This document shows positions 1-64,000 of a stretch of 64,000 bases of DNA, in pieces. This stretch comes from an uncultured bacterium (lineage in GTDB: Bacteria; Verrucomicrobiota; Lentisphaeria; Victivallales; UBA1829), in NCBI GenBank assembly GCA_902774245.1, contig CACYHQ010000007.1, forward strand, positions 1-64,000, in the 5' to 3' direction. Positions within the stretch are counted from its first letter, which is position 1; each line of letters starts with the position of its first letter. The notes under the pieces are model-generated. The model saw only the letters and a program-made list of their open reading frames with translations. It was not told the origin of the DNA and did no database searches. The translations under genes and the position numbers were made by a program.

Positions 1-1
1 C

Positions 2-931
2 GACGGCGTCGACCTGGAGCCGAGCGGAAACCCGATCTTCACGGACGCCTGGACGTGCGACCCCGCCCCGCTGGTGGTCGGCGACCGCCTGTACGTCTAT
101 ACCGGCGAAGACATCTACAAGGACGGCGAGAACATCGGCCTGCCCGGCAACTACAACATCGCCGACTGGCGCGTCTACTCCACGACCGACATGGTCCACT
201 GGCGCAGCCACGGCGTGAAGCTCCGTCCGGAAGACTTCCCGAACGGCAAAAAGGGCATCGCCTGGGCGGCCCAGTGCATCCAGAAGGGCGACAAGTTCTA
301 CTGGTACGTGACCTACAACACCCCGACCGGCGGCCAGTGCATCGGCGTCGCTATCGGCGATACCCCCGTCGGACCGTTCGTGCCGCATCCGAAGCCGCTC
401 GTTGAGGACAAGGATACCCCCGGCCGCGGCTGGAACGACATCGACCCGACCGTGCTGATCGACGATGACGGCACCGCCTGGCTCGCGTGGGGACAGAATT
501 CCTACATCGCGAAACTGAAAGACAACATGACCGAGATCGACGGCGAGATCACCGACCTGAAGCTTCAGCGCTACATCGAAGGTCCGTGGCTCTATAAGCG
601 CAACGGCCTCTACTACAACATCTATGCCGGTTCCGGCGGACGCGGCGGCGAATGCATCAACTACTCCACCGCCGAAAACCCGCGCGGCCCCTGGACGTTC
701 CGCGGAATGGTCACCGGCGCTGCTGAAAACAGCTTCACCATTCACCCCGGCGTGGTCGATTACAAGGGACACACCTACCTCTTCTACCACAACGGCAAAC
801 TTGACCGCGACGGCCAGAGAGGCCAGAGCCTCCGCCGCTCCGTCTGCGTCGACGAACTCTTCTTCAACGAAGACGGCACGATCAAGGAAGTCAAGCAGAC
901 CAAGGAAGCCATCACGGAGCCGCTGAAATAA
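2..931 (+). CDS. Glycoside hydrolase family 43-type enzyme, 5' end cut off by the window
   Basis: The open frame runs from the window edge to the TAA at 929-931, so the true start lies upstream. The visible part opens with NPIFTDAWTCDPAPLV, the classic start of a GH43 five-bladed propeller containing the putative catalytic base Asp. DIDPTVLIDDDGTAWLAWG follows, with the Asp that tunes the acid, and then YIEGPWLYKRNGLYY with the putative general acid Glu. GH43 enzymes are typically beta-xylosidases, alpha-L-arabinofuranosidases or arabinanases. The exact substrate cannot be read here, nor whether a signal peptide exists. The C-terminus looks complete and no accessory carbohydrate-binding module follows. 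The gene fits the other sugar genes in the window (two Gfo/Idh/MocA oxidoreductases and a GH127 enzyme). Confidence 0.88.
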   Translation, partial: DGVDLEPSGNPIFTDAWTCDPAPLVVGDRLYVYTGEDIYKDGENIGLPGNYNIADWRVYSTTDMVHWRSHGVKLRPEDFPNGKKGIAWAAQCIQKGDKFYWYVTYNTPTGGQCIGVAIGDTPVGPFVPHPKPLVEDKDTPGRGWNDIDPTVLIDDDGTAWLAWGQNSYIAKLKDNMTEIDGEITDLKLQRYIEGPWLYKRNGLYYNIYAGSGGRGGECINYSTAENPRGPWTFRGMVTGAAENSFTIHPGVVDYKGHTYLFYHNGKLDRDGQRGQSLRRSVCVDELFFNEDGTIKEVKQTKEAITEPLK

Positions 932-1026
932 GGAGGACAAGTCCTCCACGGCAGTAGTGCTCTCAGCTTCGCTTGAGCACAAGGGCAAGCCCTTGACTGC
1001 AGAAGTGTCCGGCTACGCTCGGACAC
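932..1026 (+). other. Chain of inverted repeats in the 3' flank of the GH43 gene
   Basis: Directly after the stop codon come four hairpins: GGAGGAC/GTCCTCC (932-947), GTGCTC/GAGCAC (957-980), AAGGGC/GCCCTT (981-994) and GTGTCCG/CGGACAC (1005-1026). The second and third are enclosed by GCAGT (951-955) and ACTGC (996-1000), which would close a three-way junction. Nearly every base of this stretch can pair. It lies before the real terminator and contains no credible reading frame. It may be a REP-like element or a structured 3' UTR; its function is unknown. Confidence 0.6.
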
Positions 1027-1039
1027 GGAAGACAATTCA

Positions 1040-1073
1040 GCCGTGCATCGTTCAGAACGGTGCACGGCTTTTT
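1040..1073 (+). terminator. Rho-independent terminator after the GH43 gene
   Basis: The stem GCCGTGCA (1040-1047) pairs with TGCACGGC (1061-1068) and is followed by five T residues. It sits in the convergent gap between the GH43 gene and the leftward oxidoreductase gene. Confidence 0.85.
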
Positions 1074-1121
1074 CACGCCCTCGAACGGGGCAGGGGGGAT
1101 GATGAGTCTTTTGTTGCGAAC

Positions 1122-2270
1122 TCAACGGGGGAAGGGTCCGGCGTTGGCGACGCCGCGCGCGGAGCATTCCCTGCCGTAGTCGAGCAGACCGTCCACGTAC
1201 AGCTGGCCGTCGGATTCCCGGCGGTGGATGAGGCGTTCGGGTATCTCCTCGACCTGATAATCGCGGTAGAGCGATTCGATGAGCGAGGCGTGATTGCGCG
1301 CCATGGCGAGCGAACACGTGAAGACGGAAGGATCGGCGAGCTTCGCGATGACGTCGTCGAACATCGTGCCGTAGCAGTCGGTGTCGGGACCTCCCGCGAG
1401 TTCATTGCCGTCCGCGTCGTGCATCGACCAGTCGCCGTTCAGTTCCCAGTCGGCGCGCCCTGCCGTACACTGCACGATGATGTGCGGCTCGGTGGTGTTC
1501 TGGCAGGTGTGCGTGAGGAACGTCGAGACGGGGACGCCGCCCGCGTTGAAGTCGATCGCGCAGGTATCGAACGTCTCGATGGTGCGTCTGGCGCGGAAGA
1601 GACGCGCGGCCGTGATGACGGGTTTCGCCGTGGCTTCGAGTTTGTCCGACGCGAGGAAGAGCGCGATGTTCAGGTAGTGCGCGAAGGCGTTGTTCGCGGG
1701 GGAGTCGAGGATCAGCGCCCCGGTCGCTGGCGAGGCGATTTTTCCCGCCCAGTTGTTGCGTCCGTAGTAGGCGTCGCCGCGCGGCCAGAACCCGTGGAAG
1801 CGGATGGATTCGATCCTGCCGAGTTTGCCGGAGAGGATCGTCTCCTTGATGCGGCGGATGTTGCGGTCGGCCATGTGCTGGAATCCGACGGTCACGGAGA
1901 GGCCTGGGTGTGCGTTCGCGGCGGCGATCATGCGGTCGACGGATGCCGTGGTCGTGGAGACGGGTTTCTCCACCAGCACGTTCACGCCGTGCTCGAGCGC
2001 CTCGCAGGTCATGGGTTCGTGGAACTCGATTCCGACCGGGAGGCCGACGAGTGCGAGATCGGGGACGGCGTCGTACATGGACTTTGTGTCCGGGAAGATG
2101 CGCACGCCGCGCTGTCTGAGGAGGGCGACTTCCTCCGGGGCCTTGTCCGGGGAACGGACCACCGCGGCGGCCCAGTCGATCCTGCCCGCGTCCTGCAGGC
2201 GGATGTAATGGCGGATGTACATGCTGGCGAACCCGCGGGCGCCGACGACTGCGACTTTCGGAAGAGACAT
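1122..2270 (-). CDS. Gfo/Idh/MocA-family oxidoreductase
   Basis: A predicted NAD(P)-dependent sugar or inositol dehydrogenase-type enzyme of about 382 residues. The N-terminal Rossmann fold starts at once with KVAVVGARG. VNVLVEKPVSTT is the family's EKP motif, whose Lys contacts cofactor and substrate. The alpha/beta C-terminal domain follows. I chose the ATG at 2270 because AAGGAG lies seven bases upstream; an earlier in-frame ATG lacks a ribosome binding site. The gene follows a second member of the same family by 37 bp on the same strand, so the two are probably co-transcribed from the promoter near 3350. The substrate is not evident. Paired genes of this family are common in polysaccharide-degrading bacteria. 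Confidence 0.88.
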   Translation of the reverse strand: MSLPKVAVVGARGFASMYIRHYIRLQDAGRIDWAAAVVRSPDKAPEEVALLRQRGVRIFPDTKSMYDAVPDLALVGLPVGIEFHEPMTCEALEHGVNVLVEKPVSTTTASVDRMIAAANAHPGLSVTVGFQHMADRNIRRIKETILSGKLGRIESIRFHGFWPRGDAYYGRNNWAGKIASPATGALILDSPANNAFAHYLNIALFLASDKLEATAKPVITAARLFRARRTIETFDTCAIDFNAGGVPVSTFLTHTCQNTTEPHIIVQCTAGRADWELNGDWSMHDADGNELAGGPDTDCYGTMFDDVIAKLADPSVFTCSLAMARNHASLIESLYRDYQVEEIPERLIHRRESDGQLYVDGLLDYGRECSARGVANAGPFPR

Positions 2271-2307
2271 GTGGAAACTCCTTGTATGCATTATGTCCGA
2301 TTTGAGT

Positions 2308-3294
2308 TCAGAAACGGATGATCGTGCCGTCGTCCGCGGCCTGGCGCGTCAGCAGGCACGCGCGGGTCAGGTCGAGCGACTGCCGTGTGTCAACGAGGCA
2401 GTCCCGGCGGCCCTCCAGTCCGAAGACGAAATCGGAGAAGATCTTCCGGTCGGGCACGTCGGGTTCGATGGTGCGTTGTCCGGCGGCGTCGATGAGGATG
2501 ATGTGTCCGTCGCGTACTTCGATCACGCCGGAGGTCCCGGCGACGCGGACGCGGTCGTCGCCGTGGGAGGGCGCGGCGGCGGGGCGGAGGTATTCGATGC
2601 TTGCTTCTGCGAGCACGCCGGACTTCATCGTGAAAATCGCCTGCGCGGCGATCTCCATGGAGCCGTTGCCGAAATTATCCTCGCTGGTCTGCGTGGCGGC
2701 GACGGTCGCGAATCCGCTGTCCGCAAACCACATGATCCAGTCGAGCGCGTGGCTGCCGACCCACGGGATGGTCCCGCCGTAGGTTTCGCGTTTTTTGTAG
2801 AAGTCGGGGCGGGTGCCGAGCCGGTAGGATTTCTGAGCGTAGATGAGCTTGACTTTGCCGATCACGCCGTCCGAAACGAGGTGGTGCGCGTGGTACATGG
2901 CGGGATCGTAGCGGAGCCCGACCATGGAAACGAGCTTGCTTGAGCTGGTCTTCAGCGCATTTTCGATGGCGTCGAGCGAATCGAGCGTGAGGGCGATCGG
3001 TTTTTCGCAGAAGATATGGATGTTCCGGCGGGCGGCCTCCACGCACATCTCCGCGTGCAGGTCGTACTTGCCGTCGATGCAGACGATGTCCGGCTTCTCC
3101 TCGTCCAGCAGCCTGCGCCAGTCGTCGACGACGCGAGGACTGAATCCGCATTTCGCGGCGTTTTCGAGCAGGGGCGCGGGCGAATCCTCCGGGCATCCGG
3201 GGGAGACGGCCGCAAGCTCGATCCCGGGTGTTTCATTCAGGCTCTCGAAGACATAGCAGGAATGTCCCCGCATGCCGATCATGCACAATTTCAT
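2308..3294 (-). CDS. Gfo/Idh/MocA-family oxidoreductase
   Basis: A second member of the family, 328 residues. It begins with a somewhat degenerate Rossmann start (MKLCMIGMRG) and contains NIHIFCEKPIALT, matching the EKP signature, followed by the usual C-terminal sheet domain. It is the first gene of a two-gene leftward operon and lies downstream of a good promoter (3334-3361). It diverges from the trp leader and trpB. The paired arrangement suggests that both enzymes act in one sugar-oxidising or sugar-rearranging pathway, but no substrate can be assigned from sequence alone. The glycine motif is less canonical than in its neighbour, so cofactor use is less certain. Confidence 0.87.
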   Translation of the reverse strand: MKLCMIGMRGHSCYVFESLNETPGIELAAVSPGCPEDSPAPLLENAAKCGFSPRVVDDWRRLLDEEKPDIVCIDGKYDLHAEMCVEAARRNIHIFCEKPIALTLDSLDAIENALKTSSSKLVSMVGLRYDPAMYHAHHLVSDGVIGKVKLIYAQKSYRLGTRPDFYKKRETYGGTIPWVGSHALDWIMWFADSGFATVAATQTSEDNFGNGSMEIAAQAIFTMKSGVLAEASIEYLRPAAAPSHGDDRVRVAGTSGVIEVRDGHIILIDAAGQRTIEPDVPDRKIFSDFVFGLEGRRDCLVDTRQSLDLTRACLLTRQAADDGTIIRF

Positions 3295-3333
3295 GGCGTC
3301 GCTCCGGATTTATATTCGTTGTTTCATTTCTTC

Positions 3334-3361
3334 AATGTATCACGCCGCAGGAAAAAGTCAA
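3334..3361 (-). promoter_or_regulatory. Sigma-70-type promoter for the oxidoreductase operon
   Basis: On the minus strand TTGACT (positions 3361-3356) is followed after 16 bp by TACATT (3339-3334). Transcription would start near 3327, about 33 bases before the ATG at 3294. Confidence 0.65.
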
Positions 3362-3404
3362 CCCGTTTTTCGGGCATCGGAAAAGATTTTTGCGAAAAAA
3401 ACGC

Positions 3405-3433
3405 TTGACAAGCATGGAAAACGGTGTTATAGT
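3405..3433 (+). promoter_or_regulatory. Near-perfect sigma-70 promoter for the trp leader and trpB
   Basis: TTGACA at 3405-3410, a 17-bp spacer and TATAGT at 3428-3433. The predicted start of transcription (3438-3442) lies at or a few bases before the ATG of the leader peptide at 3443, so the leader is probably translated from a leaderless mRNA. Confidence 0.85.
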
Positions 3434-3442
3434 ATTCACATT

Positions 3443-3490
3443 ATGAAAAAGAACGCGTACATTAACTTCTTCGATTGGCGCTGGTGCTGA
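3443..3490 (+). CDS. trpL: Tryptophan leader peptide (15 aa)
   Basis: This reading frame encodes MKKNAYINFFDWRWC and stops at 3488-3490. It has two Trp codons (3476-3478 and 3482-3484) close to its end, flanking an Arg codon. It lies immediately downstream of a strong promoter, without a Shine-Dalgarno sequence, and is followed by mutually exclusive hairpins and then a tryptophan synthase gene. This is the architecture of transcription attenuation by ribosome stalling at Trp codons. The lack of a 5' untranslated region recalls the leaderless trpL of rhizobia. The role is inferred from layout; no homology search was possible. Confidence 0.82.
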   Translation: MKKNAYINFFDWRWC

Positions 3491-3588
3491 CGGTGAATCC
3501 GCCCGGACCGGGTCTTTTACGTCGTTTTTTTCATAACACAACCGAAGGTCAAGGCGGATCGAACAGAACGTTTGGTCCGCTTTTTTTT
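3477..3588 (+). promoter_or_regulatory. Trp attenuator: alternative antiterminator and terminator hairpins
   Basis: ATCCGCC (3497-3503) can pair with GGCGGAT (3553-3559), an antiterminator. The same right arm, GCGGATC (3554-3560), can instead pair with GGTCCGC (3574-3580), followed by eight T residues, a terminator. GGCG at 3477-3480, inside the Trp codons, can pair with CGCC at 3500-3503, which would hold back the antiterminator when ribosomes do not stall. Stalling at the Trp codons would therefore favour read-through into trpB. Confidence 0.8.
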
Positions 3589-3638
3589 AACCCGCGGCAG
3601 CCCGGAAAAACAGGCTGTCAAATTCAGGAGCAAGAACT

Positions 3639-5051
3639 ATGAAACACGAAACCGTAAACACCGCCGGAAACGCCGTTAAGCCGAACTGCGACCACATCCC
3701 GTACAAGATTTATCTCTCCGAGGATGAACTCCCGAAGGCGTGGTACAACGTCCGGGCCGACATGAAGAACAAGCCCGCTCCTCTGCTGAATCCGGCGACG
3801 AAACAGCCCGTGACCGCCGAGGAGCTGGGGCATGTGTTCTGCGACGAACTCGTGAAACAGGAACTCGACGATACCACGCCGCTGATCCCGATCCCGGACG
3901 AAGTGTACGATTTCTATAAGATGTACCGCCCGTCGCCGCTGGTGCGCGCATACTTCCTGGAGAAGGCGCTGAACACGCCCGCGAAGATCTATTACAAGTT
4001 CGAGGGCAACAACACGTCCGGCAGCCACAAGCTGAACTCCGCAATCGCGCAGGCTTACTACGCGAAGAAGCAGGGACTGAAGGGCGTCACGACCGAGACC
4101 GGGGCAGGGCAGTGGGGCACGGCGCTCTCCATGGCCTGCGCGTTCTTCGGCCTCGACTGCCGCGTGTACATGGTGAAATGCTCCTACGAACAGAAGCCGT
4201 TCCGCCGCGAGGTCATGCGCACCTACGGCGCGGACGTCACGCCGTCGCCCTCGGACACGACCGAGGCCGGACGCCATATCCTGAAGATGTTCCCCGGCAC
4301 CACGGGCAGCCTCGGCTGCGCGATCTCCGAGGCTGTGGAGGCTGCGGTCACGCACGAAGGCTACCGCTACGTGCTCGGCTCGGTCCTTTCGCAGGTCCTG
4401 CTCCATCAAAGCGTCATCGGCCTGGAAACGCAGACTGCGCTCCGCAAGTACGGCGTCAAGCCGGACATCATCATCGGCTGCGCGGGCGGCGGCTCCAACC
4501 TCGGCGGCCTGATCTCGCCGTTCATGGGCGAAAAGCTCCGCGGCGAGGCCGACTACCGCATCATCGCGGTCGAACCGGCGTCCTGCCCGAGCCTCACGCG
4601 CGGCAAGTTCGCGTACGATTTCTGCGATACCGGCCGGATCTGCCCGCTCGCGAAGATGTACACGCTCGGCTGCGGCTTCATTCCGTCCGCCAACCACGCA
4701 GGCGGCCTGCGCTACCACGGCATGAGCTCGATCCTGTCCCAGCTGTACCACGACGGCCTCATGGAAGCCGTTTCCGTGGAACAGACCTCCGTGTTCGCCG
4801 CCGCAAAGACGTTCGCGCGCACCGAAGGCATCCTGCCCGCGCCGGAGAGCAGCCACGCGATCCGCGCCGCCATCGACGAGGCGGAGAAATGCCGTGAGAC
4901 CGGCGAAGCGAAGACCATCGTGTTCGGGCTGACCGGCACCGGTTATTTCGACATGGTTGCGTACCAGAAGTATAACGACGGCGAGATGGACGACTGCATC
5001 CCGACCGATCTCGAACTCGAAAAGAGCTTCGCCACGCTGCCTGAGATGTGA
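3639..5051 (+). CDS. trpB: Tryptophan synthase beta chain, TrpB2 type
   Basis: A PLP enzyme of 470 residues that joins indole and serine to make tryptophan. The PLP lysine lies in NTSGSHKLNSA, the catalytic Glu in TTETGAGQWG and the phosphate-binding loop in GCAGGGSN. The longer N-terminus and the sequence style (YRPSPLVRAYFLEK, SVGYVLGSVL-like regions) fit the TrpB2 group (COG1350) rather than canonical TrpB1. No trpA or other trp gene is nearby, which is common for TrpB2, an enzyme proposed to salvage free indole. The start is supported by AGGAG eight bases upstream. Expression is probably attenuated by the Trp leader directly upstream. A weak terminator follows. Confidence 0.93.
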   Translation: MKHETVNTAGNAVKPNCDHIPYKIYLSEDELPKAWYNVRADMKNKPAPLLNPATKQPVTAEELGHVFCDELVKQELDDTTPLIPIPDEVYDFYKMYRPSPLVRAYFLEKALNTPAKIYYKFEGNNTSGSHKLNSAIAQAYYAKKQGLKGVTTETGAGQWGTALSMACAFFGLDCRVYMVKCSYEQKPFRREVMRTYGADVTPSPSDTTEAGRHILKMFPGTTGSLGCAISEAVEAAVTHEGYRYVLGSVLSQVLLHQSVIGLETQTALRKYGVKPDIIIGCAGGGSNLGGLISPFMGEKLRGEADYRIIAVEPASCPSLTRGKFAYDFCDTGRICPLAKMYTLGCGFIPSANHAGGLRYHGMSSILSQLYHDGLMEAVSVEQTSVFAAAKTFARTEGILPAPESSHAIRAAIDEAEKCRETGEAKTIVFGLTGTGYFDMVAYQKYNDGEMDDCIPTDLELEKSFATLPEM

Positions 5052-5109
5052 TCGCGCCCTGCATCGGAACGGATCATTCATCGAGCTCATCCCTGTTCAG
5101 AAAAAGAGT

Positions 5110-5141
5110 CTGCGAAGGTTCCGGCTTTCGCGGGCGTTTTG
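5110..5141 (+). terminator. Terminator after trpB
   Basis: The stem CTGCGAAGG (5110-5118) pairs with CTTTCGCGG (5125-5133), including G-T pairs, and is followed by GCGTTTTGTGTTTTC. The remaining bases up to the next promoter are AT-rich and show no gene. Confidence 0.65.
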
Positions 5142-5267
5142 TGTTTTCGATTCTGTATGATGCGGCAAAAGAAGACGGACAGCCCAAAAAGGTATAATCC
5201 TCTTTCCCGTTTAAGGTTAAAATATAGAAAATCATCAAAAAACACTCTGTTTTTTTCGGAAAAAGAC

Positions 5268-5295
5268 TTGAAATGCGGTCAAAATGCGATATATT
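5268..5295 (+). promoter_or_regulatory. Promoter for the sorted surface protein gene
   Basis: TTGAAA (5268-5273), a 16-bp spacer and TATATT (5290-5295). This leaves a leader of about 90 bases before the ATG at 5394. Confidence 0.7.
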
Positions 5296-5351
5296 AGTGT
5301 ATAAGACTCAATAAATCCCTGGTTTTTCTAAGAGGGGAACAACTCCTAACC

Positions 5352-5374
5352 GTCCGGTTTCAGGAGAGCCGGAC
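5352..5374 (+). other. Hairpin in the 5' leader
   Basis: GTCCGG (5352-5357) pairs with CCGGAC (5369-5374), with AGGAG in the loop. It lies about 20 bases upstream of the start codon and may stabilise the mRNA or modulate translation. Confidence 0.5.
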
Positions 5375-5393
5375 AGAATAGAGACAGGAACCT

Positions 5394-6137
5394 ATGAAAC
5401 ACATTCTTTCGCTTCTCGCAATTGCGCTTGCCTTTACGGCCACGACGGCATTTGCCGCCTTCAATTACGAAGTTATTACGACGCCTTATATCAATCAGTA
5501 TCATCAAGGTACGGATTGGGAGTATTATAAGATCAGAGTTACCGAAGGAAGCGGCAATCTTTATATTGTAGACCTTCTCAACAATATTTATGATTCCAAT
5601 CAAACTGATTCCATCCAGCAGCAGGGAATCACCCGTTACGGGTATTACGACGTCAATGATCCGAATCATGTTTTGCACGACAAGCCCGTGGAAGGCAACG
5701 CTGTTGTAATTGATTCCTATCAGGCCAGCCAGTGGCATAACCCGGCTACCCGTTACGGATATGAGCTTGGTACGTTCAAAGCCGGCGATGAGGTGGAGGT
5801 CTATCTTTCAAATGGGACCGCATCTGCCAGTTCGTACACTCCTGTTGAGGGCAAGAATACCAGCAGATATGATTCCGGTACGGTAGATGCATTGGTGATG
5901 TATCGAAACAACTGGAATTGGGAAGCCGCCAGGAAAGCCATGCCTATCGCTGAACTTACTCTTTATGAAAGTGATGGATCAAGCACGCAGATGCGGTTCG
6001 GCTTTTATGCCAAAGCATCGGAATATGACTCTACTTTCGGTGCTCCGCTCCCCGGCGGACTTCCGATCGCCCTTGCTTCCGGCCTCTTTGCGCTTGGTTT
6101 CCTTTACATTCGCCGCAGAAAAGCTGTTGCCGCTTGA
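5394..6137 (+). CDS. Secreted protein with VPLPA/PEP-CTERM-like sorting signal
   Basis: A protein of 247 residues. It has a clear signal peptide (MKHILSLLAIALAFTATTAFAA), a beta-rich, Tyr/Asp/Gly-rich extracellular body, and a C-terminal tail of APLPGGLPIALASGLFALG followed by RRRK. That tail has the three parts of an exosortase recognition signal: a Pro-rich motif, a transmembrane helix and a basic end. The protein is predicted to be exported, then cleaved and anchored or released by an exosortase, which is not in this window. The body resembles no enzyme I recognise. A strong terminator follows, so it is probably transcribed alone. Its base composition is lower in GC than the neighbouring trpB. 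Confidence 0.75.
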   Translation: MKHILSLLAIALAFTATTAFAAFNYEVITTPYINQYHQGTDWEYYKIRVTEGSGNLYIVDLLNNIYDSNQTDSIQQQGITRYGYYDVNDPNHVLHDKPVEGNAVVIDSYQASQWHNPATRYGYELGTFKAGDEVEVYLSNGTASASSYTPVEGKNTSRYDSGTVDALVMYRNNWNWEAARKAMPIAELTLYESDGSSTQMRFGFYAKASEYDSTFGAPLPGGLPIALASGLFALGFLYIRRRKAVAA

Positions 6138-6177
6138 ACCGTTCTATGGTGAGTTTTTTTTGAAAGACCATATTCGC

Positions 6178-6208
6178 CCCGGTTGGAAAACCGACCGGGT
6201 TTTTTTTT
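6178..6208 (+). terminator. Strong Rho-independent terminator
   Basis: A nine-base-pair stem (6178-6186 with 6191-6199) with an AAAA loop is followed by nine T residues. It separates the sorted surface protein gene from the TPR gene. Confidence 0.9.
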
Positions 6209-6262
6209 GAAACACTGGCACCTGCGCACCGGGAAGACGGCTTCGCGATGCGACCTTGAAAA

Positions 6263-8635
6263 ATGAAAAAGACCCAAATCATCCTGATTTTTATCACTGT
6301 ACTGGTTGTCCTTCTTGCCTGTCTCGGCGCATTGGGGTATTTCGGTGCTAACACGATGCGCCGGACCTATCTGCGGATGTCGGCCAGAGAAGCTTTTGCC
6401 GCGGAGGAGTGGAAGAATGCGGAAAAGCTTTTGAAAAAATATGTTGAACAGGATATCAACAGCGAGGAGGATTTCGTCCGCCTTGCAATGGTCTACCGGC
6501 ATTTCGGCAATACCGACGAGGAGATGCACTGCTGGTATCGTGCCTGCTCCCTGAATCCGCTCAAGCCTGAATACTGGGCTGCTTACACCAAGTGCGCGAT
6601 GGATGCCCGCAACTTCCCGCATCTTTATACGTCTCTGGCCCGCAAGCTTGAGTTGAACGTAGAACTTGCTCCGAGGGACAAGATGCTGTACCTTATCTGC
6701 TCGGTCATGACAGACCGAGTCAAAGATGTGGAGCCATTCTATGAACTCATGCTTGAGGAGGATTCGGAGATTTTCCAGCAGGACGATCTCAGCCGGTTTG
6801 CGGAATTTCTTGTAACATACAGCACTTTTACCCCTGACGAGTGCTTGGATTTCCTGACCCGGAACATTGAGTCGGACGATTCATTTGTCCGGTTGGAGTC
6901 CATCCTGTTTTATCTTGTCTTCCTTGATTTTTCCGGCGAGGATCCGGATTATATTCTGGAACAGAAAGAAACGATGTTGCAGCAGGTGGTTGCCATGAAC
7001 CGTTTCGCCGGAATTCCTCTTCAGGCGAGTTTCTTCTTTTCCCGCCTGAGATTCAATTCCGTCATCGAGATCGCCGAACCCTATCTGGCGGATATCGATC
7101 ATATCTCTTTGGCCGTTCTTTATGCGGAGAGCTGCGTGTACGGCGCACAGCCTGAGAAGCTGAAACCTCTTGCCGAGCACTTCCGTTCTCTTGACCGGAA
7201 GTACAGAACACTGGTCTCCTATATTGAGGCGTTATACGATTTCAGTCAGGGGGCGGAGTACAATGAGGACCTCGCCAAAAAAATGCAGGAAGTCGGCGCC
7301 GCCGCACAGACGGATCTCGCGAATCTGATCAATCTCCAGGTTGCACTCAACCACGACAGCGTGGAGAAAATATGCAGTTCTCTTGAAGCAATCATGCTGA
7401 ACCCGCCGTTCTACGATCTGCAGGAGAGAGCCCGTCCCGCGGTCCGTCACTATCTGTGGACTAAAATTGAGGAGAATCCGGAGCTCGCCGAGAATCCGGG
7501 GCGTCTTGCCAGACTCGCTCAACTCATTGCGGGCGCCGACAATACGGATCCTTTCCTGATGCGTATCATCATTGCCGACCTGTACAAACGGGGATTGCTG
7601 ACACGGTCGATCCTTCAGGCAAACCTGAACGTGTTTTCTTTTGATCCGTATCTTCTGCAGGTGGCCGCCGAATTCGAGCTTTTCAACGGCAATCCGGAAA
7701 AGTGTCTGGAATATGCCGAACGGTACTATACCATGAAAGATGAGAAGCGTTCCATTGCCTTCGATTTGCTGCATGCAATCGCTTTGGAGCAAACAGGAAA
7801 AGTCGATGAAGCCGCAAAGGAATACGCCGCCCTGGTCGACAATACCGAAATGGACCGTGGCATCCTCTATCGCTATTTCAGATTCTGCATCGATCATAAA
7901 CGCGGGACGGAGCTGTCGGCGATGGCGAAACGTCTGAGCGACTCGACCGTTCCGGAACTGAAGGCGCTTGTCCCATTCTTCCAGTCGGAGGAATTGCTCC
8001 TTCAGGAGAAGAAGGAGGAAGCGTTTTCCCTTCTTGAAACGGCGGAAACGGATCATCCGGACTTCGCACTTCATGCGGCAAACAGGTTTTCTACATACGA
8101 TATGCTGGATCTGGCGCTTTCCCGCTACCTCGCGCTGCTTGGCAAGCATCCTGATCAAAGGGTGGTTTTCGCCAACATCGCCGAGGTCTATCTGGCAAAA
8201 GGAATGAAGGAAGAGGCCCTTTCCTATGCACAACAATCATGGGAAACGAATCGGGACGACAGCCTCGGTCAGTTTGTCTATGCGAAAATGCTTGCGCTGA
8301 ACGAGCGTTATCAGGACGCGGAAAGAGTCCTCAAGATCCCGTATCACGCGGTCGAGTTGCCGAAAGAGATCAAGGACCTTTGGACGGACATCATGCTTCA
8401 TTGCGTCCGGGAGGATCTGGCAAACGGGCATTTCTCGTATGCGCTCGACCGGTCCAATCATTATCTGATCCTCTACCCCAAAGATTCCACGTTCCATGAT
8501 TTCAAAATGCGTTCGGAGGAGGAACTCCAGAAGACGCCGGATTCTCTGATTCCCGGAATCCTTGGAGACTGGATGGATACGCCAACGTTCATCGAATTCA
8601 ACCCCAAGGATGTCCAATCTGAAGAAGAACAGTAG
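6263..8635 (+). CDS. Membrane-anchored tetratricopeptide-repeat protein
   Basis: A protein of 790 residues. Residues 5-28 form one hydrophobic helix (IILIFITVLVVLLACLGALG), after which the protein is entirely helical. TPR-like units can be seen at AEEWKNAEKLLKKYVEQD (about residue 49) and VRLAMVYRHFGNTDEEMHCW, and again toward the C-terminus (AEVYLAKGMKEEALSYAQ). It is probably a membrane-anchored scaffold facing the periplasm. It follows the sorted surface protein gene by about 125 bp, but a strong terminator lies between them. Long TPR proteins accompany exosortase loci in other bacteria, so a role in export or assembly is possible; this is an inference from neighbourhood only. The enzyme-free sequence gives no catalytic function. 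Confidence 0.7.
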   Translation: MKKTQIILIFITVLVVLLACLGALGYFGANTMRRTYLRMSAREAFAAEEWKNAEKLLKKYVEQDINSEEDFVRLAMVYRHFGNTDEEMHCWYRACSLNPLKPEYWAAYTKCAMDARNFPHLYTSLARKLELNVELAPRDKMLYLICSVMTDRVKDVEPFYELMLEEDSEIFQQDDLSRFAEFLVTYSTFTPDECLDFLTRNIESDDSFVRLESILFYLVFLDFSGEDPDYILEQKETMLQQVVAMNRFAGIPLQASFFFSRLRFNSVIEIAEPYLADIDHISLAVLYAESCVYGAQPEKLKPLAEHFRSLDRKYRTLVSYIEALYDFSQGAEYNEDLAKKMQEVGAAAQTDLANLINLQVALNHDSVEKICSSLEAIMLNPPFYDLQERARPAVRHYLWTKIEENPELAENPGRLARLAQLIAGADNTDPFLMRIIIADLYKRGLLTRSILQANLNVFSFDPYLLQVAAEFELFNGNPEKCLEYAERYYTMKDEKRSIAFDLLHAIALEQTGKVDEAAKEYAALVDNTEMDRGILYRYFRFCIDHKRGTELSAMAKRLSDSTVPELKALVPFFQSEELLLQEKKEEAFSLLETAETDHPDFALHAANRFSTYDMLDLALSRYLALLGKHPDQRVVFANIAEVYLAKGMKEEALSYAQQSWETNRDDSLGQFVYAKMLALNERYQDAERVLKIPYHAVELPKEIKDLWTDIMLHCVREDLANGHFSYALDRSNHYLILYPKDSTFHDFKMRSEEELQKTPDSLIPGILGDWMDTPTFIEFNPKDVQSEEEQ

Positions 8636-8678
8636 CCCTTATCTTGAACTGGGACATCGTTCCATGCAATTAATCAAG

Positions 8679-8716
8679 CCGGATCCGGAATCAAATCCGA
8701 ATCCGGTTTCGTTTTT
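8679..8716 (+). terminator. Terminator after the TPR gene
   Basis: CCGGATCCGGA (8679-8689) pairs with TCCGAATCCGG (8696-8706) with one mismatch and is followed by a T-rich run (TTTCGTTTTTC). Confidence 0.75.
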
Positions 8717-8760
8717 CTTTCCCCGGTTTTCAAGGATATTCGAGTTCAATTCGAGCAAAA

Positions 8761-8794
8761 AACACCCGCGGAAATTTCGGCTTTCGCGGGTGTT
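8761..8794 (-). terminator. Terminator after the macB-like gene
   Basis: AACACCCGCG (8761-8770) pairs perfectly with CGCGGGTGTT (8785-8794). The run of A residues just left of it becomes a U tract in leftward transcripts. Confidence 0.8.
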
Positions 8795-8820
8795 CTGTAT
8801 TCCGGTGCTGGACCGGAGGA

Positions 8821-10182
8821 TTATTCGTAGCGGAGGGCTTCGATCGGGTCGAGACGGGAGGCTTTCCACGCGGGATAGAACCCGAAGAGAATGCCGACCG
8901 TGGCGGAGACGATGACCGCCGCGACGATAGCCTGCGGGCTGGCTTCGATGGGCCATCCGAGGACGGTCGCGATCATGAGGGACATGCCGTGTCCGAGCAG
9001 GATCCCCATGATGCCGCCGGAGATGCAGAGCACGACGGATTCGATGAGGAACTGGCGGAGGATGTCGCGGGAGCGTGCGCCGACCGCCATGCGGAGGCCG
9101 ATCTCGCGCGTGCGTTCCGTGACGGACACGAGCATGATGTTCATGATGCCGACGCCTCCGACGACGAGGGAGATCAGCGCCACGCCGAGGAGCAGGTTGG
9201 TCATGAGCGTGGAGGTCTGGTTCAGCATGGACATGAATTCGGCGGAGTTGCGGACGGTGAAGTCGTCGTCCTGCTCGATGCCGAGGTTGTGGCGCTTGCG
9301 GAGGAGGTCAGAGACTTCCTGCACGGCCTGTTCGTTCTTCTCGATCGTGGAGGCCGTGACGATGATCTGGTCCAGCTGGGTGAAACGGCTGTAGAAAAGC
9401 TTGTCCTTCGTGATGCTGTTGTCCTGGTCGGGATAAAGTGCGCGTCCGCTGACGGCGAAGCGTTCGCCCGGTGAATCCGAGACAGTGCTGGAGGTGTTGG
9501 ACGCGGTCCCGGTCTTGAGTCCGGTGACGCGCATGCGCATGGTGGTCCACGGGGTCAGGACCACGTCGTCCTCGTCCGATCCCATCATGTTCGCGCCCTT
9601 GGTCTTCAGGACGCCGATGACGGTGAACGTGACATCGCCGATTCGGAGTTCGCAGTCGAGGGGCGACATGCCGTTGAAGACCTCCTTCACGATGGTGGTG
9701 CCGACGACGCAGACGCGGGCGTTGGTGTCGACTTCCTCGTTGGTGAAGAGGCGGCCTTCCTGGATGTCCCAGTTGCGGATCTCGAAGTAGGCGGGGGCGA
9801 CGCCGAACATGTTGCTGGGCACCCAGTTCACGTTGCCGAAGATGACCTGCACGTTGCCGCCGCGGACGACGGGGGAATAGAGGGCGACGCTGGGGCAGTA
9901 TTCGCCGATGGCGTCGGCGTCTGCGGGGACGAGCGAGACGGCCGCGCCCGCGCCCTGACGCGCTCCGCCGGGGCCCATCATGCTGCCGGGCATGACCATG
10001 ATCGAGTTCGCGCCCATGTTTTCGAGGGAGGTCTGGATGGCGCTCTTCGAGCCGTTGCCGATCTCCATCATGGTGATGACGGCGGCGATGCCGATAATGA
10101 TGCCGAGTGTGGTGAGGAGCGTGCGCGTGGGGTTGCGGCGCAGGGATTTGAGGGAGGTGAGGATGGTGGAAATGATACGCAT
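8821..10182 (-). CDS. MacB-like ABC transporter permease
   Basis: A protein of 453 residues with the FtsX/MacB layout. An N-terminal membrane helix (TLLTTLGIIIGIAAVITMM) is followed by a large periplasmic domain (about residues 50-320) and three C-terminal helices (LLLGVALISLVVGGVGIMN onward). ERTREIGLRMAVGAR is the cytoplasmic coupling motif shared by this family. The start at 10182 has GGAGG seven bases upstream. Here the ATPase is a separate gene, unlike E. coli MacB in which both parts are fused. Together with the MacA-like adaptor and the TolC-like channel it would form a tripartite pump for peptides, macrolides or other amphiphiles. It is the last gene of the TetR-controlled operon. Its partner ATPase is frameshifted, which may disable the pump. 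Confidence 0.88.
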   Translation of the reverse strand: MRIISTILTSLKSLRRNPTRTLLTTLGIIIGIAAVITMMEIGNGSKSAIQTSLENMGANSIMVMPGSMMGPGGARQGAGAAVSLVPADADAIGEYCPSVALYSPVVRGGNVQVIFGNVNWVPSNMFGVAPAYFEIRNWDIQEGRLFTNEEVDTNARVCVVGTTIVKEVFNGMSPLDCELRIGDVTFTVIGVLKTKGANMMGSDEDDVVLTPWTTMRMRVTGLKTGTASNTSSTVSDSPGERFAVSGRALYPDQDNSITKDKLFYSRFTQLDQIIVTASTIEKNEQAVQEVSDLLRKRHNLGIEQDDDFTVRNSAEFMSMLNQTSTLMTNLLLGVALISLVVGGVGIMNIMLVSVTERTREIGLRMAVGARSRDILRQFLIESVVLCISGGIMGILLGHGMSLMIATVLGWPIEASPQAIVAAVIVSATVGILFGFYPAWKASRLDPIEALRYE

Positions 10183-10184
10183 GA

Positions 10185-10917
10185 TTACGCCTCCTTCGCT
10201 TCCGCCGCATGGCGTTTCGGATCGTCCACGATGCGCCCGTCCTTCAGCATGATCGTGCGCTTGGCGCAGTCCGCGATCTCGGTGGAGTGGGTGACGAGGA
10301 TGACCGTGATGCCGGAGGCGTTGAGTTCGGAGAACATGTTCATCACCTCGACGCTGGTCTTCGAGTCGAGGTTGCCGGTGGGTTCGTCGGCGAAGAGGAC
10401 CGGCGGGCGGTTGATGAGGGCGCGTGCGATGGCGACGCGCTGCTGCTGGCCGCCGGAGAGCTGGGACGGGAAGTGGTCGATGCGTTCGCCGAGGCCGACC
10501 TGCTTCAGCGCCTCGATGCCGCGGCGGCGGCATTCTGCGGCGGAGAGGCCCTGCGCCGTGTAGTTGAGCGGCATGATGACGTTGTCAAGTGCGCTCGTGC
10601 GCGGGAGCAGGTTGAAGCTCTGGAACACGAATCCGATCTTCTTGTTGCGGATCTTCGCGCGGCGGTCGCCGGAGATGCGCCCGACTTCCTCGCCGTCGAA
10701 GAAATAATCGCCTTCGGTCTGGCGGTCCAGACAGCCGAGGATGTTCATGAGGGTGCTTTTCCCGGAACCGGACGCGCCCATGAGGGCGACGTATTCGCCT
10801 TTGCCGATCTCCGCCTTTGCCGATCTCGAGCGAGATGCCCTTCAGGACGGGTACGGAGATTTCACCGAGGAAATACGTCTTGCCGATGTTGACGAGTTTG
10901 ATGAGTTCTTGAGACAT
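10185..10917 (-). pseudogene. MacB-type ABC ATPase, frameshifted by a 16-bp duplication
   Basis: Two frames together encode an ATPase of the LolD/MacB group. The first runs from 10917 (MSQELIKLVNIGKTYFLG...) and the second contains MGASGSGKST (Walker A), LSGGQQQRVAIARAL (signature), VLFADEPTGNLD (Walker B) and the switch His. The break falls just before Walker A, where a 16-base unit is present twice. Removing one copy gives a continuous 238-residue protein reading GKGEYVALMGASGSGKST. Translation could restart at the Met of MGASGSGKST (10781), but the product would lack the first strands and A-loop. It may be a true mutation, a switchable state or an assembly error. It sits 16 bp after macA and 2 bp before macB. 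Confidence 0.9.
10796..10827. repeat. Exact 16-bp tandem duplication inside the ATPase gene
   Basis: The unit CGCCTTTGCCGATCTC occurs at 10796-10811 and again at 10812-10827 without a single difference. Because 16 is not a multiple of three, it shifts the reading frame. Confidence 0.97.
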
Positions 10918-10933
10918 GGAGCGGACCTCGCGA

Positions 10934-12436
10934 TCAGTTTCTCGGTGCTCCGGGGCGTCCGCCCATGCCGCCGGTTGCGCCTGCGCCGGGACGTCCGCCC
11001 GCGCCGGGAGCGGTGACTGCGCCGGAACCGCCCGCCGCAGCCTCGCGCTGGCTGGCGCGTTCGCGAGCGCCCGCGCTGCCGCGGCCGGAGAACCGGGGCA
11101 TTCTGGGCATGAAGGGGTTGTTCTGCATGCCGGAATCCGCGCCGCCGGGGCGGGCCATGGCGGCGGAGGTGTCGACGCCGGTGATGATGACGTCGCCTTC
11201 CTTCAGGTCGTCGGTGATGATCTCGGCGACGGTGCCGTTGTTGAGGCCGACTTTGACCTTGACGGGGGAGAGGATGCCCTCGGTCTTTTCGATCCAGAGG
11301 AGAGCTTCATCCTGTCCGGCCAGAACGGGGTTCGCGAGGGCGGCGGGGTCGATGTTCTGCACGTCCGGGGTGTAGCGGAGCGCGGAGGACGGGACGGAGA
11401 GGACGCCGCGTTTTGCCTCGCGGATGAACTTGACGTTGGCGGTGAGGTAGGGTTTCAGCATGCCGCTGTCGTTGTCGGTGTTGACCTCGACGATGTAGGT
11501 GACGACGTTGGAGGAGAGCGTGGCGTTGAGGCGGATGCGGAAGACTTTGCCGTGGAACGTGACGCCGGGGAAGGCGTCGCAGGAGAACGTGACGTCCATG
11601 CCGGGCGTGATGCTGCCGATGTCGGCTTCGTTCACGGAGACCCACACCTGCATCTTCGCGAAATCCTTCGCGACGAGGAAGATGCTGGACGCGGCCTGGT
11701 TGGACACGACGGTCTGGCCGATGCTGACGCGGCGGTCGATCACGACGCCGTCCATCGGGGCGGTGATGGTGCAATAGTCGAGGTTGCGTTTCGCGCGGAG
11801 CAGGGAGGCTTCGGCGCTGGAGAGGGTGCCCTTCGCGCTGGAGAGGGAGGCTTTCGCTTCGGCGAGAGAGGCCTTCTTCACGGCGATCTCGGCCTGGGCG
11901 GTGTTGTAGTCGGACTGGTAGCTGTCGTAATCGCTCCTGGTCATGGTCTTGGACTGGAACAGCGTCTGCGCGCGATCCCAGTTCGCCTTGGCGAGGGCGA
12001 GACGCGTCTCGCTCTGCTTGAGGCTGGCCTCGGCGCTTTCGATGCCCGCTTCGGCCTGGACGATGCCCGCCTTGGCGCGTTCGTGCGTGGCTTCGGCGTC
12101 CTGAAGGTCGGCCTTGTACGGCACGTCGTCGATCTGCGCCAGCACCATGCCGGTCTTCACGCGGGAGCTGAAGTCGACCGGATTGCCGTCGACGTCCTTG
12201 CCGAAGCTCATGATCTTGCCGTTGACCTGCGCGCCGACGTTCACGAGCTCTTCGGGCTCGACGGTGCCGGTGGCGGAGATGGAGCGGATCACGTCGCCGC
12301 GGACGATCTCTTCGGTCTTGAAGACGACTTTTTCGTTGGCTTTGCCTCGGGAATAGCTGCGGACGACGACCCAGCCGACGGCGAGCGCGCCGATTATGAT
12401 GACGAGAACGAGAAGTTTTTTCAGGAATTGTTTCAT
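10934..12436 (-). CDS. MacA-like periplasmic adaptor (HlyD/RND membrane fusion family)
   Basis: A protein of 500 residues. An N-terminal anchor helix (LLVLVIIIGALAVGWVVV) is followed by a beta-barrel and lipoyl half (SATGTVEPEELVNVGAQVNGKI), a long coiled-coil hairpin (about residues 105-225, rich in Ala, Glu and Lys), the second lipoyl half with the hallmark ITAPMDGVVIDRRVSIGQ, and C-terminal barrel domains. It should bridge the inner-membrane ABC permease to the TolC-like channel. The C-terminal 60 residues are Gly/Arg/Ala/Pro-rich and look disordered, an unusual tail for MacA. It lies 54 bp after the tolC-like gene and 16 bp before the broken ATPase gene in one operon. Confidence 0.9.
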   Translation of the reverse strand: MKQFLKKLLVLVIIIGALAVGWVVVRSYSRGKANEKVVFKTEEIVRGDVIRSISATGTVEPEELVNVGAQVNGKIMSFGKDVDGNPVDFSSRVKTGMVLAQIDDVPYKADLQDAEATHERAKAGIVQAEAGIESAEASLKQSETRLALAKANWDRAQTLFQSKTMTRSDYDSYQSDYNTAQAEIAVKKASLAEAKASLSSAKGTLSSAEASLLRAKRNLDYCTITAPMDGVVIDRRVSIGQTVVSNQAASSIFLVAKDFAKMQVWVSVNEADIGSITPGMDVTFSCDAFPGVTFHGKVFRIRLNATLSSNVVTYIVEVNTDNDSGMLKPYLTANVKFIREAKRGVLSVPSSALRYTPDVQNIDPAALANPVLAGQDEALLWIEKTEGILSPVKVKVGLNNGTVAEIITDDLKEGDVIITGVDTSAAMARPGGADSGMQNNPFMPRMPRFSGRGSAGARERASQREAAAGGSGAVTAPGAGGRPGAGATGGMGGRPGAPRN

Positions 12437-12490
12437 GTGGAAACTGCCTTTATGTTATGTTTTCTATTTGATGCTTTTTGTGGTAAGATG

Positions 12491-14047
12491 TCAGATGCCG
12501 TTCTGCTGGTCGGCGGGGACGGCGGCGGGCTGAGTGGAGCTCGACGCCGGAGCGGAGGAATCGGTGTTGTCCTGTCTCATCTCCTTGTCGATCTTTTCGC
12601 CCTTGGGAGCTGCGGCATCTTCTTCTTCCAGCTCTTCCATGTCGCGGTCGCTGAACGCATAGACGGCGGCCTCCAGCTGCGCCTTCGCGTTGGAGGCGTT
12701 GATGACGGCGGAGAGGAGTTCGTGCTGGGCGTTGATAACGGATCGTTCCGCTTCGTTGAGGCGGGTCACGAGCGCGGTCCCTGCCTTGTATTCGTTTTCG
12801 ACGAGGTCGCGCGTGTCACGCGTGAGTTTGTAGATGTCGCGAGAGATGTGCGCCTTTTCGATGTTGGTCACGTAGTTGTCGTAGGCCGTGCGGACGTCCG
12901 TGATGACGGTGATCCAGGTCTGCGCGAGGGAGTAATCGGAATCGGCGAGGCTGGCGTAGGACTGAAGCGCGGCGAAGTAGTCGGAGAACCCGTTGAAGAT
13001 GTTCCAGTTCGCGCTGATGCCGTAGTTGAAGCTCCAGGAGCCTGACCAGCTCGTGGTGGTGCGGTCCAGACGCGTCTGGTTCCGGCTCCAGCCGTAGCCG
13101 AGGTTGTAGGTCGCATTGACCTTCGGTCCGAATGCCGAGAGGGATTTCCAGAAGTTGTACTTCGCCGTTTCGAGGCTGTCGCGGAATTTCTGGAGGTCGG
13201 GACGGTTCGCGAGCGCGGAATCGAGGTAGACGGTCACGTCCGCGAGGACTTCCTTTTCGGGCATGGTCGCGTCTTCGAACGCAACGGTGTCCGGGATGGT
13301 GCCGTCGGTGATGCCGAGCGTGCCGGCGAGGACGTACTTGGCGGAACGGATGTTGTATTCGGAGCGGATCAGCTCAAGTTCACCGTTTTTGAGCGTGATC
13401 TGGAAGTTGAGGACGTCAGAGAGGAGCGCGGTCCCGGCGTCGTACTTGTCCTGCGTCTCCTTCAGCATCTTCTTGCTGTAGTCGATGGATGCTTCCGCGA
13501 TGGCTTTCTGCGAGATCGCCGACTGGACGTCGTTGTAGGCGTATGCAACGGAACGGAGCAGGAGTCGTTTCGCGTCCTCCTGCGCGTCCTTCGCCTGGTT
13601 CAGACTGTATTTCTGCGCGAGGATGTTCATCTCGCGTCCGAGGCTGTCGAAGATGAGCCAGGTGCCGTTGAGGGACGGTCCGAGATTCGTGTTGTACGTC
13701 CACGGCTTTTCGCCGGAGCTGGACGAGGTCACCTTGGAGAAACTCTGGCTGACGGACATGCCGGCGTTCAGGGTCGGCGCGTAGCCCGAGAAGCTCTGGT
13801 AGTATCTGGCGCGCGCGGAGTCGATCGCGAACTTGACACGGAGGAAGTCCGGGTTGTTCGCCAGCGCGATCTCGCGCGCTTTTTCGAGCGTGAGTACCTT
13901 CATGTCTTCGGGGAAGAGGATTTTCTCTTCGTCCGGGATGTCGGTGTAGGTGGAGTGTTTGACGGCCATGGGGGGCTTGGTGTAGCTCTGGCAGCCGCCG
14001 AAAACGAGGGCGATCGGAACCGCGAGGAGGAGAAGTTTCTTATTCAT
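12491..14047 (-). CDS. TolC-family outer-membrane channel lipoprotein
   Basis: A protein of 518 residues with a lipoprotein signal peptide (MNKKLLLLAVPIALVFGGC; lipobox Cys at residue 19) and two similar halves of long helices typical of outer-membrane efflux proteins. Examples are ALANNPDFLRVKFAIDSARAR and later YKAGTALVTRLNEAERSV. The C-terminal 60 residues are acidic, then Ser/Ala/Pro-rich. The start at 14047 lies within the last bases of the tetR gene (8-bp overlap), so the two are translationally coupled. It would supply the outer-membrane exit for the MacA/MacB pump encoded next. It lacks a close Shine-Dalgarno, which fits re-initiation after tetR. Confidence 0.9.
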   Translation of the reverse strand: MNKKLLLLAVPIALVFGGCQSYTKPPMAVKHSTYTDIPDEEKILFPEDMKVLTLEKAREIALANNPDFLRVKFAIDSARARYYQSFSGYAPTLNAGMSVSQSFSKVTSSSSGEKPWTYNTNLGPSLNGTWLIFDSLGREMNILAQKYSLNQAKDAQEDAKRLLLRSVAYAYNDVQSAISQKAIAEASIDYSKKMLKETQDKYDAGTALLSDVLNFQITLKNGELELIRSEYNIRSAKYVLAGTLGITDGTIPDTVAFEDATMPEKEVLADVTVYLDSALANRPDLQKFRDSLETAKYNFWKSLSAFGPKVNATYNLGYGWSRNQTRLDRTTTSWSGSWSFNYGISANWNIFNGFSDYFAALQSYASLADSDYSLAQTWITVITDVRTAYDNYVTNIEKAHISRDIYKLTRDTRDLVENEYKAGTALVTRLNEAERSVINAQHELLSAVINASNAKAQLEAAVYAFSDRDMEELEEEDAAAPKGEKIDKEMRQDNTDSSAPASSSTQPAAVPADQQNGI

Positions 14048-14639
14048 GGTTGTTTTGGATACTCCGGAGGAAAAGTTGAACGACGGGCACGGGGTCGATG
14101 ACCTCGTCCCGGAAATCACTGAGCATGCAGATGTTGTGGATGGCGCCGTTGAAGAGGATCATGGCCGCGGCGAGGTCGACGCTGCGGAACTCGCCCTCCT
14201 TCACGCCGTCGCGGATGACGCCTTCGATGATCGTCTGGCGGCGCATGTCGCCGACGATGACCGGGTGCGAGGAATCCTTGGGCGGAGGCACGTTCTCCAT
14301 GATCGCGCGGTGGTACTTGCGCTTCTCGCGGAACGTGCGGATGATGAAGAGCGCCATTTCGGCGAGGCGTTCGGACGCCGGTTTGCCGTTCGCGGCGATC
14401 TCTTCAAGCTTGTCGCAGAGCGCGGCGATGGAGGCGCGGGCGATGGCATACAGGATGTCGTTTTTGTCCTTGAAATAATTATAAAGGACGCCGCGCGAGA
14501 CATTGAGGCGCTTCGCGATGTTCTCCGTGGTGAAGGCTTCCCAGCCGCCCTCGCAGAGCAGGGCGATCCCGGCGGAACACACGTCGTGCCGGATGGATTC
14601 GGTCATCATTTCGCGCATTTTCTGCGTGTATCTTGGCAT
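14040..14639 (-). CDS. TetR/AcrR-family transcriptional repressor
   Basis: A protein of 199 residues. The N-terminal helix-turn-helix is clear (FTTENIAKRLNVSRGVLYNYFKDKNDIL, residues about 37-64), and the C-terminal ligand domain is of variable type. It is the first gene of the leftward tolC-macA-macB operon and diverges from an MFS transporter gene. A perfect 15-bp palindrome about 65 bp upstream of its start is the likely operator, so the protein probably represses its own operon and possibly the MFS gene until an effector binds. Overlap with the tolC-like start indicates translational coupling. The inducer cannot be deduced. Confidence 0.93.
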   Translation of the reverse strand: MPRYTQKMREMMTESIRHDVCSAGIALLCEGGWEAFTTENIAKRLNVSRGVLYNYFKDKNDILYAIARASIAALCDKLEEIAANGKPASERLAEMALFIIRTFREKRKYHRAIMENVPPPKDSSHPVIVGDMRRQTIIEGVIRDGVKEGEFRSVDLAAAMILFNGAIHNICMLSDFRDEVIDPVPVVQLFLRSIQNNHE

Positions 14640-14703
14640 AATGAGAACGGATTTGATGTTGGGAATGCTGTATTTTGTACAATTTTGACAAGGTGATTTT
14701 ATT

Positions 14704-14718
14704 GTGACACCGTGTCAC
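14704..14718. promoter_or_regulatory. Perfect palindrome, probable TetR operator
   Basis: GTGACAC (14704-14710), a central C and GTGTCAC (14712-14718). It lies in the 211-bp divergent region between the tetR operon and the MFS gene. It is the only long perfect palindrome there and has the size of a TetR-family operator. Confidence 0.7.
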
Positions 14719-14778
14719 GAACGGCATAAAAAATACACCGTTTCCGCCTGAAATCAAGAAGAAATTCAGGATAATAAC

Positions 14779-14806
14779 TTGAATTTGATAAAAAATGCAT
14801 TACATT
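14779..14806 (+). promoter_or_regulatory. Promoter for the MFS transporter gene
   Basis: TTGAAT (14779-14784), a 16-bp spacer and TACATT (14801-14806), within a very AT-rich stretch. Transcription would start about 38 bases before the ATG at 14851. Confidence 0.65.
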
Positions 14807-14850
14807 TAGTAAAAAATTCATGCACCGAATAATCAGAGGAGAACGAATCT

Positions 14851-16794
14851 ATGAGCGACAAACCACTGCCGGACCTGACCCAACCGAAAAGCAAATGGAG
14901 CGTCGGGACGTTGACGTACACCGCGGCGGGGCTTGCCGTGCTGTTCGCCCTGCTTCTGTGGGGCGACTTCGCATGGTCGATGAAGGACCGCGTGGTGTTC
15001 CCGATGACCGTGAAGCTGGCGAAGGAACGGTTCGAGCTGAACGACACGCTGTATTCCATCCTGATCATTTCGTTCCCGAACTTCACGAATATCTTCCTGA
15101 TGCCGATCGTGAGCTATCTTTCCGACCGGCACCGCGGCCGCCTCGGCCGCCGCATCCCGTTCCTGCTGTTCACCACGCCGTTCATCGTGATCGGCCTGCT
15201 CGGTATCGGCATGAACGCGGAGATCGGCAGGGCGCTTGAACCGCTCCTGCCTTCGTACGTGAGCATCGGGGAGTGGGGTATTGATGCCGCTCACCTGTCG
15301 ATCTTAGTTGCGTTTTGCTTCTTCTGGGTGCTGTTCGACTTCGGCAACACGCTGGCGTCGGCGATCTTCAACGCCCTGGTGAACGATGTGGTGCCGCAGC
15401 GGATCATCGGGCGGTTCTTCAGCCTCTTCCGCATCATCAGCCTGCTGGCGGGCATCCTGTACAACTATTACCTCTTCGAGCACGCGCTCGACTGGTTCAA
15501 GTGGATATTCCTCGTGCTCGGCGCGCTGTATGCCGCCGGCCTGTATTCCATGTGCTTCTTCGTGAAGGAAGGCAAATATCCGCCGCCCGAGGAGATCCCT
15601 GCAGACAAGAGTAAGTTCCAGCGTGTCTTCGGCGCGCTCATCGATTACTTCCGGCAGTGCTTCTCCGTGCCGTACTACCGCTGGATCATCGTCGCGCTCC
15701 TGCTGGCGAACATCAGCTTCCATCCCATCAACGACTTCTCCATCCAGTACGCCAAGGCGATTGACGTGCCGGACAGCACCTACGGGCAGCTGCTCGCGAT
15801 CACATATTGTTTCTCCATCGTGCTGAGTTATCCGCTGGGCGCTCTGGCGGACCGGTTCCATCCGATCCGGACCAGCTTCGTTTCCCTCGCGGCGTACGCG
15901 GTCCTGATGCTTGTCGGATGGCTGGTGGTCGGCAATCCGTGGCAGAAGGAAATAACCTACCACATCCCGGGACTCATGTCCGGCTCGAAGACGCTCGTCC
16001 TGTCCTCGTTCGCGATCGTGTTCATCATCCACGGCGTGGTGTCCGGATGCTTCTTCACGCTGTCCAGCTCGCTGCCGCTGCGTCTCTTCCCCGGCTCGAT
16101 CTTCGCGCAGTTCGCCTCGGCGAACGCCATGATCCTGGCGCTCGGCACCACGGTCATCGTTCCGGCGTTCGGGTACTTCCTGGACGTGCAGGACAGCAAC
16201 TACCATCTGCTGTTCCTGCTCGGCGCTGCACTGTCGCTGATCTCCGCGGTCGCGTTCGTGAAGATCCATTTCTACTACAAGCGGTTCGGCGGCGACGAGA
16301 ATTACATCGCGCCCGATGTGATGACGCGCGAGAATATCCAGAAGGCGGGCGACAAGTTCCGGACGTTCATCATTCCCGGCGCGGTCGCGGGCGTGGTCGC
16401 CGGTTGCCTGCTCGGATACTGGTTCGAAAGCCCGACGTTACGGGCGGAGTACAGCTGGGGCGAATTCTACGGGAATTTCTTTAAGGTCATTCAGCGTTCT
16501 GGGTATGAGATCGAGGAAAAATTCGAGATCATAGACTTGTCTGAAGCTCAACCCGCGGCGGAGATCGACACCTCCGATTCGGAAACGGTCGTCGCCGATG
16601 CGGTTGAAACCGGCGACGATGTGACCGGAGAGGTGATTAAATCTGAGATCAAAAAGAAAAAGGTCGCTGCCCCGCTGATGCCGTGGCTGCTTTCGGTCGT
16701 CACGTTCGGGCTGGTCGGCTTCTTCCTCGGCGCGCTGATCCCGAACAGACGCCGTCCGGTGAAACGCGCTCCGACCGAGGCGGAAAGCGCCTGA
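14851..16794 (+). CDS. Major facilitator superfamily transporter with extended C-terminus
   Basis: A protein of 647 residues. At least twelve hydrophobic segments are visible. The cytoplasmic loop between helices 2 and 3 carries SDRHRGRLGRRIPFLL, which resembles the GPH/sugar-cation symporter and maltose-transporter style of MFS protein. Helix breaks such as YPLGALADRF mark the second-half equivalent. After helix 12 there is an extra membrane segment (IPGAVAGVVAGCLLGYWF), an acidic soluble linker (about residues 560-600) and one more helix (LPWLLSVVTFGLVGFFLGALI), which makes the protein longer than usual. AGAGGAG lies ten bases before the ATG. The substrate is likely a sugar, but this is an inference. 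It is monocistronic, with its own promoter and terminator, and diverges from tetR. Confidence 0.82.
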   Translation: MSDKPLPDLTQPKSKWSVGTLTYTAAGLAVLFALLLWGDFAWSMKDRVVFPMTVKLAKERFELNDTLYSILIISFPNFTNIFLMPIVSYLSDRHRGRLGRRIPFLLFTTPFIVIGLLGIGMNAEIGRALEPLLPSYVSIGEWGIDAAHLSILVAFCFFWVLFDFGNTLASAIFNALVNDVVPQRIIGRFFSLFRIISLLAGILYNYYLFEHALDWFKWIFLVLGALYAAGLYSMCFFVKEGKYPPPEEIPADKSKFQRVFGALIDYFRQCFSVPYYRWIIVALLLANISFHPINDFSIQYAKAIDVPDSTYGQLLAITYCFSIVLSYPLGALADRFHPIRTSFVSLAAYAVLMLVGWLVVGNPWQKEITYHIPGLMSGSKTLVLSSFAIVFIIHGVVSGCFFTLSSSLPLRLFPGSIFAQFASANAMILALGTTVIVPAFGYFLDVQDSNYHLLFLLGAALSLISAVAFVKIHFYYKRFGGDENYIAPDVMTRENIQKAGDKFRTFIIPGAVAGVVAGCLLGYWFESPTLRAEYSWGEFYGNFFKVIQRSGYEIEEKFEIIDLSEAQPAAEIDTSDSETVVADAVETGDDVTGEVIKSEIKKKKVAAPLMPWLLSVVTFGLVGFFLGALIPNRRRPVKRAPTEAESA

Positions 16795-16826
16795 CCTTTT
16801 TCCGCTGAAACAAGCTCGAAAACGAC

Positions 16827-16875
16827 CGCTCCGGTCCCCGGTGAATGACCTTGGGCCGGAGCGTTTTCTTTTTTT
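16827..16875 (+). terminator. Terminator after the MFS gene
   Basis: CGCTCCGG (16827-16834) pairs with CCGGAGCG (16856-16863) and is followed by TTTTCTTTTTTT. Confidence 0.88.
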
Positions 16876-16922
16876 GAAACGGAAAACCGCGTCAGAATAT
16901 GCCGTTTTTTCCTGAAAAAAAC

Positions 16923-16951
16923 TGGAAAAAAAGCGTTTCGCGTGCTACATT
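16923..16951 (+). promoter_or_regulatory. Possible promoter for rimO-pgsA
   Basis: TGGAAA (16923-16928), a 17-bp spacer and TACATT (16946-16951). The -35 match is weak but the -10 and the position are reasonable. Confidence 0.45.
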
Positions 16952-16993
16952 ATCTTAATAGAGTTTTTCGTTTACCCCTGAACGCGGAGATTT

Positions 16994-18403
16994 TTGCACT
17001 TGAAAAAAAGCACGGAAGAACAGCAGGCGCGGCCGTATCTGGTGCGTCTGGTCAGCCTCGGTTGCCCGAAAAACACGGTGGACACGGGAGTGGCCGCCGG
17101 AGCTTTGCTCGTGGACGGATTCGGCCTGACCGCCGATGACGACGAGGCGGACGTGATGTGGATCAACACCTGCGCCTTCCTGCTCTCCGCCCGCAAGGAG
17201 GCGATGGAGGAGATACGCCGGGCATGCGCGTGGAAGAAACGCCGCGCGGGGCGTCTGGTCGTGGTCGCGGGGTGCCTGCCGCAATGGGACAAGGACGGCT
17301 CGGTCCGCGCCAAGTTCCCGCAGGTCGACGCCTGGGAGGGGATCGATTCGCCCGCCGGGATCGGCGCGGTGCTGAAACGCCTGATCGCCGACAAGCCGGT
17401 GCCCGAACGGAAAAACGTCAAGCCGTGCTCGTGGATCTACGACGAAACGACGCCGCGTCTGCCGATCGAATCCGCGCATTTCGCCTATCTGAAGATCGCG
17501 GACGGCTGCTGCAACTGCTGTACCTACTGCCTGATCCCGTCCATCCGCGGCGCGCTCCGCAGCCGCACCGTGCAATCGGTCGTTGCCGAGGCGAAGTCGC
17601 TGGCGGAGCAGGGGTACCGCGAACTCATCCTGATCGCGCAGGACACCGGGGCGTTCGGACGCGACCGGAGCAAAAACGGCAAATCCGAACTGCCGGAGCT
17701 GCTCGCCGCGCTCGACAAGCTCCCCGGCGAATTCCGCATCCGCCTGATGTACGTGCATCCGGCGTCCATCGACGACGCCATGATCCGCGCGTTCAAAAAG
17801 TGCCGTCGCCTGATCCCGCATATCGAAATGCCGGTCCAGCACGTCTCCGACGCGGTGATGACGGCGATGAACCGCCATATCACGGCGGAACGCCAAACTG
17901 AGGTGATCCGCAAGCTCCGCGAGGCGGGATTCACGATCCGCACCACGCTGATGACCGGATTCCCCGGCGAGACCGAGGCGGATTTCCAGCAGCTTCTCGA
18001 CGCGGTGAAAACCCGCGTCTTCTCCCGTATCGGCGTGTTCGCGTTCTCGCCCGAGGACGGCACCCCGGCGGCTTCCATGAAGGGCCGCGTCCCGGCGAAG
18101 ACCGCGGCCGCCCGCGCCGCCATGATCGCCGCCGAACAGGAAAAGATCTCGCGGGAAACGAACCGGGCGCTGGTCGGACAGACGATCGAGGTTATTTTGG
18201 ATGAGGACGCCGGGCGCGGCCGCTGGCGCGGCCGTATGCTCATGGACGCCCCGGACATCGACCAGACGGTCCATGTATCCCAATGCCCGGCCGGACTCAC
18301 GGCGGGGATGACCGTGCCCGTGACCGTCACGCGGTCGGCCGCATACGATTTGTACGGAACCTACGAACCTGAAGGGCGGACGCCCGGAGGAAAGGCAAAA
18401 TGA
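16994..18403 (+). CDS. rimO: Ribosomal protein S12 methylthiotransferase RimO
   Basis: A radical-SAM methylthiotransferase of 469 residues that modifies Asp89 of ribosomal protein S12. The UPF0004 domain opens with VSLGCPKNTVDT and includes NTCAFL and AGCLPQ, whose three Cys bind the auxiliary cluster. The radical-SAM CxxxCxxC motif lies in DGCCNCCTYC at about residues 171-178 and is followed by LIPSIRG, diagnostic of RimO rather than MiaB. A C-terminal TRAM domain is present. There is no ATG at the expected place; the start is a TTG at 16994 or 17000, both behind GGAG. The last codon overlaps the pgsA start (ATGA), so the two are translationally coupled. Confidence 0.95.
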   Translation: MHLKKSTEEQQARPYLVRLVSLGCPKNTVDTGVAAGALLVDGFGLTADDDEADVMWINTCAFLLSARKEAMEEIRRACAWKKRRAGRLVVVAGCLPQWDKDGSVRAKFPQVDAWEGIDSPAGIGAVLKRLIADKPVPERKNVKPCSWIYDETTPRLPIESAHFAYLKIADGCCNCCTYCLIPSIRGALRSRTVQSVVAEAKSLAEQGYRELILIAQDTGAFGRDRSKNGKSELPELLAALDKLPGEFRIRLMYVHPASIDDAMIRAFKKCRRLIPHIEMPVQHVSDAVMTAMNRHITAERQTEVIRKLREAGFTIRTTLMTGFPGETEADFQQLLDAVKTRVFSRIGVFAFSPEDGTPAASMKGRVPAKTAAARAAMIAAEQEKISRETNRALVGQTIEVILDEDAGRGRWRGRMLMDAPDIDQTVHVSQCPAGLTAGMTVPVTVTRSAAYDLYGTYEPEGRTPGGKAK

Positions 18404-19002
18404 AACATCTCCCGAACGCACTCACGATCAGCCGCATCATCCTGATCTTCTGTTTTGTGGTGCTGGCGAACTTCGACAGCGCGAACCCGACCTGCATCAA
18501 GGTCGGCGAACATACGGCTTATGTGTGCCACGCGATCGCCCTGATCGTGGCGCTGCTGGCTGGCATCACCGACCTGCTGGACGGCTATCTGGCGCGCAAA
18601 TACCACGTGGAAAGCGATTTCGGACGTCTGATGGACCCGCTCGCCGACAAGATCTTCATCCTCGCGACGTTCATCATGATGCTGGATTACGGCATGATCC
18701 CCGGCTGGGTGCTGATCGTGATCCTGACCCGCGAATTCATGGTGACCGGACTGCGGACGCTGGCTTCCTCCAAGAACGTGATCATCGCCGCCGACCGCTG
18801 GGGCAAGATGAAGACCGCCACACAGATGTTCACGCTGGCGTTCGGCGGTGCGGCCTGGATCCACCTCTTCGGGCTTGACCTTGGTGTGTCGCCCGTGACG
18901 GTCATCTGGAAATGCCTTCAGGGCGCGGTCGTGCTCATCACGGTCGGGTCCGGCTTGCAGTATTTTGTGCGCTACCGTTCGCTTTTCAGCGACAGCATCT
19001 GA
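18400..19002 (+). CDS. pgsA: CDP-diacylglycerol-glycerol-3-phosphate 3-phosphatidyltransferase
   Basis: An integral membrane enzyme of 200 residues that makes phosphatidylglycerol phosphate, the first step to phosphatidylglycerol and cardiolipin. The full CDP-alcohol phosphotransferase signature is present from about residue 57: D-LL-DG-YL-AR, eight residues, G, three residues, D, three residues, D (DLLDGYLAR to MDPLADK). LPNALTISRIILI at the N-terminus is typical of PgsA. The start ATG overlaps the rimO stop by four bases, and rimO-pgsA is a common gene pair in bacteria. A gap of 35 bp separates it from hflX, which may belong to the same transcript. Confidence 0.95.
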   Translation: MKHLPNALTISRIILIFCFVVLANFDSANPTCIKVGEHTAYVCHAIALIVALLAGITDLLDGYLARKYHVESDFGRLMDPLADKIFILATFIMMLDYGMIPGWVLIVILTREFMVTGLRTLASSKNVIIAADRWGKMKTATQMFTLAFGGAAWIHLFGLDLGVSPVTVIWKCLQGAVVLITVGSGLQYFVRYRSLFSDSI

Positions 19003-19037
19003 TTTTTGAACTTATTTCCTTCAGGAGTTTTGACCGT

Positions 19038-20369
19038 ATGCCCCAGACGATGACATACCGGACGGACGAGAACGAACGGAAGAACATCTTCCGCGCGTAT
19101 CTGGTCGGCCCGTGCATCCATCCGGCGGACCCGGCGTCCACGGCGGACGACCTGAAGGAGCTTGCCGAACTGGTCCGCACATTGGAAGTCCCGGTCGCCG
19201 GGCAGATCGTCGCCGGACTGAAAGCGCCGAACCCGAAATACTACGTCGGGAGCGGCAAGGCGGAGGAGATACGCGACGCGGCGAAGGAGGCGGAAGCGAA
19301 CATCGTGATCTTTGACGTCGCGCTCAGTCCGACCCAGCAGCGCAATCTCGAACAGCTCTTCGGCATGAAAGTGATCGACCGTCAGGAAGTCATTCTGGAC
19401 ATTTTTGCTTCGCGCGCGCGTACTCGCGAAGCCGTGCTTCAGGTCGAGCTCGCCCGCTGCCAGTATTTCCTGCCGCGCCTGACCGGAGCATGGACGCACC
19501 TGTCGCGTCAGCGCGGCGGCGTGACCGGAGCGCGCGGCGGCGGCGAAAAACAGATCGAATACGACCGCCGCGAACTCCGCCAGCGCATTTCCGATTTGAA
19601 GGCTGAACTTGCGGAGATTCGCAAGCACCGCGGCACCCAGCGGAAGAGCCGGATGCGCGCGAACCTGCCGAACGCTGCGATCGCGGGCTACACCAACGCC
19701 GGAAAATCCACGCTGCTGAACCTGCTGACCGGGGCGGAGGCATACGCCGCCGACCAGCTGTTCGCCACGCTCGACCCCACGACGCGCGCGCTGACTCTGC
19801 CGGACAAGACGCACCTGATCCTGACCGACACCGTCGGATTCGTGCGCAGACTGCCGCACTCGCTGATCGAGGCGTTCCGGTCCACGCTGGAGGAGGCCGT
19901 GCTCGCCGACTTCATCGTGCTGGTGCTCGACGCGTCCAATCCGAACGTCTTCAACCATGTGGAGACCACACTGTCCGTGCTGGGCGAACTCGGCGCGGAA
20001 CGCAAGTCCATCCTCGTGGTCTGCAACAAATGCGATCTCATCACCGATCCGCTGACCCGGATCAAGCTCAAAAACTCGTTCCCCGACGCCGTGTTCATTT
20101 CCTGCCGGACACGCGAGGGAATCGACGCTCTGCTGGAGGCGCTGTCCGCGAAATGCGGCGGCCCCTCGAAAATATGCCGGGCGGAGATACCGCCGGAACG
20201 CGCCGACCTCGTGGCGCTTCTGCACGAAAAGGCGCGGATTCTGGAGAGCGCATACCGCGACGACGGGGTGTTCGTCGCGACGGTGTCCGTGTCCGGCCGC
20301 GAATCGGGCAAATTCGCGCCGTTCCTGACCCCGGACGAACCTCAACTGAATCAATCAAACATTTTGTGA
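19038..20369 (+). CDS. hflX: Ribosome-associated GTPase HflX
   Basis: A protein of 443 residues. The N-terminal HflX domain (YVGSGKAEEI is its conserved motif) is followed by a helical hairpin with LTRLSRQRGGVTGARGGGEKQIE-like sequence, then a G domain. The G domain has GYTNAGKST (G1, about residues 216-224), DTVGFV (G3) and NKCD (G4). HflX binds the 50S subunit and splits stalled or hibernating ribosomes. The ATG at 19038 follows AGGAG with ten bases of spacing. A longer in-frame upstream extension has no ribosome binding site and overlaps pgsA. The next gene starts 21 bp downstream, suggesting co-transcription. Confidence 0.95.
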   Translation: MPQTMTYRTDENERKNIFRAYLVGPCIHPADPASTADDLKELAELVRTLEVPVAGQIVAGLKAPNPKYYVGSGKAEEIRDAAKEAEANIVIFDVALSPTQQRNLEQLFGMKVIDRQEVILDIFASRARTREAVLQVELARCQYFLPRLTGAWTHLSRQRGGVTGARGGGEKQIEYDRRELRQRISDLKAELAEIRKHRGTQRKSRMRANLPNAAIAGYTNAGKSTLLNLLTGAEAYAADQLFATLDPTTRALTLPDKTHLILTDTVGFVRRLPHSLIEAFRSTLEEAVLADFIVLVLDASNPNVFNHVETTLSVLGELGAERKSILVVCNKCDLITDPLTRIKLKNSFPDAVFISCRTREGIDALLEALSAKCGGPSKICRAEIPPERADLVALLHEKARILESAYRDDGVFVATVSVSGRESGKFAPFLTPDEPQLNQSNIL

Positions 20370-20390
20370 TAGCAAAACAGGAGAAACACT

Positions 20391-23300
20391 ATGAATATCA
20401 AGCGTTCCCGTATTCTGACCGCGCTCGGTATGGCGTTGCTGGCCGGGACTCTGGCCGCGCCGCAGGAAGCCGCATCCCAGACTGCCGCGTCTTCCACGAG
20501 CGAGAACTGGGACATCTTCCGTTCCGGCGGAGACAATATCGAAAAAGGCGACAAACTCTTTGAAGCCGGGAAATACGAGGAGGCGCTCGATGCCTACACC
20601 AAGGCGCTGGCGACGTTCCAGAAACTCCGCACGACCGATCCGAACTGGAACCGTTCCGTCGTGAACTACCGCATCACCTCGGCCCAGAGCAAGGTCAGCT
20701 CCGCCGAACGCAAGGTCAACGAGGCGAAAGCCGCCGCTGCGGGCAAGACGCCGACTTCGACCGGCGGCGCCAAGCCGTCCAACGAGGCGATCAATCAGCA
20801 GGCGATCGCGGAGATCGTGAGCCTGCGCAAACAGGTCGACGACCTCAAGAAGCAGGTCGCCGCCAATCAGACCGCCGCGGATAAGGCCAAACAGTCCTCG
20901 GAACAGGCCGCTTCCCTCCTGAAGGAAAAGACCGCGCTCCAGAAGCAGGTGAAGGACCTGACCGCCGAACGCGACGCGCTGAAGGCTGCCGGAGACGCGG
21001 AAAAGGTCGCGGCACAGGCGAAAGCCGCCGAGGAACTGAAGACGAAACTCGCGCAGACCGAACAGAAGCTCGCCGATGCCGAGAAGGCTTCCGCCGACGC
21101 GAAGACGAAACTCGCCGCCGCCGAGAAGAACGCGGCGGATTCCAAGGCGAAACTTGATGCCGCCGAAAAGGTGTCCGTCGACGTGAAAGCCAAGCTCGCC
21201 GCCGCCGAAAAGGACGCGGCTGAAGCACGGGAGCAGCTCGCCGTCGCGGCGGGCGTCGCCGGTGCCGCCGACGCCAGCGTCAAGGCTCTGGCCGACGCGA
21301 ACGCGAAGGTGAAGACGCTGACCGACGCCAATGCGAAACTGACCGCCGACCTCGCCGCGCAGAAGACAGCTTCGGACAAGGCCGCCGCCGATCTCGCTGC
21401 CGCGCAGAAGTCCGCCGCCGACCGCAAGGCCGCGCTCGATACGCTCCAGGCCTCCTACAACCAGACGAAGAAATCCGAATCCGAGCTGAAGCTGAAGGTC
21501 GAGGAAAATGCAAAGGCCGCCGCCGAGCTCGCCGGGATGAAGAGCACGGCGAACCAGCTCGAAAAGAAGCTGGCCGAAGAACAGAAGAAATCCGCTTCGG
21601 TCGAGGCGGAACGCAGGAAACTCGAGGCCGATCTCGCGCAGGCGCGTTCCGCTCAGCCGGAAGCCGTCAAAAAGCTCGAGGCCGACATTGCCGCGCTCAG
21701 GAAGCAGAAAGAGACCGCCGCCGCGAAATCCGCCGAACTGACGAAGAAGAACGCATCCCTCACGGAAGACGTCACGAAGCTGAACGCGAAAAACGGTGCG
21801 CTCACCAATGAAAACAAGGCGTTGAAGGACGCCGTCGCCGAGGCGAGAAAAGCCGCGACTGCCGCCGGAGCCGCCGCGGGCGCCGCCGGTGCAACCGCGG
21901 CCGATGCCAAGGCGCTGGCCGACGCGAACGCGAAGGTGAAAACTTTGACCGATGAAAACACGAAGCTGAAAGCCGATCTGGATGCCGCGAAAAAAGGCAG
22001 TCTGCCCGCGGCCGTCCCGGTCCGTTCCGAAGCGGACGCCAAGGCGCTTGCCGATGCCGACGCGAAGGTGAAGAGCCTGACGGACGCGAACACAAAGCTG
22101 ACCGCCGACCTTGCTGCTGCGAAGAAGGCCGCTTCCGCCGATGCAAACGTGAAGGCTCTGGCCGACGCGAGCGCGAAGGTGAAGACGCTGACCGATACGA
22201 ATTCGAAGCTGACCGCCGACCTCGCCGCGCAGAAGGCCGCCGCTCAGAAAGCGTCCGAAGACGCCGCGAAGGCCACCGGGTCTCTGAATGAGGCGAATGC
22301 GAAGATGAAGGTCCTGATGGACGAGAATGCGAAACTGACGGTCGATTTGAACGAGCAGAAGGCCGCCGCGGAAAAGAACGCTGCCGAGCTCGTTGCCGCA
22401 CAGCAGGCCGCCGCGGAAGCCGCCGCCAAGCCCGTCCCGTCCGACGCCGCCGCGAAGATCGCGTCCCTGACGCAGGAAAAAGCAAAGCTTCAGGACGATC
22501 TGGTCGCGACGAAGGCCGAGCTTGACGCCGCGAAAGCCAAAGCAGACAAGGCCGGCGTCGCCGCCGCTTCCGCGACTGCGCTTGCCGCTTCCGAAAAACG
22601 CGCGACCGCGCTCGAATCCGACGTGGCGAAACTCAGCGCCGAGGTGAAGGATCTGACCGAGCAGAACAAGAAGCTCGCGGCTGGCGAAGCCGTCCGGAAG
22701 ACTCTCGAAGCAGAGAATAAGACGCTGACCGATTCGAAGGCAGCCTCCGATAAGCAGATTGCCGAACTCAAGGCGCAGATCGCCAAGTTTTCCGCTCCCG
22801 CTTCGTCCGATGCGCCTGAACTCGCGAAACAGAAGGAGCTGAACGCCTCGCTCACGGCCGCCAACGAAAAACTGACCGCCGAGAAGACGGCCTCCTCCGA
22901 GGCTCTCGCGAAGGCGAACAAGGACCTCGTAGCGACGCAGGCCCAGCTCGAAAAGCTCAAGATCGACCAGGCGTCCAACGCGGATGTCCGCAAGCTGACG
23001 GAATCGCTTGAGGACAAGGAAATGCTCCTGAAGAAGAGCAACGCCGAAAAGGCGGCGCTTGAAAAGGACGCCGCCGAGTACCGGGAAAGATGCGAAGCGC
23101 TCCAAAACACGCTTTCCAGTCTGCTGACCACGCAGACCGAGCTGAACGCCAAGCTTCAGCGCCTTGAGAAGGAAGTCGAGCTCCGCCGTAGAGACCCGAA
23201 GGCCGCCAGTTCCGCCGAGCTCCAGGAGAAAAACGATTCCATTTCCACGCTCCTGAAGGAACGCGCCGAGGTCGACACGGAAGTGGCGAGACTGAAAGCC

Positions 23301-23816
23301 GAGCTTGACGACGAACGCGCGCAGTCCTCCCGTTACAAGAAGACCATGAACGCCGCGCGCAACGTGGCCGAGGCCGCGATGGCCGAATCCCGTACGCTCC
23401 GCGCCGAGCTCAATACCTACCGCCGCAACGATCCGAACGCGAAACCCGAGATCAGTAAGACGGAGGATTCCATCCCCGACGACCTGAAACCGATGTTCGA
23501 GGATATCCTCGCCGGAAATGAAGTCAAGCCGACGGTCTCCGTCGACAGGGGGAAATTCGAGGAGGCGATGAAGGAAGCGCAGAAGGCAGAGAACGCGAAG
23601 GATTTCTCGACCGCGCTGTGGCATTACCTGATCGCCGCGGACACCGATCCGACGAGCTCCGTTGCCCAGCTCTCCCTTGCGCGCGTCCACTACGCGATGA
23701 AGCACGCCGACAACGCCCGGAAGGCATACGAAAAGGCGCTCCAGCTGGGCGCGAAACGCGACCTGAATCTGGAAGAGATGCTGAAGTCTGCCCAGGGCAA
23801 TTCCGGCAAAAAGTGA
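20391..23816 (+). CDS. Very long exported coiled-coil protein with terminal TPR units
   Basis: A protein of 1141 residues. After a signal peptide (ILTALGMALLAGTLAAPQ), a TPR pair is visible at about residues 46-75 (NIEKGDKLFEAGKYEEALDAY). Then come some 900 residues of Ala/Lys/Glu/Asp-rich coiled coil. The C-terminus returns to TPRs (AKDFSTALWHYLIAADTDP and MKHADNARKAYEKAL). The rod includes four copies of a 28-residue block, exactly four heptads each. It probably forms a long periplasmic or envelope-spanning rod, for instance linking membrane and peptidoglycan. No enzyme domain is visible. It sits between hflX and a tiny membrane protein/ybaB/recR, all in the same direction. The RBS AGGAG lies close to the ATG. 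Confidence 0.75.
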   Translation: MNIKRSRILTALGMALLAGTLAAPQEAASQTAASSTSENWDIFRSGGDNIEKGDKLFEAGKYEEALDAYTKALATFQKLRTTDPNWNRSVVNYRITSAQSKVSSAERKVNEAKAAAAGKTPTSTGGAKPSNEAINQQAIAEIVSLRKQVDDLKKQVAANQTAADKAKQSSEQAASLLKEKTALQKQVKDLTAERDALKAAGDAEKVAAQAKAAEELKTKLAQTEQKLADAEKASADAKTKLAAAEKNAADSKAKLDAAEKVSVDVKAKLAAAEKDAAEAREQLAVAAGVAGAADASVKALADANAKVKTLTDANAKLTADLAAQKTASDKAAADLAAAQKSAADRKAALDTLQASYNQTKKSESELKLKVEENAKAAAELAGMKSTANQLEKKLAEEQKKSASVEAERRKLEADLAQARSAQPEAVKKLEADIAALRKQKETAAAKSAELTKKNASLTEDVTKLNAKNGALTNENKALKDAVAEARKAATAAGAAAGAAGATAADAKALADANAKVKTLTDENTKLKADLDAAKKGSLPAAVPVRSEADAKALADADAKVKSLTDANTKLTADLAAAKKAASADANVKALADASAKVKTLTDTNSKLTADLAAQKAAAQKASEDAAKATGSLNEANAKMKVLMDENAKLTVDLNEQKAAAEKNAAELVAAQQAAAEAAAKPVPSDAAAKIASLTQEKAKLQDDLVATKAELDAAKAKADKAGVAAASATALAASEKRATALESDVAKLSAEVKDLTEQNKKLAAGEAVRKTLEAENKTLTDSKAASDKQIAELKAQIAKFSAPASSDAPELAKQKELNASLTAANEKLTAEKTASSEALAKANKDLVATQAQLEKLKIDQASNADVRKLTESLEDKEMLLKKSNAEKAALEKDAAEYRERCEALQNTLSSLLTTQTELNAKLQRLEKEVELRRRDPKAASSAELQEKNDSISTLLKERAEVDTEVARLKAELDDERAQSSRYKKTMNAARNVAEAAMAESRTLRAELNTYRRNDPNAKPEISKTEDSIPDDLKPMFEDILAGNEVKPTVSVDRGKFEEAMKEAQKAENAKDFSTALWHYLIAADTDPTSSVAQLSLARVHYAMKHADNARKAYEKALQLGAKRDLNLEEMLKSAQGNSGKK
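21282..22235 (+). repeat. Four copies of an 84-bp (28-residue) coiled-coil repeat
   Basis: Copies start at 21282, 21909, 22041 and 22152. Each encodes KALADANAKVKTL followed by a TD(A/E)N-K-LTADL block. The 28-residue length equals four heptads, so a gain or loss of copies would preserve coiled-coil register. Confidence 0.8.
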
Positions 23817-23839
23817 TCCCCGCTGACAGGAGATAAAAC

Positions 23840-23923
23840 ATGGCCATGTCGTTCGGCGCAATCGCGGTTGTCGTGGTGGTGATCATACTCGCCGCCGTCT
23901 GCCTGGGGATATTCCGCCATTGA
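23840..23923 (+). CDS. 27-residue single-span membrane protein
   Basis: The reading frame encodes MAMSFGAIAVVVVVIILAAV followed by CLGIFRH. It is preceded by ACAGGAG with seven bases of spacing, the best ribosome binding site in this part of the cluster. Nearly the whole protein is one hydrophobic helix with a short basic end. It lies 23 bp after the coiled-coil gene and 33 bp before ybaB, so it is in the same transcript. It could be an accessory subunit of the coiled-coil envelope protein, or could act independently. I do not recognise a family. The hydrophobic composition and RBS make chance unlikely. Confidence 0.7.
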   Translation: MAMSFGAIAVVVVVIILAAVCLGIFRH

Positions 23924-23956
23924 AACACTGAATAATAAACCTGAAAGGTATTTACT

Positions 23957-24265
23957 ATGTCTATGTTCGGTTCATTCGGACAGCTCGCCGGAATGATGAA
24001 GGATTTCCAGGAGCTGAAAAAGAAAATAGAAGTCATGAAACAGGAGCTCGCCCAGATGGAGTTCCGCGGCGTGAGCCAGGACGGCACCGTGACCGCCATC
24101 GTGAGCGGCGACTGCTTCGTGCGTTCCATCGTGAGCACGACGTCCAGCCCGAGCCCGCAGGCGACCGCCGAGGCCGTCAATCAGGGCATCGCGCAGGCGA
24201 AGAACGCGATCTCGCAGAAGATCTCCGAGGCGACCGGCGGCCTGCCCGTGCCGGGGCTTTTCTGA
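23957..24265 (+). CDS. ybaB: YbaB/EbfC-family nucleoid-associated protein
   Basis: A protein of 102 residues. The N-terminal helix (LAGMMKDFQELKKKIEVMKQELAQ) is followed by the strand pair ending in GDGTVTAIVSGD-like sequence (DGTVTAIVSGDCFV) and a C-terminal helix (AVNQGIAQAKNAISQKISEATGGL), which is the full YbaB fold. YbaB forms tweezer-like dimers that bind DNA. As in most bacteria it lies just before recR (22 bp), but dnaX, the usual upstream partner, is absent. Instead the giant coiled-coil gene and a tiny membrane-protein gene precede it. Confidence 0.95.
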   Translation: MSMFGSFGQLAGMMKDFQELKKKIEVMKQELAQMEFRGVSQDGTVTAIVSGDCFVRSIVSTTSSPSPQATAEAVNQGIAQAKNAISQKISEATGGLPVPGLF

Positions 24266-24287
24266 GCTTGTCCGACGGAGTCCGAGG

Positions 24288-24935
24288 ATGTTTGCGCAGC
24301 CGTGGCCGGAACCTCTGGCCGAACTGATCGAAATGCTGAAGAACCTGCCGGGCGTGGGGAAACGCTCCGCCGAACGCATGGCGCTGTCGCTGTACCTGTG
24401 GGACCCGGCGAAACTTGAGGCGCTGGCGGGAAATCTCGCCTCGCTTCACACGCGCATCCACGCCTGTCCGGAATGCGGCAACCTGTCCGACGCGCCCGAC
24501 AACGGCCCGTGCGGAATCTGCTCGTCGCCGATACGGGACAAGTCCATCATCTGCGTGGTGGAGGACGTGGCGCAGATTCATTCGCTGGAGTCCGCCGGCG
24601 TCTTCAAGGGCGTTTATCACGTGCTCGGCGGACGCATCGCCCCGCTGGAGGGGAAGTTCCCCGAATCGCTCTCCATCCCACGCCTCGAAGCGCGCGCCGC
24701 CGCGGGCGGCATCCGCGAAATGATCCTGGCTCTGAGTCAGGACATCGAAGGGCAGGCGACCGCCGTCTATCTCGCCAACCGGTTCCAGGGACGCGGATTC
24801 GCCATCACGCGTCCGGCACGCGGTCTGCCCGCCGGCTCCGACCTGACCTACGCCGACTCCGCCACGATCGCGCTGGCGCTCGACGCCCGCACGAGCCTGA
24901 ACCGTCCGAACGAACAGGAGGATGTTTCCCGATGA
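24288..24935 (+). CDS. recR: Recombination mediator protein RecR
   Basis: A protein of 215 residues. The N-terminal helix-hairpin-helix (LKNLPGVGKRSAERMAL) is followed by the zinc finger (CPECGNLSD...CGIC, four Cys) and a Toprim domain (IICVVEDVAQIHSLE, GVYHVLGGRIAPLEG). The C-terminal ITRPARGLPAGSDLTYADS matches the conserved Walker-B-like end of RecR. RecR works with RecO/RecF in loading RecA at gaps. Its stop codon overlaps the aguB start (ATGA), so recR is translationally coupled to a polyamine-pathway gene, an unusual neighbour. Confidence 0.97.
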   Translation: MFAQPWPEPLAELIEMLKNLPGVGKRSAERMALSLYLWDPAKLEALAGNLASLHTRIHACPECGNLSDAPDNGPCGICSSPIRDKSIICVVEDVAQIHSLESAGVFKGVYHVLGGRIAPLEGKFPESLSIPRLEARAAAGGIREMILALSQDIEGQATAVYLANRFQGRGFAITRPARGLPAGSDLTYADSATIALALDARTSLNRPNEQEDVSR

Positions 24936-25810
24936 GTGCAAACGAGATCAAAAAAGTCCGCGTGGCGCTGGTGCAGGATTTCGCGTCCGCCTCCATCGAA
25001 GAAGCCCGCGAACGTTTCGCCGCGAAAGTCGCGGAGGCCGCGGGGCAGGGGGCGAACATCGTCTGCACGCAGGAGCTGTTCCAAACGGAGTATTTCTGCT
25101 GGAAACAGGACCCCGATTTCTTCGAGCTCGCCGAGCCGATCCCGGGGAAGGGGACGGATTTCTACGCCGCCCTCGCGAAACGGTACGGCGTGGTGATCGT
25201 CGCGTCGTTCTTCGAGAAGCGCGCGCCGGGACTCTGCCACAACACCGCCGTCATTTTCGATGTCGACGGGAGCATCGCCGGAACCTACCGCAAGATGCAT
25301 ATCCCGCAGGACCCCGGATTTGAGGAGAAATTCTATTTCGCGCCCGGCGACGGGCCGTTCCGCGCCTGGGATACGGCGTTCGGCAGGATCGGCGTGGTGA
25401 TCTGCTGGGATCAGTGGTATCCGGAATCCGCCCGTCTGACCGCGCTCGACGGCGCATCCGTCATCTTCTGCCCGACCGCGATCGGCACGATCGAATCCGA
25501 GCCGGACGACCTGATGCTGAAACAGCGCCACGCCTGGCTCACGGTCCAGCACGGACACGCCGTGGCGAACGGGTGTTTCTTCGCGGCTGTGAACCGCGTC
25601 GGCACGGAGCACGGCACGCGGTTCTGGGGATCGTCGTTCGTGTCGGATTTCTACGGCGAGGACCTCGCGATTGCGTCCCGCGACAAGGCCGAGATCGTGT
25701 ATGCCGACTGCGACCTCGCGGCGATGGAGGAACACCGCCGCATGTGGCCGTTCTTCCGCGACCGCCGCATCGACGCCTACGCGCCGATCCTGAAGCGGTT
25801 CGGAGACTGA
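24932..25810 (+). CDS. aguB: N-carbamoylputrescine amidase
   Basis: A nitrilase-superfamily enzyme of 292 residues that hydrolyses N-carbamoylputrescine to putrescine, CO2 and ammonia. The catalytic triad is visible: Glu48 in CTQELF, Lys121 in YRKMHIPQD and Cys158 in VICWDQWYPE. QDPGFEEKFYFAPGD and AVNRVG further fit the AguB subgroup. The start ATG overlaps the recR stop by four bases. The next gene, three bases downstream, encodes the preceding enzyme of the same pathway (agmatine deiminase), so both steps from agmatine to putrescine are encoded as one unit. Confidence 0.96.
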   Translation: MSANEIKKVRVALVQDFASASIEEARERFAAKVAEAAGQGANIVCTQELFQTEYFCWKQDPDFFELAEPIPGKGTDFYAALAKRYGVVIVASFFEKRAPGLCHNTAVIFDVDGSIAGTYRKMHIPQDPGFEEKFYFAPGDGPFRAWDTAFGRIGVVICWDQWYPESARLTALDGASVIFCPTAIGTIESEPDDLMLKQRHAWLTVQHGHAVANGCFFAAVNRVGTEHGTRFWGSSFVSDFYGEDLAIASRDKAEIVYADCDLAAMEEHRRMWPFFRDRRIDAYAPILKRFGD

Positions 25811-25813
25811 GCC

Positions 25814-26863
25814 ATGCCGGAGCCGACCTGCGCCGCGGTACGCGGCTTCACGATGCCCGCGGAGTGGGAGACCCAGTGCGCGATATTGCTGTCGTGGCCG
25901 CTGAATCCCGTAACGTGGGAGGACCGCAGAGCTGAAATCGAGGCGACATACGCCGGATTCGCTGCGGCCGTCTCGCGTTTCGAGGACTTGAAGATCAACT
26001 GCGTGCGCGCCGAACAATCGCGCATCCTGAAACTGCTTTCCGAGGTCGGAGCCGACGTCGCCCGCGTCGAACTGCTGGACGTGCCGACGAACGATGCCTG
26101 GTGCCGCGACCACGGACCCGTGTGCCTCGTGAACCGCGCGACCGGGGCGCGTCTGCTGGACCATTTCCGGTACAACGCCTGGGGCGGGAAGTTTCCGCCG
26201 TGGAACCTCGACGCCGCCGTGCCGGAACACGCCGCCGCGCTGCTCGGCTACGAACGGAATGCCGTCCCGATGATCTGCGAGGGCGGTGCGCTGGAATCGA
26301 ACGGCGCGGGCCTCCTCATGACGACCGAATCCGTGATGCTGAACCCGAACCGGAATCCTTCCATGACGCGGGCGCGGATCGGCGACATGCTGATGTGTTC
26401 GCTCGGCATGGACGAGATCCTGTGGCTGAAAGGCGGCCTCTTCTGCGACGATACGGACGGCCATATCGACACGCTCGCGCGCTTCGTGCGGCCCGATGCC
26501 GTGATCGCCTGCGTCGCGCCCGAAGGCTCGACGAACGCCCCGATGCTGGATGAAAATCTGCGCCGTCTGCGCGAATACCGTACGCGCCTCGGAAAGCCGC
26601 TCGATGTGATCCCGCTGCCGCTGCCCGACCCCGTGGCGCCGCCCGACGGCTGGCGCGAGGAGACGCTTCCCGCGTCCTATGCGAATTACCTGCTCGTGAA
26701 CGGCGCCGTGCTGGTGCCGAGCTACCGTCAGCCGCGCAACGACGCCCGCGCCGCCGCGATCATCGGCGAGGCGTTCCCCGGTCGCGAAGTCGTTTCCATC
26801 GACTGCGCGGACATCATCCTGGAGGGCGGTGCGCTGCACTGCCTCTCTCAGAATCTTTTTTGA
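25814..26863 (+). CDS. aguA: Agmatine deiminase
   Basis: A guanidino-modifying enzyme of 349 residues that converts agmatine to N-carbamoylputrescine. Typical motifs are FTMPAEWE at the N-terminus, the substrate-contacting NDAWCRDHGP, the catalytic His in DDTDGHIDTLARF and the nucleophile Cys343 in LEGGALHCLSQ. It follows aguB by three bases and is followed by a convergent terminator. With aguB it completes the putrescine route from agmatine. The arginine decarboxylase that would supply agmatine is not in the window. Confidence 0.96.
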   Translation: MPEPTCAAVRGFTMPAEWETQCAILLSWPLNPVTWEDRRAEIEATYAGFAAAVSRFEDLKINCVRAEQSRILKLLSEVGADVARVELLDVPTNDAWCRDHGPVCLVNRATGARLLDHFRYNAWGGKFPPWNLDAAVPEHAAALLGYERNAVPMICEGGALESNGAGLLMTTESVMLNPNRNPSMTRARIGDMLMCSLGMDEILWLKGGLFCDDTDGHIDTLARFVRPDAVIACVAPEGSTNAPMLDENLRRLREYRTRLGKPLDVIPLPLPDPVAPPDGWREETLPASYANYLLVNGAVLVPSYRQPRNDARAAAIIGEAFPGREVVSIDCADIILEGGALHCLSQNLF

Positions 26864-26896
26864 CCTTCATTCCGCCTCAATTTACGCGATAAAGAA

Positions 26897-26927
26897 CGCC
26901 TCCGCCGCAGAAATGCGAACGGAGGCG
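26897..26927. terminator. Bidirectional terminator between aguA and the GH127 gene
   Basis: CGCCTCCG (26897-26904) pairs with CGGAGGCG (26920-26927). T-rich bases follow on the plus strand and an A-rich run precedes it, serving leftward transcripts. Confidence 0.75.
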
Positions 26928-26957
26928 ATTGTATTTTGCTTGATTGTCAGGCGAAGA

Positions 26958-29324
26958 TCACTTCTTCTCAGGCGGAGTGAGGATGGCGGCGTGGTAGACG
27001 GAGCCGATGCCGCCGCGTTCGCCCGCGGGCTGGTGACGGATCACGATGTGGTCCTTGCCCTTCGTGATGGATTCCGGGATCTCGTATTCGACCTCGAAGA
27101 ACTGGTTCGGATGCGCCGCGGAGAGCTTCTGCACGGCGATCTGCTGACCATCGGCGAGGATCGCGGTCTCGGTCCAGTTGTCGCCGCCCCAGTAGGTGCA
27201 TGCGAGGATGTTCTTCTTGTCCGGGCTGACCTTCATGCGGAATTCGATCCAGCCGCCCTGATGCGCGCCGCGGTAGCCGCGTCCGTTGAAGCGTCCGGAA
27301 TGGGTGTTCTGGTATTTCACGGCGTGGTCGGTCTCGGGCTGCTGTTCGCCGAAGTTCATCTCGTCGACGGTGCGCGCGGAGCGTTCGCGCTGGCGGGCTT
27401 CCTCGGCCTCGATCCGAGCCTTTTCGGCTGCCCACTGCGCCTCGTTCATGTTCTTCCAGTAAACGTTGTAATGCTGGTACGGCATCTGGTTGAACGGGCG
27501 GATGAGGACGGTGGAACCGTCGGTCGCGGGCAGATTGTATGCTCGGTCGGAACCGGAGACGGGTTTCGCGGCGGCGACGAGCTGCGCGGCGTTCTCGCCG
27601 AGGAGGATCGGCACGGGCTTGCAGGCGGCGTTCTGGAGGTCGAGCTGGTCGCGCAGATAGATGCGCTTCTGGTAGTTTTCGACTTCGCCGAGGTCGCCAG
27701 CGAGGAGCGTCGGGCCGTAGAAGAACGCATTCTGCTCGGTGTGGCCGCCGTGGAGGTGTTCCGTGCGGAGCGACATCGGGATGTCGATCTCGACCTTGTC
27801 GCCGGTCTTCCAGTCGGCGTTCAGGACGGCGTTTTCACCGGGCTTCCCGGTCGCGATCTGCCTGCCGTTGAGCGAGAACGTCACGGGCTTGTCGGCCCAG
27901 CCGGGGCAGCGCACGTTCAACGCGAGCTTCTTGTCCGGGGCCTTGTCGAACGTGAGCGTGACCTTGCCGTTCTTCGGGTACTCGGTGTTCATGGTGAGCT
28001 CGAGGCCGCGTTCCGCCCATTTCAGTTTCGACGGGGTGAAGAGCGTGACGAAGATGTTGTCGTCGTCGTGGAAATAAATGGCGTGGTTGTACTTCGTGTG
28101 GTTCTCGATGCCGGTGCCGAAGCAGCACCAGAAGGAGACGTCCGGCGAGCTGTACACGCGGAACTGGCCCGGCTTCAGCGAGACGAAGTAGGTGAACATG
28201 GAGCGCTCGGGGTCCTGCGACGGCAGGATCTGGTTCAGCAGCGCGCGTTCGCGGTAGTCGCCGAAGACCGTGTTCGTCGGCTCCTGCATCTGGAGATGCT
28301 CGGCGAGGCGGATCATGTTGTAGACGTTGCAGCACTCGACGGACGCCGGGGAGAGGTGCCGGTCGGCCTCGTTCGGGCGGTAGAAATGCTCGCGGTCGCT
28401 GTTGCCGCCGGTGACGTAGGTGTGGTTCTTTACGACGATGTCGAAGAAGTTCTTGCTGACCTTTCGCGCGAACTCGTCGCCGGTGATCTCGTAGTTGACC
28501 GCCTCGGCGATCACTTTCGGCACCTGCGTGTTCGCGTGCTTGCCGGCGAGATTGTCCTTGCCCGCCGCGAGGTCGTCCACGAGCCAGTGGTGACGGAACC
28601 GCTGGGCGAGCGCCTTGTGCGTCTCGTCCTTCGTCTCCGCGTAGAGTTTCCAGAAGACTTCGCCGATGCCGCCGAACTCCATGTCGAGCATGCGCTGGCA
28701 TTTCTTCTCGTCCAGGCCTTTCGTGAGGCCGTCCACCCAGCGCGCGAAGTTCACGAGCACGTCCTTCGCCTGTTCGTTCCCGGCGATCTTCCACGCGTCG
28801 TAAAGCCCCTCGGCGATCTTGTGCTGCGTATACCACGGCGCCCACGTGTGGTTGATCGTCTCCACGTCGCCGTCCTTCAGCACCTCGAGCGCGCGACGTG
28901 CGTTCCGCGACATGCAGCCGATGTAGCCGGACTCGCCGTAGAGCTTCTGGCAGCGCGCCATTTCGCCGATGATGTAGTCCACGCGCTCCTTGAACCGCGT
29001 GTCGCCCGTGCTGGCGTATTCCAGCGAAAGCGCCGTCAGGTAGTGCCCGAGCGTGTGGCCGGAAAGGTCGCTGCTTTCCCAGCCGCCGTAGACCGGGGCT
29101 TTCGGCGTCTCGCCGCAATACTCGTACATGCGCGCCATCAGGCGGTCCGGGCTCAGCGAGAGCAGGAAATCCGCGTTGCGTTTCTTGTTCGCGAGGAACG
29201 GGCTTTCGAGGAGCTCGACCTCGTTGAGCTTGAACGGGACGGCCGGGGGCGCGCCGAACGTGAACGGGATGGCGGACGCGAGCGCGGTCGAAATGCAGAG
29301 GCAGTGTTTCAGAGCGGTTGTCAT
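26958..29324 (-). CDS. Exported GH127-type beta-L-arabinofuranosidase (DUF1680)
   Basis: A protein of 788 residues with a signal peptide (ALKHCLCISTALASAIPFTF). The alpha/alpha-barrel shows the DUF1680 hallmarks SGHTLGHYLTALS, the ECC motif at about residue 328 (SVECCNVYNM) and WCCFGTGIENHTKY at about residue 400. In characterised GH127 enzymes these Glu and Cys residues bind zinc and supply the nucleophilic Cys. Beta-sandwich domains follow, and the last 170 residues resemble an appended sandwich module. It would release beta-L-arabinofuranose from plant polysaccharides or glycoproteins in the periplasm. It is transcribed alone from the promoter at 29430-29458. Confidence 0.9.
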   Translation of the reverse strand: MTTALKHCLCISTALASAIPFTFGAPPAVPFKLNEVELLESPFLANKKRNADFLLSLSPDRLMARMYEYCGETPKAPVYGGWESSDLSGHTLGHYLTALSLEYASTGDTRFKERVDYIIGEMARCQKLYGESGYIGCMSRNARRALEVLKDGDVETINHTWAPWYTQHKIAEGLYDAWKIAGNEQAKDVLVNFARWVDGLTKGLDEKKCQRMLDMEFGGIGEVFWKLYAETKDETHKALAQRFRHHWLVDDLAAGKDNLAGKHANTQVPKVIAEAVNYEITGDEFARKVSKNFFDIVVKNHTYVTGGNSDREHFYRPNEADRHLSPASVECCNVYNMIRLAEHLQMQEPTNTVFGDYRERALLNQILPSQDPERSMFTYFVSLKPGQFRVYSSPDVSFWCCFGTGIENHTKYNHAIYFHDDDNIFVTLFTPSKLKWAERGLELTMNTEYPKNGKVTLTFDKAPDKKLALNVRCPGWADKPVTFSLNGRQIATGKPGENAVLNADWKTGDKVEIDIPMSLRTEHLHGGHTEQNAFFYGPTLLAGDLGEVENYQKRIYLRDQLDLQNAACKPVPILLGENAAQLVAAAKPVSGSDRAYNLPATDGSTVLIRPFNQMPYQHYNVYWKNMNEAQWAAEKARIEAEEARQRERSARTVDEMNFGEQQPETDHAVKYQNTHSGRFNGRGYRGAHQGGWIEFRMKVSPDKKNILACTYWGGDNWTETAILADGQQIAVQKLSAAHPNQFFEVEYEIPESITKGKDHIVIRHQPAGERGGIGSVYHAAILTPPEKK

Positions 29325-29429
29325 GTCGGGAGTCCTGTGTCTTTTGTGGTGTTTTTCGGGGCGGGGGGATGTCCCGTTGCCCGTGCAAAACTTTATGGTT
29401 TGAACTGAATTAAATATTAATCACGAAAC

Positions 29430-29458
29430 AATATAGCCTTTCACATTGGAAAAAGCAA
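29430..29458 (-). promoter_or_regulatory. Promoter for the GH127 gene
   Basis: On the minus strand TTGCTT (29458-29453) is followed after 17 bp by TATATT (29435-29430). The leader is about 100 bases long. The rest of the gap to the lipoprotein gene shows nothing clear. Confidence 0.6.
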
Positions 29459-29539
29459 GTCGTTTCTTACAAAAAAACAGGAAAAAAAGGCGGAAAAGCG
29501 GTGTGCGGCGCTGAACGTCCGGAGATGATACAAACAATA

Positions 29540-30310
29540 TTACCAGGTTGCATTCAGGAGGGGGAATCCCCACCGGCGGCCATTGTAATTCCACAGGCCG
29601 ATTTGAAGGGAAAAGGTCTTTTCCGTCCCGGCAGCGGATCGTTCCTCTTTTGCGTTGTCGGCAAGATTGATCAGGCCGAACTGCAGATACGGATCGCTTT
29701 TCACCTTGTCTCCTTCCCGCCTGCTGTCGTTGAAAACACCGATCTGAAAACGGTTTGTTTCAAGCGCTCTGTTGAAAACGCCGATTTGCGCGATACCGTT
29801 GTCCTTCTGACCGGAATACCCCCAGGCTCCGCGCCAGTTCACGACGCCGAGTTGAACGCCGTTCCCGTCTAAACATCCATTGGCCGGCGCGACGCTCAAA
29901 CCGTTCAGATACTCCGAGAAGAATAACAGAGGGGAAAGCACGAGACCGTTGAATTTCGCACCGGCGCAGACCGGAGCGACTGCAACCCCGTTTACGCCGC
30001 CGCTGACGTCATGAACGGATAAAAGAAGACCGTTTACACCGCCATCGCGACCGGGCGATTCCGAGTCGCCGAAATCCACCCAGAAGGGGAAACCGATTCG
30101 CAGCCATGGCCGATTCTCCCTTTCTCTCGACTTATGTTCCCCGAGATATTCAGCGTACCCCCAGCAACACCCGATTTGGGCATATTTCGTGTCAATCGCA
30201 AGGCGAAACTCCGGCTCCTCTGTCGAGCCGCACCCGGTGAAGGAACCAACGGCCAGCAATCCCGCGGCGACCGCGAGGAAGATGTTTCTGCTCATTTTCG
30301 TATTCGGCAT
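29540..30310 (-). CDS. Lipoprotein with VNG/QIGVFN surface repeats (LA_2272-like)
   Basis: A protein of 256 residues with a lipoprotein signal peptide (FLAVAAGLLAVGSFTGC; lipobox Cys near residue 27). The mature part is made of short repeats such as GGVNGVAVAPVC, FNGLVLSPL, GNGVQLGVVN, IAQIGVFNRA, FQIGVFND and LQFGLIN. This pattern resembles the surface-repeat proteins first named in Leptospira (LA_2272 family), probably beta-solenoid or barrel-like. The function is unknown. The start at 30310 has AAGGAC upstream; an internal Met five residues later is an alternative. The gene is lower in GC than its neighbours, suggesting a different history. Confidence 0.65.
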   Translation of the reverse strand: MPNTKMSRNIFLAVAAGLLAVGSFTGCGSTEEPEFRLAIDTKYAQIGCCWGYAEYLGEHKSRERENRPWLRIGFPFWVDFGDSESPGRDGGVNGLLLSVHDVSGGVNGVAVAPVCAGAKFNGLVLSPLLFFSEYLNGLSVAPANGCLDGNGVQLGVVNWRGAWGYSGQKDNGIAQIGVFNRALETNRFQIGVFNDSRREGDKVKSDPYLQFGLINLADNAKEERSAAGTEKTFSLQIGLWNYNGRRWGFPLLNATW

Positions 30311-30327
30311 GGCTCAGGTCCTTTCGC

Positions 30328-30357
30328 GTATTGCTGAAAAATGGAGGGATTTGTCAA
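30328..30357 (-). promoter_or_regulatory. Weak candidate promoter for the lipoprotein gene
   Basis: A consensus TTGACA on the minus strand (30357-30352) is followed after 18 bp by CAATAC (30333-30328). The -10 is poor and the distance to the start is short. Confidence 0.35.
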
Positions 30358-30507
30358 GTTGTTACTAACTATACACCGTCACCGGAGATATTGCAAGCGG
30401 GGATGGAAAAGATTCGGAGGGGTCGACATCATGTACATTCCGTTGTCCTTCCATGGGCATCCGAAACCACGGGGGCAAAAAAAATGAAAAAATTTGATTT
30501 TGGGGGC

Positions 30508-30535
30508 TTGATATCGCGTGTGTGCGTGCTATATT
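30508..30535 (+). promoter_or_regulatory. Promoter for the LSVDG-repeat protein gene
   Basis: TTGATA (30508-30513), a 16-bp spacer and TATATT (30530-30535), matching the pattern of other promoters in the window. The leader is about 65 bases. Confidence 0.7.
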
Positions 30536-30606
30536 TAGAGTAAGAATTTAACAGTATTAAACTTTTTCAACCATTTCTCCTCAAAAACGGGGAAAGCGAG
30601 GTCAAT

Positions 30607-33432
30607 ATGGAATCATTCCTGAGCGTAGACGGACTCGGCGGACTGGGCGGACTTGACTATCTGTTCAGCGGGCTCGGGTCGCTGTTCGGCGGCGATTACG
30701 GCTACTACGACGACTATGGCTACAATGACTACAGCTATTACGACGACTACGATTCGAGCTTCAGCGTGGGCGGGCTGGACTACCTGTTCGGCGGCGATCT
30801 CTTCGGCGGGCTCTTCGATGACCTCGGCTATCTCTTTGGGGATTATGACTATGGCTACTACGATTACAGCGACTACTCCTACAACGATTATTCCTACGAC
30901 GACTACGAGATCAGCGGCAACGTTGACAACGTGATCGAGGTCGGAGCCGATATCTTGAATGGCTTGGACGATGAGATCGATGTTGATGGACTGATTTCCG
31001 GTCTTTTGAACGGGGAAGGCGATCTCTCCGGTCTGAGCGAGATTCTTTCCGGTCTGCTCGGCGGCGATACTGCCCTGAGCGTGGACGGCGAGCTTGGCGA
31101 CCTGTCTGGCCTCTCCGAATTGCTTTCCGGCCTGCTCGGCGGTGACACGGCTCTGAGCGTCGACGGCGAACTTGGCGACCTGTCCGGCCTGAGCGATATT
31201 CTCGCAGGGCTGCTCGGCGGCGAAACGAATCTGAGCGTGGACGGTGAGCTTGGCGATCTGTCTGGCCTCTCCGAATTGCTTTCCGGCCTGCTCGGCGGTG
31301 ACACGACATTGAGCGTGGACGGCGAGCTTGGCGACCTGTCCGGTCTTTCCGATCTTCTCGCTGGACTCCTCGGCGGGGACATGACGTTGAGCGTTGACGG
31401 CGAGCTTGGCGATATTTCCGGCCTGAGTGACATTCTTGCTGGTCTGCTTGGCGGCGACACGACATTGAGTGTTGACGGCGAACTTGGCGACCTGTCCGGT
31501 CTTTCTGATCTTCTCGCGGGCCTGCTCGGAAGCGATACGACGTTGAGTGTTGACGGGACCTCCGATCTTCTGTCCGGCCTGCTGGGCGGCAACGGTCTTG
31601 ACCTCAGTTCTCTGCTCTCCGGTCTGCTCGGAAGCGATACGACGTTGAGTGTTGACGGGACCTCCGATCTTCTGTCCGGCCTGAGCGGGCTTTCCGGTCT
31701 CGGAAATCTGTTCGGCGGCCTGACGGGCATTCTGGGCGGGATCGGCAGCGGCGACCTCGACGGTTTCGAGCTGCTGGATTCCCTCACGAATCTTTACAAC
31801 GGCGCGGGGATTAGCGTGGACGGCACCACTGCCTCCACTGGTTCTGCCGATCTTTTGTCCGGTCTTCTCGGCGGCAACGGCCTCAGCTCGCTGCTTTCCG
31901 GTCTCCTCGGCGGTTCGACTCTGAGCGTGGATGGCACGACCGCGTCCTCCGGCGGCCTTGACCTGTCCGCCCTGAGCGGATTGCTGGGCGGCCTGACCGG
32001 CGGCACGACCTCGACCAGCGGCCTTGACCTATCCGCCCTGAGCGGATTGCTGGGCGGCCTGACCGGCGGCACGACCTCTACCAGCGGCCTTGATCTGAGT
32101 TCGCTTTTGAGCGGCCTTCTCGGCGGTACGACTCTGAGCGTGGACGGCAGCACGGCTTCCTCCGGCTCGACCAATATCCTCTCCGCCCTCGGCAATCTCG
32201 GCAATCTCGGAACCCTGTTCAGCGGATATGCCAGCATCCTGGGCGGGATTGGCAACGGCGACCTCGACGGTTTCGAACTGCTGGATTCCCTGACGAATCT
32301 TTACAACGGCGCGGGGATCAGCGTGGACGGCAGCACCGCCTCCACCGGCTCGACCGATCTTCTGTCCGGTCTGAGCGGCCTCCTCGGCGGCAACGGCCTC
32401 AGTTCGCTCCTCAGCGGCCTCCTCGGCGGCGGCACGGCCTCCACAAGCGGTTTTGACCTCTCCGCGCTCAGTTCGCTCCTCGGCGGCCTGACCGGCGGAA
32501 CGACCTCGACTTCCACTTCCGTTTCGGACACGACGGCCTCGAATTCCGCCTACAACATCATCGGACTCGTCAACCTCATTTCCGAGGCGGCGGCGCTGAA
32601 CGGCGGACAGGACGTGTCGAGCACGACCGGCACCGTGATCCAGATCAGCGACGATACATGGAACATGATGCGGACCACGTCCGTGCTGAACTCCATCCTG
32701 CCGGGCGAGGACATCTTCGTGAACGCGGACGGAACGCAGGGCATCGTGCTCAGCACCGACACCGATTCCCTCCAGGCCGCGCTCAAGCCGTACAATGATT
32801 ATCTCGTTGTGGAAGATCTGACGATCGGCCTCGCGATCACGATCGACGATTACGCCGGTATTCAGAAGGCCGTCGCGCTGGCGAAGGAAGACCCTTTCTT
32901 CGGAGTGAAGAGGATCGACGACCCCGGAACGCTGATCGTGCCGCCCGTCTCTTCCATCGACGTCGCGTCGCCCTATCCGGCACTCCACGCCGCGTCCTAC
33001 GAATCCCAGTTGGATTCGATCCATCCATATGCCGATGCGAATGTCGAGGATTTCCCGGCGCTCCTGATCCCCGCCTGTGATGTGTTCCAGGTGGAACTGG
33101 ATTCCCTGCGCGAGGTCGGGTTCTGGCTGGACGACGCGTCGATGGACATGGGCGCGCAGAACTGGGACGGCTGGGACATCCGCGCGATCGGCGACTTCCA
33201 GGGCGACGGCGTGGACGATCTGCTGCTCTCCCATTCGCAGACCGGCATCATGGTCCTGCTGGGGGACAGCGATCTGAGCAAATGGGATTCGCTGGATCAG
33301 TTTGTGACGGACAGTCAGGCCTCCGCTCTGCGCAGCGCCCCCGCGATCCCTGCTGGTTCCTGCATGGTCGGCGACGTTTCGCAGTGGCTGGAATCCGGCG
33401 GCGCATCCGCGAATTGGATTATCCTCGCGTAA
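30607..33432 (+). CDS. Giant acidic Gly/Leu/Asp-rich repeat protein with FG-GAP-like end
   Basis: A protein of 941 residues without a signal peptide. Residues 1-110 are Tyr/Asp/Gly-rich (DYGYYDDYGYNDYSYYDDY). Residues about 150-650 are repeats combining LSVDG with LLSGLLGG; six are exact 26-residue units and the rest are shuffled variants. The C-terminal 280 residues form ordinary globular sequence ending with IGDFQGDGVDDLLLSHSQTG, an FG-GAP/VCBS-like calcium-binding blade. The extreme acidity, Gly/Asp repeats, lack of a signal peptide and C-terminal globular part resemble type I secreted surface proteins. That is an inference, since no dedicated secretion gene is adjacent. The function is unknown; a structural or adhesive role is plausible. 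It has its own promoter and terminator. Confidence 0.75.
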   Translation: MESFLSVDGLGGLGGLDYLFSGLGSLFGGDYGYYDDYGYNDYSYYDDYDSSFSVGGLDYLFGGDLFGGLFDDLGYLFGDYDYGYYDYSDYSYNDYSYDDYEISGNVDNVIEVGADILNGLDDEIDVDGLISGLLNGEGDLSGLSEILSGLLGGDTALSVDGELGDLSGLSELLSGLLGGDTALSVDGELGDLSGLSDILAGLLGGETNLSVDGELGDLSGLSELLSGLLGGDTTLSVDGELGDLSGLSDLLAGLLGGDMTLSVDGELGDISGLSDILAGLLGGDTTLSVDGELGDLSGLSDLLAGLLGSDTTLSVDGTSDLLSGLLGGNGLDLSSLLSGLLGSDTTLSVDGTSDLLSGLSGLSGLGNLFGGLTGILGGIGSGDLDGFELLDSLTNLYNGAGISVDGTTASTGSADLLSGLLGGNGLSSLLSGLLGGSTLSVDGTTASSGGLDLSALSGLLGGLTGGTTSTSGLDLSALSGLLGGLTGGTTSTSGLDLSSLLSGLLGGTTLSVDGSTASSGSTNILSALGNLGNLGTLFSGYASILGGIGNGDLDGFELLDSLTNLYNGAGISVDGSTASTGSTDLLSGLSGLLGGNGLSSLLSGLLGGGTASTSGFDLSALSSLLGGLTGGTTSTSTSVSDTTASNSAYNIIGLVNLISEAAALNGGQDVSSTTGTVIQISDDTWNMMRTTSVLNSILPGEDIFVNADGTQGIVLSTDTDSLQAALKPYNDYLVVEDLTIGLAITIDDYAGIQKAVALAKEDPFFGVKRIDDPGTLIVPPVSSIDVASPYPALHAASYESQLDSIHPYADANVEDFPALLIPACDVFQVELDSLREVGFWLDDASMDMGAQNWDGWDIRAIGDFQGDGVDDLLLSHSQTGIMVLLGDSDLSKWDSLDQFVTDSQASALRSAPAIPAGSCMVGDVSQWLESGGASANWIILA
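31075..31542 (+). repeat. Six tandem 78-bp repeats (26 residues each)
   Basis: Each unit begins with LSVDGELGD and continues with SGLS, LL(S/A)GLLGG and an Asp. The six copies are contiguous and differ mostly by synonymous or conservative changes. Shorter variants continue to about 32520, including a second copy of the block FELLDSLTNLYNGAG (near 31760 and 32274). Confidence 0.9.
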
Positions 33433-33467
33433 TACATTATCGGTAATAGGGCTTCAGGCCCATGAAG

Positions 33468-33513
33468 GATCCCGCTGCGACGGCCACCGATCCGTCAAAG
33501 CGGGATCGTTTTG
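33468..33513 (+). terminator. Terminator after the LSVDG-repeat protein
   Basis: GATCCCGCT (33468-33476) pairs with AGCGGGATC (33499-33507) and is followed by GTTTTG. The next 320 bases up to the sigma gene are AT-rich and hold no convincing gene. Confidence 0.75.
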
Positions 33514-33681
33514 TATCCTGAATAAAACAGGACTATGTATCATTGTATTCTTCTTTTTGGTGAAACGTTTTTATTTTTCTTTGTATCATGTTTGTAATCA
33601 ATGAAATGTTTTTATAAATGATTAAATATAACTCTTTGATTCTTTGTGTAAGTGTTGAAAAATACCATGTTTTCTTTGTTT

Positions 33682-33709
33682 TTGATCCGAAAAATCCCCT
33701 ATATATGAA
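33682..33709 (+). promoter_or_regulatory. Candidate promoter for the sigma-factor gene
   Basis: TTGATC (33682-33687), a 16-bp spacer and TATGAA (33704-33709). It is the best match in the AT-rich gap, about 120 bases before the ATG at 33839. Confidence 0.4.
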
Positions 33710-33838
33710 GAGATGTTTTTTCTTTCCGCCACAGACTTCCACATAGACGTTGACCGGGCGGGCCGGAAAAACATTCTTCCATCCATGCGATGACTTACCA
33801 TGCATTTGTGGAATGCATCAACCATACAAAGGAAGAAC

Positions 33839-35032
33839 ATGAAAAGAACCGCAAAATCTTTTGCACCGTCTGCCATGCCCGCCTTCAAGGTGACAATCAC
33901 GACCGCCTCGGAAACTCCGGTCGCGATGCCCGTCCTCGCCCAGGCGCCCGCCGTCGCGGAAAAGACTCCGTCCGCTCCGCGCCGGAAATCCGTGATCCGT
34001 CCGGTGAAGAAGTCCGTCCTGAAAGTCGCGATCGATGTGCCGGCTTCCAACCTCAAGGTGAAGGAAGCGGCCGCCGCTCAGGAGGACGAGGAGGACGTTT
34101 CCGCGATCGACCTCAGCAAGTACATGACCGGGGAGACCCGCGATCCGAAGCTCGACAAGAAGAACGCCAAAGCCGCCGCGAAACAGGGATTCATCGCGAA
34201 GACCGACTCCATGAAGCTGTATATGAACGAAGTCGGACAGATTCCGCTGATCTCGCCGGAACAGGAAAAAGTTCTGGCGGCGCAGATTCACGGCGAAAAC
34301 CGTGCTCTGCACGACGAAGCCTGCGCCACGCTCATCAAGGCGAACCTGCGCCTGGTCGTGAAGATCGCGCACGATTTCAAGGGATTCGGCCTCCCGCTCT
34401 GCGACCTGATCTCCGAAGGCAACCTCGGACTTGTGCGCGCGGTCGAAAAGTTCGACCCGGCGAAGGGCGCGAAGTTCAGTTCCTACGCCGCGTGGTGGAT
34501 CAAGCAGTCCATGCGCCGAGCTCTGGCCAACCAGGCGAGCGTGATCCGCATCCCGGTCCAGTCCGCGGGCAAGATCAACAAGATCAAGCTCGCCAATATG
34601 AAGCTGACCGAACAGCTCGGCCGCGCTCCCACGGACAACGAACTTGCCGACAATCTTTCCCTCAGCGAACGCACCGTCGCCGCGCTCCGTCTTTCCGACC
34701 TCAAGACGATCTCGCTCCACGCTCCCATCCAGCAGGGCGAAGACGGCAGTTTCGAGGACGTCATCTCCGACCGGAACGCCATGATGCCCGACCGCATCGT
34801 CGGCGACGAGGAATCCGTCCAGCGCCTCTTCTCGCTCCTCGGCGAACTCGACACGCGCGAACGCCAGATCATTCAGCTGCGGTTCGGGCTCGACGGCCGC
34901 CGTCCGAAGACGCTGGAGGAGGTCAGCCAGATGATCCACCGTACGCGCGAACGCGTCCGCCAGCTTCAGAATCAGGCTCTCGCGAAACTCCGCGCGAAAC
35001 TCGCCGACGAAGTCGAAGCGATGGACCACTGA
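33839..35032 (+). CDS. RNA polymerase sigma factor, sigma-70 group (RpoD/RpoS-like)
   Basis: A protein of 397 residues. An Ala/Pro/Lys-rich N-terminal segment of about 120 residues lacks a large region 1.1. Region 1.2 follows ([17 protein letters not shown]), then region 2 ([38 protein letters not shown] and [15 protein letters not shown], the core-binding and -10-reading part), region 3 and region 4 ([15 protein letters not shown] and [16 protein letters not shown], which reads the -35 element). The ATG at 33839 has AAGGAAG upstream. It is either the primary sigma of this organism or a close group-2 paralogue; its modest size and short N-terminus favour group 2, but I cannot settle this. It is monocistronic with a strong terminator. 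Confidence 0.93.
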
Positions 35033-35054
35033 GTCCGATCCGTCTGTAAAAACA

Positions 35055-35090
35055 AAGCCTCGGAAGCTCTCTCGCTTTCGGGGCTTTTTT
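35055..35090 (+). terminator. Strong terminator after the sigma-factor gene
   Basis: A thirteen-base-pair stem (35055-35067 with 35074-35086), including two G-T pairs, a six-base loop and a T run to 35090. Confidence 0.9.
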
Positions 35091-35128
35091 CGTGTCCGGA
35101 CCCTTAGAGAATAAAAAATCACAAAAAA

Positions 35129-35171
35129 TTAGTCGAAACTAACTTGTAATCTCCCAAATGTGTGATATAGT
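35129..35171 (+). promoter_or_regulatory. Promoter with an adjoining dyad, upstream of the candidate structured RNA
   Basis: TTGTAA (35144-35149), 16 bp and TATAGT (35166-35171). The dyad TTAGT-CGAA-ACTAA (35129-35142) abuts the -35 box and resembles the TTAG/CTAA ends of DtxR-family operators. A DtxR-type regulator gene lies 3 kb downstream. Confidence 0.6.
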
Positions 35172-35176
35172 ATATA

Positions 35177-35376
35177 CCGGACAATCAATAGTCCCGGAAC
35201 TATCCGGCGGCGTGTCAGTGCAGGCGCGCCGTTTCTCCAAAAGGGAGAGTGTGGAAAGGGGCCGGTGCGGCGTTCGTACATGCGTCAGCGGAAAACGAGC
35301 GGAAACGCCGGTTAGGGTAATGCAGGTTCGGATCCGGTTTTCGGCCAGGTCCGGGGGATGGTTCCGGGACTTGTCT
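35177..35376 (+). ncRNA. Candidate structured RNA of about 200 nt upstream of feoAB
   Basis: Downstream of a good promoter, bases 35190-35205 can pair over their full length (16 bp, one G-T pair) with 35356-35371, closing a domain of about 150 bases. Inside are CGCGCCG/CGGTGCG and TCTCC/GGAGA hairpins and a CGGA/TCCG stem. No reading frame here looks like protein. A second promoter for feoAB starts after it. It could be a free RNA or a long feoA leader. I could not match it to RNase P, SRP, tmRNA or a known riboswitch by eye; 6S RNA is possible. Confidence 0.45.
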
Positions 35377-35410
35377 TTCGCTCGATTCTCAATCCGAATC
35401 AAACAGGGAA

Positions 35411-35439
35411 TTGCTTGGTTCTAAAAAGTTAGGTATAAC
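35411..35439 (+). promoter_or_regulatory. Promoter for feoAB
   Basis: TTGCTT (35411-35416), a 17-bp spacer and TATAAC (35434-35439). The -10 lies in GTTAGGTATAAC, which has GTTA/TAAC symmetry and may be read by the DtxR-like regulator. Confidence 0.6.
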
Positions 35440-35550
35440 AAAGTTTGAAAGCTATAACCGCATATCAAACAACAAACAGAAAAGAGGATTCCGGGGCGGC
35501 GTGAACTCAGCGCACGGGCGTTCCGGGCTTCGAAAGAAAGGGGTACTGCA

Positions 35551-35862
35551 ATGTCTGAGAAAAAATGTTCCTGCGGATGCGGATGCGACGCCTCGAAGAC
35601 GCCGGATTACCGCGTTCCGGTCGCGGGCGAGGAAATGACGCTCGACGAGCTTCCGGTCGGGATGACCGCGACCATCGTGAAGGTCATGCCGAAGGCGCGC
35701 GGGCGCAAGAAATTCGCCGATGTCGGGCTGGTCCCCGGCACCGAGCTGCTCATGGAGGCGCATGCGCCGTTCGGCGGCCTGATCCGCGTGAAGATCATGG
35801 AAACGAGCATGGCGCTGCACAGCAGCGACGCCGCGAACATCGTGCTGAAAAAGGAGGCGTGA
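35551..35862 (+). CDS. feoA: FeoA-family ferrous iron transport protein
   Basis: A protein of 103 residues with an SH3-like FeoA fold at its centre (LDELPVGMTATIVKVM, DVGLVPGTELLMEAHAPFGG, MALHSSDAANIVL). The first 17 residues are Cys-rich (KKCSCGCGCDAS), which is unusual for FeoA and could bind metal. FeoA associates with the membrane transporter FeoB and affects its activity. The gene is four bases before feoB, so they are translated together. Control by iron or manganese through the DtxR-type regulator is likely from context. Confidence 0.93.
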   Translation: MSEKKCSCGCGCDASKTPDYRVPVAGEEMTLDELPVGMTATIVKVMPKARGRKKFADVGLVPGTELLMEAHAPFGGLIRVKIMETSMALHSSDAANIVLKKEA

Positions 35863-35865
35863 GCG

Positions 35866-38199
35866 ATGAAACAGCATTACAGAGTCGCGCTCGCTGGCAA
35901 TCCGAATTGTGGCAAGACCTGCATTTTCAATGCGCTGACCGGCGCGCGCCAGCATGTCGGCAACTACCCCGGCGTAACCGTTGAGAGCAAGAGCGGCAAG
36001 TTCACTCTGAACGGCATGGAGATCGAGTTGATCGACCTGCCGGGGGTGTATTCGCTGTCCTCGTCCTCGCCGGAAGAGGACGTCGTGTTCCAGGAGCTCA
36101 CCAAGCCTGGCATCGATCTCATCATTGACGTGGTGGACTCATCCATCCCGCGCCGCAGTCTCTACCTCACCACCCAGCTTGCCGAGCTCCATATCCCGAT
36201 GATCCTGGCGTTCAACATGAGCGACGATGCCCGCCGCAAGGGGTTCAAGTTCGACATCCCGAAACTGGAGAAGTATTTCGGCTCCCCGATCGCGCAGACC
36301 GTCGGCAGCAAGATCGGCGGCGTGAAGCCTCTGCTCGACCAGCTCGCGAAGACGCTGACCGAGCTTGAGGACCACGGCGTGCCCATGCTGACCTACGGCG
36401 AAGACATCGACGACGCGATCAAGGCGGTCGCGGACAGGATCGATTCCCTCAAGGTCGAACGTTTCGCTCACATCCCATCGCGGTTCTTTGCAATCAAGCT
36501 GCTGGAACACGACACCGCTGCCATGCGCATCGAGGACTTCAAGCCCGCGATGGACGAGGTGGAAAAACAGATCGCCCACCTTTGGGAAAAACACGCCATC
36601 GAGGCGGATACCTTCATGGCGGACCGCCGTTATGCCATGCTCGCGGGCGCCTGCCGTGACGCCATTTCCATGACGCATGAACGCCGCCGCGAGATCTCCG
36701 ACAAGATTGATGCCGTGATGACCAACAAATACCTCGGTCTTCCGCTGTTCTTCCTCATCATCTACCTCACGTTCTGGTTCACGTTCACGCTCGCGGACCC
36801 GCTTATGGGCATCATCGAGGACGACATCTTCGGCAACCTGAATGACGCCGTGAAAAATGCCTGGAACCCCGAAACGCTTCCGTTCCTGCGTTCGCTCCTC
36901 ACCGACGGCGTCATCAGCGGCGTCGGCGGCGTGCTGGTCTTCCTGCCGAACATCCTCTTCCTCTTCTTCGCGATCGCGATCCTGGAGGATTCCGGCTACA
37001 TGGCGCGCGCGGCGTTCGTCATGGACGGCATCATGCGCAAGTTCGGGCTTCAGGGACGCTCGTTCGTCCCGCTGGTGCTCGGATTCGGCTGCTCCGTGCC
37101 CGCGATCATGGCCACGCGCACGATCGAATCCGAACGCGACCGCAAGACCACGATCATGGTCCTGCCGCTGATGAGCTGCGGCGCGCGCCTGCCGATCTAC
37201 GCGCTCATCATCCCGGCGTTCTTCGTACAGAAATACCAGGCGTTCGTGATGTGGCTCATGTACTTCATCGGCGTCGTCATCGCGCTCATCGCCGCCCGCA
37301 TCATGAAATCCACGCTGTTCAAAGGCGACGGCGAAGTCTACCTCATGGAACTCCCGCCGTACCGCGTCCCGACTCTCCGCAGTCTGCTGCTCCACATGTG
37401 GGACCGCGGCCGCATGTACCTTCAGAAAGCCGGTACCATCATCCTCGCCACCAGCGTGATTCTGTACATCTGCAACACGTATCCCGAGAAGAAAGAGTTC
37501 TCGAAGGATTACGAGGGCGAGATCGCGAAGATCGAGGAGTCGCAGCTCCTGACCGACGCCCAGGTCGCCGTGCTCGAGGCCGCCGCACAGACCGAAGCGC
37601 TCGCGGAGATTTTCGGAGAGGATGTCATGAAGGAAGTCAAGGAGAACAAGATCGTCCCGGACGAGGCGCTCGAGGCGCTCGGCGAAATGGAAGACCTGGA
37701 ACTCGCCGAAGATGTGCAGGCGGTCATCGACGCCGCGCAGGAACGCGCCGACGCCATCGCCGCGCTCGAAAACGAGCAGATGGCCGAGGCCATGGAATAC
37801 ACCGTTTCCGGTCGCGTCGGGCACGCGCTCGAACCGCTGTTCCGGCCCATCGGATTCGACTGGAAGCTGACGACCGCGTCCATCGGCGCGCTCGCCGCCA
37901 AGGAAGTCTTCGTGGCGCAGCTCGGCATCTTGTATTCCGAGGGCGAGGCGGACGAGGAATCCGTGCCGCTTCGCGAACAACTCGTGAAGAACTACACGCC
38001 GCTGCAGGGATTCTGCATCATGCTCTTCTGCCTGCTGTCGATCCCGTGCCTCGCTACGCTCGCGATCATCCGCCGCGAACTCAATTCCTGGGCGATGCCG
38101 TTCGTCGAGGCGGGCGGCCTGCTCGCGCTGGCGTACATCCTGACCATGATCGTGTATCAGGTCGGATCCGCACTTCACATTGGCACGACGATGCTCTGA
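35866..38199 (+). CDS. feoB: Ferrous iron transport protein B
   Basis: A protein of 777 residues. The N-terminal cytoplasmic G domain shows ALAGNPNCGKTCIFN (G1), DLPGVYSL (G3) and NMSD (G4), followed by the helical guanine-dissociation-inhibitor domain. The membrane part begins near residue 285 (GLPLFFLIIYLTFWF) and includes two Gate regions with MLPLMSCGARLPIYAL and the VLGFGCSVPAIMATRT motif. A long soluble acidic insertion (about residues 545-650) separates the later helices and is larger than in E. coli FeoB. FeoB is the GTP-dependent Fe(II) permease. A strong terminator follows, then a convergent dtxR-type gene. Confidence 0.96.
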   Translation: MKQHYRVALAGNPNCGKTCIFNALTGARQHVGNYPGVTVESKSGKFTLNGMEIELIDLPGVYSLSSSSPEEDVVFQELTKPGIDLIIDVVDSSIPRRSLYLTTQLAELHIPMILAFNMSDDARRKGFKFDIPKLEKYFGSPIAQTVGSKIGGVKPLLDQLAKTLTELEDHGVPMLTYGEDIDDAIKAVADRIDSLKVERFAHIPSRFFAIKLLEHDTAAMRIEDFKPAMDEVEKQIAHLWEKHAIEADTFMADRRYAMLAGACRDAISMTHERRREISDKIDAVMTNKYLGLPLFFLIIYLTFWFTFTLADPLMGIIEDDIFGNLNDAVKNAWNPETLPFLRSLLTDGVISGVGGVLVFLPNILFLFFAIAILEDSGYMARAAFVMDGIMRKFGLQGRSFVPLVLGFGCSVPAIMATRTIESERDRKTTIMVLPLMSCGARLPIYALIIPAFFVQKYQAFVMWLMYFIGVVIALIAARIMKSTLFKGDGEVYLMELPPYRVPTLRSLLLHMWDRGRMYLQKAGTIILATSVILYICNTYPEKKEFSKDYEGEIAKIEESQLLTDAQVAVLEAAAQTEALAEIFGEDVMKEVKENKIVPDEALEALGEMEDLELAEDVQAVIDAAQERADAIAALENEQMAEAMEYTVSGRVGHALEPLFRPIGFDWKLTTASIGALAAKEVFVAQLGILYSEGEADEESVPLREQLVKNYTPLQGFCIMLFCLLSIPCLATLAIIRRELNSWAMPFVEAGGLLALAYILTMIVYQVGSALHIGTTML

Positions 38200-38268
38200 T
38201 TTTACAGAACTCAAAAGACTGAAAGGATTCAAAAAAGGGAAGGAAAAAAGGGAGGGAGTGTGTAGGGA

Positions 38269-38317
38269 GAGGCCGGACCCGTGCGATCACATCAATCGGG
38301 CTCCGGCCTCGCTTTTT
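38269..38317 (+). terminator. Terminator after feoB
   Basis: GAGGCCGGA (38269-38277) pairs with TCCGGCCTC (38302-38310) and is followed by GCTTTTT. Confidence 0.87.
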
Positions 38318-38359
38318 ATATTCTTTTTCGAGGGGGGGGAAAGTGACGGAATATGTGTG

Positions 38360-39025
38360 TCAGATGCTCTGCGGGCGGCACCAGATGTTTTCCGCCTGCC
38401 GGATCGGGATGTCGAGCGATTTGCCGCCGACCGTGACGCGCACGCTGGAACGGTCCAGCGAGAAGCCCTCGACGGTCACGGCGTCGCCGGGGTTCAGTCC
38501 CGTGACGGCATCCGGTGCGAGATTGCGCCCGAACTTCTCCACGACGGCTTTTCCGCCGGGCTTGCAGTCGGAGAGGACCGCGAGGTCGGGCTGCGCCATC
38601 GCCTCAGTCAGATAGGTCTGCAACGCGCGCGCGTCGGAGCGCTTTGCGATGGCCTCCGAGAACAGGATGAACCGGCTGATGGTGTCGCAGTCGATGAGGT
38701 GTTCCAGGCGGCACGCGGTCTCCGACGCCTTTTCCAGCGGCAGCCCGAGGATTTCGGAGAAGAACTTCTGGAGCGTCTCGTGATGGTGCATCACGTCCTC
38801 CGCGATGAGGCGCCCCTTCTCCGTGAGCTGCACAGGATAATGCGTGTTGTACACGATGCAGCCCATCTTCTCAAGCTGACGGAGCGCCCCGGTCACGGAC
38901 GGCATCTTCACGTTCAGCTTCGCCGCGATTTCCTTGGCGTGGGCGTGCCCCTCGACCGCGATCAGTTCTGCGATCGCTTCGAGGTAGTCTTCCAGACTTT
39001 CGGTCAGTTGCGGTATCTCGTTCAT
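38360..39025 (-). CDS. DtxR/MntR-family metal-dependent regulator
   Basis: A protein of 221 residues. The N-terminal winged helix begins with LTESLEDYLEAIAELI and contains AKEIAAKLNVKMPSVTGALRQLEKMG. The dimerisation/metal domain carries HHHETLQKFFSEILG and ACRLEHLIDCDTISRF, with several of the metal-binding His, Glu and Cys positions. A C-terminal FeoA/SH3-like domain (GLNPGDAVTVEGFSLD) makes it the long DtxR/IdeR type. It would sense Fe(II) or Mn(II) and repress transport genes. It converges on feoAB and has its own promoter. Dyads in front of the structured RNA and feoA are possible targets, and it may also regulate itself. Confidence 0.92.
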   Translation of the reverse strand: MNEIPQLTESLEDYLEAIAELIAVEGHAHAKEIAAKLNVKMPSVTGALRQLEKMGCIVYNTHYPVQLTEKGRLIAEDVMHHHETLQKFFSEILGLPLEKASETACRLEHLIDCDTISRFILFSEAIAKRSDARALQTYLTEAMAQPDLAVLSDCKPGGKAVVEKFGRNLAPDAVTGLNPGDAVTVEGFSLDRSSVRVTVGGKSLDIPIRQAENIWCRPQSI

Positions 39026-39057
39026 GGCTGCTGTAACAAACTTCTTATTGATACACT

Positions 39058-39085
39058 ACTATACTACGACTGCCTCATTTTTCAA
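39058..39085 (-). promoter_or_regulatory. Promoter of the dtxR-type gene
   Basis: On the minus strand TTGAAA (39085-39080), a 16-bp spacer and TATAGT (39063-39058). The 56 bases 39058-39113 are matched at 43 positions, without gaps, by 42645-42700 in the genomic island. The remaining gap up to 39308 shows only a small hairpin (39274-39293). Confidence 0.7.
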
Positions 39086-39308
39086 GGCTGCGACCTGCAC
39101 TTTTTACAAAAAAGGCTGCTTGCGCTGCTTATTCGGGAGAAGGGCAGACCTTCCCGCCATATCTTACCTCATTTTCTTTTTACCCTCTTCCCCCTTTAGA
39201 GAAAAACTGTTCCCTTATGTTAGATTTGATGGTATAGGACGCCATACTTGTATCATAAGCGTGAAGGGCTGAACGAAGACACCGTCATCTTCGGAGTTTG
39301 TCTCAAGC

Positions 39309-39336
39309 TTGCAATTTGAAAAAACACGCTTATATT
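39309..39336 (+). promoter_or_regulatory. Promoter for the ECF sigma/kinase pair
   Basis: TTGCAA (39309-39314), a 16-bp spacer and TATATT (39331-39336). Transcription would start near 39343, which excludes upstream start codons and supports the ATG at 39364. Confidence 0.65.
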
Positions 39337-39363
39337 ATTTTACAAAACGAAAGACTCAGGACT

Positions 39364-39999
39364 ATGTACACGACCAGGAAAACACTGCTCCAAAAGCTCC
39401 AGGAGAACGATGATATATCATGGAACGAATTCTACAGCCTGTATGCGCCGTTAGTCTTCGCTATCGGCAGTAGACTCGGCATGTCGCAGGAGGACTGTAA
39501 GGACCTGATGCAGGAGATCATGCTCGCGTTGTTCAATGGAAAGGAAATTCTGCATTATGACGAATCGAAAGGAAAATTCCGGACCTATTTCGGTCAGATC
39601 GTCTGCCATAAAGCATTGAAGATGATCCAGCGTTCCGCCAGATATTCCCTTTCCGCTTCGGCTCAAAACTCGTCCGATGAATCTCGTCTTCCGCTCAGGA
39701 GTTCGCCGGATCATCAAAGACAGGATGATCCGTTCCAGAAGATTTTTAATGAAGAATTCAACAGTTATCTTCTCACTCTGGCCCTGAATGAACTTCGCGC
39801 CAGAATCGAGCCGGAGACCTACGATATCTTTGAAATGGTCGTCCTGCAGGAGCGTCCCCCGAAAGAGGTCGCAAAATATCTTGGTGTCAGTCGGGCCGTT
39901 ATTGATGTTTACTGTTCGCGCTGCCGGAAACGGCTTCAAAAGATCATTTCCGATATCCGCGTCGATAATCCCGATTTCAATCCGGAGCTTCCGTTATGA
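39364..39999 (+). CDS. ECF-type RNA polymerase sigma factor
   Basis: A protein of 211 residues. Region 2 is readable in WNEFYSLYAPLVFAIGSRLG, DCKDLMQEIMLALFNG and GKFRTYFGQIVCHKALKMIQR. A variable linker follows, then region 4 (ELRARIEPETYDIFEMVVLQ, PPKEVAKYLGVSRAVIDVYCSRCRKRLQK). It ends four bases into the start of a membrane Ser/Thr kinase gene (ATGA overlap). This linkage matches ECF groups controlled by Hanks-type kinases instead of a classical anti-sigma factor. No anti-sigma gene is present. Its targets may be surface-protein genes, but nothing in the sequence proves it. Confidence 0.88.
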   Translation: MYTTRKTLLQKLQENDDISWNEFYSLYAPLVFAIGSRLGMSQEDCKDLMQEIMLALFNGKEILHYDESKGKFRTYFGQIVCHKALKMIQRSARYSLSASAQNSSDESRLPLRSSPDHQRQDDPFQKIFNEEFNSYLLTLALNELRARIEPETYDIFEMVVLQERPPKEVAKYLGVSRAVIDVYCSRCRKRLQKIISDIRVDNPDFNPELPL

Positions 40000-42317
40000 G
40001 CTTTCTGATCCCGTTTGAATTTCATAAAGACGACCGCCTTGCCGACTTTACTGTTGTCAAACCTGTTTCGCGCGGAGGCAACGGAGACTTGTATCTGGTC
40101 CGCGATGACACTGAAAAACTGCTGGTCATGAAAATCGTCAGAAAAGTGGACAACGACAGCGAACTTAGCGGAATTGAGCAGAGCCGGGCTGTTTCCTCGC
40201 ATATTCCGGATCTGGTTCCCATCCTGAAAACAGGAAAACTTGCCGATGGCCGCGTCTACTGCATTATGCCGCCTGCGGACAATGTGGCGCAATGGCCGGA
40301 GTACAAACCCGATACGCTTGCGGAACGCATCCGTAAGAATGGCAGAATCCCTCCGGACGAGGTGCTGGAAATAATGGGCAGGATGCTGAATGCGATCAAG
40401 CTGCTTCACGATGTCGGGCTTGCCCACTGCGATATCAAGCCGGAAAACATCCTTTTCATCGGCGGGAACCCGAAACTGACCGACTACAGTCTGCTTTCCG
40501 AAATGGCGGAACACTCTGCCGAAGTTCAAAACGGGACAGCAGGGACCATCGGGTTCATTCCGCCGGAGATGATTGACAACCCGGCTTGTTATAATCCCCG
40601 GGGAGCGGATTTGTATGCCGTCGGAAAGATTCTCTATTGCGCATGGACCGGAAACGATGTCATTTCGTTTCCGTCTGTTCCGCGGGACATTCCGCTTCAG
40701 GAAATCGGGATCATTCGTCCTCTTTATATGCGAGCGTGCAGCGTTGCTCTCGCCAAACGATACCGGAATGCCGACGAGTTTATCTCCGCCGTCGAAGATG
40801 CGCGTTTCCGGCTGGATCATGCGGTGTCTGCACATGTCCGGAGCAACTTCAGAAAGAATCTGCCTGTTCTGCTTCTCTTCTTTCTGGCCCTTTTGTGTGT
40901 CATCGGCATCGCAAACATCGTTTTGCTTCTCAAAAACCAATCCGGGAAGGAAAAACATAATCAGGACACGACTGCGTCCGGCCTCTTTTACGCGGTGATC
41001 GATGAAGATGACAATGAAGAAAACGACGGGAAACAGACTGCTCAGCCGTTCGATCCGCTCATTATCACGACAGGGTTGGATGTCGTGGACGCGAATGACG
41101 ATGTGAACAGTCTGCGCGAGGCGCTTGTTTACGCACAGAGACACGGTGCAGGCGCGACGCTTTCCTTCACCGGCGACTTCGAAATAAGGCTGTCTTCAAC
41201 GCTTGCCGTTACGCAGAATGTCATCATTGACGCGGGGACGAACAAGGTTACGCTGATCGGTCCGGAAACGGAACCGATGTTCCAGGTCGCGGATTCCAGA
41301 CTGACGCTGAAAAACATGTCCCTGATCTCCGACTGTACGGGCGATGGCGGCGGCATTCTGGATGTCAGGGAATTCGGTCGGATGGATCTGTATTCCGTGA
41401 AGGACGGCGGCAATGCAAAACTCCTGTGGGCTGTCTCGCACGGATTCGATATCAACCTGAATGACGGTACCCATCTGCATCGCATGCAGGTCAGCCCGCC
41501 TGTGTCGGGAGACGGATCCCATATCAGGATCAATGCCGGAACATTATTGGAAGACACGACTCTCGCCGGATGCGCCGGACGGCGAGGCGGAGACTACGTT
41601 GTTTCCGGAACATTGAAAAATGCCTCTGTGACGGAATACGGCGATATCTACGTCACAGATGGCGGCGTCTGCGAAAATATCACGGTCAAATGCACCTCAT
41701 TCGAGCTATATATGGATACTATGAGTGCTGTGGGCGGTTTTGTCATCAACAGTCCCGGAGGTAAGATCAACGGGATGAAAATCGAATACGGAGGCGTTTT
41801 GGGATATGAAAAGGACAGTGTTTTGACTGGGACTATTTCCATCGGCGGTGCCGTGATCGCTCCGGTGCGGACGGAGAAGTCGGTCATTGACCGCGAAACC
41901 GACCTGATGTTCGATTTGACGGAACGCACAGGAAAAAACAATTTCAGTTTTAATTATATGACGAATCGCTTTATCTACTATGTCACCGGCAATGAATTCG
42001 ATACGATGATCGATAATATGAAAGCGTTCTGCGGAGCGCGCAGTTATGCGGTCAAAATCAGAGATGACCAGGCTCCGGGGACATACCGGCTCGCGGCCAA
42101 TGCATCAGGTTTTTCTTCTCCCATATCGCTTGTGATCGGAGAAGAAGTTTACTCGGATGTCCTCTCCGTCGGGAAAAACTATTCGATCGGGGACACCGTT
42201 TATTCCCTCGGTCTGGACAATGTAAGCGAAACGGGCAAATCCAGTGCCATTTTCTTCAAGGAATATAACGTGTTGACGCTGACGATAGCCGCTCGCGGCT
42301 CGGAAACGAATCAATAG
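39996..42317 (+). CDS. Transmembrane Ser/Thr protein kinase with adhesin-like ectodomain
   Basis: A protein of 773 residues. The cytoplasmic Hanks kinase domain (about residues 15-270) has a Gly loop (VSRGGNGDLYLV), ATP-binding Lys46, catalytic Asp146 in HCDIKPEN (HRD changed to HCD) and the metal-binding Asp163 in TDYS, where DFG is replaced. One membrane helix (about 290-312) leads to an exported beta-rich domain. That domain has strand-loop-strand turns and a C-terminal module (GTYRLAANASGF to YSLGLDNV to LTLTI) that resembles the linker module of the adhesin at 53.9 kb. It is translationally coupled to the ECF sigma gene. The pair could sense surface or ligand contact and change transcription. 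The altered DFG leaves activity uncertain. Confidence 0.85.
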   Translation: MSFLIPFEFHKDDRLADFTVVKPVSRGGNGDLYLVRDDTEKLLVMKIVRKVDNDSELSGIEQSRAVSSHIPDLVPILKTGKLADGRVYCIMPPADNVAQWPEYKPDTLAERIRKNGRIPPDEVLEIMGRMLNAIKLLHDVGLAHCDIKPENILFIGGNPKLTDYSLLSEMAEHSAEVQNGTAGTIGFIPPEMIDNPACYNPRGADLYAVGKILYCAWTGNDVISFPSVPRDIPLQEIGIIRPLYMRACSVALAKRYRNADEFISAVEDARFRLDHAVSAHVRSNFRKNLPVLLLFFLALLCVIGIANIVLLLKNQSGKEKHNQDTTASGLFYAVIDEDDNEENDGKQTAQPFDPLIITTGLDVVDANDDVNSLREALVYAQRHGAGATLSFTGDFEIRLSSTLAVTQNVIIDAGTNKVTLIGPETEPMFQVADSRLTLKNMSLISDCTGDGGGILDVREFGRMDLYSVKDGGNAKLLWAVSHGFDINLNDGTHLHRMQVSPPVSGDGSHIRINAGTLLEDTTLAGCAGRRGGDYVVSGTLKNASVTEYGDIYVTDGGVCENITVKCTSFELYMDTMSAVGGFVINSPGGKINGMKIEYGGVLGYEKDSVLTGTISIGGAVIAPVRTEKSVIDRETDLMFDLTERTGKNNFSFNYMTNRFIYYVTGNEFDTMIDNMKAFCGARSYAVKIRDDQAPGTYRLAANASGFSSPISLVIGEEVYSDVLSVGKNYSIGDTVYSLGLDNVSETGKSSAIFFKEYNVLTLTIAARGSETNQ

Positions 42318-42335
42318 CAGACGCAAGCCTCTTTA

Positions 42336-42397
42336 TGGGGAAGGAGCGGGGCAGCTTACCCCTTTTTTGAGCTTGAAAATGGTGCCGGAGGAGGGAC
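42336..42397. repeat. Left attachment site (attL)
   Basis: A 62-bp copy of the right attachment site with three mismatches. It ends with TGGTGCCGGAGGAGGGAC, the reverse complement of the last 18 bases of tRNA-Leu including CCA. It starts 18 bp after the kinase stop codon. Confidence 0.9.
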
Positions 42398-42780
42398 AGC
42401 CCCACCATTTCGTACTTGCTCAAAAAAGTTATTACCCCTTTACTACCTCGCTATTACCCAAAACATTACAACACCGCATACCTACTTCCTACAATTACTC
42501 GGAAATAGAAGAATACGGGCTTTTTCGCCCTTTTCAACATGGAAAATGGGGAAAAAATCAGGCAACTCTTCGCGAGATTCAAGGTGCTATTAAGGAGCAA
42601 GCCAGTCCACCATGACTGGCTTTGTGAACCACTTAACACTGCTTAATATACCACGACTACGCCTTATTTCAAGATTGCGACCAGCTTTTTTACGAAAAAA
42701 CACTGCTCATTCATTGAACGGGGATGAACAGACCTCCACCACGTCCACGACTACAAAAGCCTATACGAGCTAAATGACCG
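42398..42780. other. Left end of the island: no gene seen, one hairpin and a leftward promoter
   Basis: This AT-rich stretch has no convincing reading frame with a ribosome binding site. A perfect nine-base-pair hairpin (AAGCCAGTC 42599-42607 with GACTGGCTT 42614-42622) lies just downstream, on the minus strand, of the promoter at 42645-42672. A small RNA leaving the island toward the tRNA remnant is possible. Confidence 0.5.
42645..42672 (-). promoter_or_regulatory. Leftward promoter at the island edge, copy of the dtxR promoter
   Basis: On the minus strand TTGAAA (42672-42667), a 16-bp spacer and TATATT (42650-42645). Together with 28 upstream bases it matches the promoter of the dtxR-type gene at 43 of 56 positions. 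No coding sequence follows it, only a hairpin and then attL. Confidence 0.6.
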
Positions 42781-42805
42781 AAAAAAGGAGCCGTTTCCAG
42801 CTCCT
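42781..42805 (-). terminator. Terminator of the leftward island operon
   Basis: AGGAGC (42786-42791) pairs with GCTCCT (42800-42805), and an A run at its left is the U tract of leftward transcripts. It lies 27 bases after the last tiny membrane protein gene. Confidence 0.75.
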
Positions 42806-42831
42806 CAAGGTTTTGTCGGCACAAGGCCGGA

Positions 42832-42954
42832 TTACAGAATCATCCAATCATATCTCGATTTGCCAGAGGTAAGACCGACGATGCCAATTGCAACAATTGC
42901 CACAAGGGCGACTCTTTCGATATTAGGAGCGGGAAATAACGGTGGGATAAACAT
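42832..42954 (-). CDS. 40-residue membrane protein, island
   Basis: The frame encodes MFIPPLFPAPNIERV, then a hydrophobic helix ALVAIVAIGIVGLTS and a polar tail ending in YDWMIL. AAGGAGG lies ten bases before the ATG, a near-perfect ribosome binding site. It follows another tiny membrane protein gene by 19 bases and ends 27 bases before a terminator, so it closes the leftward operon. Small single-span proteins with strong ribosome binding sites are typical of phage coat or holin-like genes, but no family is recognisable. It could also be a toxin or a membrane adaptor. Confidence 0.6.
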   Translation of the reverse strand: MFIPPLFPAPNIERVALVAIVAIGIVGLTSGKSRYDWMIL

Positions 42955-42973
42955 AGATACATTTCCTCCTTGC

Positions 42974-43114
42974 TCAGATTTTGAGGTCGTCGGGCAATTT
43001 AACGCCGAACTGACTGAGGATGATTCCAGCAGCAATTGTTATAACAATCCTTCCGATCCATTTCCAGGTATCGGACTCCTCGGGCGAAATGAAGCGGTTT
43101 GTGGTGTTGAACAC
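42974..43114 (-). CDS. 46-residue membrane protein with GTG start, island
   Basis: The frame begins with GTG at 43114 behind AGGAGG (ten-base spacing). It encodes MFNTTNRFISPEESDTWKW, a helix of about 18 hydrophobic residues (IGRIVITIAAGIILSQFG) and the tail VKLPDDLKI. An acidic, Trp-containing N-terminus, one membrane span and a short charged end resemble inovirus major coat proteins in outline only. It lies between the DUF932 gene (100 bases upstream) and the 40-residue protein. No function can be assigned. Confidence 0.58.
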   Translation of the reverse strand: MFNTTNRFISPEESDTWKWIGRIVITIAAGIILSQFGVKLPDDLKI

Positions 43115-43214
43115 GATTGGTTTCCCTCCTATAGATTTGTGTTTGTTTTGGGATGTGGCGGCAGCTCCATGCTGCCGTCACGGTTGAGTTGTTTTTGTTC
43201 AGATTGAGTTTGTT

Positions 43215-43943
43215 TCAGGCGAAAAGTGCGGCTTGACGACCGTCCAGACCAAAGGCTCTGTTCAAAGCGAGATAGCTGTGATCCACCCGTTGAGGCGAGT
43301 ATTTCTTCACGGTTTCAGTAAACGCGTTCAGAAGACTCCAACGTGTCGGTTCTCTGAACGCCTCATGCGAGGGCTTCTTGAACTCACGATAGACCGGAAG
43401 GATATCACAGGAATTGATGACGCCGAGCTCTGCAGCTCTGACGATACAGCTTCGGGCTTCATCATCGTCCCTGAGCTGGATGTCCTTCAGGTCTTCAGCG
43501 ACAGTTTCCACGGTCAGGAAATCGTCTTCGAGTGAGGCCACTGCTCGGTCAATCAGCTCGGTCAGGTCAATACCGCTGGTGTGGCGACGTTTGATTACGG
43601 TCGTACCTCCAAATGCCATGTTCGTGCAGACACAGACGACGATTCCAGCAGACAAGCCAACGGCGAAGGATTTGTCGTGGCTGTTGCGAATGCCGATGCA
43701 ACGATGCCATTCGGGAGAAGATGAGCGGGAAATCTCCATTACGCCGAACATCTTCTGGCCCTCACGGGCAAGGCCGAACTTTTCGCCCCCGATGTCCCAA
43801 TCGTGAGCACGAACAACCTCGGTCACAGCCTCGATCACGTCGATGTGTGGAACAGGTCTCCATGTGTCGGTTGAACAGGGCGTGTCAATACGTGCGACTT
43901 CATCACGACTGACAAACTTGCCTTCTTGCATAATCAGTCCCAT
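43215..43943 (-). CDS. DUF932-family (phage/plasmid-related) protein
   Basis: A protein of 242 residues. VDVIEAVTEVV-like sequence and a central strand-rich core (IGIRNSHDKSFAVGLSAGIVV, CVCTNMAFGG) match the DUF932 family often found on plasmids and prophages near recombination genes. The family's activity is unknown; proposed links are to DNA replication or recombination. It lies three bases after the Fe-S nuclease gene in one leftward operon. The C-terminal third (SLLNAFTETVKKYSPQRVDHSYLALNRAFG) is typical in style. The ribosome binding site AGGAAGG is ten bases before the start. Confidence 0.78.
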   Translation of the reverse strand: MGLIMQEGKFVSRDEVARIDTPCSTDTWRPVPHIDVIEAVTEVVRAHDWDIGGEKFGLAREGQKMFGVMEISRSSSPEWHRCIGIRNSHDKSFAVGLSAGIVVCVCTNMAFGGTTVIKRRHTSGIDLTELIDRAVASLEDDFLTVETVAEDLKDIQLRDDDEARSCIVRAAELGVINSCDILPVYREFKKPSHEAFREPTRWSLLNAFTETVKKYSPQRVDHSYLALNRAFGLDGRQAALFA

Positions 43944-43946
43944 ACG

Positions 43947-44738
43947 TCACACTGCCTTCCTGTGAGCCGCTTTACAACGGCTACTGTAAGCACACTCGGT
44001 GCAATTCATGCTGGATTCGACCGGGAGGAAGATACCCGTATTGACGGCTTTCTCGATTTGCCCTGCGAGGTAAGTGAAACGGTCGAAATCGTCCTGCGTT
44101 CTGAGCGTGTAGAACTGGTGATGTGCTGGCGTTTTTGCCTTGGTGAAAACATCGAACCTGAATGACGGGTTTAAGCCGTACTTCTGCATGAAAGCGTAAC
44201 AGAACACGGTCGCTTGAAGATCGCGGTCAGCTTTTCCCGCAGGCCATTTCATAGAAGCCGTTTTCCAGTCGCAGATAGTATCGTCTCCTCCGTCAATGGT
44301 AACGAGGTCAAATTCCCCGACCAACGGTTTACTGAGACCAGGAACGTTCACACTGAACGCTTCTGCCACCGATTTGACCGTGTAGTCGTCAGGCCACTCA
44401 GCAAGGGCAACGTTCAGCATGTCGCAGCCACGCTGATTCCAGAACAAGTAGTCCTCATCCGGCTTGTACATCAGATTCTCGCTAACCTCGGTTTCGCCCT
44501 TGAAGTATACGGCGAAATCATCCTTGGCTTCCTCAATGGTGTAGCTGGAGCCTTTCCTTGCTCGTTCACTGAGAACAGCATGAAACGCACGTCCAAACGG
44601 CATGTTGACTGAAGTTCGCTCTACCTCGGCATGTTCGATATACCGGAAGTAGTAACGCATGGGGCATGTGAGGTAGGTATTGAATGCCGAGTATGACCAG
44701 TGAGGTGCATCACGCATGGATTCAATTTCGCGTTCCAT
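43947..44738 (-). CDS. PD-(D/E)XK nuclease with Fe-S cluster motif (Cas4/RecB-like)
   Basis: A protein of 263 residues. The nuclease core is readable as His53 (AFHAVL), Asp144 in VGEFDLV and Asp157-Trp-Lys159 in ICDWKTAS, with a downstream QATVFCYAF helix of the RecB type. Cys25 (TYLTCPMRYYF) plus C-terminal Cys246, Cys249 and Cys255 (CTECAYSSRC) form the four-Cys pattern that holds a 4Fe-4S cluster in Cas4 and AddB. No cas genes are present, so a phage-type exonuclease in recombination or replication is more likely. It starts two bases after the stop of the SPKQ-domain gene and ends three bases before the DUF932 gene. Confidence 0.88.
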   Translation of the reverse strand: MEREIESMRDAPHWSYSAFNTYLTCPMRYYFRYIEHAEVERTSVNMPFGRAFHAVLSERARKGSSYTIEEAKDDFAVYFKGETEVSENLMYKPDEDYLFWNQRGCDMLNVALAEWPDDYTVKSVAEAFSVNVPGLSKPLVGEFDLVTIDGGDDTICDWKTASMKWPAGKADRDLQATVFCYAFMQKYGLNPSFRFDVFTKAKTPAHHQFYTLRTQDDFDRFTYLAGQIEKAVNTGIFLPVESSMNCTECAYSSRCKAAHRKAV

Positions 44739-44740
44739 GG

Positions 44741-45214
44741 TTAAGCCGCCTTTCCACTGAGCTCGTCGATTGCACGACTGCACTGCGTTTTGGTGAGGTT
44801 TTCGACCGAGGGGACGTTGAACTTGGCTTTGATCTGATCGGGGGAGACACCGTACTGTCTGGCGAGATCGAGGAGATATTTGATCTGCTTCGGACTTGCG
44901 GGAGCATCGGAGGTTGTGCCGTTCCTCTTGCCGTATGCAGGCTTGTTCTGCTGCGGCTGTGCAGGAACCATCTGCGGATTGTTCGATGCATTCTCCAAGG
45001 GGAGAAGTGCCGGCTGTTGAGGAGCCGTATTTCCGTGGAGTTCGGCTTCAACGGATTCACGGACGAGATCAAAGGTCTCGTGGATCTTCGCGTTCAGCTG
45101 TTCCTGTGTGAGACCATCGGGGAGTTCGACCTCGACCGAGGCGTGGAAAGACTGGCTGCTGTATTGGGAATCAGCCGGGACTTTCTTCGAATAGGATGCG
45201 TTGAGTTTGAGCAT
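44741..45214 (-). CDS. Small island protein with C-terminal SPKQ domain (paralogue 1)
   Basis: A protein of 157 residues. The N-terminal part (LNASYSKKVPADSQYSSQSF, HASVEVELPDGLTQEQLNAK) is strand-rich. A Gln/Pro-rich linker follows, then a 45-residue helical domain (SPKQIKYLLDLARQYGVSP to ENLTKTQCSRAIDEL). The same C-terminal domain appears in the next upstream gene, so the two are paralogues. Similar short domains end many phage and plasmid recombination or ssDNA-binding proteins, which fits the adjacent nuclease. The function is not proven. The start is set by AAAGGA eight bases upstream. Confidence 0.65.
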   Translation of the reverse strand: MLKLNASYSKKVPADSQYSSQSFHASVEVELPDGLTQEQLNAKIHETFDLVRESVEAELHGNTAPQQPALLPLENASNNPQMVPAQPQQNKPAYGKRNGTTSDAPASPKQIKYLLDLARQYGVSPDQIKAKFNVPSVENLTKTQCSRAIDELSGKAA

Positions 45215-45344
45215 GGCGGTTTTCCTTTCGTTTTGTGTTTGCAAAAGGCGCATCTCTGGCAGATTCCTGCCAGAGACGCTGTTGACGGTTTTGGGTTATT
45301 GGGGATTGTTTGCGGAAGAGAGTTCTACTTTCATAAGCAGGCCA

Positions 45345-45710
45345 TTATTTCAGTTTTTCGATAAGAGCACGAGCGTCATCGTTTGACAGCTGATTCAAGG
45401 ACGTGACGTGATTTTGATTGCAGAATTGTGTCTCGGTTATTTTATTCTGCTTAAGCAGATCCCGAAGATAGATGACCTGTTTCTTCGAGATCATTTTGGG
45501 GTTTTCAGGAGAACTGTCAGGATCATTGCCCGAAACCATAGGTAAACTCTGAACCTGAATTGGGGCTGACAGACCCTTTGGATAAAAATCCATGATAACG
45601 TTTTTCATCATCCGGATTTTTTCTTCGTTCCTGGTGTCCATCTGTTCCGTCACTTTGACGCTGACGCTTTTACCATTTTGTTCATATGCGGTTTTAACTT
45701 CAATTTCCAT
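45345..45710 (-). CDS. Small island protein with C-terminal SPKQ domain (paralogue 2)
   Basis: A protein of 121 residues. The N-terminal 50 residues are charged (MEIEVKTAYEQNGKSVSVKV), a short linker follows, and the C-terminus (SKKQVIYLRDLLKQNKITE to LNQLSNDDARALIEKL) aligns with the SPKQ domain of the downstream protein. AAAGGAGG lies five bases before the ATG, a very strong ribosome binding site. It lies 130 bp before paralogue 1 and 133 bp after the clamp gene. It is probably a DNA-metabolism accessory factor, but this is only an inference from position. Confidence 0.62.
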   Translation of the reverse strand: MEIEVKTAYEQNGKSVSVKVTEQMDTRNEEKIRMMKNVIMDFYPKGLSAPIQVQSLPMVSGNDPDSSPENPKMISKKQVIYLRDLLKQNKITETQFCNQNHVTSLNQLSNDDARALIEKLK

Positions 45711-45843
45711 GATAACCTCCTTTGGTTATGGTTTATTTTAGGAAATGGTCTTTTCCGGCATATCATATACAATAAGTACAATTTTTTTACCTGAAATAAC
45801 TGGAACAGCCTTTTTTAAGTTCAAATCTCTCGTTTGCGGGAAA

Positions 45844-46104
45844 TCACGCGGCTCCGGTTGCGATACGGATACGATCAAGAGTGCGTTTTGTCTGCTGGTA
45901 CTCTCGATCCTTCTGCCGCTGCGAGATTGCGACTTCACGGATTTTGCGTGCCATGGCGACGGATTCATCCGAAAGCGCTTTCAGCTTCGATTTGAAGGCT
46001 TCGATGTTCGCCGTAAGTTCATCCAGCGGATTTGCGGGTTCGATGTTCGTGGTGAAAGTCTGCACAGGGGCAGACACGGTACGGATGGTGGTGTTTTCGG
46101 ACAT
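45844..46104 (-). CDS. Possible separately translated C-terminal domain of the clamp protein
   Basis: Inside the clamp gene an ATG at 46104 is preceded by AAGGAG with nine bases of spacing, in frame with the long protein. It lies exactly at the junction between the disordered linker and the C-terminal helical domain. The product would be 86 residues (MSENTTIRTVSAPVQ to IRIATGAA), mostly coiled coil. Such an internal start would yield free C-terminal domain in addition to the fusion. It may be chance; the position at the domain border and the strength of the site make it worth testing. Confidence 0.4.
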   Translation of the reverse strand: MSENTTIRTVSAPVQTFTTNIEPANPLDELTANIEAFKSKLKALSDESVAMARKIREVAISQRQKDREYQQTKRTLDRIRIATGAA

Positions 46105-47358
46105 GGTGTGTTTCTCCTTGTTTGAGGGGGTATTGATGATGGTTGTTGTGGGTTTGTCTTCCTGCGGGAGAGGAGGATTCTGCACGGAGACAGATTCCGT
46201 GGCATCAGAAACTGGTTGAGGTGCGTCCTGCTCCGACTGAACAGTGGGCTTTACGTTCGTTTGATCAGATGCGACCTGTTCCTGATTCTGTTCGTTTTGA
46301 GCTTGCGGCTTTTTGATATACAGGGGCATGGCGATGTATTGGCCGATACCGCCTGTTCCGACAAACGGTCCAAGATTGTCGCTGAACCAAAGTTTAGTGT
46401 GCCCTCCGTTCAACAGGTTCAGAAGTATTTCCTTACGGATGATGATGCTGAACATGTCCCAGCTCGAATCAAACTCCGCCGGAACACTGAAATCATGTCC
46501 TTCCATGTCCCGAAGCGTGAATTGCCCTGCTGAATTGCGGTAGAGCGTGATGCCGTTCGGCGTCCTGGTATTCGAAACGCTTTTCAGGAAGGTCTTCAGG
46601 CTGTTGGCCTGTTCCTCAGTGAAGCTGACGGAATTCTTCAGTGTGCTGGTTTTCGGTACAACTCGCTTCCATTCAGGATACGCCCCAGGAAGAGCCTTCG
46701 CCGTCCAGCTCCATTTGTCGAACCTGACCGAGAAGAACTCGTTGAAGTCGTTCTTCCACGTTTTCAACTCGCCAATGCCGCTTGCCTTCGTTGCCATCAG
46801 CGCAAGTGGAAACGGAATCGTCAGGTCATCAAGTTTGAAGGGATACGGACTGTTGAAGAGTTCCTTGCCGTTCGTGGCGGTGATGCCATCCTGACTGAGA
46901 TTGATCCCGTGAAGGATCTTTCGTGGTTCTTTCAGGTCGATCAGAGGAGCTGCGGCAGACAGGATATGGACGAAGTCCCACGGCAACGGCATTGTCTCCA
47001 CGGAATTATCCTGCGGGATCCGGGTGACAGGCCAGTCGCCTTCCACAGGGACGATTGCCGTGCCATCGATGCTGAGTCTACCATCGGAGAACTCAAATTT
47101 GATGGTCTTGGTGCGGCTGTTTCTTACGATAGCACGGAAAAGGTCGAACTCCACGGCGAGTTGGAAGGTATCCAGCCCCTGGGCATCCATTTGGAACTCA
47201 ATTTCCTCGTCTGTGTTATGCGTACGGAAAAAGAGCGTGTTGTTGATTGATTCGATCTGTACGGCATGGTACACCGGAATCGGTGACGTGCGACAGACAA
47301 GTTTCCCCAGAGCAGGCAGAGCTCCGGCCAATTCTGATTTGTTTAGGTGGATTTCCAT
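45844..47358 (-). CDS. DnaN-like sliding clamp with extra C-terminal coiled-coil domain
   Basis: A protein of 504 residues. Residues 1 to about 345 follow the beta-clamp plan of three similar domains. Visible landmarks are the N-terminal MEIHLNKSELAGALPALGKL, a strand block ending in FEFSDGRLSIDG, the domain-2 end SVRFDKWSWTAKALPGAYPEW followed by KRVVPK, and the last strand YIAMPLYI, which parallels the VMPMRL end of DnaN. A Gln/Pro/Ser-rich linker and an 86-residue helical domain follow, not found in chromosomal clamps. The ATG at 47358 has GGAGG five bases upstream. It heads the leftward operon. An element-borne clamp could recruit host polymerase or a nuclease to element DNA. Confidence 0.8.
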   Translation of the reverse strand: MEIHLNKSELAGALPALGKLVCRTSPIPVYHAVQIESINNTLFFRTHNTDEEIEFQMDAQGLDTFQLAVEFDLFRAIVRNSRTKTIKFEFSDGRLSIDGTAIVPVEGDWPVTRIPQDNSVETMPLPWDFVHILSAAAPLIDLKEPRKILHGINLSQDGITATNGKELFNSPYPFKLDDLTIPFPLALMATKASGIGELKTWKNDFNEFFSVRFDKWSWTAKALPGAYPEWKRVVPKTSTLKNSVSFTEEQANSLKTFLKSVSNTRTPNGITLYRNSAGQFTLRDMEGHDFSVPAEFDSSWDMFSIIIRKEILLNLLNGGHTKLWFSDNLGPFVGTGGIGQYIAMPLYIKKPQAQNEQNQEQVASDQTNVKPTVQSEQDAPQPVSDATESVSVQNPPLPQEDKPTTTIINTPSNKEKHTMSENTTIRTVSAPVQTFTTNIEPANPLDELTANIEAFKSKLKALSDESVAMARKIREVAISQRQKDREYQQTKRTLDRIRIATGAA

Positions 47359-47435
47359 ATATTCCTCCATTGTTTGGTTGGTGATAAAGTGTCAGTTATG
47401 ACGTCCGGAGAAGGAATATATACCCATTTTTCTAT

Positions 47436-47546
47436 GAGTGGCATATTTGAGGCTAAAATAGGCGATTTCTATGCCATTTTTACTGAAATTCATCATTTCT
47501 TACTGAATTTTGTGTAAAAAACCTGTTTTATGCACAAAAATGGCAT
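47436..47546. promoter_or_regulatory. TGGCAT inverted and direct repeats upstream of the clamp gene
   Basis: ATGCCATTTTT (47471-47481) and AAAAATGGCAT (47536-47546) form a perfect 11-bp inverted repeat. A third TGGCAT lies near 47437, and TTACTGAA occurs twice in between. The block lies between the clamp gene start and the end of the Gp2-like gene and may bind an island regulator. Confidence 0.45.
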
Positions 47547-48016
47547 TAATTCACTCTGGAACAAGAGAATGCACGTTGATGAAAACGATTTAACCTTTGT
47601 GGTTGCTTAGGAAAGAAGGAAGACGAGAATAAAGTATTAAGAACTCTTTCTTTATCACTTTGTAGTGTATCTGTTGTAACGGGCATATCCGCAATAAACT
47701 CTATTGTTTCAACGGATAAGTTCTGCCAAATTCGTTGTGCCGTTTCTGTAATATCCTGCACATCATTACGGAAATAGCCGTTGACAACAAGAATTAGATT
47801 GTAACAGTCTCTGTTTGAATCAAAAGACCATGAATATACAGGTCTCAAATCCGCACGGCGTAGCAAAGACATGAAGGAATTGATAAACCTTGCAAAAATC
47901 GTGTGGTCATGTACATTAGGGAAGCAATAGATGGCTACCCTGGCAGAACCGAATGCTATTGCAAAGGCATCAATCATTGAACTGATTCTTTCGACTTGGG
48001 CTGTTTCATTGGTCAT
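47546..48016 (-). CDS. Degenerate inovirus-Gp2-like protein
   Basis: A protein of 156 residues. The middle (ARVAIYCFPNVHDH, RPVYSWSFDSNRDCYNLILVV, NGYFRNDVQ) follows the layout of the YagK/YfjJ C-terminal family (inovirus Gp2): a strand with R-x-Y, then W-x-x-E-x and His-x-x-His before a strand ending in NG. The His residues of the family are replaced (DCYNLI), so any metal-linked activity is probably lost. It is divergent from an intact Gp2-like gene across a 322-bp AT-rich gap. ATG at 48016 is favoured over the upstream TTG because AAGGAG lies ten bases before it. It could be a regulator derived from the intact protein. Family placement is tentative. Confidence 0.5.
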   Translation of the reverse strand: MTNETAQVERISSMIDAFAIAFGSARVAIYCFPNVHDHTIFARFINSFMSLLRRADLRPVYSWSFDSNRDCYNLILVVNGYFRNDVQDITETAQRIWQNLSVETIEFIADMPVTTDTLQSDKERVLNTLFSSSFFPKQPQRLNRFHQRAFSCSRVN

Positions 48017-48338
48017 AGGCAATTATCTCCTTTTGGTTGTGGTTGTTCTATATTATAAATATCTAATCCAATAAAATTATTTTTTTTATATTTGTTATCT
48101 CGCGCATTATATTATGAGTTAATTCAAGCTCGTTGTATAATCGCATGTTACATATATGCTTGATTCTTTTCTATTTGTCTATATCGGATTATGTATTGGT
48201 ATTATTAATGTATATAGATAGTGAATACCTCTCTATGCACAAGAGTATGCTGATATGCGAAGAGACAGACAGAAAGAATCTATTTCATAATCTATTATGA
48301 TAAAACTTACTACTTACCTTTATAGGAGAAATGTCAAA
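48017..48338. other. AT-rich divergent region between the two Gp2-like genes
   Basis: This stretch is strongly AT-rich with many TATA-like runs, so promoters cannot be singled out by eye. No credible gene is seen. Just before the right-hand gene, AGGAG is followed by ATGTCAAAATGA, a three-codon mini-frame whose stop overlaps the real start at 48339. Confidence 0.5.
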
Positions 48339-48878
48339 ATGACAAAACTATTAAATCAGAATTCCATTCTTGATGAACCAATCAAACAAGAGATTTTTGA
48401 AAGAGGAGACGCTCTTTTATGTCAGATGTTAGAAAAACACAGTCAAGTCTTTGCTGCAAGGCTTGATATACATAGTTCAGATGAGAATATAACCAAAATC
48501 CTTCATAGACTTTCCGAGAAGGAAAAACGTAAGGGTTTAGACCCTGCTTATCTTGCTGTTCGTGAGGTGGGAGAATCAGGACACAATCACTTCCATACGA
48601 TCTTTTTCTTGAATGGGAATAAGACGAGGAGCATATGGCCTTTGTTTGAGGATGCCAATAGGGTCATGAACAATGTCCTGGGAGAGAAATCAGACAAGAA
48701 GAGCGGATTGATCGATCTATGCAATCATGAGTTCAACAATGGCATCATGATCAGGAGGAACACCTATGACAAAGACGCTATCGAAGCATTAAGCAAGAAA
48801 GTCAGCTATCTGGCCAAGGAAGACCAGAAGGAAACCGTAAAAGGAAAATCCTATTTCTCCTCTCAGATTAAAAAGTAA
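48339..48878 (+). CDS. Inovirus-Gp2-like (YagK/YfjJ C-terminal) protein
   Basis: A protein of 179 residues. FAARLDIHSSD, DPAYLAVREVGESGHNHFHT (His82, His84 and His86), FFLNGNKT and the end SYLAKEDQKETVKGKSYFSS match the typical course of this family: R-x-D, W-x-RE or VRE, H-x-H-hydrophobic-LN, and SYLAK...R-x-F/Y. Relatives occur on filamentous phages and integrative elements and are linked to replication, though the exact activity is not established. The ATG at 48339 lies ten bases after AGGAG. It sits beside an iteron-like region, so a role at a replication origin is plausible. No zot-like morphogenesis gene accompanies it. Confidence 0.68.
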   Translation: MTKLLNQNSILDEPIKQEIFERGDALLCQMLEKHSQVFAARLDIHSSDENITKILHRLSEKEKRKGLDPAYLAVREVGESGHNHFHTIFFLNGNKTRSIWPLFEDANRVMNNVLGEKSDKKSGLIDLCNHEFNNGIMIRRNTYDKDAIEALSKKVSYLAKEDQKETVKGKSYFSSQIKK

Positions 48879-48896
48879 TATTTCATTCTTATAATG

Positions 48897-49056
48897 TATA
48901 GGACTTTATATAACCTCTATATATCTGATTATTTTGATCTCTATTTCTCATTTGTTCTCAACAAATAAAGCTATAGTCAATACAGGTAAAAGCGATATTT
49001 GTTCTTCATTTGAAATAAAAAGCGATATTTTACATCCTGTTCTATAAAGTCCTATA
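48897..49056. other. Candidate replication origin or iteron region
   Basis: A perfect 14-bp inverted repeat, TATAGGACTTTATA (48897-48910) and TATAAAGTCCTATA (49043-49056), encloses two direct copies of AAAAGCGATATTT (48988-49000 and 49018-49030, 30 bp apart, about three helical turns). A further reversed AGCGATATA lies near 49176. The stretch is extremely AT-rich and directly follows the Gp2-like gene. No coding sequence is seen from 48879 to 49157. Confidence 0.5.
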
Positions 49057-49157
49057 TGAACCATTCAGCAGGATATCTCTATTTATATTACTTTGAATAC
49101 AAATATAGACGATATTCCGAAGACTATTTCAATCTATTCTTATCTACTATCAATACT

Positions 49158-49337
49158 TCATGATTTCTGAATTATATCGCTATCATGTAAGATTTCTTTC
49201 CATAGCTTGATTATTGACTGAAACTTTTTAACTTTGTCTGAAGGCAGACCTCCTCCATGCAGAAGTTCCATCAACCGGAGAGTAACAACGTGACCGAATT
49301 CTGGCCTGTTTGCAGAGGAAAAACGAAAACCTCGCAT
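49158..49337 (-). CDS. Possible 59-residue protein of unknown function
   Basis: The frame reads MRGFRFSSANRPEFGHV, then helical sequence (VTLRLMELLHGGGLPSDK, FQSIIKLWKEIL). GGGGAG lies eleven bases before the ATG, inside the right arm of the hairpin at 49349-49376. The composition looks protein-like, but the frame is short and its ribosome binding site would be hidden in the hairpin. It would follow the 36-residue membrane protein on the same strand. It could be a hairpin-controlled second cistron, or chance. Confidence 0.38.
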   Translation of the reverse strand: MRGFRFSSANRPEFGHVVTLRLMELLHGGGLPSDKVKKFQSIIKLWKEILHDSDIIQKS

Positions 49338-49348
49338 ATCCGGTGAAA

Positions 49349-49376
49349 CTCCCCTGGACATTATGTCCCAGGGGAG
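49349..49376 (-). terminator. Strong hairpin after the 36-residue membrane protein
   Basis: CTCCCCTGG (49349-49357) pairs with CCAGGGGAG (49368-49376), and ACAT/ATGT extends the stem past one bulged C. Only three T residues follow in the leftward direction, so termination may be partial. Confidence 0.55.
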
Positions 49377-49395
49377 AGTCATAAGAGGCTTGTTT

Positions 49396-49506
49396 TTACT
49401 CGCCGAGACCTTTGATGATGATCTTGAGGATTTTGAAGGCTAAGACTCCGATGAACACGCCGATGGCAGTCTCAGCTACTCTGCTCGGATCAATTTCGTC
49501 TTCCAT
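49396..49506 (-). CDS. 36-residue membrane protein, island
   Basis: The frame begins MEDEIDPSRVAETA, continues with a hydrophobic helix (IGVFIGVLAFKILKIIIK) and ends GLGE. AGGAGG lies seven bases before the ATG, an excellent ribosome binding site. An acidic N-terminus, one span and a lysine-bearing C-terminal part give the charge pattern of an inovirus coat subunit. The likeness is only in outline, and an acidic-hydrophobic-basic layout is also seen in toxins and small regulators. It is the third such tiny protein on the island and is transcribed leftward alone. A strong hairpin follows. Confidence 0.6.
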   Translation of the reverse strand: MEDEIDPSRVAETAIGVFIGVLAFKILKIIIKGLGE

Positions 49507-49767
49507 TTCGGTTCCTCCTGAATTTTAAGGTTGATGTGGTATGGGAACAATACGGCAGACATCATGACCGCAAGCGACAGCTTGATCGTCTACCATTTTT
49601 GTTATATATACTTTCAAACAAAAGATCGACATTCTGAATCTGTCCTGGTCTGTTGGTTGCATGGGGGCGTTCTCCTCCTGAAAAATATTTTTTTGTATCG
49701 AATGACATGTAATACAGGAAATAACTCCTGAATTATTTCATTAACCCTTAATAGAGGAGGCAGAAAC

Positions 49768-50316
49768 ATGCCTAACAAGAAACCTAAACATTTTGAAGAC
49801 CAAAACAATTACAGGATGTCTCATTTGTCCGAAGACGAAAAAGAGTTGGCTGTGACACTCTACAAAGCTGGAATAGACTTCAACGCATGTAGTCCAAGAG
49901 AAGCGGTTGAATGGCATCAAGAAGTTGCCTGTAAGGGGTGGGCTCCGGCTCAGTATAACCTTGCTTGCTGCTATGCCAATGGTAACGGCATTCAAAGAGA
50001 CATGACGGAGGCAGCTAAGTGGTTTGAAGAAGCGGCAAAACAAGGACATCCGGAGGCACAGTGCAGATTAGGTTTTTGCTATGACGTTGGCGATGGTGTC
50101 AAGCAAGACAAGAAAGAAGCGGTCTATTGGTATCGCAAATCTGCTGCTCAAGGGGAAAACCATGCCCAGTTTAATCTTGGTTGCTGCTATGAGGATGGAG
50201 ACGGCGTGAAAAAAGACAAGCTTAAAGCCGCAAAGTATTTTTATAAATCCGCGAGACAGGGGAATTCTGATGCAAAACGCGCATTGAAAAGAGTTCTCGA
50301 TAACGATGAAAATTGA
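49768..50316 (+). CDS. Sel1-repeat (TPR-like) protein
   Basis: A protein of 182 residues. Three to four Sel1-like repeats are clear: AQYNLACCYANGNGIQRDM, AQCRLGFCYDVGDGVKQDK and AQFNLGCCYEDGDGVKKDK, each followed by the A-x-x-WF/WY-x-x-AA-x-QG helix. Such repeats mediate protein contacts. There is no signal peptide, so it is probably cytoplasmic. AGAGGAGG stands close before the ATG. The 260-bp gap upstream has a small hairpin (CAGGA/TCCTG near 49715) and no other gene. It faces the RepA-like gene convergently. Its partner on the island is unknown. Confidence 0.88.
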   Translation: MPNKKPKHFEDQNNYRMSHLSEDEKELAVTLYKAGIDFNACSPREAVEWHQEVACKGWAPAQYNLACCYANGNGIQRDMTEAAKWFEEAAKQGHPEAQCRLGFCYDVGDGVKQDKKEAVYWYRKSAAQGENHAQFNLGCCYEDGDGVKKDKLKAAKYFYKSARQGNSDAKRALKRVLDNDEN

Positions 50317-50399
50317 TCGCAAAACCAACAAGCTATTACAAGGGGTGCAAAAGTATGTCTGACGTGAAAACTTAAAAAACGGTGGAGAGAGTACAAGGT

Positions 50400-50485
50400 C
50401 CCCTGTCTGAAGATGATAGTATCTAGACAGGGGAAGTAGGTGAACCATGAAGGCATCGAGCCATCCTCATCTCGATGCCTTCATG
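50400..50485. other. Two perfect consecutive hairpins in a convergent gap
   Basis: CCCCTGTCT (50400-50408) pairs with AGACAGGGG (50425-50433), and the fifteen-base CATGAAGGCATCGAG (50446-50460) pairs with its complement (50471-50485). Neither has a T run. They may act as terminators for the two facing genes or as a structured element. The rest of the gap (to 50744) is AT-rich and holds no gene. Confidence 0.6.
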
Positions 50486-50744
50486 TGTTTGCTGATGGTA
50501 CAACATATGTTTTCCGATATAATTTTGTTGTAGAAATGAAGGGATATCTTTTGGATATATGTAAAAGACATCTATTTAGAGTTGGTATTCTCTGCTCAAA
50601 ATAGAACAAATAAAACAGAACAATAGAGAAACATAATAGGAACATGCAATAAAAATCCGCATGTTTCTTGGAAATAATATATCGTTTCATGGCGGATTAA
50701 TATAATTTTCTGCTCTTTTTGTTGGAAAAAATGGACAATTTGTC

Positions 50745-53387
50745 TCATGTTTTCTTTTTTGCGGAGGACGAATCATTTAATGCCTTTGTCTTATTTTTTA
50801 ATTTGTATTTGAAATCATTCAAAAACTCTTGGGTTTCTTCCTCTGAGCCATCTGTCCAAATCCCTTCGATTGTTTTGCGGGATACCCCTAAGAGACGACC
50901 GATGTCGGTGTTCGAATACGGATCCAATCGATAGTGCTTGTATTCGCGGATGATAAGCTTCTGAATCATTTTTGGGGGCAAATTGGAATCGTTCGTCACA
51001 ACGAAGTGCTCGCCATCCAACTTAATCTCAAACGGAACAATATCGATACCTGATTGCTCGCTGCTGTGCTTGACAACATTGATTGTCAACGGGACTTCGA
51101 GATCATCCAACACACTGCTGCTGTCTCGCTTCATCTCAATGATGACGTGCGGCATGTCGAAAAGAATCCCGTCAGGTTTGCAATCCTTGGTGTTGTGATG
51201 GACCACCAGTATGGCCAGTCCAGGCAACTCATCCTTCAGTCGGACAAGTTCCTCAAACGCAGAAAAGATCTTTGTCGGGTTTGGATTTTTTGCGAAAGAA
51301 ACCAGCGAGTCGATAATAAGGAAATCTACGGGGTGTTTGGACGTCCCCTTGGACGTGTATTTCCCTAACTCCTCTTTCAGACTGTTGCAATCACGCTTCC
51401 TGATGAGTTGAGCAGCAGGTTCGATAAACAGATTTCCAGCCTGATCGTTATTCAGCCCCTTTGCAAAAAAATTGCGTTGAAGAAGGATATCATCCGGATT
51501 AATATCGTTGAAAATCCAATATAACACCTTATAACCGCCTTTATCTCCATCGGAAGATAAGCATCGCGTCCAAAAACGATCCTTCAGGAACTCTGACTTG
51601 CTGCCTGCGACTTGCGCTGCCAGGGATATTGCAAATTGGCGTTTTTCGATTTCCGGATTGCCAGTAAGGACAGTCGTGCATCCTCTTCGAATAAAAGGTC
51701 TCAGCAAAGTTTTTTCTGCGGTAAGGTTTTGGTGTTTTGGTCTCCCGGAATGTTTTTGAAGCGTTTTTTCAATGGGAGACGTTTCGTCCTTTGTCGAGGA
51801 TTCCTCTATCTTTGATGCAGAATCTTTCCGAGATGCGTCTTCGTCATTTTTCTCTGGTTTTGGCATGGAATGGGCCTCACCATTGGGACTGGCGAGAAGA
51901 TTCAGAAATTCTGTCTCGCTGTAGGTTTTCATAGAAACGACTTTCGATCTTTGCTTCCAATATGCATTATAATAATCTGTTAGGCTATGCAAATGATCTG
52001 ACGGATACTGAACAACTCTTTCCCTGAAATAGAATTCCTTGATTCGGGGTCTTTGTAATCCCTTTAAATATAGGTATAAGCTGTGGATTCTCCGTCTTTC
52101 CGCCTCAATTTCCCATCCACTATGATTTGATATGAGGAGTTCAACCCGTTTCCCTTTCAGAGGCGAAAAGTCGACCTGACTCCAGTCTTTATATACCCAT
52201 TGTAATAGATCGCAGACAAAAGCGACATAAGCATATTTATGGTTCCGTACATCATATCGTTGCATTGCATCCGCGTCTTCAATTGTCCCACAGATTACAA
52301 TACATTCCGCTTTCTCTATCCGTTCAATCCCATAAGTGTTGTATAGGGGGAGTTTTTTTCCATCTTTTCCTGGAAGGCCGGCAAATACACTGTATACCTC
52401 ATTGAATTTGCTATCTCGAAGAAAAATCACGGGAAGATACTGTTTGTTCGGATCAAGTTCTTTTTTAGGGTCAGAAAAGAATATATTTTTGGCAACCAAC
52501 ATTGATTCTTCTGGTTTTTTCCCACGGAAAAGGAATTGCATCCTAAAATCTGGTAGATTAAGGATTGGGAATTGGCAATACTTCCCCAAAACAGAACGAT
52601 TCGGAAAGCCCTTGATTTGACCAAGACATCTAATATAATCATCCAGATTCAGAGCCGTATAAAAAAGCCCACTCATATTGGTGTAAAAAGATTGCGGATT
52701 AAGGGGAATAATCCTGTACGTTCTGGGAAGTCTATAGCTGGAGAACGCGGTTGGTTTCATCCCAAGGGCATCAAAACGATCCGTATCGGAGATATAATCG
52801 TCGTTAAAAAATACACCACGAGCAAAATTTGAATAAAGGAAATCACTACTCGTGATGTAGAATTTACATCTTTCATAAATATGGGACATTGCATTATTAA
52901 CATTATGGGCACTGAAACAATCACTGTAATTGCCTGCCAATCGAAATGGCAACACTGTTCCTGTGAGATTATTCGCACTATTGAATGCAGAACCAATGTC
53001 GTAGACATCTACGCCGCCGTTTTGCTTATATGGATTGACCATTTCATAGACCTGAGACGAGCCGGAAGATGCACCAACGGTGATGGAATCCGGTGATTTC
53101 ATGGGCAGAGTGATCAGATTTGGTTTTTTTCGAAGCAATCTGGCTATATTATCTCTATCATTTCTTAAAAACAGGGCATAAAGAAGCATTGACATCTTGT
53201 CTTGCGTAACATAGGGGGTTGCCCAAAACTCCTTGACATTGTCGGCACCAACCACGTCCCAAACACTATTAATCGTCGCGTATGACGGAGAAGGGGGTGG
53301 TGTTGATGGTGCTGGGGGTGCCTGAACGCTGGATCCGGAAACTAAAAAAACTATCTTCCCTCTTGATACGTTTTTTGTAACAGGCAT
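50745..53387 (-). CDS. RepA-like primase-helicase-type ATPase with altered P-loop
   Basis: A protein of 880 residues. The C-terminal third (about 550-790) is a RecA-fold ATPase of the plasmid RepA type (COG3598-like). Landmarks are VLTGNPEIEKRQFAISLAAQ in the P-loop position (about 570), VDFLIIDSLVSFA as Walker B (about 690) and LAILVVHHNTK as the following sensor strand. The P-loop has lost the Gly before Lys and the Ser/Thr after it, so ATP use is doubtful. A middle region (about 350-470: IEKAECIVICGTIEDADAM and LKGKRVELLISNHSGWEIEA) resembles a Toprim domain with substituted acids. The C-terminus has a helix-turn-helix-like end (NTDIGRLLGVSRKTIEGIW). It is probably the element's replication or maintenance protein. 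Confidence 0.65.
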   Translation of the reverse strand: MPVTKNVSRGKIVFLVSGSSVQAPPAPSTPPPSPSYATINSVWDVVGADNVKEFWATPYVTQDKMSMLLYALFLRNDRDNIARLLRKKPNLITLPMKSPDSITVGASSGSSQVYEMVNPYKQNGGVDVYDIGSAFNSANNLTGTVLPFRLAGNYSDCFSAHNVNNAMSHIYERCKFYITSSDFLYSNFARGVFFNDDYISDTDRFDALGMKPTAFSSYRLPRTYRIIPLNPQSFYTNMSGLFYTALNLDDYIRCLGQIKGFPNRSVLGKYCQFPILNLPDFRMQFLFRGKKPEESMLVAKNIFFSDPKKELDPNKQYLPVIFLRDSKFNEVYSVFAGLPGKDGKKLPLYNTYGIERIEKAECIVICGTIEDADAMQRYDVRNHKYAYVAFVCDLLQWVYKDWSQVDFSPLKGKRVELLISNHSGWEIEAERRRIHSLYLYLKGLQRPRIKEFYFRERVVQYPSDHLHSLTDYYNAYWKQRSKVVSMKTYSETEFLNLLASPNGEAHSMPKPEKNDEDASRKDSASKIEESSTKDETSPIEKTLQKHSGRPKHQNLTAEKTLLRPFIRRGCTTVLTGNPEIEKRQFAISLAAQVAGSKSEFLKDRFWTRCLSSDGDKGGYKVLYWIFNDINPDDILLQRNFFAKGLNNDQAGNLFIEPAAQLIRKRDCNSLKEELGKYTSKGTSKHPVDFLIIDSLVSFAKNPNPTKIFSAFEELVRLKDELPGLAILVVHHNTKDCKPDGILFDMPHVIIEMKRDSSSVLDDLEVPLTINVVKHSSEQSGIDIVPFEIKLDGEHFVVTNDSNLPPKMIQKLIIREYKHYRLDPYSNTDIGRLLGVSRKTIEGIWTDGSEEETQEFLNDFKYKLKNKTKALNDSSSAKKKT

Positions 53388-53394
53388 TTAATCT

Positions 53395-53414
53395 ATCCTT
53401 TCTTCATAAAGGAT
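53395..53414 (-). promoter_or_regulatory. Hairpin hiding the ribosome binding site of the RepA-like gene
   Basis: ATCCTTT (53395-53401) pairs with AAAGGAT (53408-53414). In the leftward mRNA the arm AAAGGAT is the Shine-Dalgarno sequence eight bases before the ATG at 53387, so translation may be limited by this structure. Confidence 0.55.
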
Positions 53415-53546
53415 CATTATGGTGCAATGGGGGCGAGCATCGGTGGCTTATGCGATTAATCCATAATCTAACGCCTGTATGCGCCTTTTTCAAGATGACA
53501 CACGTATTTTTCACCAAGTTTTTTGTTAGAAGGCAAAGAAACCGGC

Positions 53547-53574
53547 TTGATTTTTCTTTAAATCGGGGTATATT
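53547..53574 (+). promoter_or_regulatory. Promoter for the island adhesin
   Basis: TTGATT (53547-53552), a 16-bp spacer and TATATT (53569-53574). It implies a 5' leader of about 315 bases before the ATG at 53898. Confidence 0.65.
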
Positions 53575-53685
53575 ACCTGTTGGAGCGGATTTCTGGGTAT
53601 ACTGGAATCTGATTCCGAGCTCATTGTATCGGTTATTTCAGCAAAAGCATATGTAAATCCTCCAAGTTTTAACGTTCACTCTTTT

Positions 53686-53781
53686 GCTCCCAGACAACGA
53701 AATGCCAGCAAGGACCATTGTGTCTCCGTGTCTTGCTGGGCGTTTCTCTGTCGTTCTGGGAGCAGGTTCTTGGAGGAACCT
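53686..53781 (+). promoter_or_regulatory. Structured 5' leader of the adhesin mRNA
   Basis: A long stem-loop is formed by GCTCCCAGA (from 53686) with TCTGGGAGC (to 53763), with inner arms ACGA/TCGT and CCAGCAAG/CTTGCTGG. AGGTTC (53764-53769) with GAACCT (53776-53781) makes a second hairpin. No T run follows. It may be a regulatory leader or mRNA stabiliser. Confidence 0.55.
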
Positions 53782-53897
53782 ACATATGCAGGCATGGGGA
53801 GGCGTCCGGCTTTTTTTGCCCTCGGATGTCATCCTTCCTCATCTTCGGCGTATCATTTCTCTTTGATAAAAAACGAATAAAAAAAGGTGCTTTCATC

Positions 53898-56870
53898 ATG
53901 GCCTACTACATCATCTCCAGTGGCGTAACCAGCAATGGCAATGTCTTAAGCAGTGATTCCATGACCGTGCTTGACGGCGGAGTCGCCAACAATACGACAC
54001 TCAATTCCCTTGGCCGCATGTTTGTTTCTAACGGAGGCACAGCGAAAAATACCACCGTCAACTCCGGTGGATACATGTTGATTTACTCCGGTGGTACAGC
54101 TACGAATATCAAATGGACTCCTTGTATAGGTCGTATTTACGTTCGCGAAGGCGGATATGCAACATTTGCCAACCAGTATTCTGGGGTTTATTATGGAGAG
54201 TATGACCAGCTACTTTCCCACACTACGAATATGGATGGTAAAACGCTTTCTCCCTCCTGCGAAATGCATGTGATGTCCGGAGGCGTCGCAAATAATACAA
54301 TGGTCGATTCCGGCGGAATCATGCATGTCCACTCCTCTGGCGTAGCGAACAGTACAACACTCCGTGGGGTCAATGGTCCAACGGGAGTGCTGTATGTCTC
54401 CAATGGAGGCGTAGCGAACGACACTACTATCAACTCATTTGGTCAACTCTTTGTCTTCTCTAGTGGCGTTGTGATTAAAACCACGGTCAATTCCGATGGC
54501 TACCTTTATATTTATTCAGGCGGTTTAGCAACACAAACCACGGTCAATTACTATGGAAGAACCGAAATATCTGGTGGAACAGCAGATAATCTTACTGTTA
54601 ATTCCAATGGGTTAGCTGTAATCTCATCTGGTGGTACGGTCTGTAATGCAACCCTCTTCCAAGCAGGTGGAATTCATGTTTCTGAAGGCGGCATAGCAAA
54701 AAGTACTACAGTTCGTGGCGGATCACTTATGGTCCTTTCCGGTGGCATAGGCATGGATACTGAGGTCGTTAGCGGATCTTTGGATGTATTTTCAAGTGGG
54801 ATAGCAAATCAGGCTAAGATTAATTTTGGTGGAAGTCTTATTGTTCTTTCTGGTGGTAAAACTACAGATGTAATAGAAAATGGAGGCAAAGTATACATTG
54901 AGGAAGGTGGAGAGGTTGTTTTCAGAAGTCATTCTTTCTCTGATCTAACTCTTTCTGACAAGGATTCTGCCACGGTTCATTCTGGAACAACTGCAAATGA
55001 TATAACTATTTCAAAAGGCGGAAAGTTTACTGTATTTTCTAAAGGAATAACAAATAATACTGTAATTAGTTCTGGTGGGTGGTTATATATATCCGGTGGT
55101 ACAGCAAATAACACTACGGTTAATTTCAAGGGGTTTGTTGATGTTTACTCCGGTGGTACAGCAAATGGTGTAAATATAAGTTCCGGAGGAAGTCTTCTTG
55201 TTTATTCTGGTGGAAAGCTTACAGGGAAAATGCTTTTTGCAAGTGGTGCCGTTGTCTCCTTTTATTCCCAAGATACTCCTTTTGATTTCAATCTCTGCGG
55301 TCTGACCCCAGATGCAACAGCTCGTGTCAACAATCTTTCTATTGTACGAGGGAATCCGTTTTATACGCTTACGGTTTCAAAAAACCAAAGGGATGGCACC
55401 TATGTTTTGGCAAATGGTGCGGACGGATTCAACAAGACTATTACAGTCCTAAGTGATTCTGGCACCCAGCTCTGTATGCTCCCCGTTGGGGGGAATCAGT
55501 ATGTTCGTGGGACGGATTATACCTTGAATCTTGACAACGGAGTCCTTACTCTGCGAGTTGAAAACAAAGATTTTGTTGCACCGACCGATCCAACCGGGCT
55601 TAGGGCATTTGTGGACAAACAAGACGTAGGCTTGGTTTGGAACGTGAGCACGGATGATCTCTCCGGGGTCATGGAATATGCCGTGAGGTATTCGCACGAT
55701 GGACAGGAGTTCACGGTCAGAACAAGTGGAACAAGCTATGTATTGAACAACGCTGACTTCGGTTCTTACAGCTGGAGTGTGCAGGCGGTGGACTTCGCAG
55801 GTAATGAATCGGCGATAATCGCTGGAGGTGCGTTCACTGTTTCTGGCTTCAAACCGTACACCGTTGAATACAGTGCGGACAACTTCGAGCACGTAATCAC
55901 ATTCGCAGTTACGACACCCTCGCTTGATGCCTTCCGTATGCCGACCGGTACATATCAAATGCGTGTTAAGCAGGAGGGCAGCAGTGAATGGCTGACGGGT
56001 GATTCCATCATCGCTCCTGAGAGTGACATTGAACCGCAACTCATCAACTCCGATGCAGACGGTAATGCGGATGTGTTCTTCGCCCATACAGTCGGCACTT
56101 GGGAATCTGGTTATTTGGCGCAGCATGTCGGCACTATCAATGATTGGACTGGAACAAACGAGTATGCCGCTGTTTATGGCAAGAACAAACTCGCGGACAT
56201 CATCGAAGGCTCGACCGATGCAAACATCCTGCTCATGACGGACGATGACAACGGCGACACGTTATTCGTGGACGATATTTACACGGCGTTTCCAGGGGGT
56301 GTTGCGGAGAAACAGTCGCGTATCGCTCAAATTGACGAAATCAGGGCTGGCGCAGGTGCCGACATTGTGGATATGACCAGTCAGCGGTTCGAATACATCG
56401 GTGAAGGCCTCACGATTCGAGGCGGTGAAGGCAACGATACCATTTGGGCGAACAAGGGCGACAACTTCCTGTTCGGTGATGCAGGGAACGACCGCATTGT
56501 CGGTGCATCCGGCAATGATGTGATCGCTGGTGGCATTGGAAATGACCGCTTGCACGGTGGCGGTGGTGAGGATATCTTCACCTTCTGTGACAACTGGGGT
56601 TCAGACAATGTGGAACAGCTCTCTGGCGGTTCAGTTACGCTGTGGTTTACATCCGGCAGTGAAGCGAACTGGAATACAGAAATGCTGACCTACACTGATG
56701 GAGAAAACAGCGTCAAGGTCTCCGGCGTTACAGCCGATAAGGTCACTCTGAAATTCGGTGATGATGCTTCCGACCAGTTTGCAAAGCTGTCCAGCATGGG
56801 CGCGTTCTTCGACGCCACCACGGAACGAATCTTCGAAGAATCCGGTAAAGGCATCCTTGCAAGCCTGTAA
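53898..56870 (+). CDS. AIDA-like strand-loop-strand adhesin with FnIII and RTX repeats
   Basis: A protein of 990 residues. Residues 1 to about 450 are AIDA-type passenger repeats (VLSGGVANNT and TVNSGGYMLIYSGGTA patterns) forming a beta-helix. A linker module follows (GTYVLANGADGF to YTLNLDNGVLTL), then a fibronectin-III-like domain (about 559-650, PTDPTGLRAFVDKQDVGLVW) and calcium-binding RTX nonapeptides (about 840-890, GGEGNDTIW, FGDAGNDRI, GGIGNDRLHGG) before a 100-residue tail. There is no N-terminal signal peptide and no autotransporter barrel, so type I secretion through a C-terminal signal is the likely route. This is the main cargo of the island and probably mediates attachment. An earlier in-frame ATG lies inside the leader hairpins and is unlikely. 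Confidence 0.85.
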   Translation: MAYYIISSGVTSNGNVLSSDSMTVLDGGVANNTTLNSLGRMFVSNGGTAKNTTVNSGGYMLIYSGGTATNIKWTPCIGRIYVREGGYATFANQYSGVYYGEYDQLLSHTTNMDGKTLSPSCEMHVMSGGVANNTMVDSGGIMHVHSSGVANSTTLRGVNGPTGVLYVSNGGVANDTTINSFGQLFVFSSGVVIKTTVNSDGYLYIYSGGLATQTTVNYYGRTEISGGTADNLTVNSNGLAVISSGGTVCNATLFQAGGIHVSEGGIAKSTTVRGGSLMVLSGGIGMDTEVVSGSLDVFSSGIANQAKINFGGSLIVLSGGKTTDVIENGGKVYIEEGGEVVFRSHSFSDLTLSDKDSATVHSGTTANDITISKGGKFTVFSKGITNNTVISSGGWLYISGGTANNTTVNFKGFVDVYSGGTANGVNISSGGSLLVYSGGKLTGKMLFASGAVVSFYSQDTPFDFNLCGLTPDATARVNNLSIVRGNPFYTLTVSKNQRDGTYVLANGADGFNKTITVLSDSGTQLCMLPVGGNQYVRGTDYTLNLDNGVLTLRVENKDFVAPTDPTGLRAFVDKQDVGLVWNVSTDDLSGVMEYAVRYSHDGQEFTVRTSGTSYVLNNADFGSYSWSVQAVDFAGNESAIIAGGAFTVSGFKPYTVEYSADNFEHVITFAVTTPSLDAFRMPTGTYQMRVKQEGSSEWLTGDSIIAPESDIEPQLINSDADGNADVFFAHTVGTWESGYLAQHVGTINDWTGTNEYAAVYGKNKLADIIEGSTDANILLMTDDDNGDTLFVDDIYTAFPGGVAEKQSRIAQIDEIRAGAGADIVDMTSQRFEYIGEGLTIRGGEGNDTIWANKGDNFLFGDAGNDRIVGASGNDVIAGGIGNDRLHGGGGEDIFTFCDNWGSDNVEQLSGGSVTLWFTSGSEANWNTEMLTYTDGENSVKVSGVTADKVTLKFGDDASDQFAKLSSMGAFFDATTERIFEESGKGILASL

Positions 56871-56892
56871 AAAAGCAACACACAAAGCTTCT

Positions 56893-56925
56893 CCTCACTA
56901 TTCTGGACGAGCAGTGAGGATTATT
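56893..56925 (+). terminator. Weak terminator after the adhesin
   Basis: CCTCACT (56893-56899) pairs with AGTGAGG (56913-56919) and is followed by ATTATTGCTTT, with no long T run. Confidence 0.5.
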
Positions 56926-56954
56926 GCTTTCTGCACACGGTTCAAAAAAGCATC

Positions 56955-58319
56955 TCATGCCCCCTTCAGGATTTCCAAGACCTGTTGGATGGTGTCGTTG
57001 GATGCTTGTTCCGGCTGATTCCCGTCTGGCATGAGGAGCTTCAATACGCGGTCGATCTTCTCCTGCGTTATATTATCGGTCCTGTTGCTGATGGCCGCTA
57101 TCGCTTTCCGTTGACTCTCCTCGCTGACATGCGTGTAGTATTTGTCAACGATCTCGGAATTAGCACCGAGGATTGAGAGCAGAACCGCCTTGGGCACTCC
57201 TGCTTCCGCACAGAAGCTGGCGAAACTGTGGCGCAACGAGTGAAAGCCGTAAACAGTCATTTTCCGTTTTCTGCCAGGTACACTGACGGACGGAACAAGT
57301 CCAATCCAGCGAATGGGACGGAGAACGTCAATGTTGATGACGTTGTTTCCGACGTTTTTCCCCTCAACGTTCATCTTGTTGTAGCGTGCAGCGCATTTCG
57401 GTATAACGTACTGGTTGCATTTCCATTTCTCCGCCTCAAGCAGAGCCTCGTACAGTTCAGGTGCAATAGGAATCGTGACTTCCTTGCCCGTCTTGAACTG
57501 CTTTACCCAGATGCGCTGGTTCTTCATGTCGATATTCTGCCATTGGAGAAGGACGCAATCCTTCAGACGTTGTCCCGTGAACATACCGATGATATAGACA
57601 ATGCGGATTTCCGCCTTGTTCATGAGCCTGTGCCTGGGATCGGAATCAGACAGCACGGCAAGCAGCTGTTCTTCCTGTTCCTTCGTGAACGCCTGCCTAT
57701 GGACCACCGTTCCTTGTTCTTCCCGTTCTCGCCTCCAAAGTGTTTTTACCCGAAACGGATTATTTCCCTCGTAGTAGTCTTTGAGGCAGTCGAACACGGT
57801 ACGCAGACGCCTGAGCTTTCGGTTATGGGTATCAACGGCAAGATGTGTTGATTTGAGGTAAACGGCGAACTCCTCGCAGAGTTCAGGCGTTACAGCACGG
57901 ATGCTCATAGCGGGATGTCTCACGTTCTTTGTCAGGATTCCGGATGCGAAGTTGGCGAACTCACGAAAAGTCCGGCGATAACCGATCTGCTCCTCGACCG
58001 TATGCGGAGTAGCACGGTTGGGGTGCATCGTGTATATTTCCCACGCTTCATCGAACGAAGCGTCCATTTCAGGTGCAGCAAAACCACGCAATGCGTTCAT
58101 CTGAGCTACGGCGACTTCCTTTGTGGGCGCAAGCCAGATGGAATCCAGCTCCATAGCCTTGAGTACAGCTTCATCGTAGTTCGCAGTTCCGAGCGTAAAC
58201 TCTTTTCGAGTGCCGGGAGCAATCATTAGTCGGTAGTAGTAGTTACCGCCCTTAGATTTTTGTCGTAGTTTTCCCTGAAGTTTATTCTTGCTTTTCTTCC
58301 CGTAGTGTGTCGTGACCAT
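56955..58319 (-). CDS. int: Tyrosine recombinase (integrase) of the island
   Basis: A protein of 454 residues. The N-terminal arm-binding region (GNYYYRLMIAPGTRKEFTLG) is followed by a SAM-like core-binding domain (about 95-200) and the catalytic domain. Visible catalytic residues are Arg in FTGQRLKDC, Lys in KQFKTGKEV, His-x-x-Arg in FHSLRHSFASF and the nucleophile Tyr in EIVDKYYTHVS. It lies 80 bp from attR and next to tRNA-Leu, the expected place for an integrase that uses the tRNA 3' end as attB. The gene points away from the tRNA into the island. No excisionase gene is recognised, although one of the small proteins could serve. Confidence 0.95.
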   Translation of the reverse strand: MVTTHYGKKSKNKLQGKLRQKSKGGNYYYRLMIAPGTRKEFTLGTANYDEAVLKAMELDSIWLAPTKEVAVAQMNALRGFAAPEMDASFDEAWEIYTMHPNRATPHTVEEQIGYRRTFREFANFASGILTKNVRHPAMSIRAVTPELCEEFAVYLKSTHLAVDTHNRKLRRLRTVFDCLKDYYEGNNPFRVKTLWRREREEQGTVVHRQAFTKEQEEQLLAVLSDSDPRHRLMNKAEIRIVYIIGMFTGQRLKDCVLLQWQNIDMKNQRIWVKQFKTGKEVTIPIAPELYEALLEAEKWKCNQYVIPKCAARYNKMNVEGKNVGNNVINIDVLRPIRWIGLVPSVSVPGRKRKMTVYGFHSLRHSFASFCAEAGVPKAVLLSILGANSEIVDKYYTHVSEESQRKAIAAISNRTDNITQEKIDRVLKLLMPDGNQPEQASNDTIQQVLEILKGA

Positions 58320-58398
58320 GAGGTCAAACCCTTTCGATTTTGTGTCTTAGCACCGTAAAAATCGAAAGAGTGTTTTGTAGTATTAGTGAGTAATTGCG

Positions 58399-58460
58399 TG
58401 GGGAAGGAGCGGGGAAGATTACCCCTTTTTTGAACTTGAAAATGGTGCCGGAGGAGGGAC
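58399..58460. repeat. Right attachment site (attR)
   Basis: The 62-bp partner of attL, differing at three positions. Its last 18 bases (58443-58460) are the 3' end of the intact tRNA-Leu gene. Confidence 0.92.
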
Positions 58461-58528
58461 TCGAACCCTCATGCCATCACTGGCGCCAGATTTTGAGTCT
58501 AGTGCGTCTGCCATTTCGCCACTCCGGC
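58443..58528 (-). tRNA. tRNA-Leu, anticodon CAA
   Basis: The acceptor arms GCCGGAG and CTCCGGC pair fully, discriminator A precedes an encoded CCA, the T arm is GAGGG-TTCGAGT-CCCTC, and a long variable arm marks a class II tRNA. The anticodon loop is CTCAAAA, with CAA at 58495-58493, reading UUG codons. Its 3' end is the integration site of the island and stays intact because attR restores it. Confidence 0.95.
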
Positions 58529-58665
58529 AAGTGCTGTCCGCACGGAAAAATGACCTTACGTCGTGTACGAACAGTATTCAATACAATACCCCGGATTCCG
58601 CAAAAAATCAAGTTCAAACGCGAAAAAAGGCGAAAAAACGAACGGATTCCGGGGTGCGTGCGAAC

Positions 58666-59124
58666 TCAGAAAAGATCGGCGCGGAGCTTGATGACCGCTT
58701 TCTTGATGCGGCAGGGAGCCTCCGCGGCGAACTTCGCGAAATGCTCGTCCGTGGGGAAGAGCAGCACGAAGCGGCCGGGCGTCATGGCGCAGAGCGTCAT
58801 CATCTTTTGGGCGCGGTAGAACGCCACGTCCTTTTCGGCATCGTAGGGGGTCTTGAGCGTGGATTCGTCCAGCGGTGCGACGGCGATGTATTCCGTATTG
58901 GCGATGCAGTACTGGATGTCGATGTACTTCCGGTGCGCCTCGAGGATCGGGGAAGATTCCGCCTCGGTGTCGTAGGACTGCACCATCGCGTACACGTCGC
59001 GTCCGATGATCTCGTACGTGGCGTCCGGGGTGTCCGGCGTGAGCGTCTTCAGAAACTCGAACGCCTTCATGGTCGCAGGGCTGAAACGGTACAGCCCGAT
59101 ATTGTCGATGTGGTCGTAAATCAT
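58666..59124 (-). CDS. YhcH/YjgK/YiaL (DUF386) family protein
   Basis: A protein of 152 residues with the cupin-like fold of the EbgC/YhcH family. Family landmarks are EAHRKYIDIQYCI, VAPLDEST, FYRAQ, GRFVLLFPTDEHFAKF near the C-terminus and KKAVIKL at the end. The His and Glu residues of EAHRKYID and the His of FPTDEH are the probable metal ligands, although the usual ELHRP form is altered to DEHFA. Members are linked to sugar metabolism (sialic acid, beta-galactosides). AGGAGG lies six bases before the ATG. It is the last gene of a leftward cluster, 21 bp after the amide hydrolase gene. Confidence 0.88.
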   Translation of the reverse strand: MIYDHIDNIGLYRFSPATMKAFEFLKTLTPDTPDATYEIIGRDVYAMVQSYDTEAESSPILEAHRKYIDIQYCIANTEYIAVAPLDESTLKTPYDAEKDVAFYRAQKMMTLCAMTPGRFVLLFPTDEHFAKFAAEAPCRIKKAVIKLRADLF

Positions 59125-59145
59125 GGGTAGCCTCCTGGTGCCGGG

Positions 59146-60408
59146 TCAGTCAATGAAAACGACAGGGGCATCGGATATGAATTGGTTTTTGTTGTTGATC
59201 TCGGGATGGAGAAAAAGCCGGCGGCCTTTCTGGAAATTTTCGCGGAAAAAGAAGTCGGCCCACTGCTTCCCCGGGGCGTAGACGATGCTCCACAGGGTCA
59301 CGGCATTGCCGTCGTCCGTCTGCGGATAGTTCGACTGCGCGACGGACATCAGCAGGTATCGGCAAGTCCTCTCCGGGGTTCGAGACTGACGGGGTTCCTG
59401 TTCCAGGCGTTTTGTTTCTTCGGGGGTGAGCGCCGCAGAAATGCCAAGGCCTTCGTTTTCAAGATGCCATTGCTCAATGTCCTGCAACTCTTGATTCAGG
59501 ATTTGTATCGCCTCACAGATGGATGAAATGTTGTCGAATCGCAGGTGGGAGTCCTCGTCCCCGACGCCCTTTTTCGGGCTGTCGGCGAGATAATGGTTCG
59601 TGACGATATTCGTTTCCGCGACGAGCATTTCGCCGTTCACGTACTCCACGACCACGCTTTTCCCGCTCTTGTCCGCGATGGCGAAATGATGCGCCGCGCC
59701 GATGGACGAGTTCATGTCGTACTGTTTCAGGAGCTCAACCGCTTCGTCGACGTTCGCCGCGCGATCCAGCAGCAGCCGGATGGCGGTCGTGGTCGTGAGG
59801 TCGGGCTTGTCCGTCTTCTGGTGCGTCTCCTCGTCGTCCCCGGCCATGAGGTCGGCGATGACCAGGCCCTTCTCGTTCATGCCGTCGAGCGGGACGTAGA
59901 TCGCCGCGAGCGTCTGGATGCGCTCCTGCATGGAGCCGTCGGGCGTGTAATCATCTCCGAATCCGAGGAAATCGAGGTCGCAGGTGGACAGGGATTCGTA
60001 GCCGTGATCCGGCACGGTGTGGACGATCATCGCGCGGCCCTTCTCCCAGTCGAAATTCCGGCCGAAATACACGGCGCCATTTTGATCTTTCACGCAGACC
60101 GTGGTACAGCCGAAGTCGCCGGGTTTGATCTCGTTGTCCGCCTTTTTGTAATACCCGCCGGACAGGAACCCGATCAGGTAATCCGCCACGGCGGAATCGT
60201 CCGCCGCGCCGCCTTGCGCGAGAAACTTGTCGAACCCGTAGTCGCCGCGGTATTCCATGACGTACAGACCGTCCTGGAGCTTGTGAATGCTCCGCGCCGC
60301 CACGATGAACGTGCCGAACTTCCGCCATGCGCCGAACACGACGACGGCGAGGGTCAGGGCAAGCAGTACAGTCGCCCAGATCAAAATCTTTTTCCAGAGC
60401 TTTTTCAT
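59146..60408 (-). CDS. Membrane-anchored linear amide C-N hydrolase (Ntn/choloylglycine-like)
   Basis: A protein of 420 residues. An N-terminal anchor or signal helix (ILIWATVLLALTLAVVVFGAW) is followed by an Ntn-type hydrolase domain with GDFGCTTVCVKDQNGAVYFG and RNFDWEKG, typical of the choloylglycine hydrolase/acid-ceramidase clan. The Cys of FGCTT is the likely nucleophile, although the extra 90 N-terminal residues would need to be removed or remain as a propeptide. The C-terminus has SNYPQTDDGNAVTLWSIVY and LHPEIN-like ends. It would hydrolyse an amide bond of unknown substrate at the envelope. A terminator hairpin lies only about 12 bases before the start and no ribosome binding site is visible there, so expression may depend on read-through. 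Confidence 0.8.
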   Translation of the reverse strand: MKKLWKKILIWATVLLALTLAVVVFGAWRKFGTFIVAARSIHKLQDGLYVMEYRGDYGFDKFLAQGGAADDSAVADYLIGFLSGGYYKKADNEIKPGDFGCTTVCVKDQNGAVYFGRNFDWEKGRAMIVHTVPDHGYESLSTCDLDFLGFGDDYTPDGSMQERIQTLAAIYVPLDGMNEKGLVIADLMAGDDEETHQKTDKPDLTTTTAIRLLLDRAANVDEAVELLKQYDMNSSIGAAHHFAIADKSGKSVVVEYVNGEMLVAETNIVTNHYLADSPKKGVGDEDSHLRFDNISSICEAIQILNQELQDIEQWHLENEGLGISAALTPEETKRLEQEPRQSRTPERTCRYLLMSVAQSNYPQTDDGNAVTLWSIVYAPGKQWADFFFRENFQKGRRLFLHPEINNKNQFISDAPVVFID

Positions 60409-60419
60409 CGGATCATGCC

Positions 60420-60464
60420 AAAAAAGCCGGGGCGAAGCGGTTCATTCACGCCTTGTCCCCGGCT
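60420..60464 (-). terminator. Terminator after the YchJ-like gene
   Basis: AGCCGGGG (60425-60432) pairs with CCCCGGCT (60457-60464), and the A run to its left gives the U tract in leftward transcripts. Confidence 0.82.
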
Positions 60465-60498
60465 ATTGCTTGTTTCAAAGATTATGAAAACGGCGGCA

Positions 60499-61005
60499 TT
60501 ACTTGCCGCAGCACTTCTTGTACTTCTTGCCGGAGCCGCAGGGGCAGGGATCGTTCGGGCCGACCTTCGGCGCGGTGCGGACGTAGGGCTTCGGGCCGAC
60601 GATCGCGCCGTCGTAGAAGAACCACTCGCCGCCGCTGCGGCGGAACTCGGAGATCTCGTGGTGCTCCATCTGCATGTTGCGGTTTTTGTAGCGCGCGACG
60701 AACTCGACGATGCCGTCGGAATCCTTCTCGCCGCCGCGTTCGGTGCGGAGGATATTGATGCCTTCCCATTCGGACTGTTCCGCCCAGTTCTTGACTTCCT
60801 GTCTGTCGCAGGTGGCGCGCTGTTCCGGGTGGGTGGAGTCGAGGATGAAATCGACGTGGCAGGTGGCGTAGGCGGAGTAACGCGCACGCATGAGTTCTTC
60901 GGGGGTTTTCGCCTTGCGGGCGCCGAGGATGACGGGTTCGCAGCAGTCGGCGAAGTGTTCGCCGGAACCGCAGGGGCAGAGATCGGGGTTGGTGTTGTTG
61001 CTCAT
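60499..61005 (-). CDS. YchJ-family SEC-C zinc-binding protein
   Basis: A protein of 168 residues with a SEC-C motif at each end: [13 protein letters not shown] near residue 10 and [13 protein letters not shown] just before the stop. Between them is the YchJ core ([36 protein letters not shown]), an NTF2-like fold. SEC-C motifs bind zinc and resemble the SecA tail that contacts SecB and ribosomes, but the function of YchJ proteins is not known. The last motif forms the very C-terminus, as in SecA. It follows cmk by 65 bp in the leftward cluster. Confidence 0.92.
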
Positions 61006-61070
61006 TTGAACTAAAATCCTTTATGGAATGGTTGGTGCGGAATGGATCGCGTCGGGGGACGCGGAGACCG

Positions 61071-61751
61071 TCATGCGTCGCCTCCGTCGCGGATGCACAG
61101 GACCATCGCGTCCAGCACGTCTTCGGCGGTCATGCCGCTGCTGTCGATGAAGACCGCGTCGTCAGCCTGTTTGAGCGGGGCGACGGACCGGTTCATGTCC
61201 TGTTTGTCGCGTTCGGCGATCTCGGCGGCCACGGAGTCGACCGTGGCGTTGTCGGGCGTCTCGCCGCCCTGCGCCAGACGGCGGAGCGCCCGGACGCGCG
61301 GGGAAGCGGTGAGGAAGAATTTATACTTGGCGTCGGGGAAGACCGCGGTGCCGATGTCGCGTCCCTCCATCACGACGAGCTGGTTCTTCGCGGCGTCGCG
61401 CTGGATCTGGAGCGTGAAGGCGCGGACGAACGGGATGGCGGCCACGTTCGATGCCCCCTGCGCGATTTCGGGCGCGCGAAGCGCCTGACCGGGGAAAACG
61501 CCGTCGATCTCGATGTCCGGGTTGCCGCCGTCCGCGGGGACGGCGTACCGGATGACCGTGTCCGCGAGCATGGCGCGGAGCGCGGCTTCGTCACGCGTGG
61601 AAATGCCGTGTTGCGCGGCTTTCCAGGCGATGGCGCGGTAAAGGGAGCCGGTGTTGATGTACGGGATGCCGAGGCGGGCGGCGAGATTCCGCGCGGCCGT
61701 GCTTTTTCCGGACGCGGCGGGACCGTCGATAGCGATCACTGTGCTTGCCAT
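61071..61751 (-). CDS. cmk: Cytidylate kinase
   Basis: A protein of 226 residues that phosphorylates CMP and dCMP. The P-loop is GPAASGKST at residues 10-18, with the conserved NTGSLYRAIAW, the CMP-binding VVMEGRDIGTAVFP and the LID region ALRRLAQGG. The C-terminal DDAVFIDSSGMTAEDVLD is characteristic of Cmk. It is followed by the YchJ-like gene and preceded, 27 bp away, by a secreted protein of unknown function. Confidence 0.97.
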   Translation of the reverse strand: MASTVIAIDGPAASGKSTAARNLAARLGIPYINTGSLYRAIAWKAAQHGISTRDEAALRAMLADTVIRYAVPADGGNPDIEIDGVFPGQALRAPEIAQGASNVAAIPFVRAFTLQIQRDAAKNQLVVMEGRDIGTAVFPDAKYKFFLTASPRVRALRRLAQGGETPDNATVDSVAAEIAERDKQDMNRSVAPLKQADDAVFIDSSGMTAEDVLDAMVLCIRDGGDA

Positions 61752-61778
61752 ATCTGGGGCTTCCTGGGGTAGAATCGG

Positions 61779-62555
61779 TTATTTGAGTTTGCGTGTGTAG
61801 AACGATACCTGCACGGAGCCGGCGGCGTCGCGCACGATGCCGAGCAGCAGAAGCGCATCCGGGTCCTTCTTCATGAAGACATCGCCCGCGCCCTCGAAAA
61901 GGTCGGCGTGTTCCATGGTGGCCGGAGCCCAGCCTTTGCTTTTGATCTTCGCGACCAGGTCGTCCATGACTGGCGCGATGTCGGAGTTCGCGATCTCATA
62001 CGTGCCGAAATGCGAGCCACGGTTCGGGAAATTCATGAGCGTGAGGTTCTTTGCTCCTGAGGTGAACGGGAAATCCGTGGGCCAGAGCTCCAGGGGGCAT
62101 TCCCGGGGCATGTCTTTCGGCAGGACCGTCGTGAATTGGAGAAGCGGATTCAGGCCGCGGAGCTGAAGCAGGAAGATGCGCTGGGAACTGCCGTCGTCCA
62201 GCGGGCGCTTCATGAGCAGCGAGGATTCGTTGCCTGCGACCTGCGCCGTGGGGAAAAGCTTCAGGACGGACGCACGCACGATCGGAAGCGACTGGTCGGA
62301 CATGGAGATCTTCATCGTCATGTTCCGGCCGTTGACCGTGACTTTCTCGGACCAGAACTGCGTGGCGTCGAGCAGAGTCGCCAGCGTGTCCTCCGCAGCT
62401 TCCGCGGACATGTCCGAAACGTCGCCCTTTCCCGCCGATCCGCCGCCGAACGGCCAGATGGAGAAGACGTCCGCGCGCAGTCCGCACGGCGCGGCGAGAA
62501 GCGCTGCGAGCGCGAAGAGACGGAACGTTTTTTTCGGGGCGGACAGCGTGCTCAT
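61779..62555 (-). CDS. Exported protein of unknown function
   Basis: A protein of 258 residues with a signal peptide (KTFRLFALAALLAAPCGLRA). The mature part has alternating strands and helices (TVNGRNMTMKISMSDQSLP, FGTYEIANSDIAPVMDDLV, LLLLGIVRDAAGSVQVSFY). I do not recognise a family. Its start overlaps the hisC stop by four bases, so it is translationally coupled to histidine biosynthesis genes although no link in function is evident. It probably acts in the periplasm. cmk follows 27 bp later. Confidence 0.72.
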   Translation of the reverse strand: MSTLSAPKKTFRLFALAALLAAPCGLRADVFSIWPFGGGSAGKGDVSDMSAEAAEDTLATLLDATQFWSEKVTVNGRNMTMKISMSDQSLPIVRASVLKLFPTAQVAGNESSLLMKRPLDDGSSQRIFLLQLRGLNPLLQFTTVLPKDMPRECPLELWPTDFPFTSGAKNLTLMNFPNRGSHFGTYEIANSDIAPVMDDLVAKIKSKGWAPATMEHADLFEGAGDVFMKKDPDALLLLGIVRDAAGSVQVSFYTRKLK

Positions 62556-63628
62556 GATTTAGCTCCGTAGATCTGGGACAGCACCGACCACACTTTCACG
62601 ACCTGGACGGACGTGCCGATGGAGATGCGCACATAGCGTTTCGTGCGAGGATACGGGAAGTACCGCACGAGGATGTTGTTGGCGCGGAGTTCGCGGAAAC
62701 AGCGTTCGCCGTCGCCGTCGGGCGGTGCGGCGAAGAGGAAGTTCGTTTCGGACGGGACGACCTCGAAGCCGAGGCCGAGCAGTCCGGAGCGGAGCATTTC
62801 GCGCGCCAGACGGATCTTCTCGACGCAGTCCGTGAAATACTGTTTGTCCTGAAGCGCGGCGATGGCGAGCATCTGCGTGAGGTAGGAGACGTTGTACGAA
62901 TCCTTCATCTTCATCATGCCGGCGATCGTGCGCGGATGCGCCAGTGCGAATCCGAAGCGCAGTCCGGCGAGCGAACGCGATTTCGAGAACGTGCGCGAAA
63001 CGATCACGTTCGGGAACCGGCTCACGAAGTCGGCGCAGTTGTCGGACGCGAAGTCGGCGTAGGCCTCGTCGATCAGGACCATGCCCTTGTAGTTGGCGCA
63101 GATGCGCTCCATCGTGGCGCGCGGGAAACTGTTGCCGGTCGGGGCGTTCGGGCGCGCGATGAGGAAGAGGTTGGTGCCTTCGAGCTGTTCGAGGATGTCG
63201 TCCGGCAACCCGAAGTCGTCCGTGAGGTCGATATAGCGTACGGGAGCGCCGTGAAGCTCCGCCAGCGTGGGGTACAGGGTGTAGGACGGGCGCAGGCAGG
63301 CGATCGGCAGGTCGGACGAGGAGAAACACCGCACCGTGATGCTCAGCGTGTCGTCCGAACCGTTGCACGCGATCACGTTGTCGCGGGTCAGTCCGAACAT
63401 CTTCGCGATCTCGTCGCGGACGGGATCCGAAGTCGGATTCGGGTACAGGCGGAGGCGTTCCGGGTCGATGGAGGACATCGCCTGAAAGACGCCGGGGCAG
63501 GGCGGGAACGGGTTTTCATTGGTGTTGAGCTTGATGAGCTCGGGGATATTGAGCTGTTCGCCGGGGGCGTAGCCGTCCATCCGGTCGATGTCCTTGCGGA
63601 AATAGGATGTGTAGCGGTCGGGAGTCAT
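62552..63628 (-). CDS. hisC: Histidinol-phosphate aminotransferase
   Basis: A class-II aminotransferase of 358 residues. Landmarks are KLNTNENPFPPCPGV at the N-terminus, the NGSDDTLSI turn, RPNAPTGNSF, DEAYADF and the PLP lysine in SRTFSKSRSLAGLRFG. The C-terminus has FLFAAPPD and RYVRISIG. It converts imidazole acetol phosphate and glutamate to histidinol phosphate. It overlaps hisD by four bases upstream and the secreted-protein gene by four bases downstream, so the three are translated as a coupled unit. Confidence 0.96.
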   Translation of the reverse strand: MTPDRYTSYFRKDIDRMDGYAPGEQLNIPELIKLNTNENPFPPCPGVFQAMSSIDPERLRLYPNPTSDPVRDEIAKMFGLTRDNVIACNGSDDTLSITVRCFSSSDLPIACLRPSYTLYPTLAELHGAPVRYIDLTDDFGLPDDILEQLEGTNLFLIARPNAPTGNSFPRATMERICANYKGMVLIDEAYADFASDNCADFVSRFPNVIVSRTFSKSRSLAGLRFGFALAHPRTIAGMMKMKDSYNVSYLTQMLAIAALQDKQYFTDCVEKIRLAREMLRSGLLGLGFEVVPSETNFLFAAPPDGDGERCFRELRANNILVRYFPYPRTKRYVRISIGTSVQVVKVWSVLSQIYGAKS

Positions 63629-64000
63629 TGCTTGGTGCCTTTCGCGTTTTTTCCGCCGGTTCTGCGGATGGATGCGCTGCGTCCGTGGGCGTCAAGTCCC
63701 TCGAGCTCGGCGAAGTGTTCGATCGCGTCCACCTCGCGCATCAGCGCGTTTTCCGTGAACGACAGGATGCTGCTGCGGCAGAAGAAATCGCCCGCGGTGA
63801 TGCCGTGGAAGAAGCGGGCGGTCCCGGCGGTCGGCAGCACATGGCTCGGACCGGCGGTGAAATCGCCTGCGGGTTCGGGAGTCCAGGGGCCGAGGAAGAT
63901 CGCGCCCGCGGCGTGGATGCGTTTCGCGAATTTCGCAGGCTGGGCGCAGTGGAGTTCGAGGTGTTCCGGCGCGAACTTTCCGGCGATCTCCGCCGCCTCG
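63625..64000 (-). CDS. hisD: Histidinol dehydrogenase, N-terminal part beyond the window
   Basis: Only the C-terminal 125 residues are in the window. APEHLELHC, GAIFLGPWTPEPAGDF, AGPSHVLPT and the Zn-binding region before it are diagnostic of HisD, as is the C-terminal GLDAHGRSASIR with the His that ligates zinc. The enzyme carries out the last two oxidations to histidine. A Lys-rich tail (GGKNAKGTKQ) ends it. The stop overlaps the hisC start by four bases. Confidence 0.95.
   Translation of the reverse strand, partial: EAAEIAGKFAPEHLELHCAQPAKFAKRIHAAGAIFLGPWTPEPAGDFTAGPSHVLPTAGTARFFHGITAGDFFCRSSILSFTENALMREVDAIEHFAELEGLDAHGRSASIRRTGGKNAKGTKQ

Follow-up and report, generated by a model that had tools for sequence, protein, structure and literature searches.

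A ribosome-read RNA switch appears to control an indole-to-tryptophan enzyme in a rumen member of the Lentisphaeria

The trpB2 locus and its leader region

How does a bacterium control a TrpB-like enzyme whose gene stands alone? The window, i.e. the whole stretch of 64,000 nucleotides of DNA that was analysed, contains such a gene, trpB2, preceded by a region (3405-3588) that an earlier note had read as a leaderless Trp attenuator. As far as sequence analysis can tell, an enzyme converting indole to tryptophan appears to be turned on in this rumen bacterium of the Lentisphaeria by means of an RNA switch read by the ribosome. The features of the locus are as follows.

3405-3410, plus strand: −35 hexamer TTGACA, kept in relatives
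3428-3433, plus strand: −10 hexamer TATAGT, preceded by TG, with a 17-nt spacer to the −35 hexamer
3440-3443, plus strand: transcription start predicted from the −10 spacing, giving a 5′ UTR of 0-3 nt
3443-3490, plus strand: trpL-like leader frame MKKNAYINFFDWRWC, 15 codons plus stop (sequence, pN/pS)
3441-3459, plus strand: 5′ arm of the clamp, a long-range helix including the leader start codon (fold)
3476-3484, plus strand: regulatory codons TGG-CGC-TGG (Trp12, Arg13, Trp14), within RNA segment 1
3495-3509, plus strand: RNA segment 2, GAATCCGCC at 3495-3503 plus a GGAC/C extension to 3509 (covariation of 1:2 and 2:3)
3517-3536, plus strand: 3′ arm of the clamp, ACGTCGTTTTTTTCATAA region (fold)
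3525-3536, plus strand: UUUUUUUCAUAA, part of the clamp 3′ arm
3551-3564, plus strand: RNA segment 3, AAGGCGGATCGAAC; GGTC at 3547-3550 also joins 2:3 (pairing, covariation of 2:3)
3570-3583, plus strand: RNA segment 4, GTTTGGTCCGCTTT, forming the 14-bp terminator 3:4 (pairing, covariation)
3581-3588, plus strand: U8 tract (T8) of the terminator
3626-3630, plus strand: Shine-Dalgarno sequence AGGAG of trpB2
3639-5051, plus strand: trpB2, TrpB-like enzyme of 470 aa (TIGR01415, NF009057)
5108-5135, plus strand: terminator-like hairpin 3′ of trpB2 (consensus match only)

The assignment of the protein to TrpB2 in the earlier note was borne out by scores of 583.6 bits against TIGR01415 (cut-off 518.9) and 678.7 bits against NF009057 (cut-off 366). 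Its score against TIGR00263 (trpB), 151.7, is far under the cut-off and hence sets it apart from TrpB1. The gene is an orphan, as the note called it, at its locus but not genome-wide, where a full de novo pathway with TrpB1 is present. Its transcript is probably monocistronic to judge from the sequence. TrpB2 is usually seen as an enzyme of indole salvage, in which indole and serine or phosphoserine would be converted to tryptophan; indole salvage with TrpB1 and TrpB2 is described for Thermococcus in work cited in PMC11085991.

The proposed promoter, TTGACA-17-TATAGT, is present at 3405-3433, matches 11 of 12 consensus positions, carries the TG and ranks first among four matches over 2 kb, a length in which chance would give 0.6. 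The gene upstream (2308-3294) is divergent, so that promoter and terminator can be assigned to no other gene. The leader ATG, said in the note to lie just past the predicted start, follows the end of the −10 hexamer after 9 nt and thus a few nucleotides beyond the expected start. No Shine-Dalgarno sequence was found ahead of the window's leader frame; one is present ahead of trpB2. The 15-codon frame with TGG-CGC-TGG near its end was recovered as described and contains two Trp codons only, with Arg between them.

Segment 2 has two possible partners, segment 1 (protector) and segment 3 (antiterminator): GAATCCGCC is complementary to GGCGGATC (3553-3560) in the 5′ arm of the terminator hairpin (3551-3583). 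With its 14 bp and T8, this hairpin constitutes an intrinsic terminator ahead of the structural gene. The mutually exclusive helices and the eight T residues of the earlier note therefore stood, but its helix length of 7 bp did not apply to the terminator, and the antiterminator has a further 4 bp besides its 7 bp. Compared with dinucleotide shuffles, the leader region has the more favourable fold (z −2.7), and its 1:2 helix is weaker than that of the organism's own trpE leader. An Rfam scan of the window returned no family above the gathering threshold except one tRNA.

Considering the promoter, the frame and its codons, three covarying alternative helices, the protein-like evolution of the frame and the recurrence of the element before Trp genes, it is highly probable that a leaderless, ribosome-mediated Trp transcription attenuator ties trpB2 expression to the charging of tRNA-Trp. 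Transcription would begin about 3 nt or less from the leader ATG and ribosomes would bind the 5′ AUG directly. Since segment 2 begins 5 nt past the leader stop codon and 9 nt past the last TGG, a ribosome at the stop codon is expected to cover it when Trp is ample; the 3:4 terminator would then form and, provided that termination is efficient, transcription would end before trpB2. With charged tRNA-Trp in short supply, the ribosome would stall at Trp12 or Trp14 and leave most of segment 2 free. Helix 2:3 would form instead of the terminator, and the expected response in vivo would be transcription of trpB2 and the incorporation of indole, with serine or phosphoserine, into Trp. In a transcript without a ribosome, 1:2 together with the clamp spanning the start codon would tip the balance towards termination.

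Conservation of leader frame, helices and promoter spacing

Relatives were checked for loss of the Trp codons and helices, which the earlier note had named as evidence against its reading. Among the 12 other genomes of the genus, the leader is intact in nine (eight with a WRWC motif, G006 with WWRW), is lost in G011 and is replaced by a T-box in G008; in G001 the contig ends too early to tell. In close relatives from the genus and the family, the spacing between promoter and ATG before trpB2 is preserved, as are the Trp codons and the helices. Outside the Trp/Arg cluster the leader peptides differ (MEKNTFKSFFDWRWCWR, MKTYSKNIHFFFGWWRWR, MRNEIHNFSSFCWWRRW, MKTFNINNSSFFFWRWRRYAMAGVFA and others). 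Every leader compared has at least two Trp codons, most have Arg codons, and in most segment 2 starts about 3-12 nt past the last Trp codon.

Two loci lack a recognisable leader. In G011 (L007; G011:C10:155565), trpB2 has neither leader nor promoter and is abutted by the end of another gene. In G016 (L014:1070-1500), a hairpin with a T-run lies upstream of trpB2, with neither a recognised leader nor a T-box above threshold. As G011, G008 and G016, all from the same genus or family, carry trpB2 without the leader, the leader is not indispensable. Two loci from different families, L204 and L022, do not differ at all in their leader peptide, MRNEIHNFSSFCWWRRW, and hardly differ in their TrpB2 proteins; leader and gene thus seem to travel as a unit.

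Within the genus, pN/pS in the leader frame is 0.17 for both the trpB2 and the trpE leaders, as against 1.94 and 0.87 in the two remaining frames of the trpB2 leader. A three-sequence trpE group, with very few changes, has a pN/pS of 1.6 and no protein-like signal. Judged by these substitutions, the leader frame is evolving as a protein under purifying selection.

Covariation, sought in an alignment of 26 leaders that was aided by a strongly conserved GGCGG, was seen in all three helices. In the terminator 3:4, 94.8% of cells are paired and four pairs have changes on both sides. Cells changed on both sides number 15 in 3:4 (4.9 in shuffles), 13 in the antiterminator 2:3 (4.4) and 10 in the protector 1:2 (3.7); the shuffles ignore relatedness, and the counts are supportive values, not a probability. 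Slid controls were all lower than observed for the three helices. Examples of compensation are segment 3 UUGACG with CGUCAA in L128 and AGCGGGU with the matching CCCGCU in L137. Conservation, covariation and the protein-like substitution pattern of the frame argue that the element is not a product of chance, and the attenuator reading of the earlier note holds in its frame, Trp codons, alternative helices and promoter-to-ATG spacing.

The clamp beats shuffles in most trpB2 leaders of the genus and also, at a different register, in its trpE leaders. Within the genus 125 of 139 cells are paired, and L005 has G-C where an A-U pair stands otherwise. The helix is strong in the window's genus and a few others; being weak or absent in many relatives, it was left out of the general definition of the element. 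Since it crosses 2:3, it would be expected to oppose antitermination.

That the attenuator is leaderless was predicted from the promoter spacing. A promoter could be scored for 68 of the 72 parsed leaders, a set that contains near-copies. The gap from −10 to ATG is 9 nt in 41 of the 68 and 8-10 nt in 55; the remainder have mostly 24-38 nt, with a Shine-Dalgarno-like sequence in several. An attenuator with a start further upstream and an ordinary 5′ UTR would match the 24-32 nt found in L018, L137 and L143-L145, but is improbable for the window, whose frame is not preceded by a Shine-Dalgarno sequence and whose near-consensus promoter ends so close to the ATG. Moreover, the 9-nt distance is held over two families and several genera despite a varying spacer sequence.

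Distribution of the element and the role of TrpB2

A covariance model built for the Trp element (R1) matched in 74 of the 137 genomes of the order. In a 388-genome sample of the phylum, no matches lay outside this order except in a single other family of the class. The 40 further R1 loci that were examined precede trpE (19), trpB2 (12), trpB or trpBA (6), DAHP synthase (2) and an XRE-type gene (1). Being order-wide, the element would lend itself to a new family in Rfam.

In the organism's own genome, the same element stands ahead of a complete trpEGDCFBA operon (L112:6961-7140; G000:C11:21960-22140), with the peptide MKTYANKFFYSCWWRWW and a gap of 9. The trpB2 leader may plausibly have arisen as a copy of the host's trpE leader. 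A third leaderless attenuator of this genome, of the Phe type with the peptide MKTISVNNSIRFYGFFWRFTA, precedes a class I DAHP synthase (L154; G000:C4:92624-92664, minus strand), and Phe-rich leaders occur before DAHP-synthase-related genes in two relatives (L216 and L238).

TnaC offers another model for a short Trp-containing peptide ahead of an indole or Trp gene, in which it is free L-Trp, not uncharged tRNA-Trp, to which the nascent peptide responds within the ribosome. TnaC regulation is inducing and operates by a fixed nascent-chain motif without a competing antiterminator. In our case the leaders share only Trp and Arg residues, three competing helices covary, and the element is also found on trpE operons, where induction by Trp would be senseless; a TnaC-like leader is hence very unlikely.

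Hardly any weight falls on readings in which the element is a structured 5′ UTR that acts as a riboswitch or T-box or is recognised by an RNA-binding protein, although the same gene does lie behind T-boxes in Clostridia and in the congener G008. The frame is under purifying selection and its Trp codons are positioned for control by a ribosome. For the window leader, neither the Stem I with specifier nor the TGGNACCGC antiterminator of the T-box family (RF00230) was found; with no Rfam match either, a T-box was rejected there, and it is the G008 locus, L013, to which that description applies. Sensing of Arg (or Cys) instead of Trp, suggested by the CGC between the Trp codons and by the Arg codons of most leaders, is very unlikely, as the downstream genes are Trp-biosynthetic, the Phe-rich leaders precede DAHP synthase, and CGC/CGG Arg codons are demanded by the GGCGG side of helix 1:2.

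With the tRNA-Trp attenuator as the preferred reading, the question of what it serves turns to the genomic setting of trpB2. Eight genomes without detectable trpE or trpA (G006, G017, G019, G020, G023, G025, G031 and G032) all have trpB2 with the leader; some of these assemblies are incomplete, and absence in drafts is weaker evidence than absence in complete genomes. Their gene content fits TrpB2 as an enzyme of indole salvage, and as they have kept the attenuator on trpB2, the switch apparently serves the capture of indole from neighbours. The genera g3 and g10, in which trpE and trpA are present, gave no TrpB2-like match, and the window's genus has both the trpE/trpA pathway and TrpB2.

Two side observations concern other attenuated genes. 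In L211 (G081:C173:2637-2776), a leaderless leucine-rich leader MTMMLDNFLLLLLLR with a terminator precedes a gene for an XRE-type regulator. L209, L231 and L234 have an attenuated trpB, about 52% identical to the organism's own TrpB1, with no trpA in the stretch read.

T-box and attenuator on one enzyme

The closest relatives of TrpB2 outside the class are from Clostridia, with 81-85% identity. Of 79 close homologs from beyond the class, almost all of them clostridial, at least 44 have a T-box ahead of the gene, 43 recognised by a TGGNACCGC motif at a distance of up to 450 nt and L033 by Rfam. The specifier loop reads GAA-UGG in the nine T-boxes inspected (eight alignments and L013). This UGG T-box on the same enzyme in Clostridia lends independent support to a response of trpB2 to tRNA-Trp, and the one enzyme appears, from sequence comparison, to answer to tRNA-Trp charging via two unrelated sensors.

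In the window's genus itself, a UGG-specifier T-box replaces the attenuator before trpB2 in G008 (L013:750-1002). The L013 TrpB2 groups with Clostridia in trees that were midpoint-rooted on a sample of the closest homologs, the intended outgroup (L023-L026) being left out. The contig of G008 may be chimeric. A further gene on this contig shares 85-91% identity with its copy in most of the genus and 76% with that in G006, which makes contamination an unlikely source of the T-box copy. Tree placement and the genus-like gene on the contig suggest that the replacement is probably real.

The mechanism belongs to a known kind, and the lineage, the target and the sensor exchange appear to be new. The leaderless trpL (rnTrpL) of Sinorhizobium meliloti is transcribed from the leader ATG and has a short frame with Trp codons, alternative helices and a terminator; its peptide and sRNA have roles in trans (PMC7298713). 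The window leader is alike in these elements of design, the start at the ATG being predicted here, but rnTrpL belongs to Alphaproteobacteria and targets trpE(G) instead of trpB2, and no sequence relation is expected. Leaderless Trp leader peptides, as predicted here, also occur in Streptomyces lividans, an actinobacterium, in which TrpL1 and TrpL2 precede trpE and trpS (PMC8079986). Actinobacteria also have classical trp attenuators, and the 'trpB2A' of Corynebacterium diphtheriae is a trpB beside trpA (PMC1262725). The attenuator of Escherichia coli (Rfam Trp_leader) has the same segments 1-4, the same 1:2, 2:3 and 3:4 pairings and two Trp codons by an Arg; it differs in that its trpL is led by a Shine-Dalgarno sequence and controls trpEDCBA, in that Rfam misses the window element, and in the clamp, which is an addition of the window leader. 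The T-box of clostridial trpB2 shares the enzyme, the tRNA-Trp charging signal and the antitermination output with the attenuator, but its RNA binds the tRNA directly and needs neither leader peptide nor ribosome.

Among the open-access papers covered, no report was found of the element in Lentisphaeria, of Lentisphaerae with Trp leader peptides, of Trp attenuation on a lone TrpB2 or of an exchange between T-box and attenuator; one open-access paper naming both 'Lentisphaer' and 'leaderless' deals with antiSD types. The findings would bring leaderless Trp attenuation into a lineage of gut and rumen that is remote from the model phyla, and would give it indole salvage as a target in place of the anthranilate pathway. 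The exchange of T-box and attenuator on one enzyme also lets two answers to a single sensing problem be compared as they occur in nature.

As a tentative joint reading, TrpB2 may have kept uncharged tRNA-Trp as its input across phyla while the sensor was swapped between T-box and leaderless attenuator as the gene moved; the Trp auxotrophs of the order would retain Trp attenuation solely for salvage, and this genus would have added a clamp with which the nascent RNA blocks leaderless initiation on itself.

A MAG filed as Bacteroidales (L098:1-240) carries a Clostridia-like trpB2 behind its own WWW leader MGFTCNNTWWWRLLQLNES and a terminator. Its TrpB2 is placed among Clostridia in the tree, and the locus is possibly a second sensor exchange.
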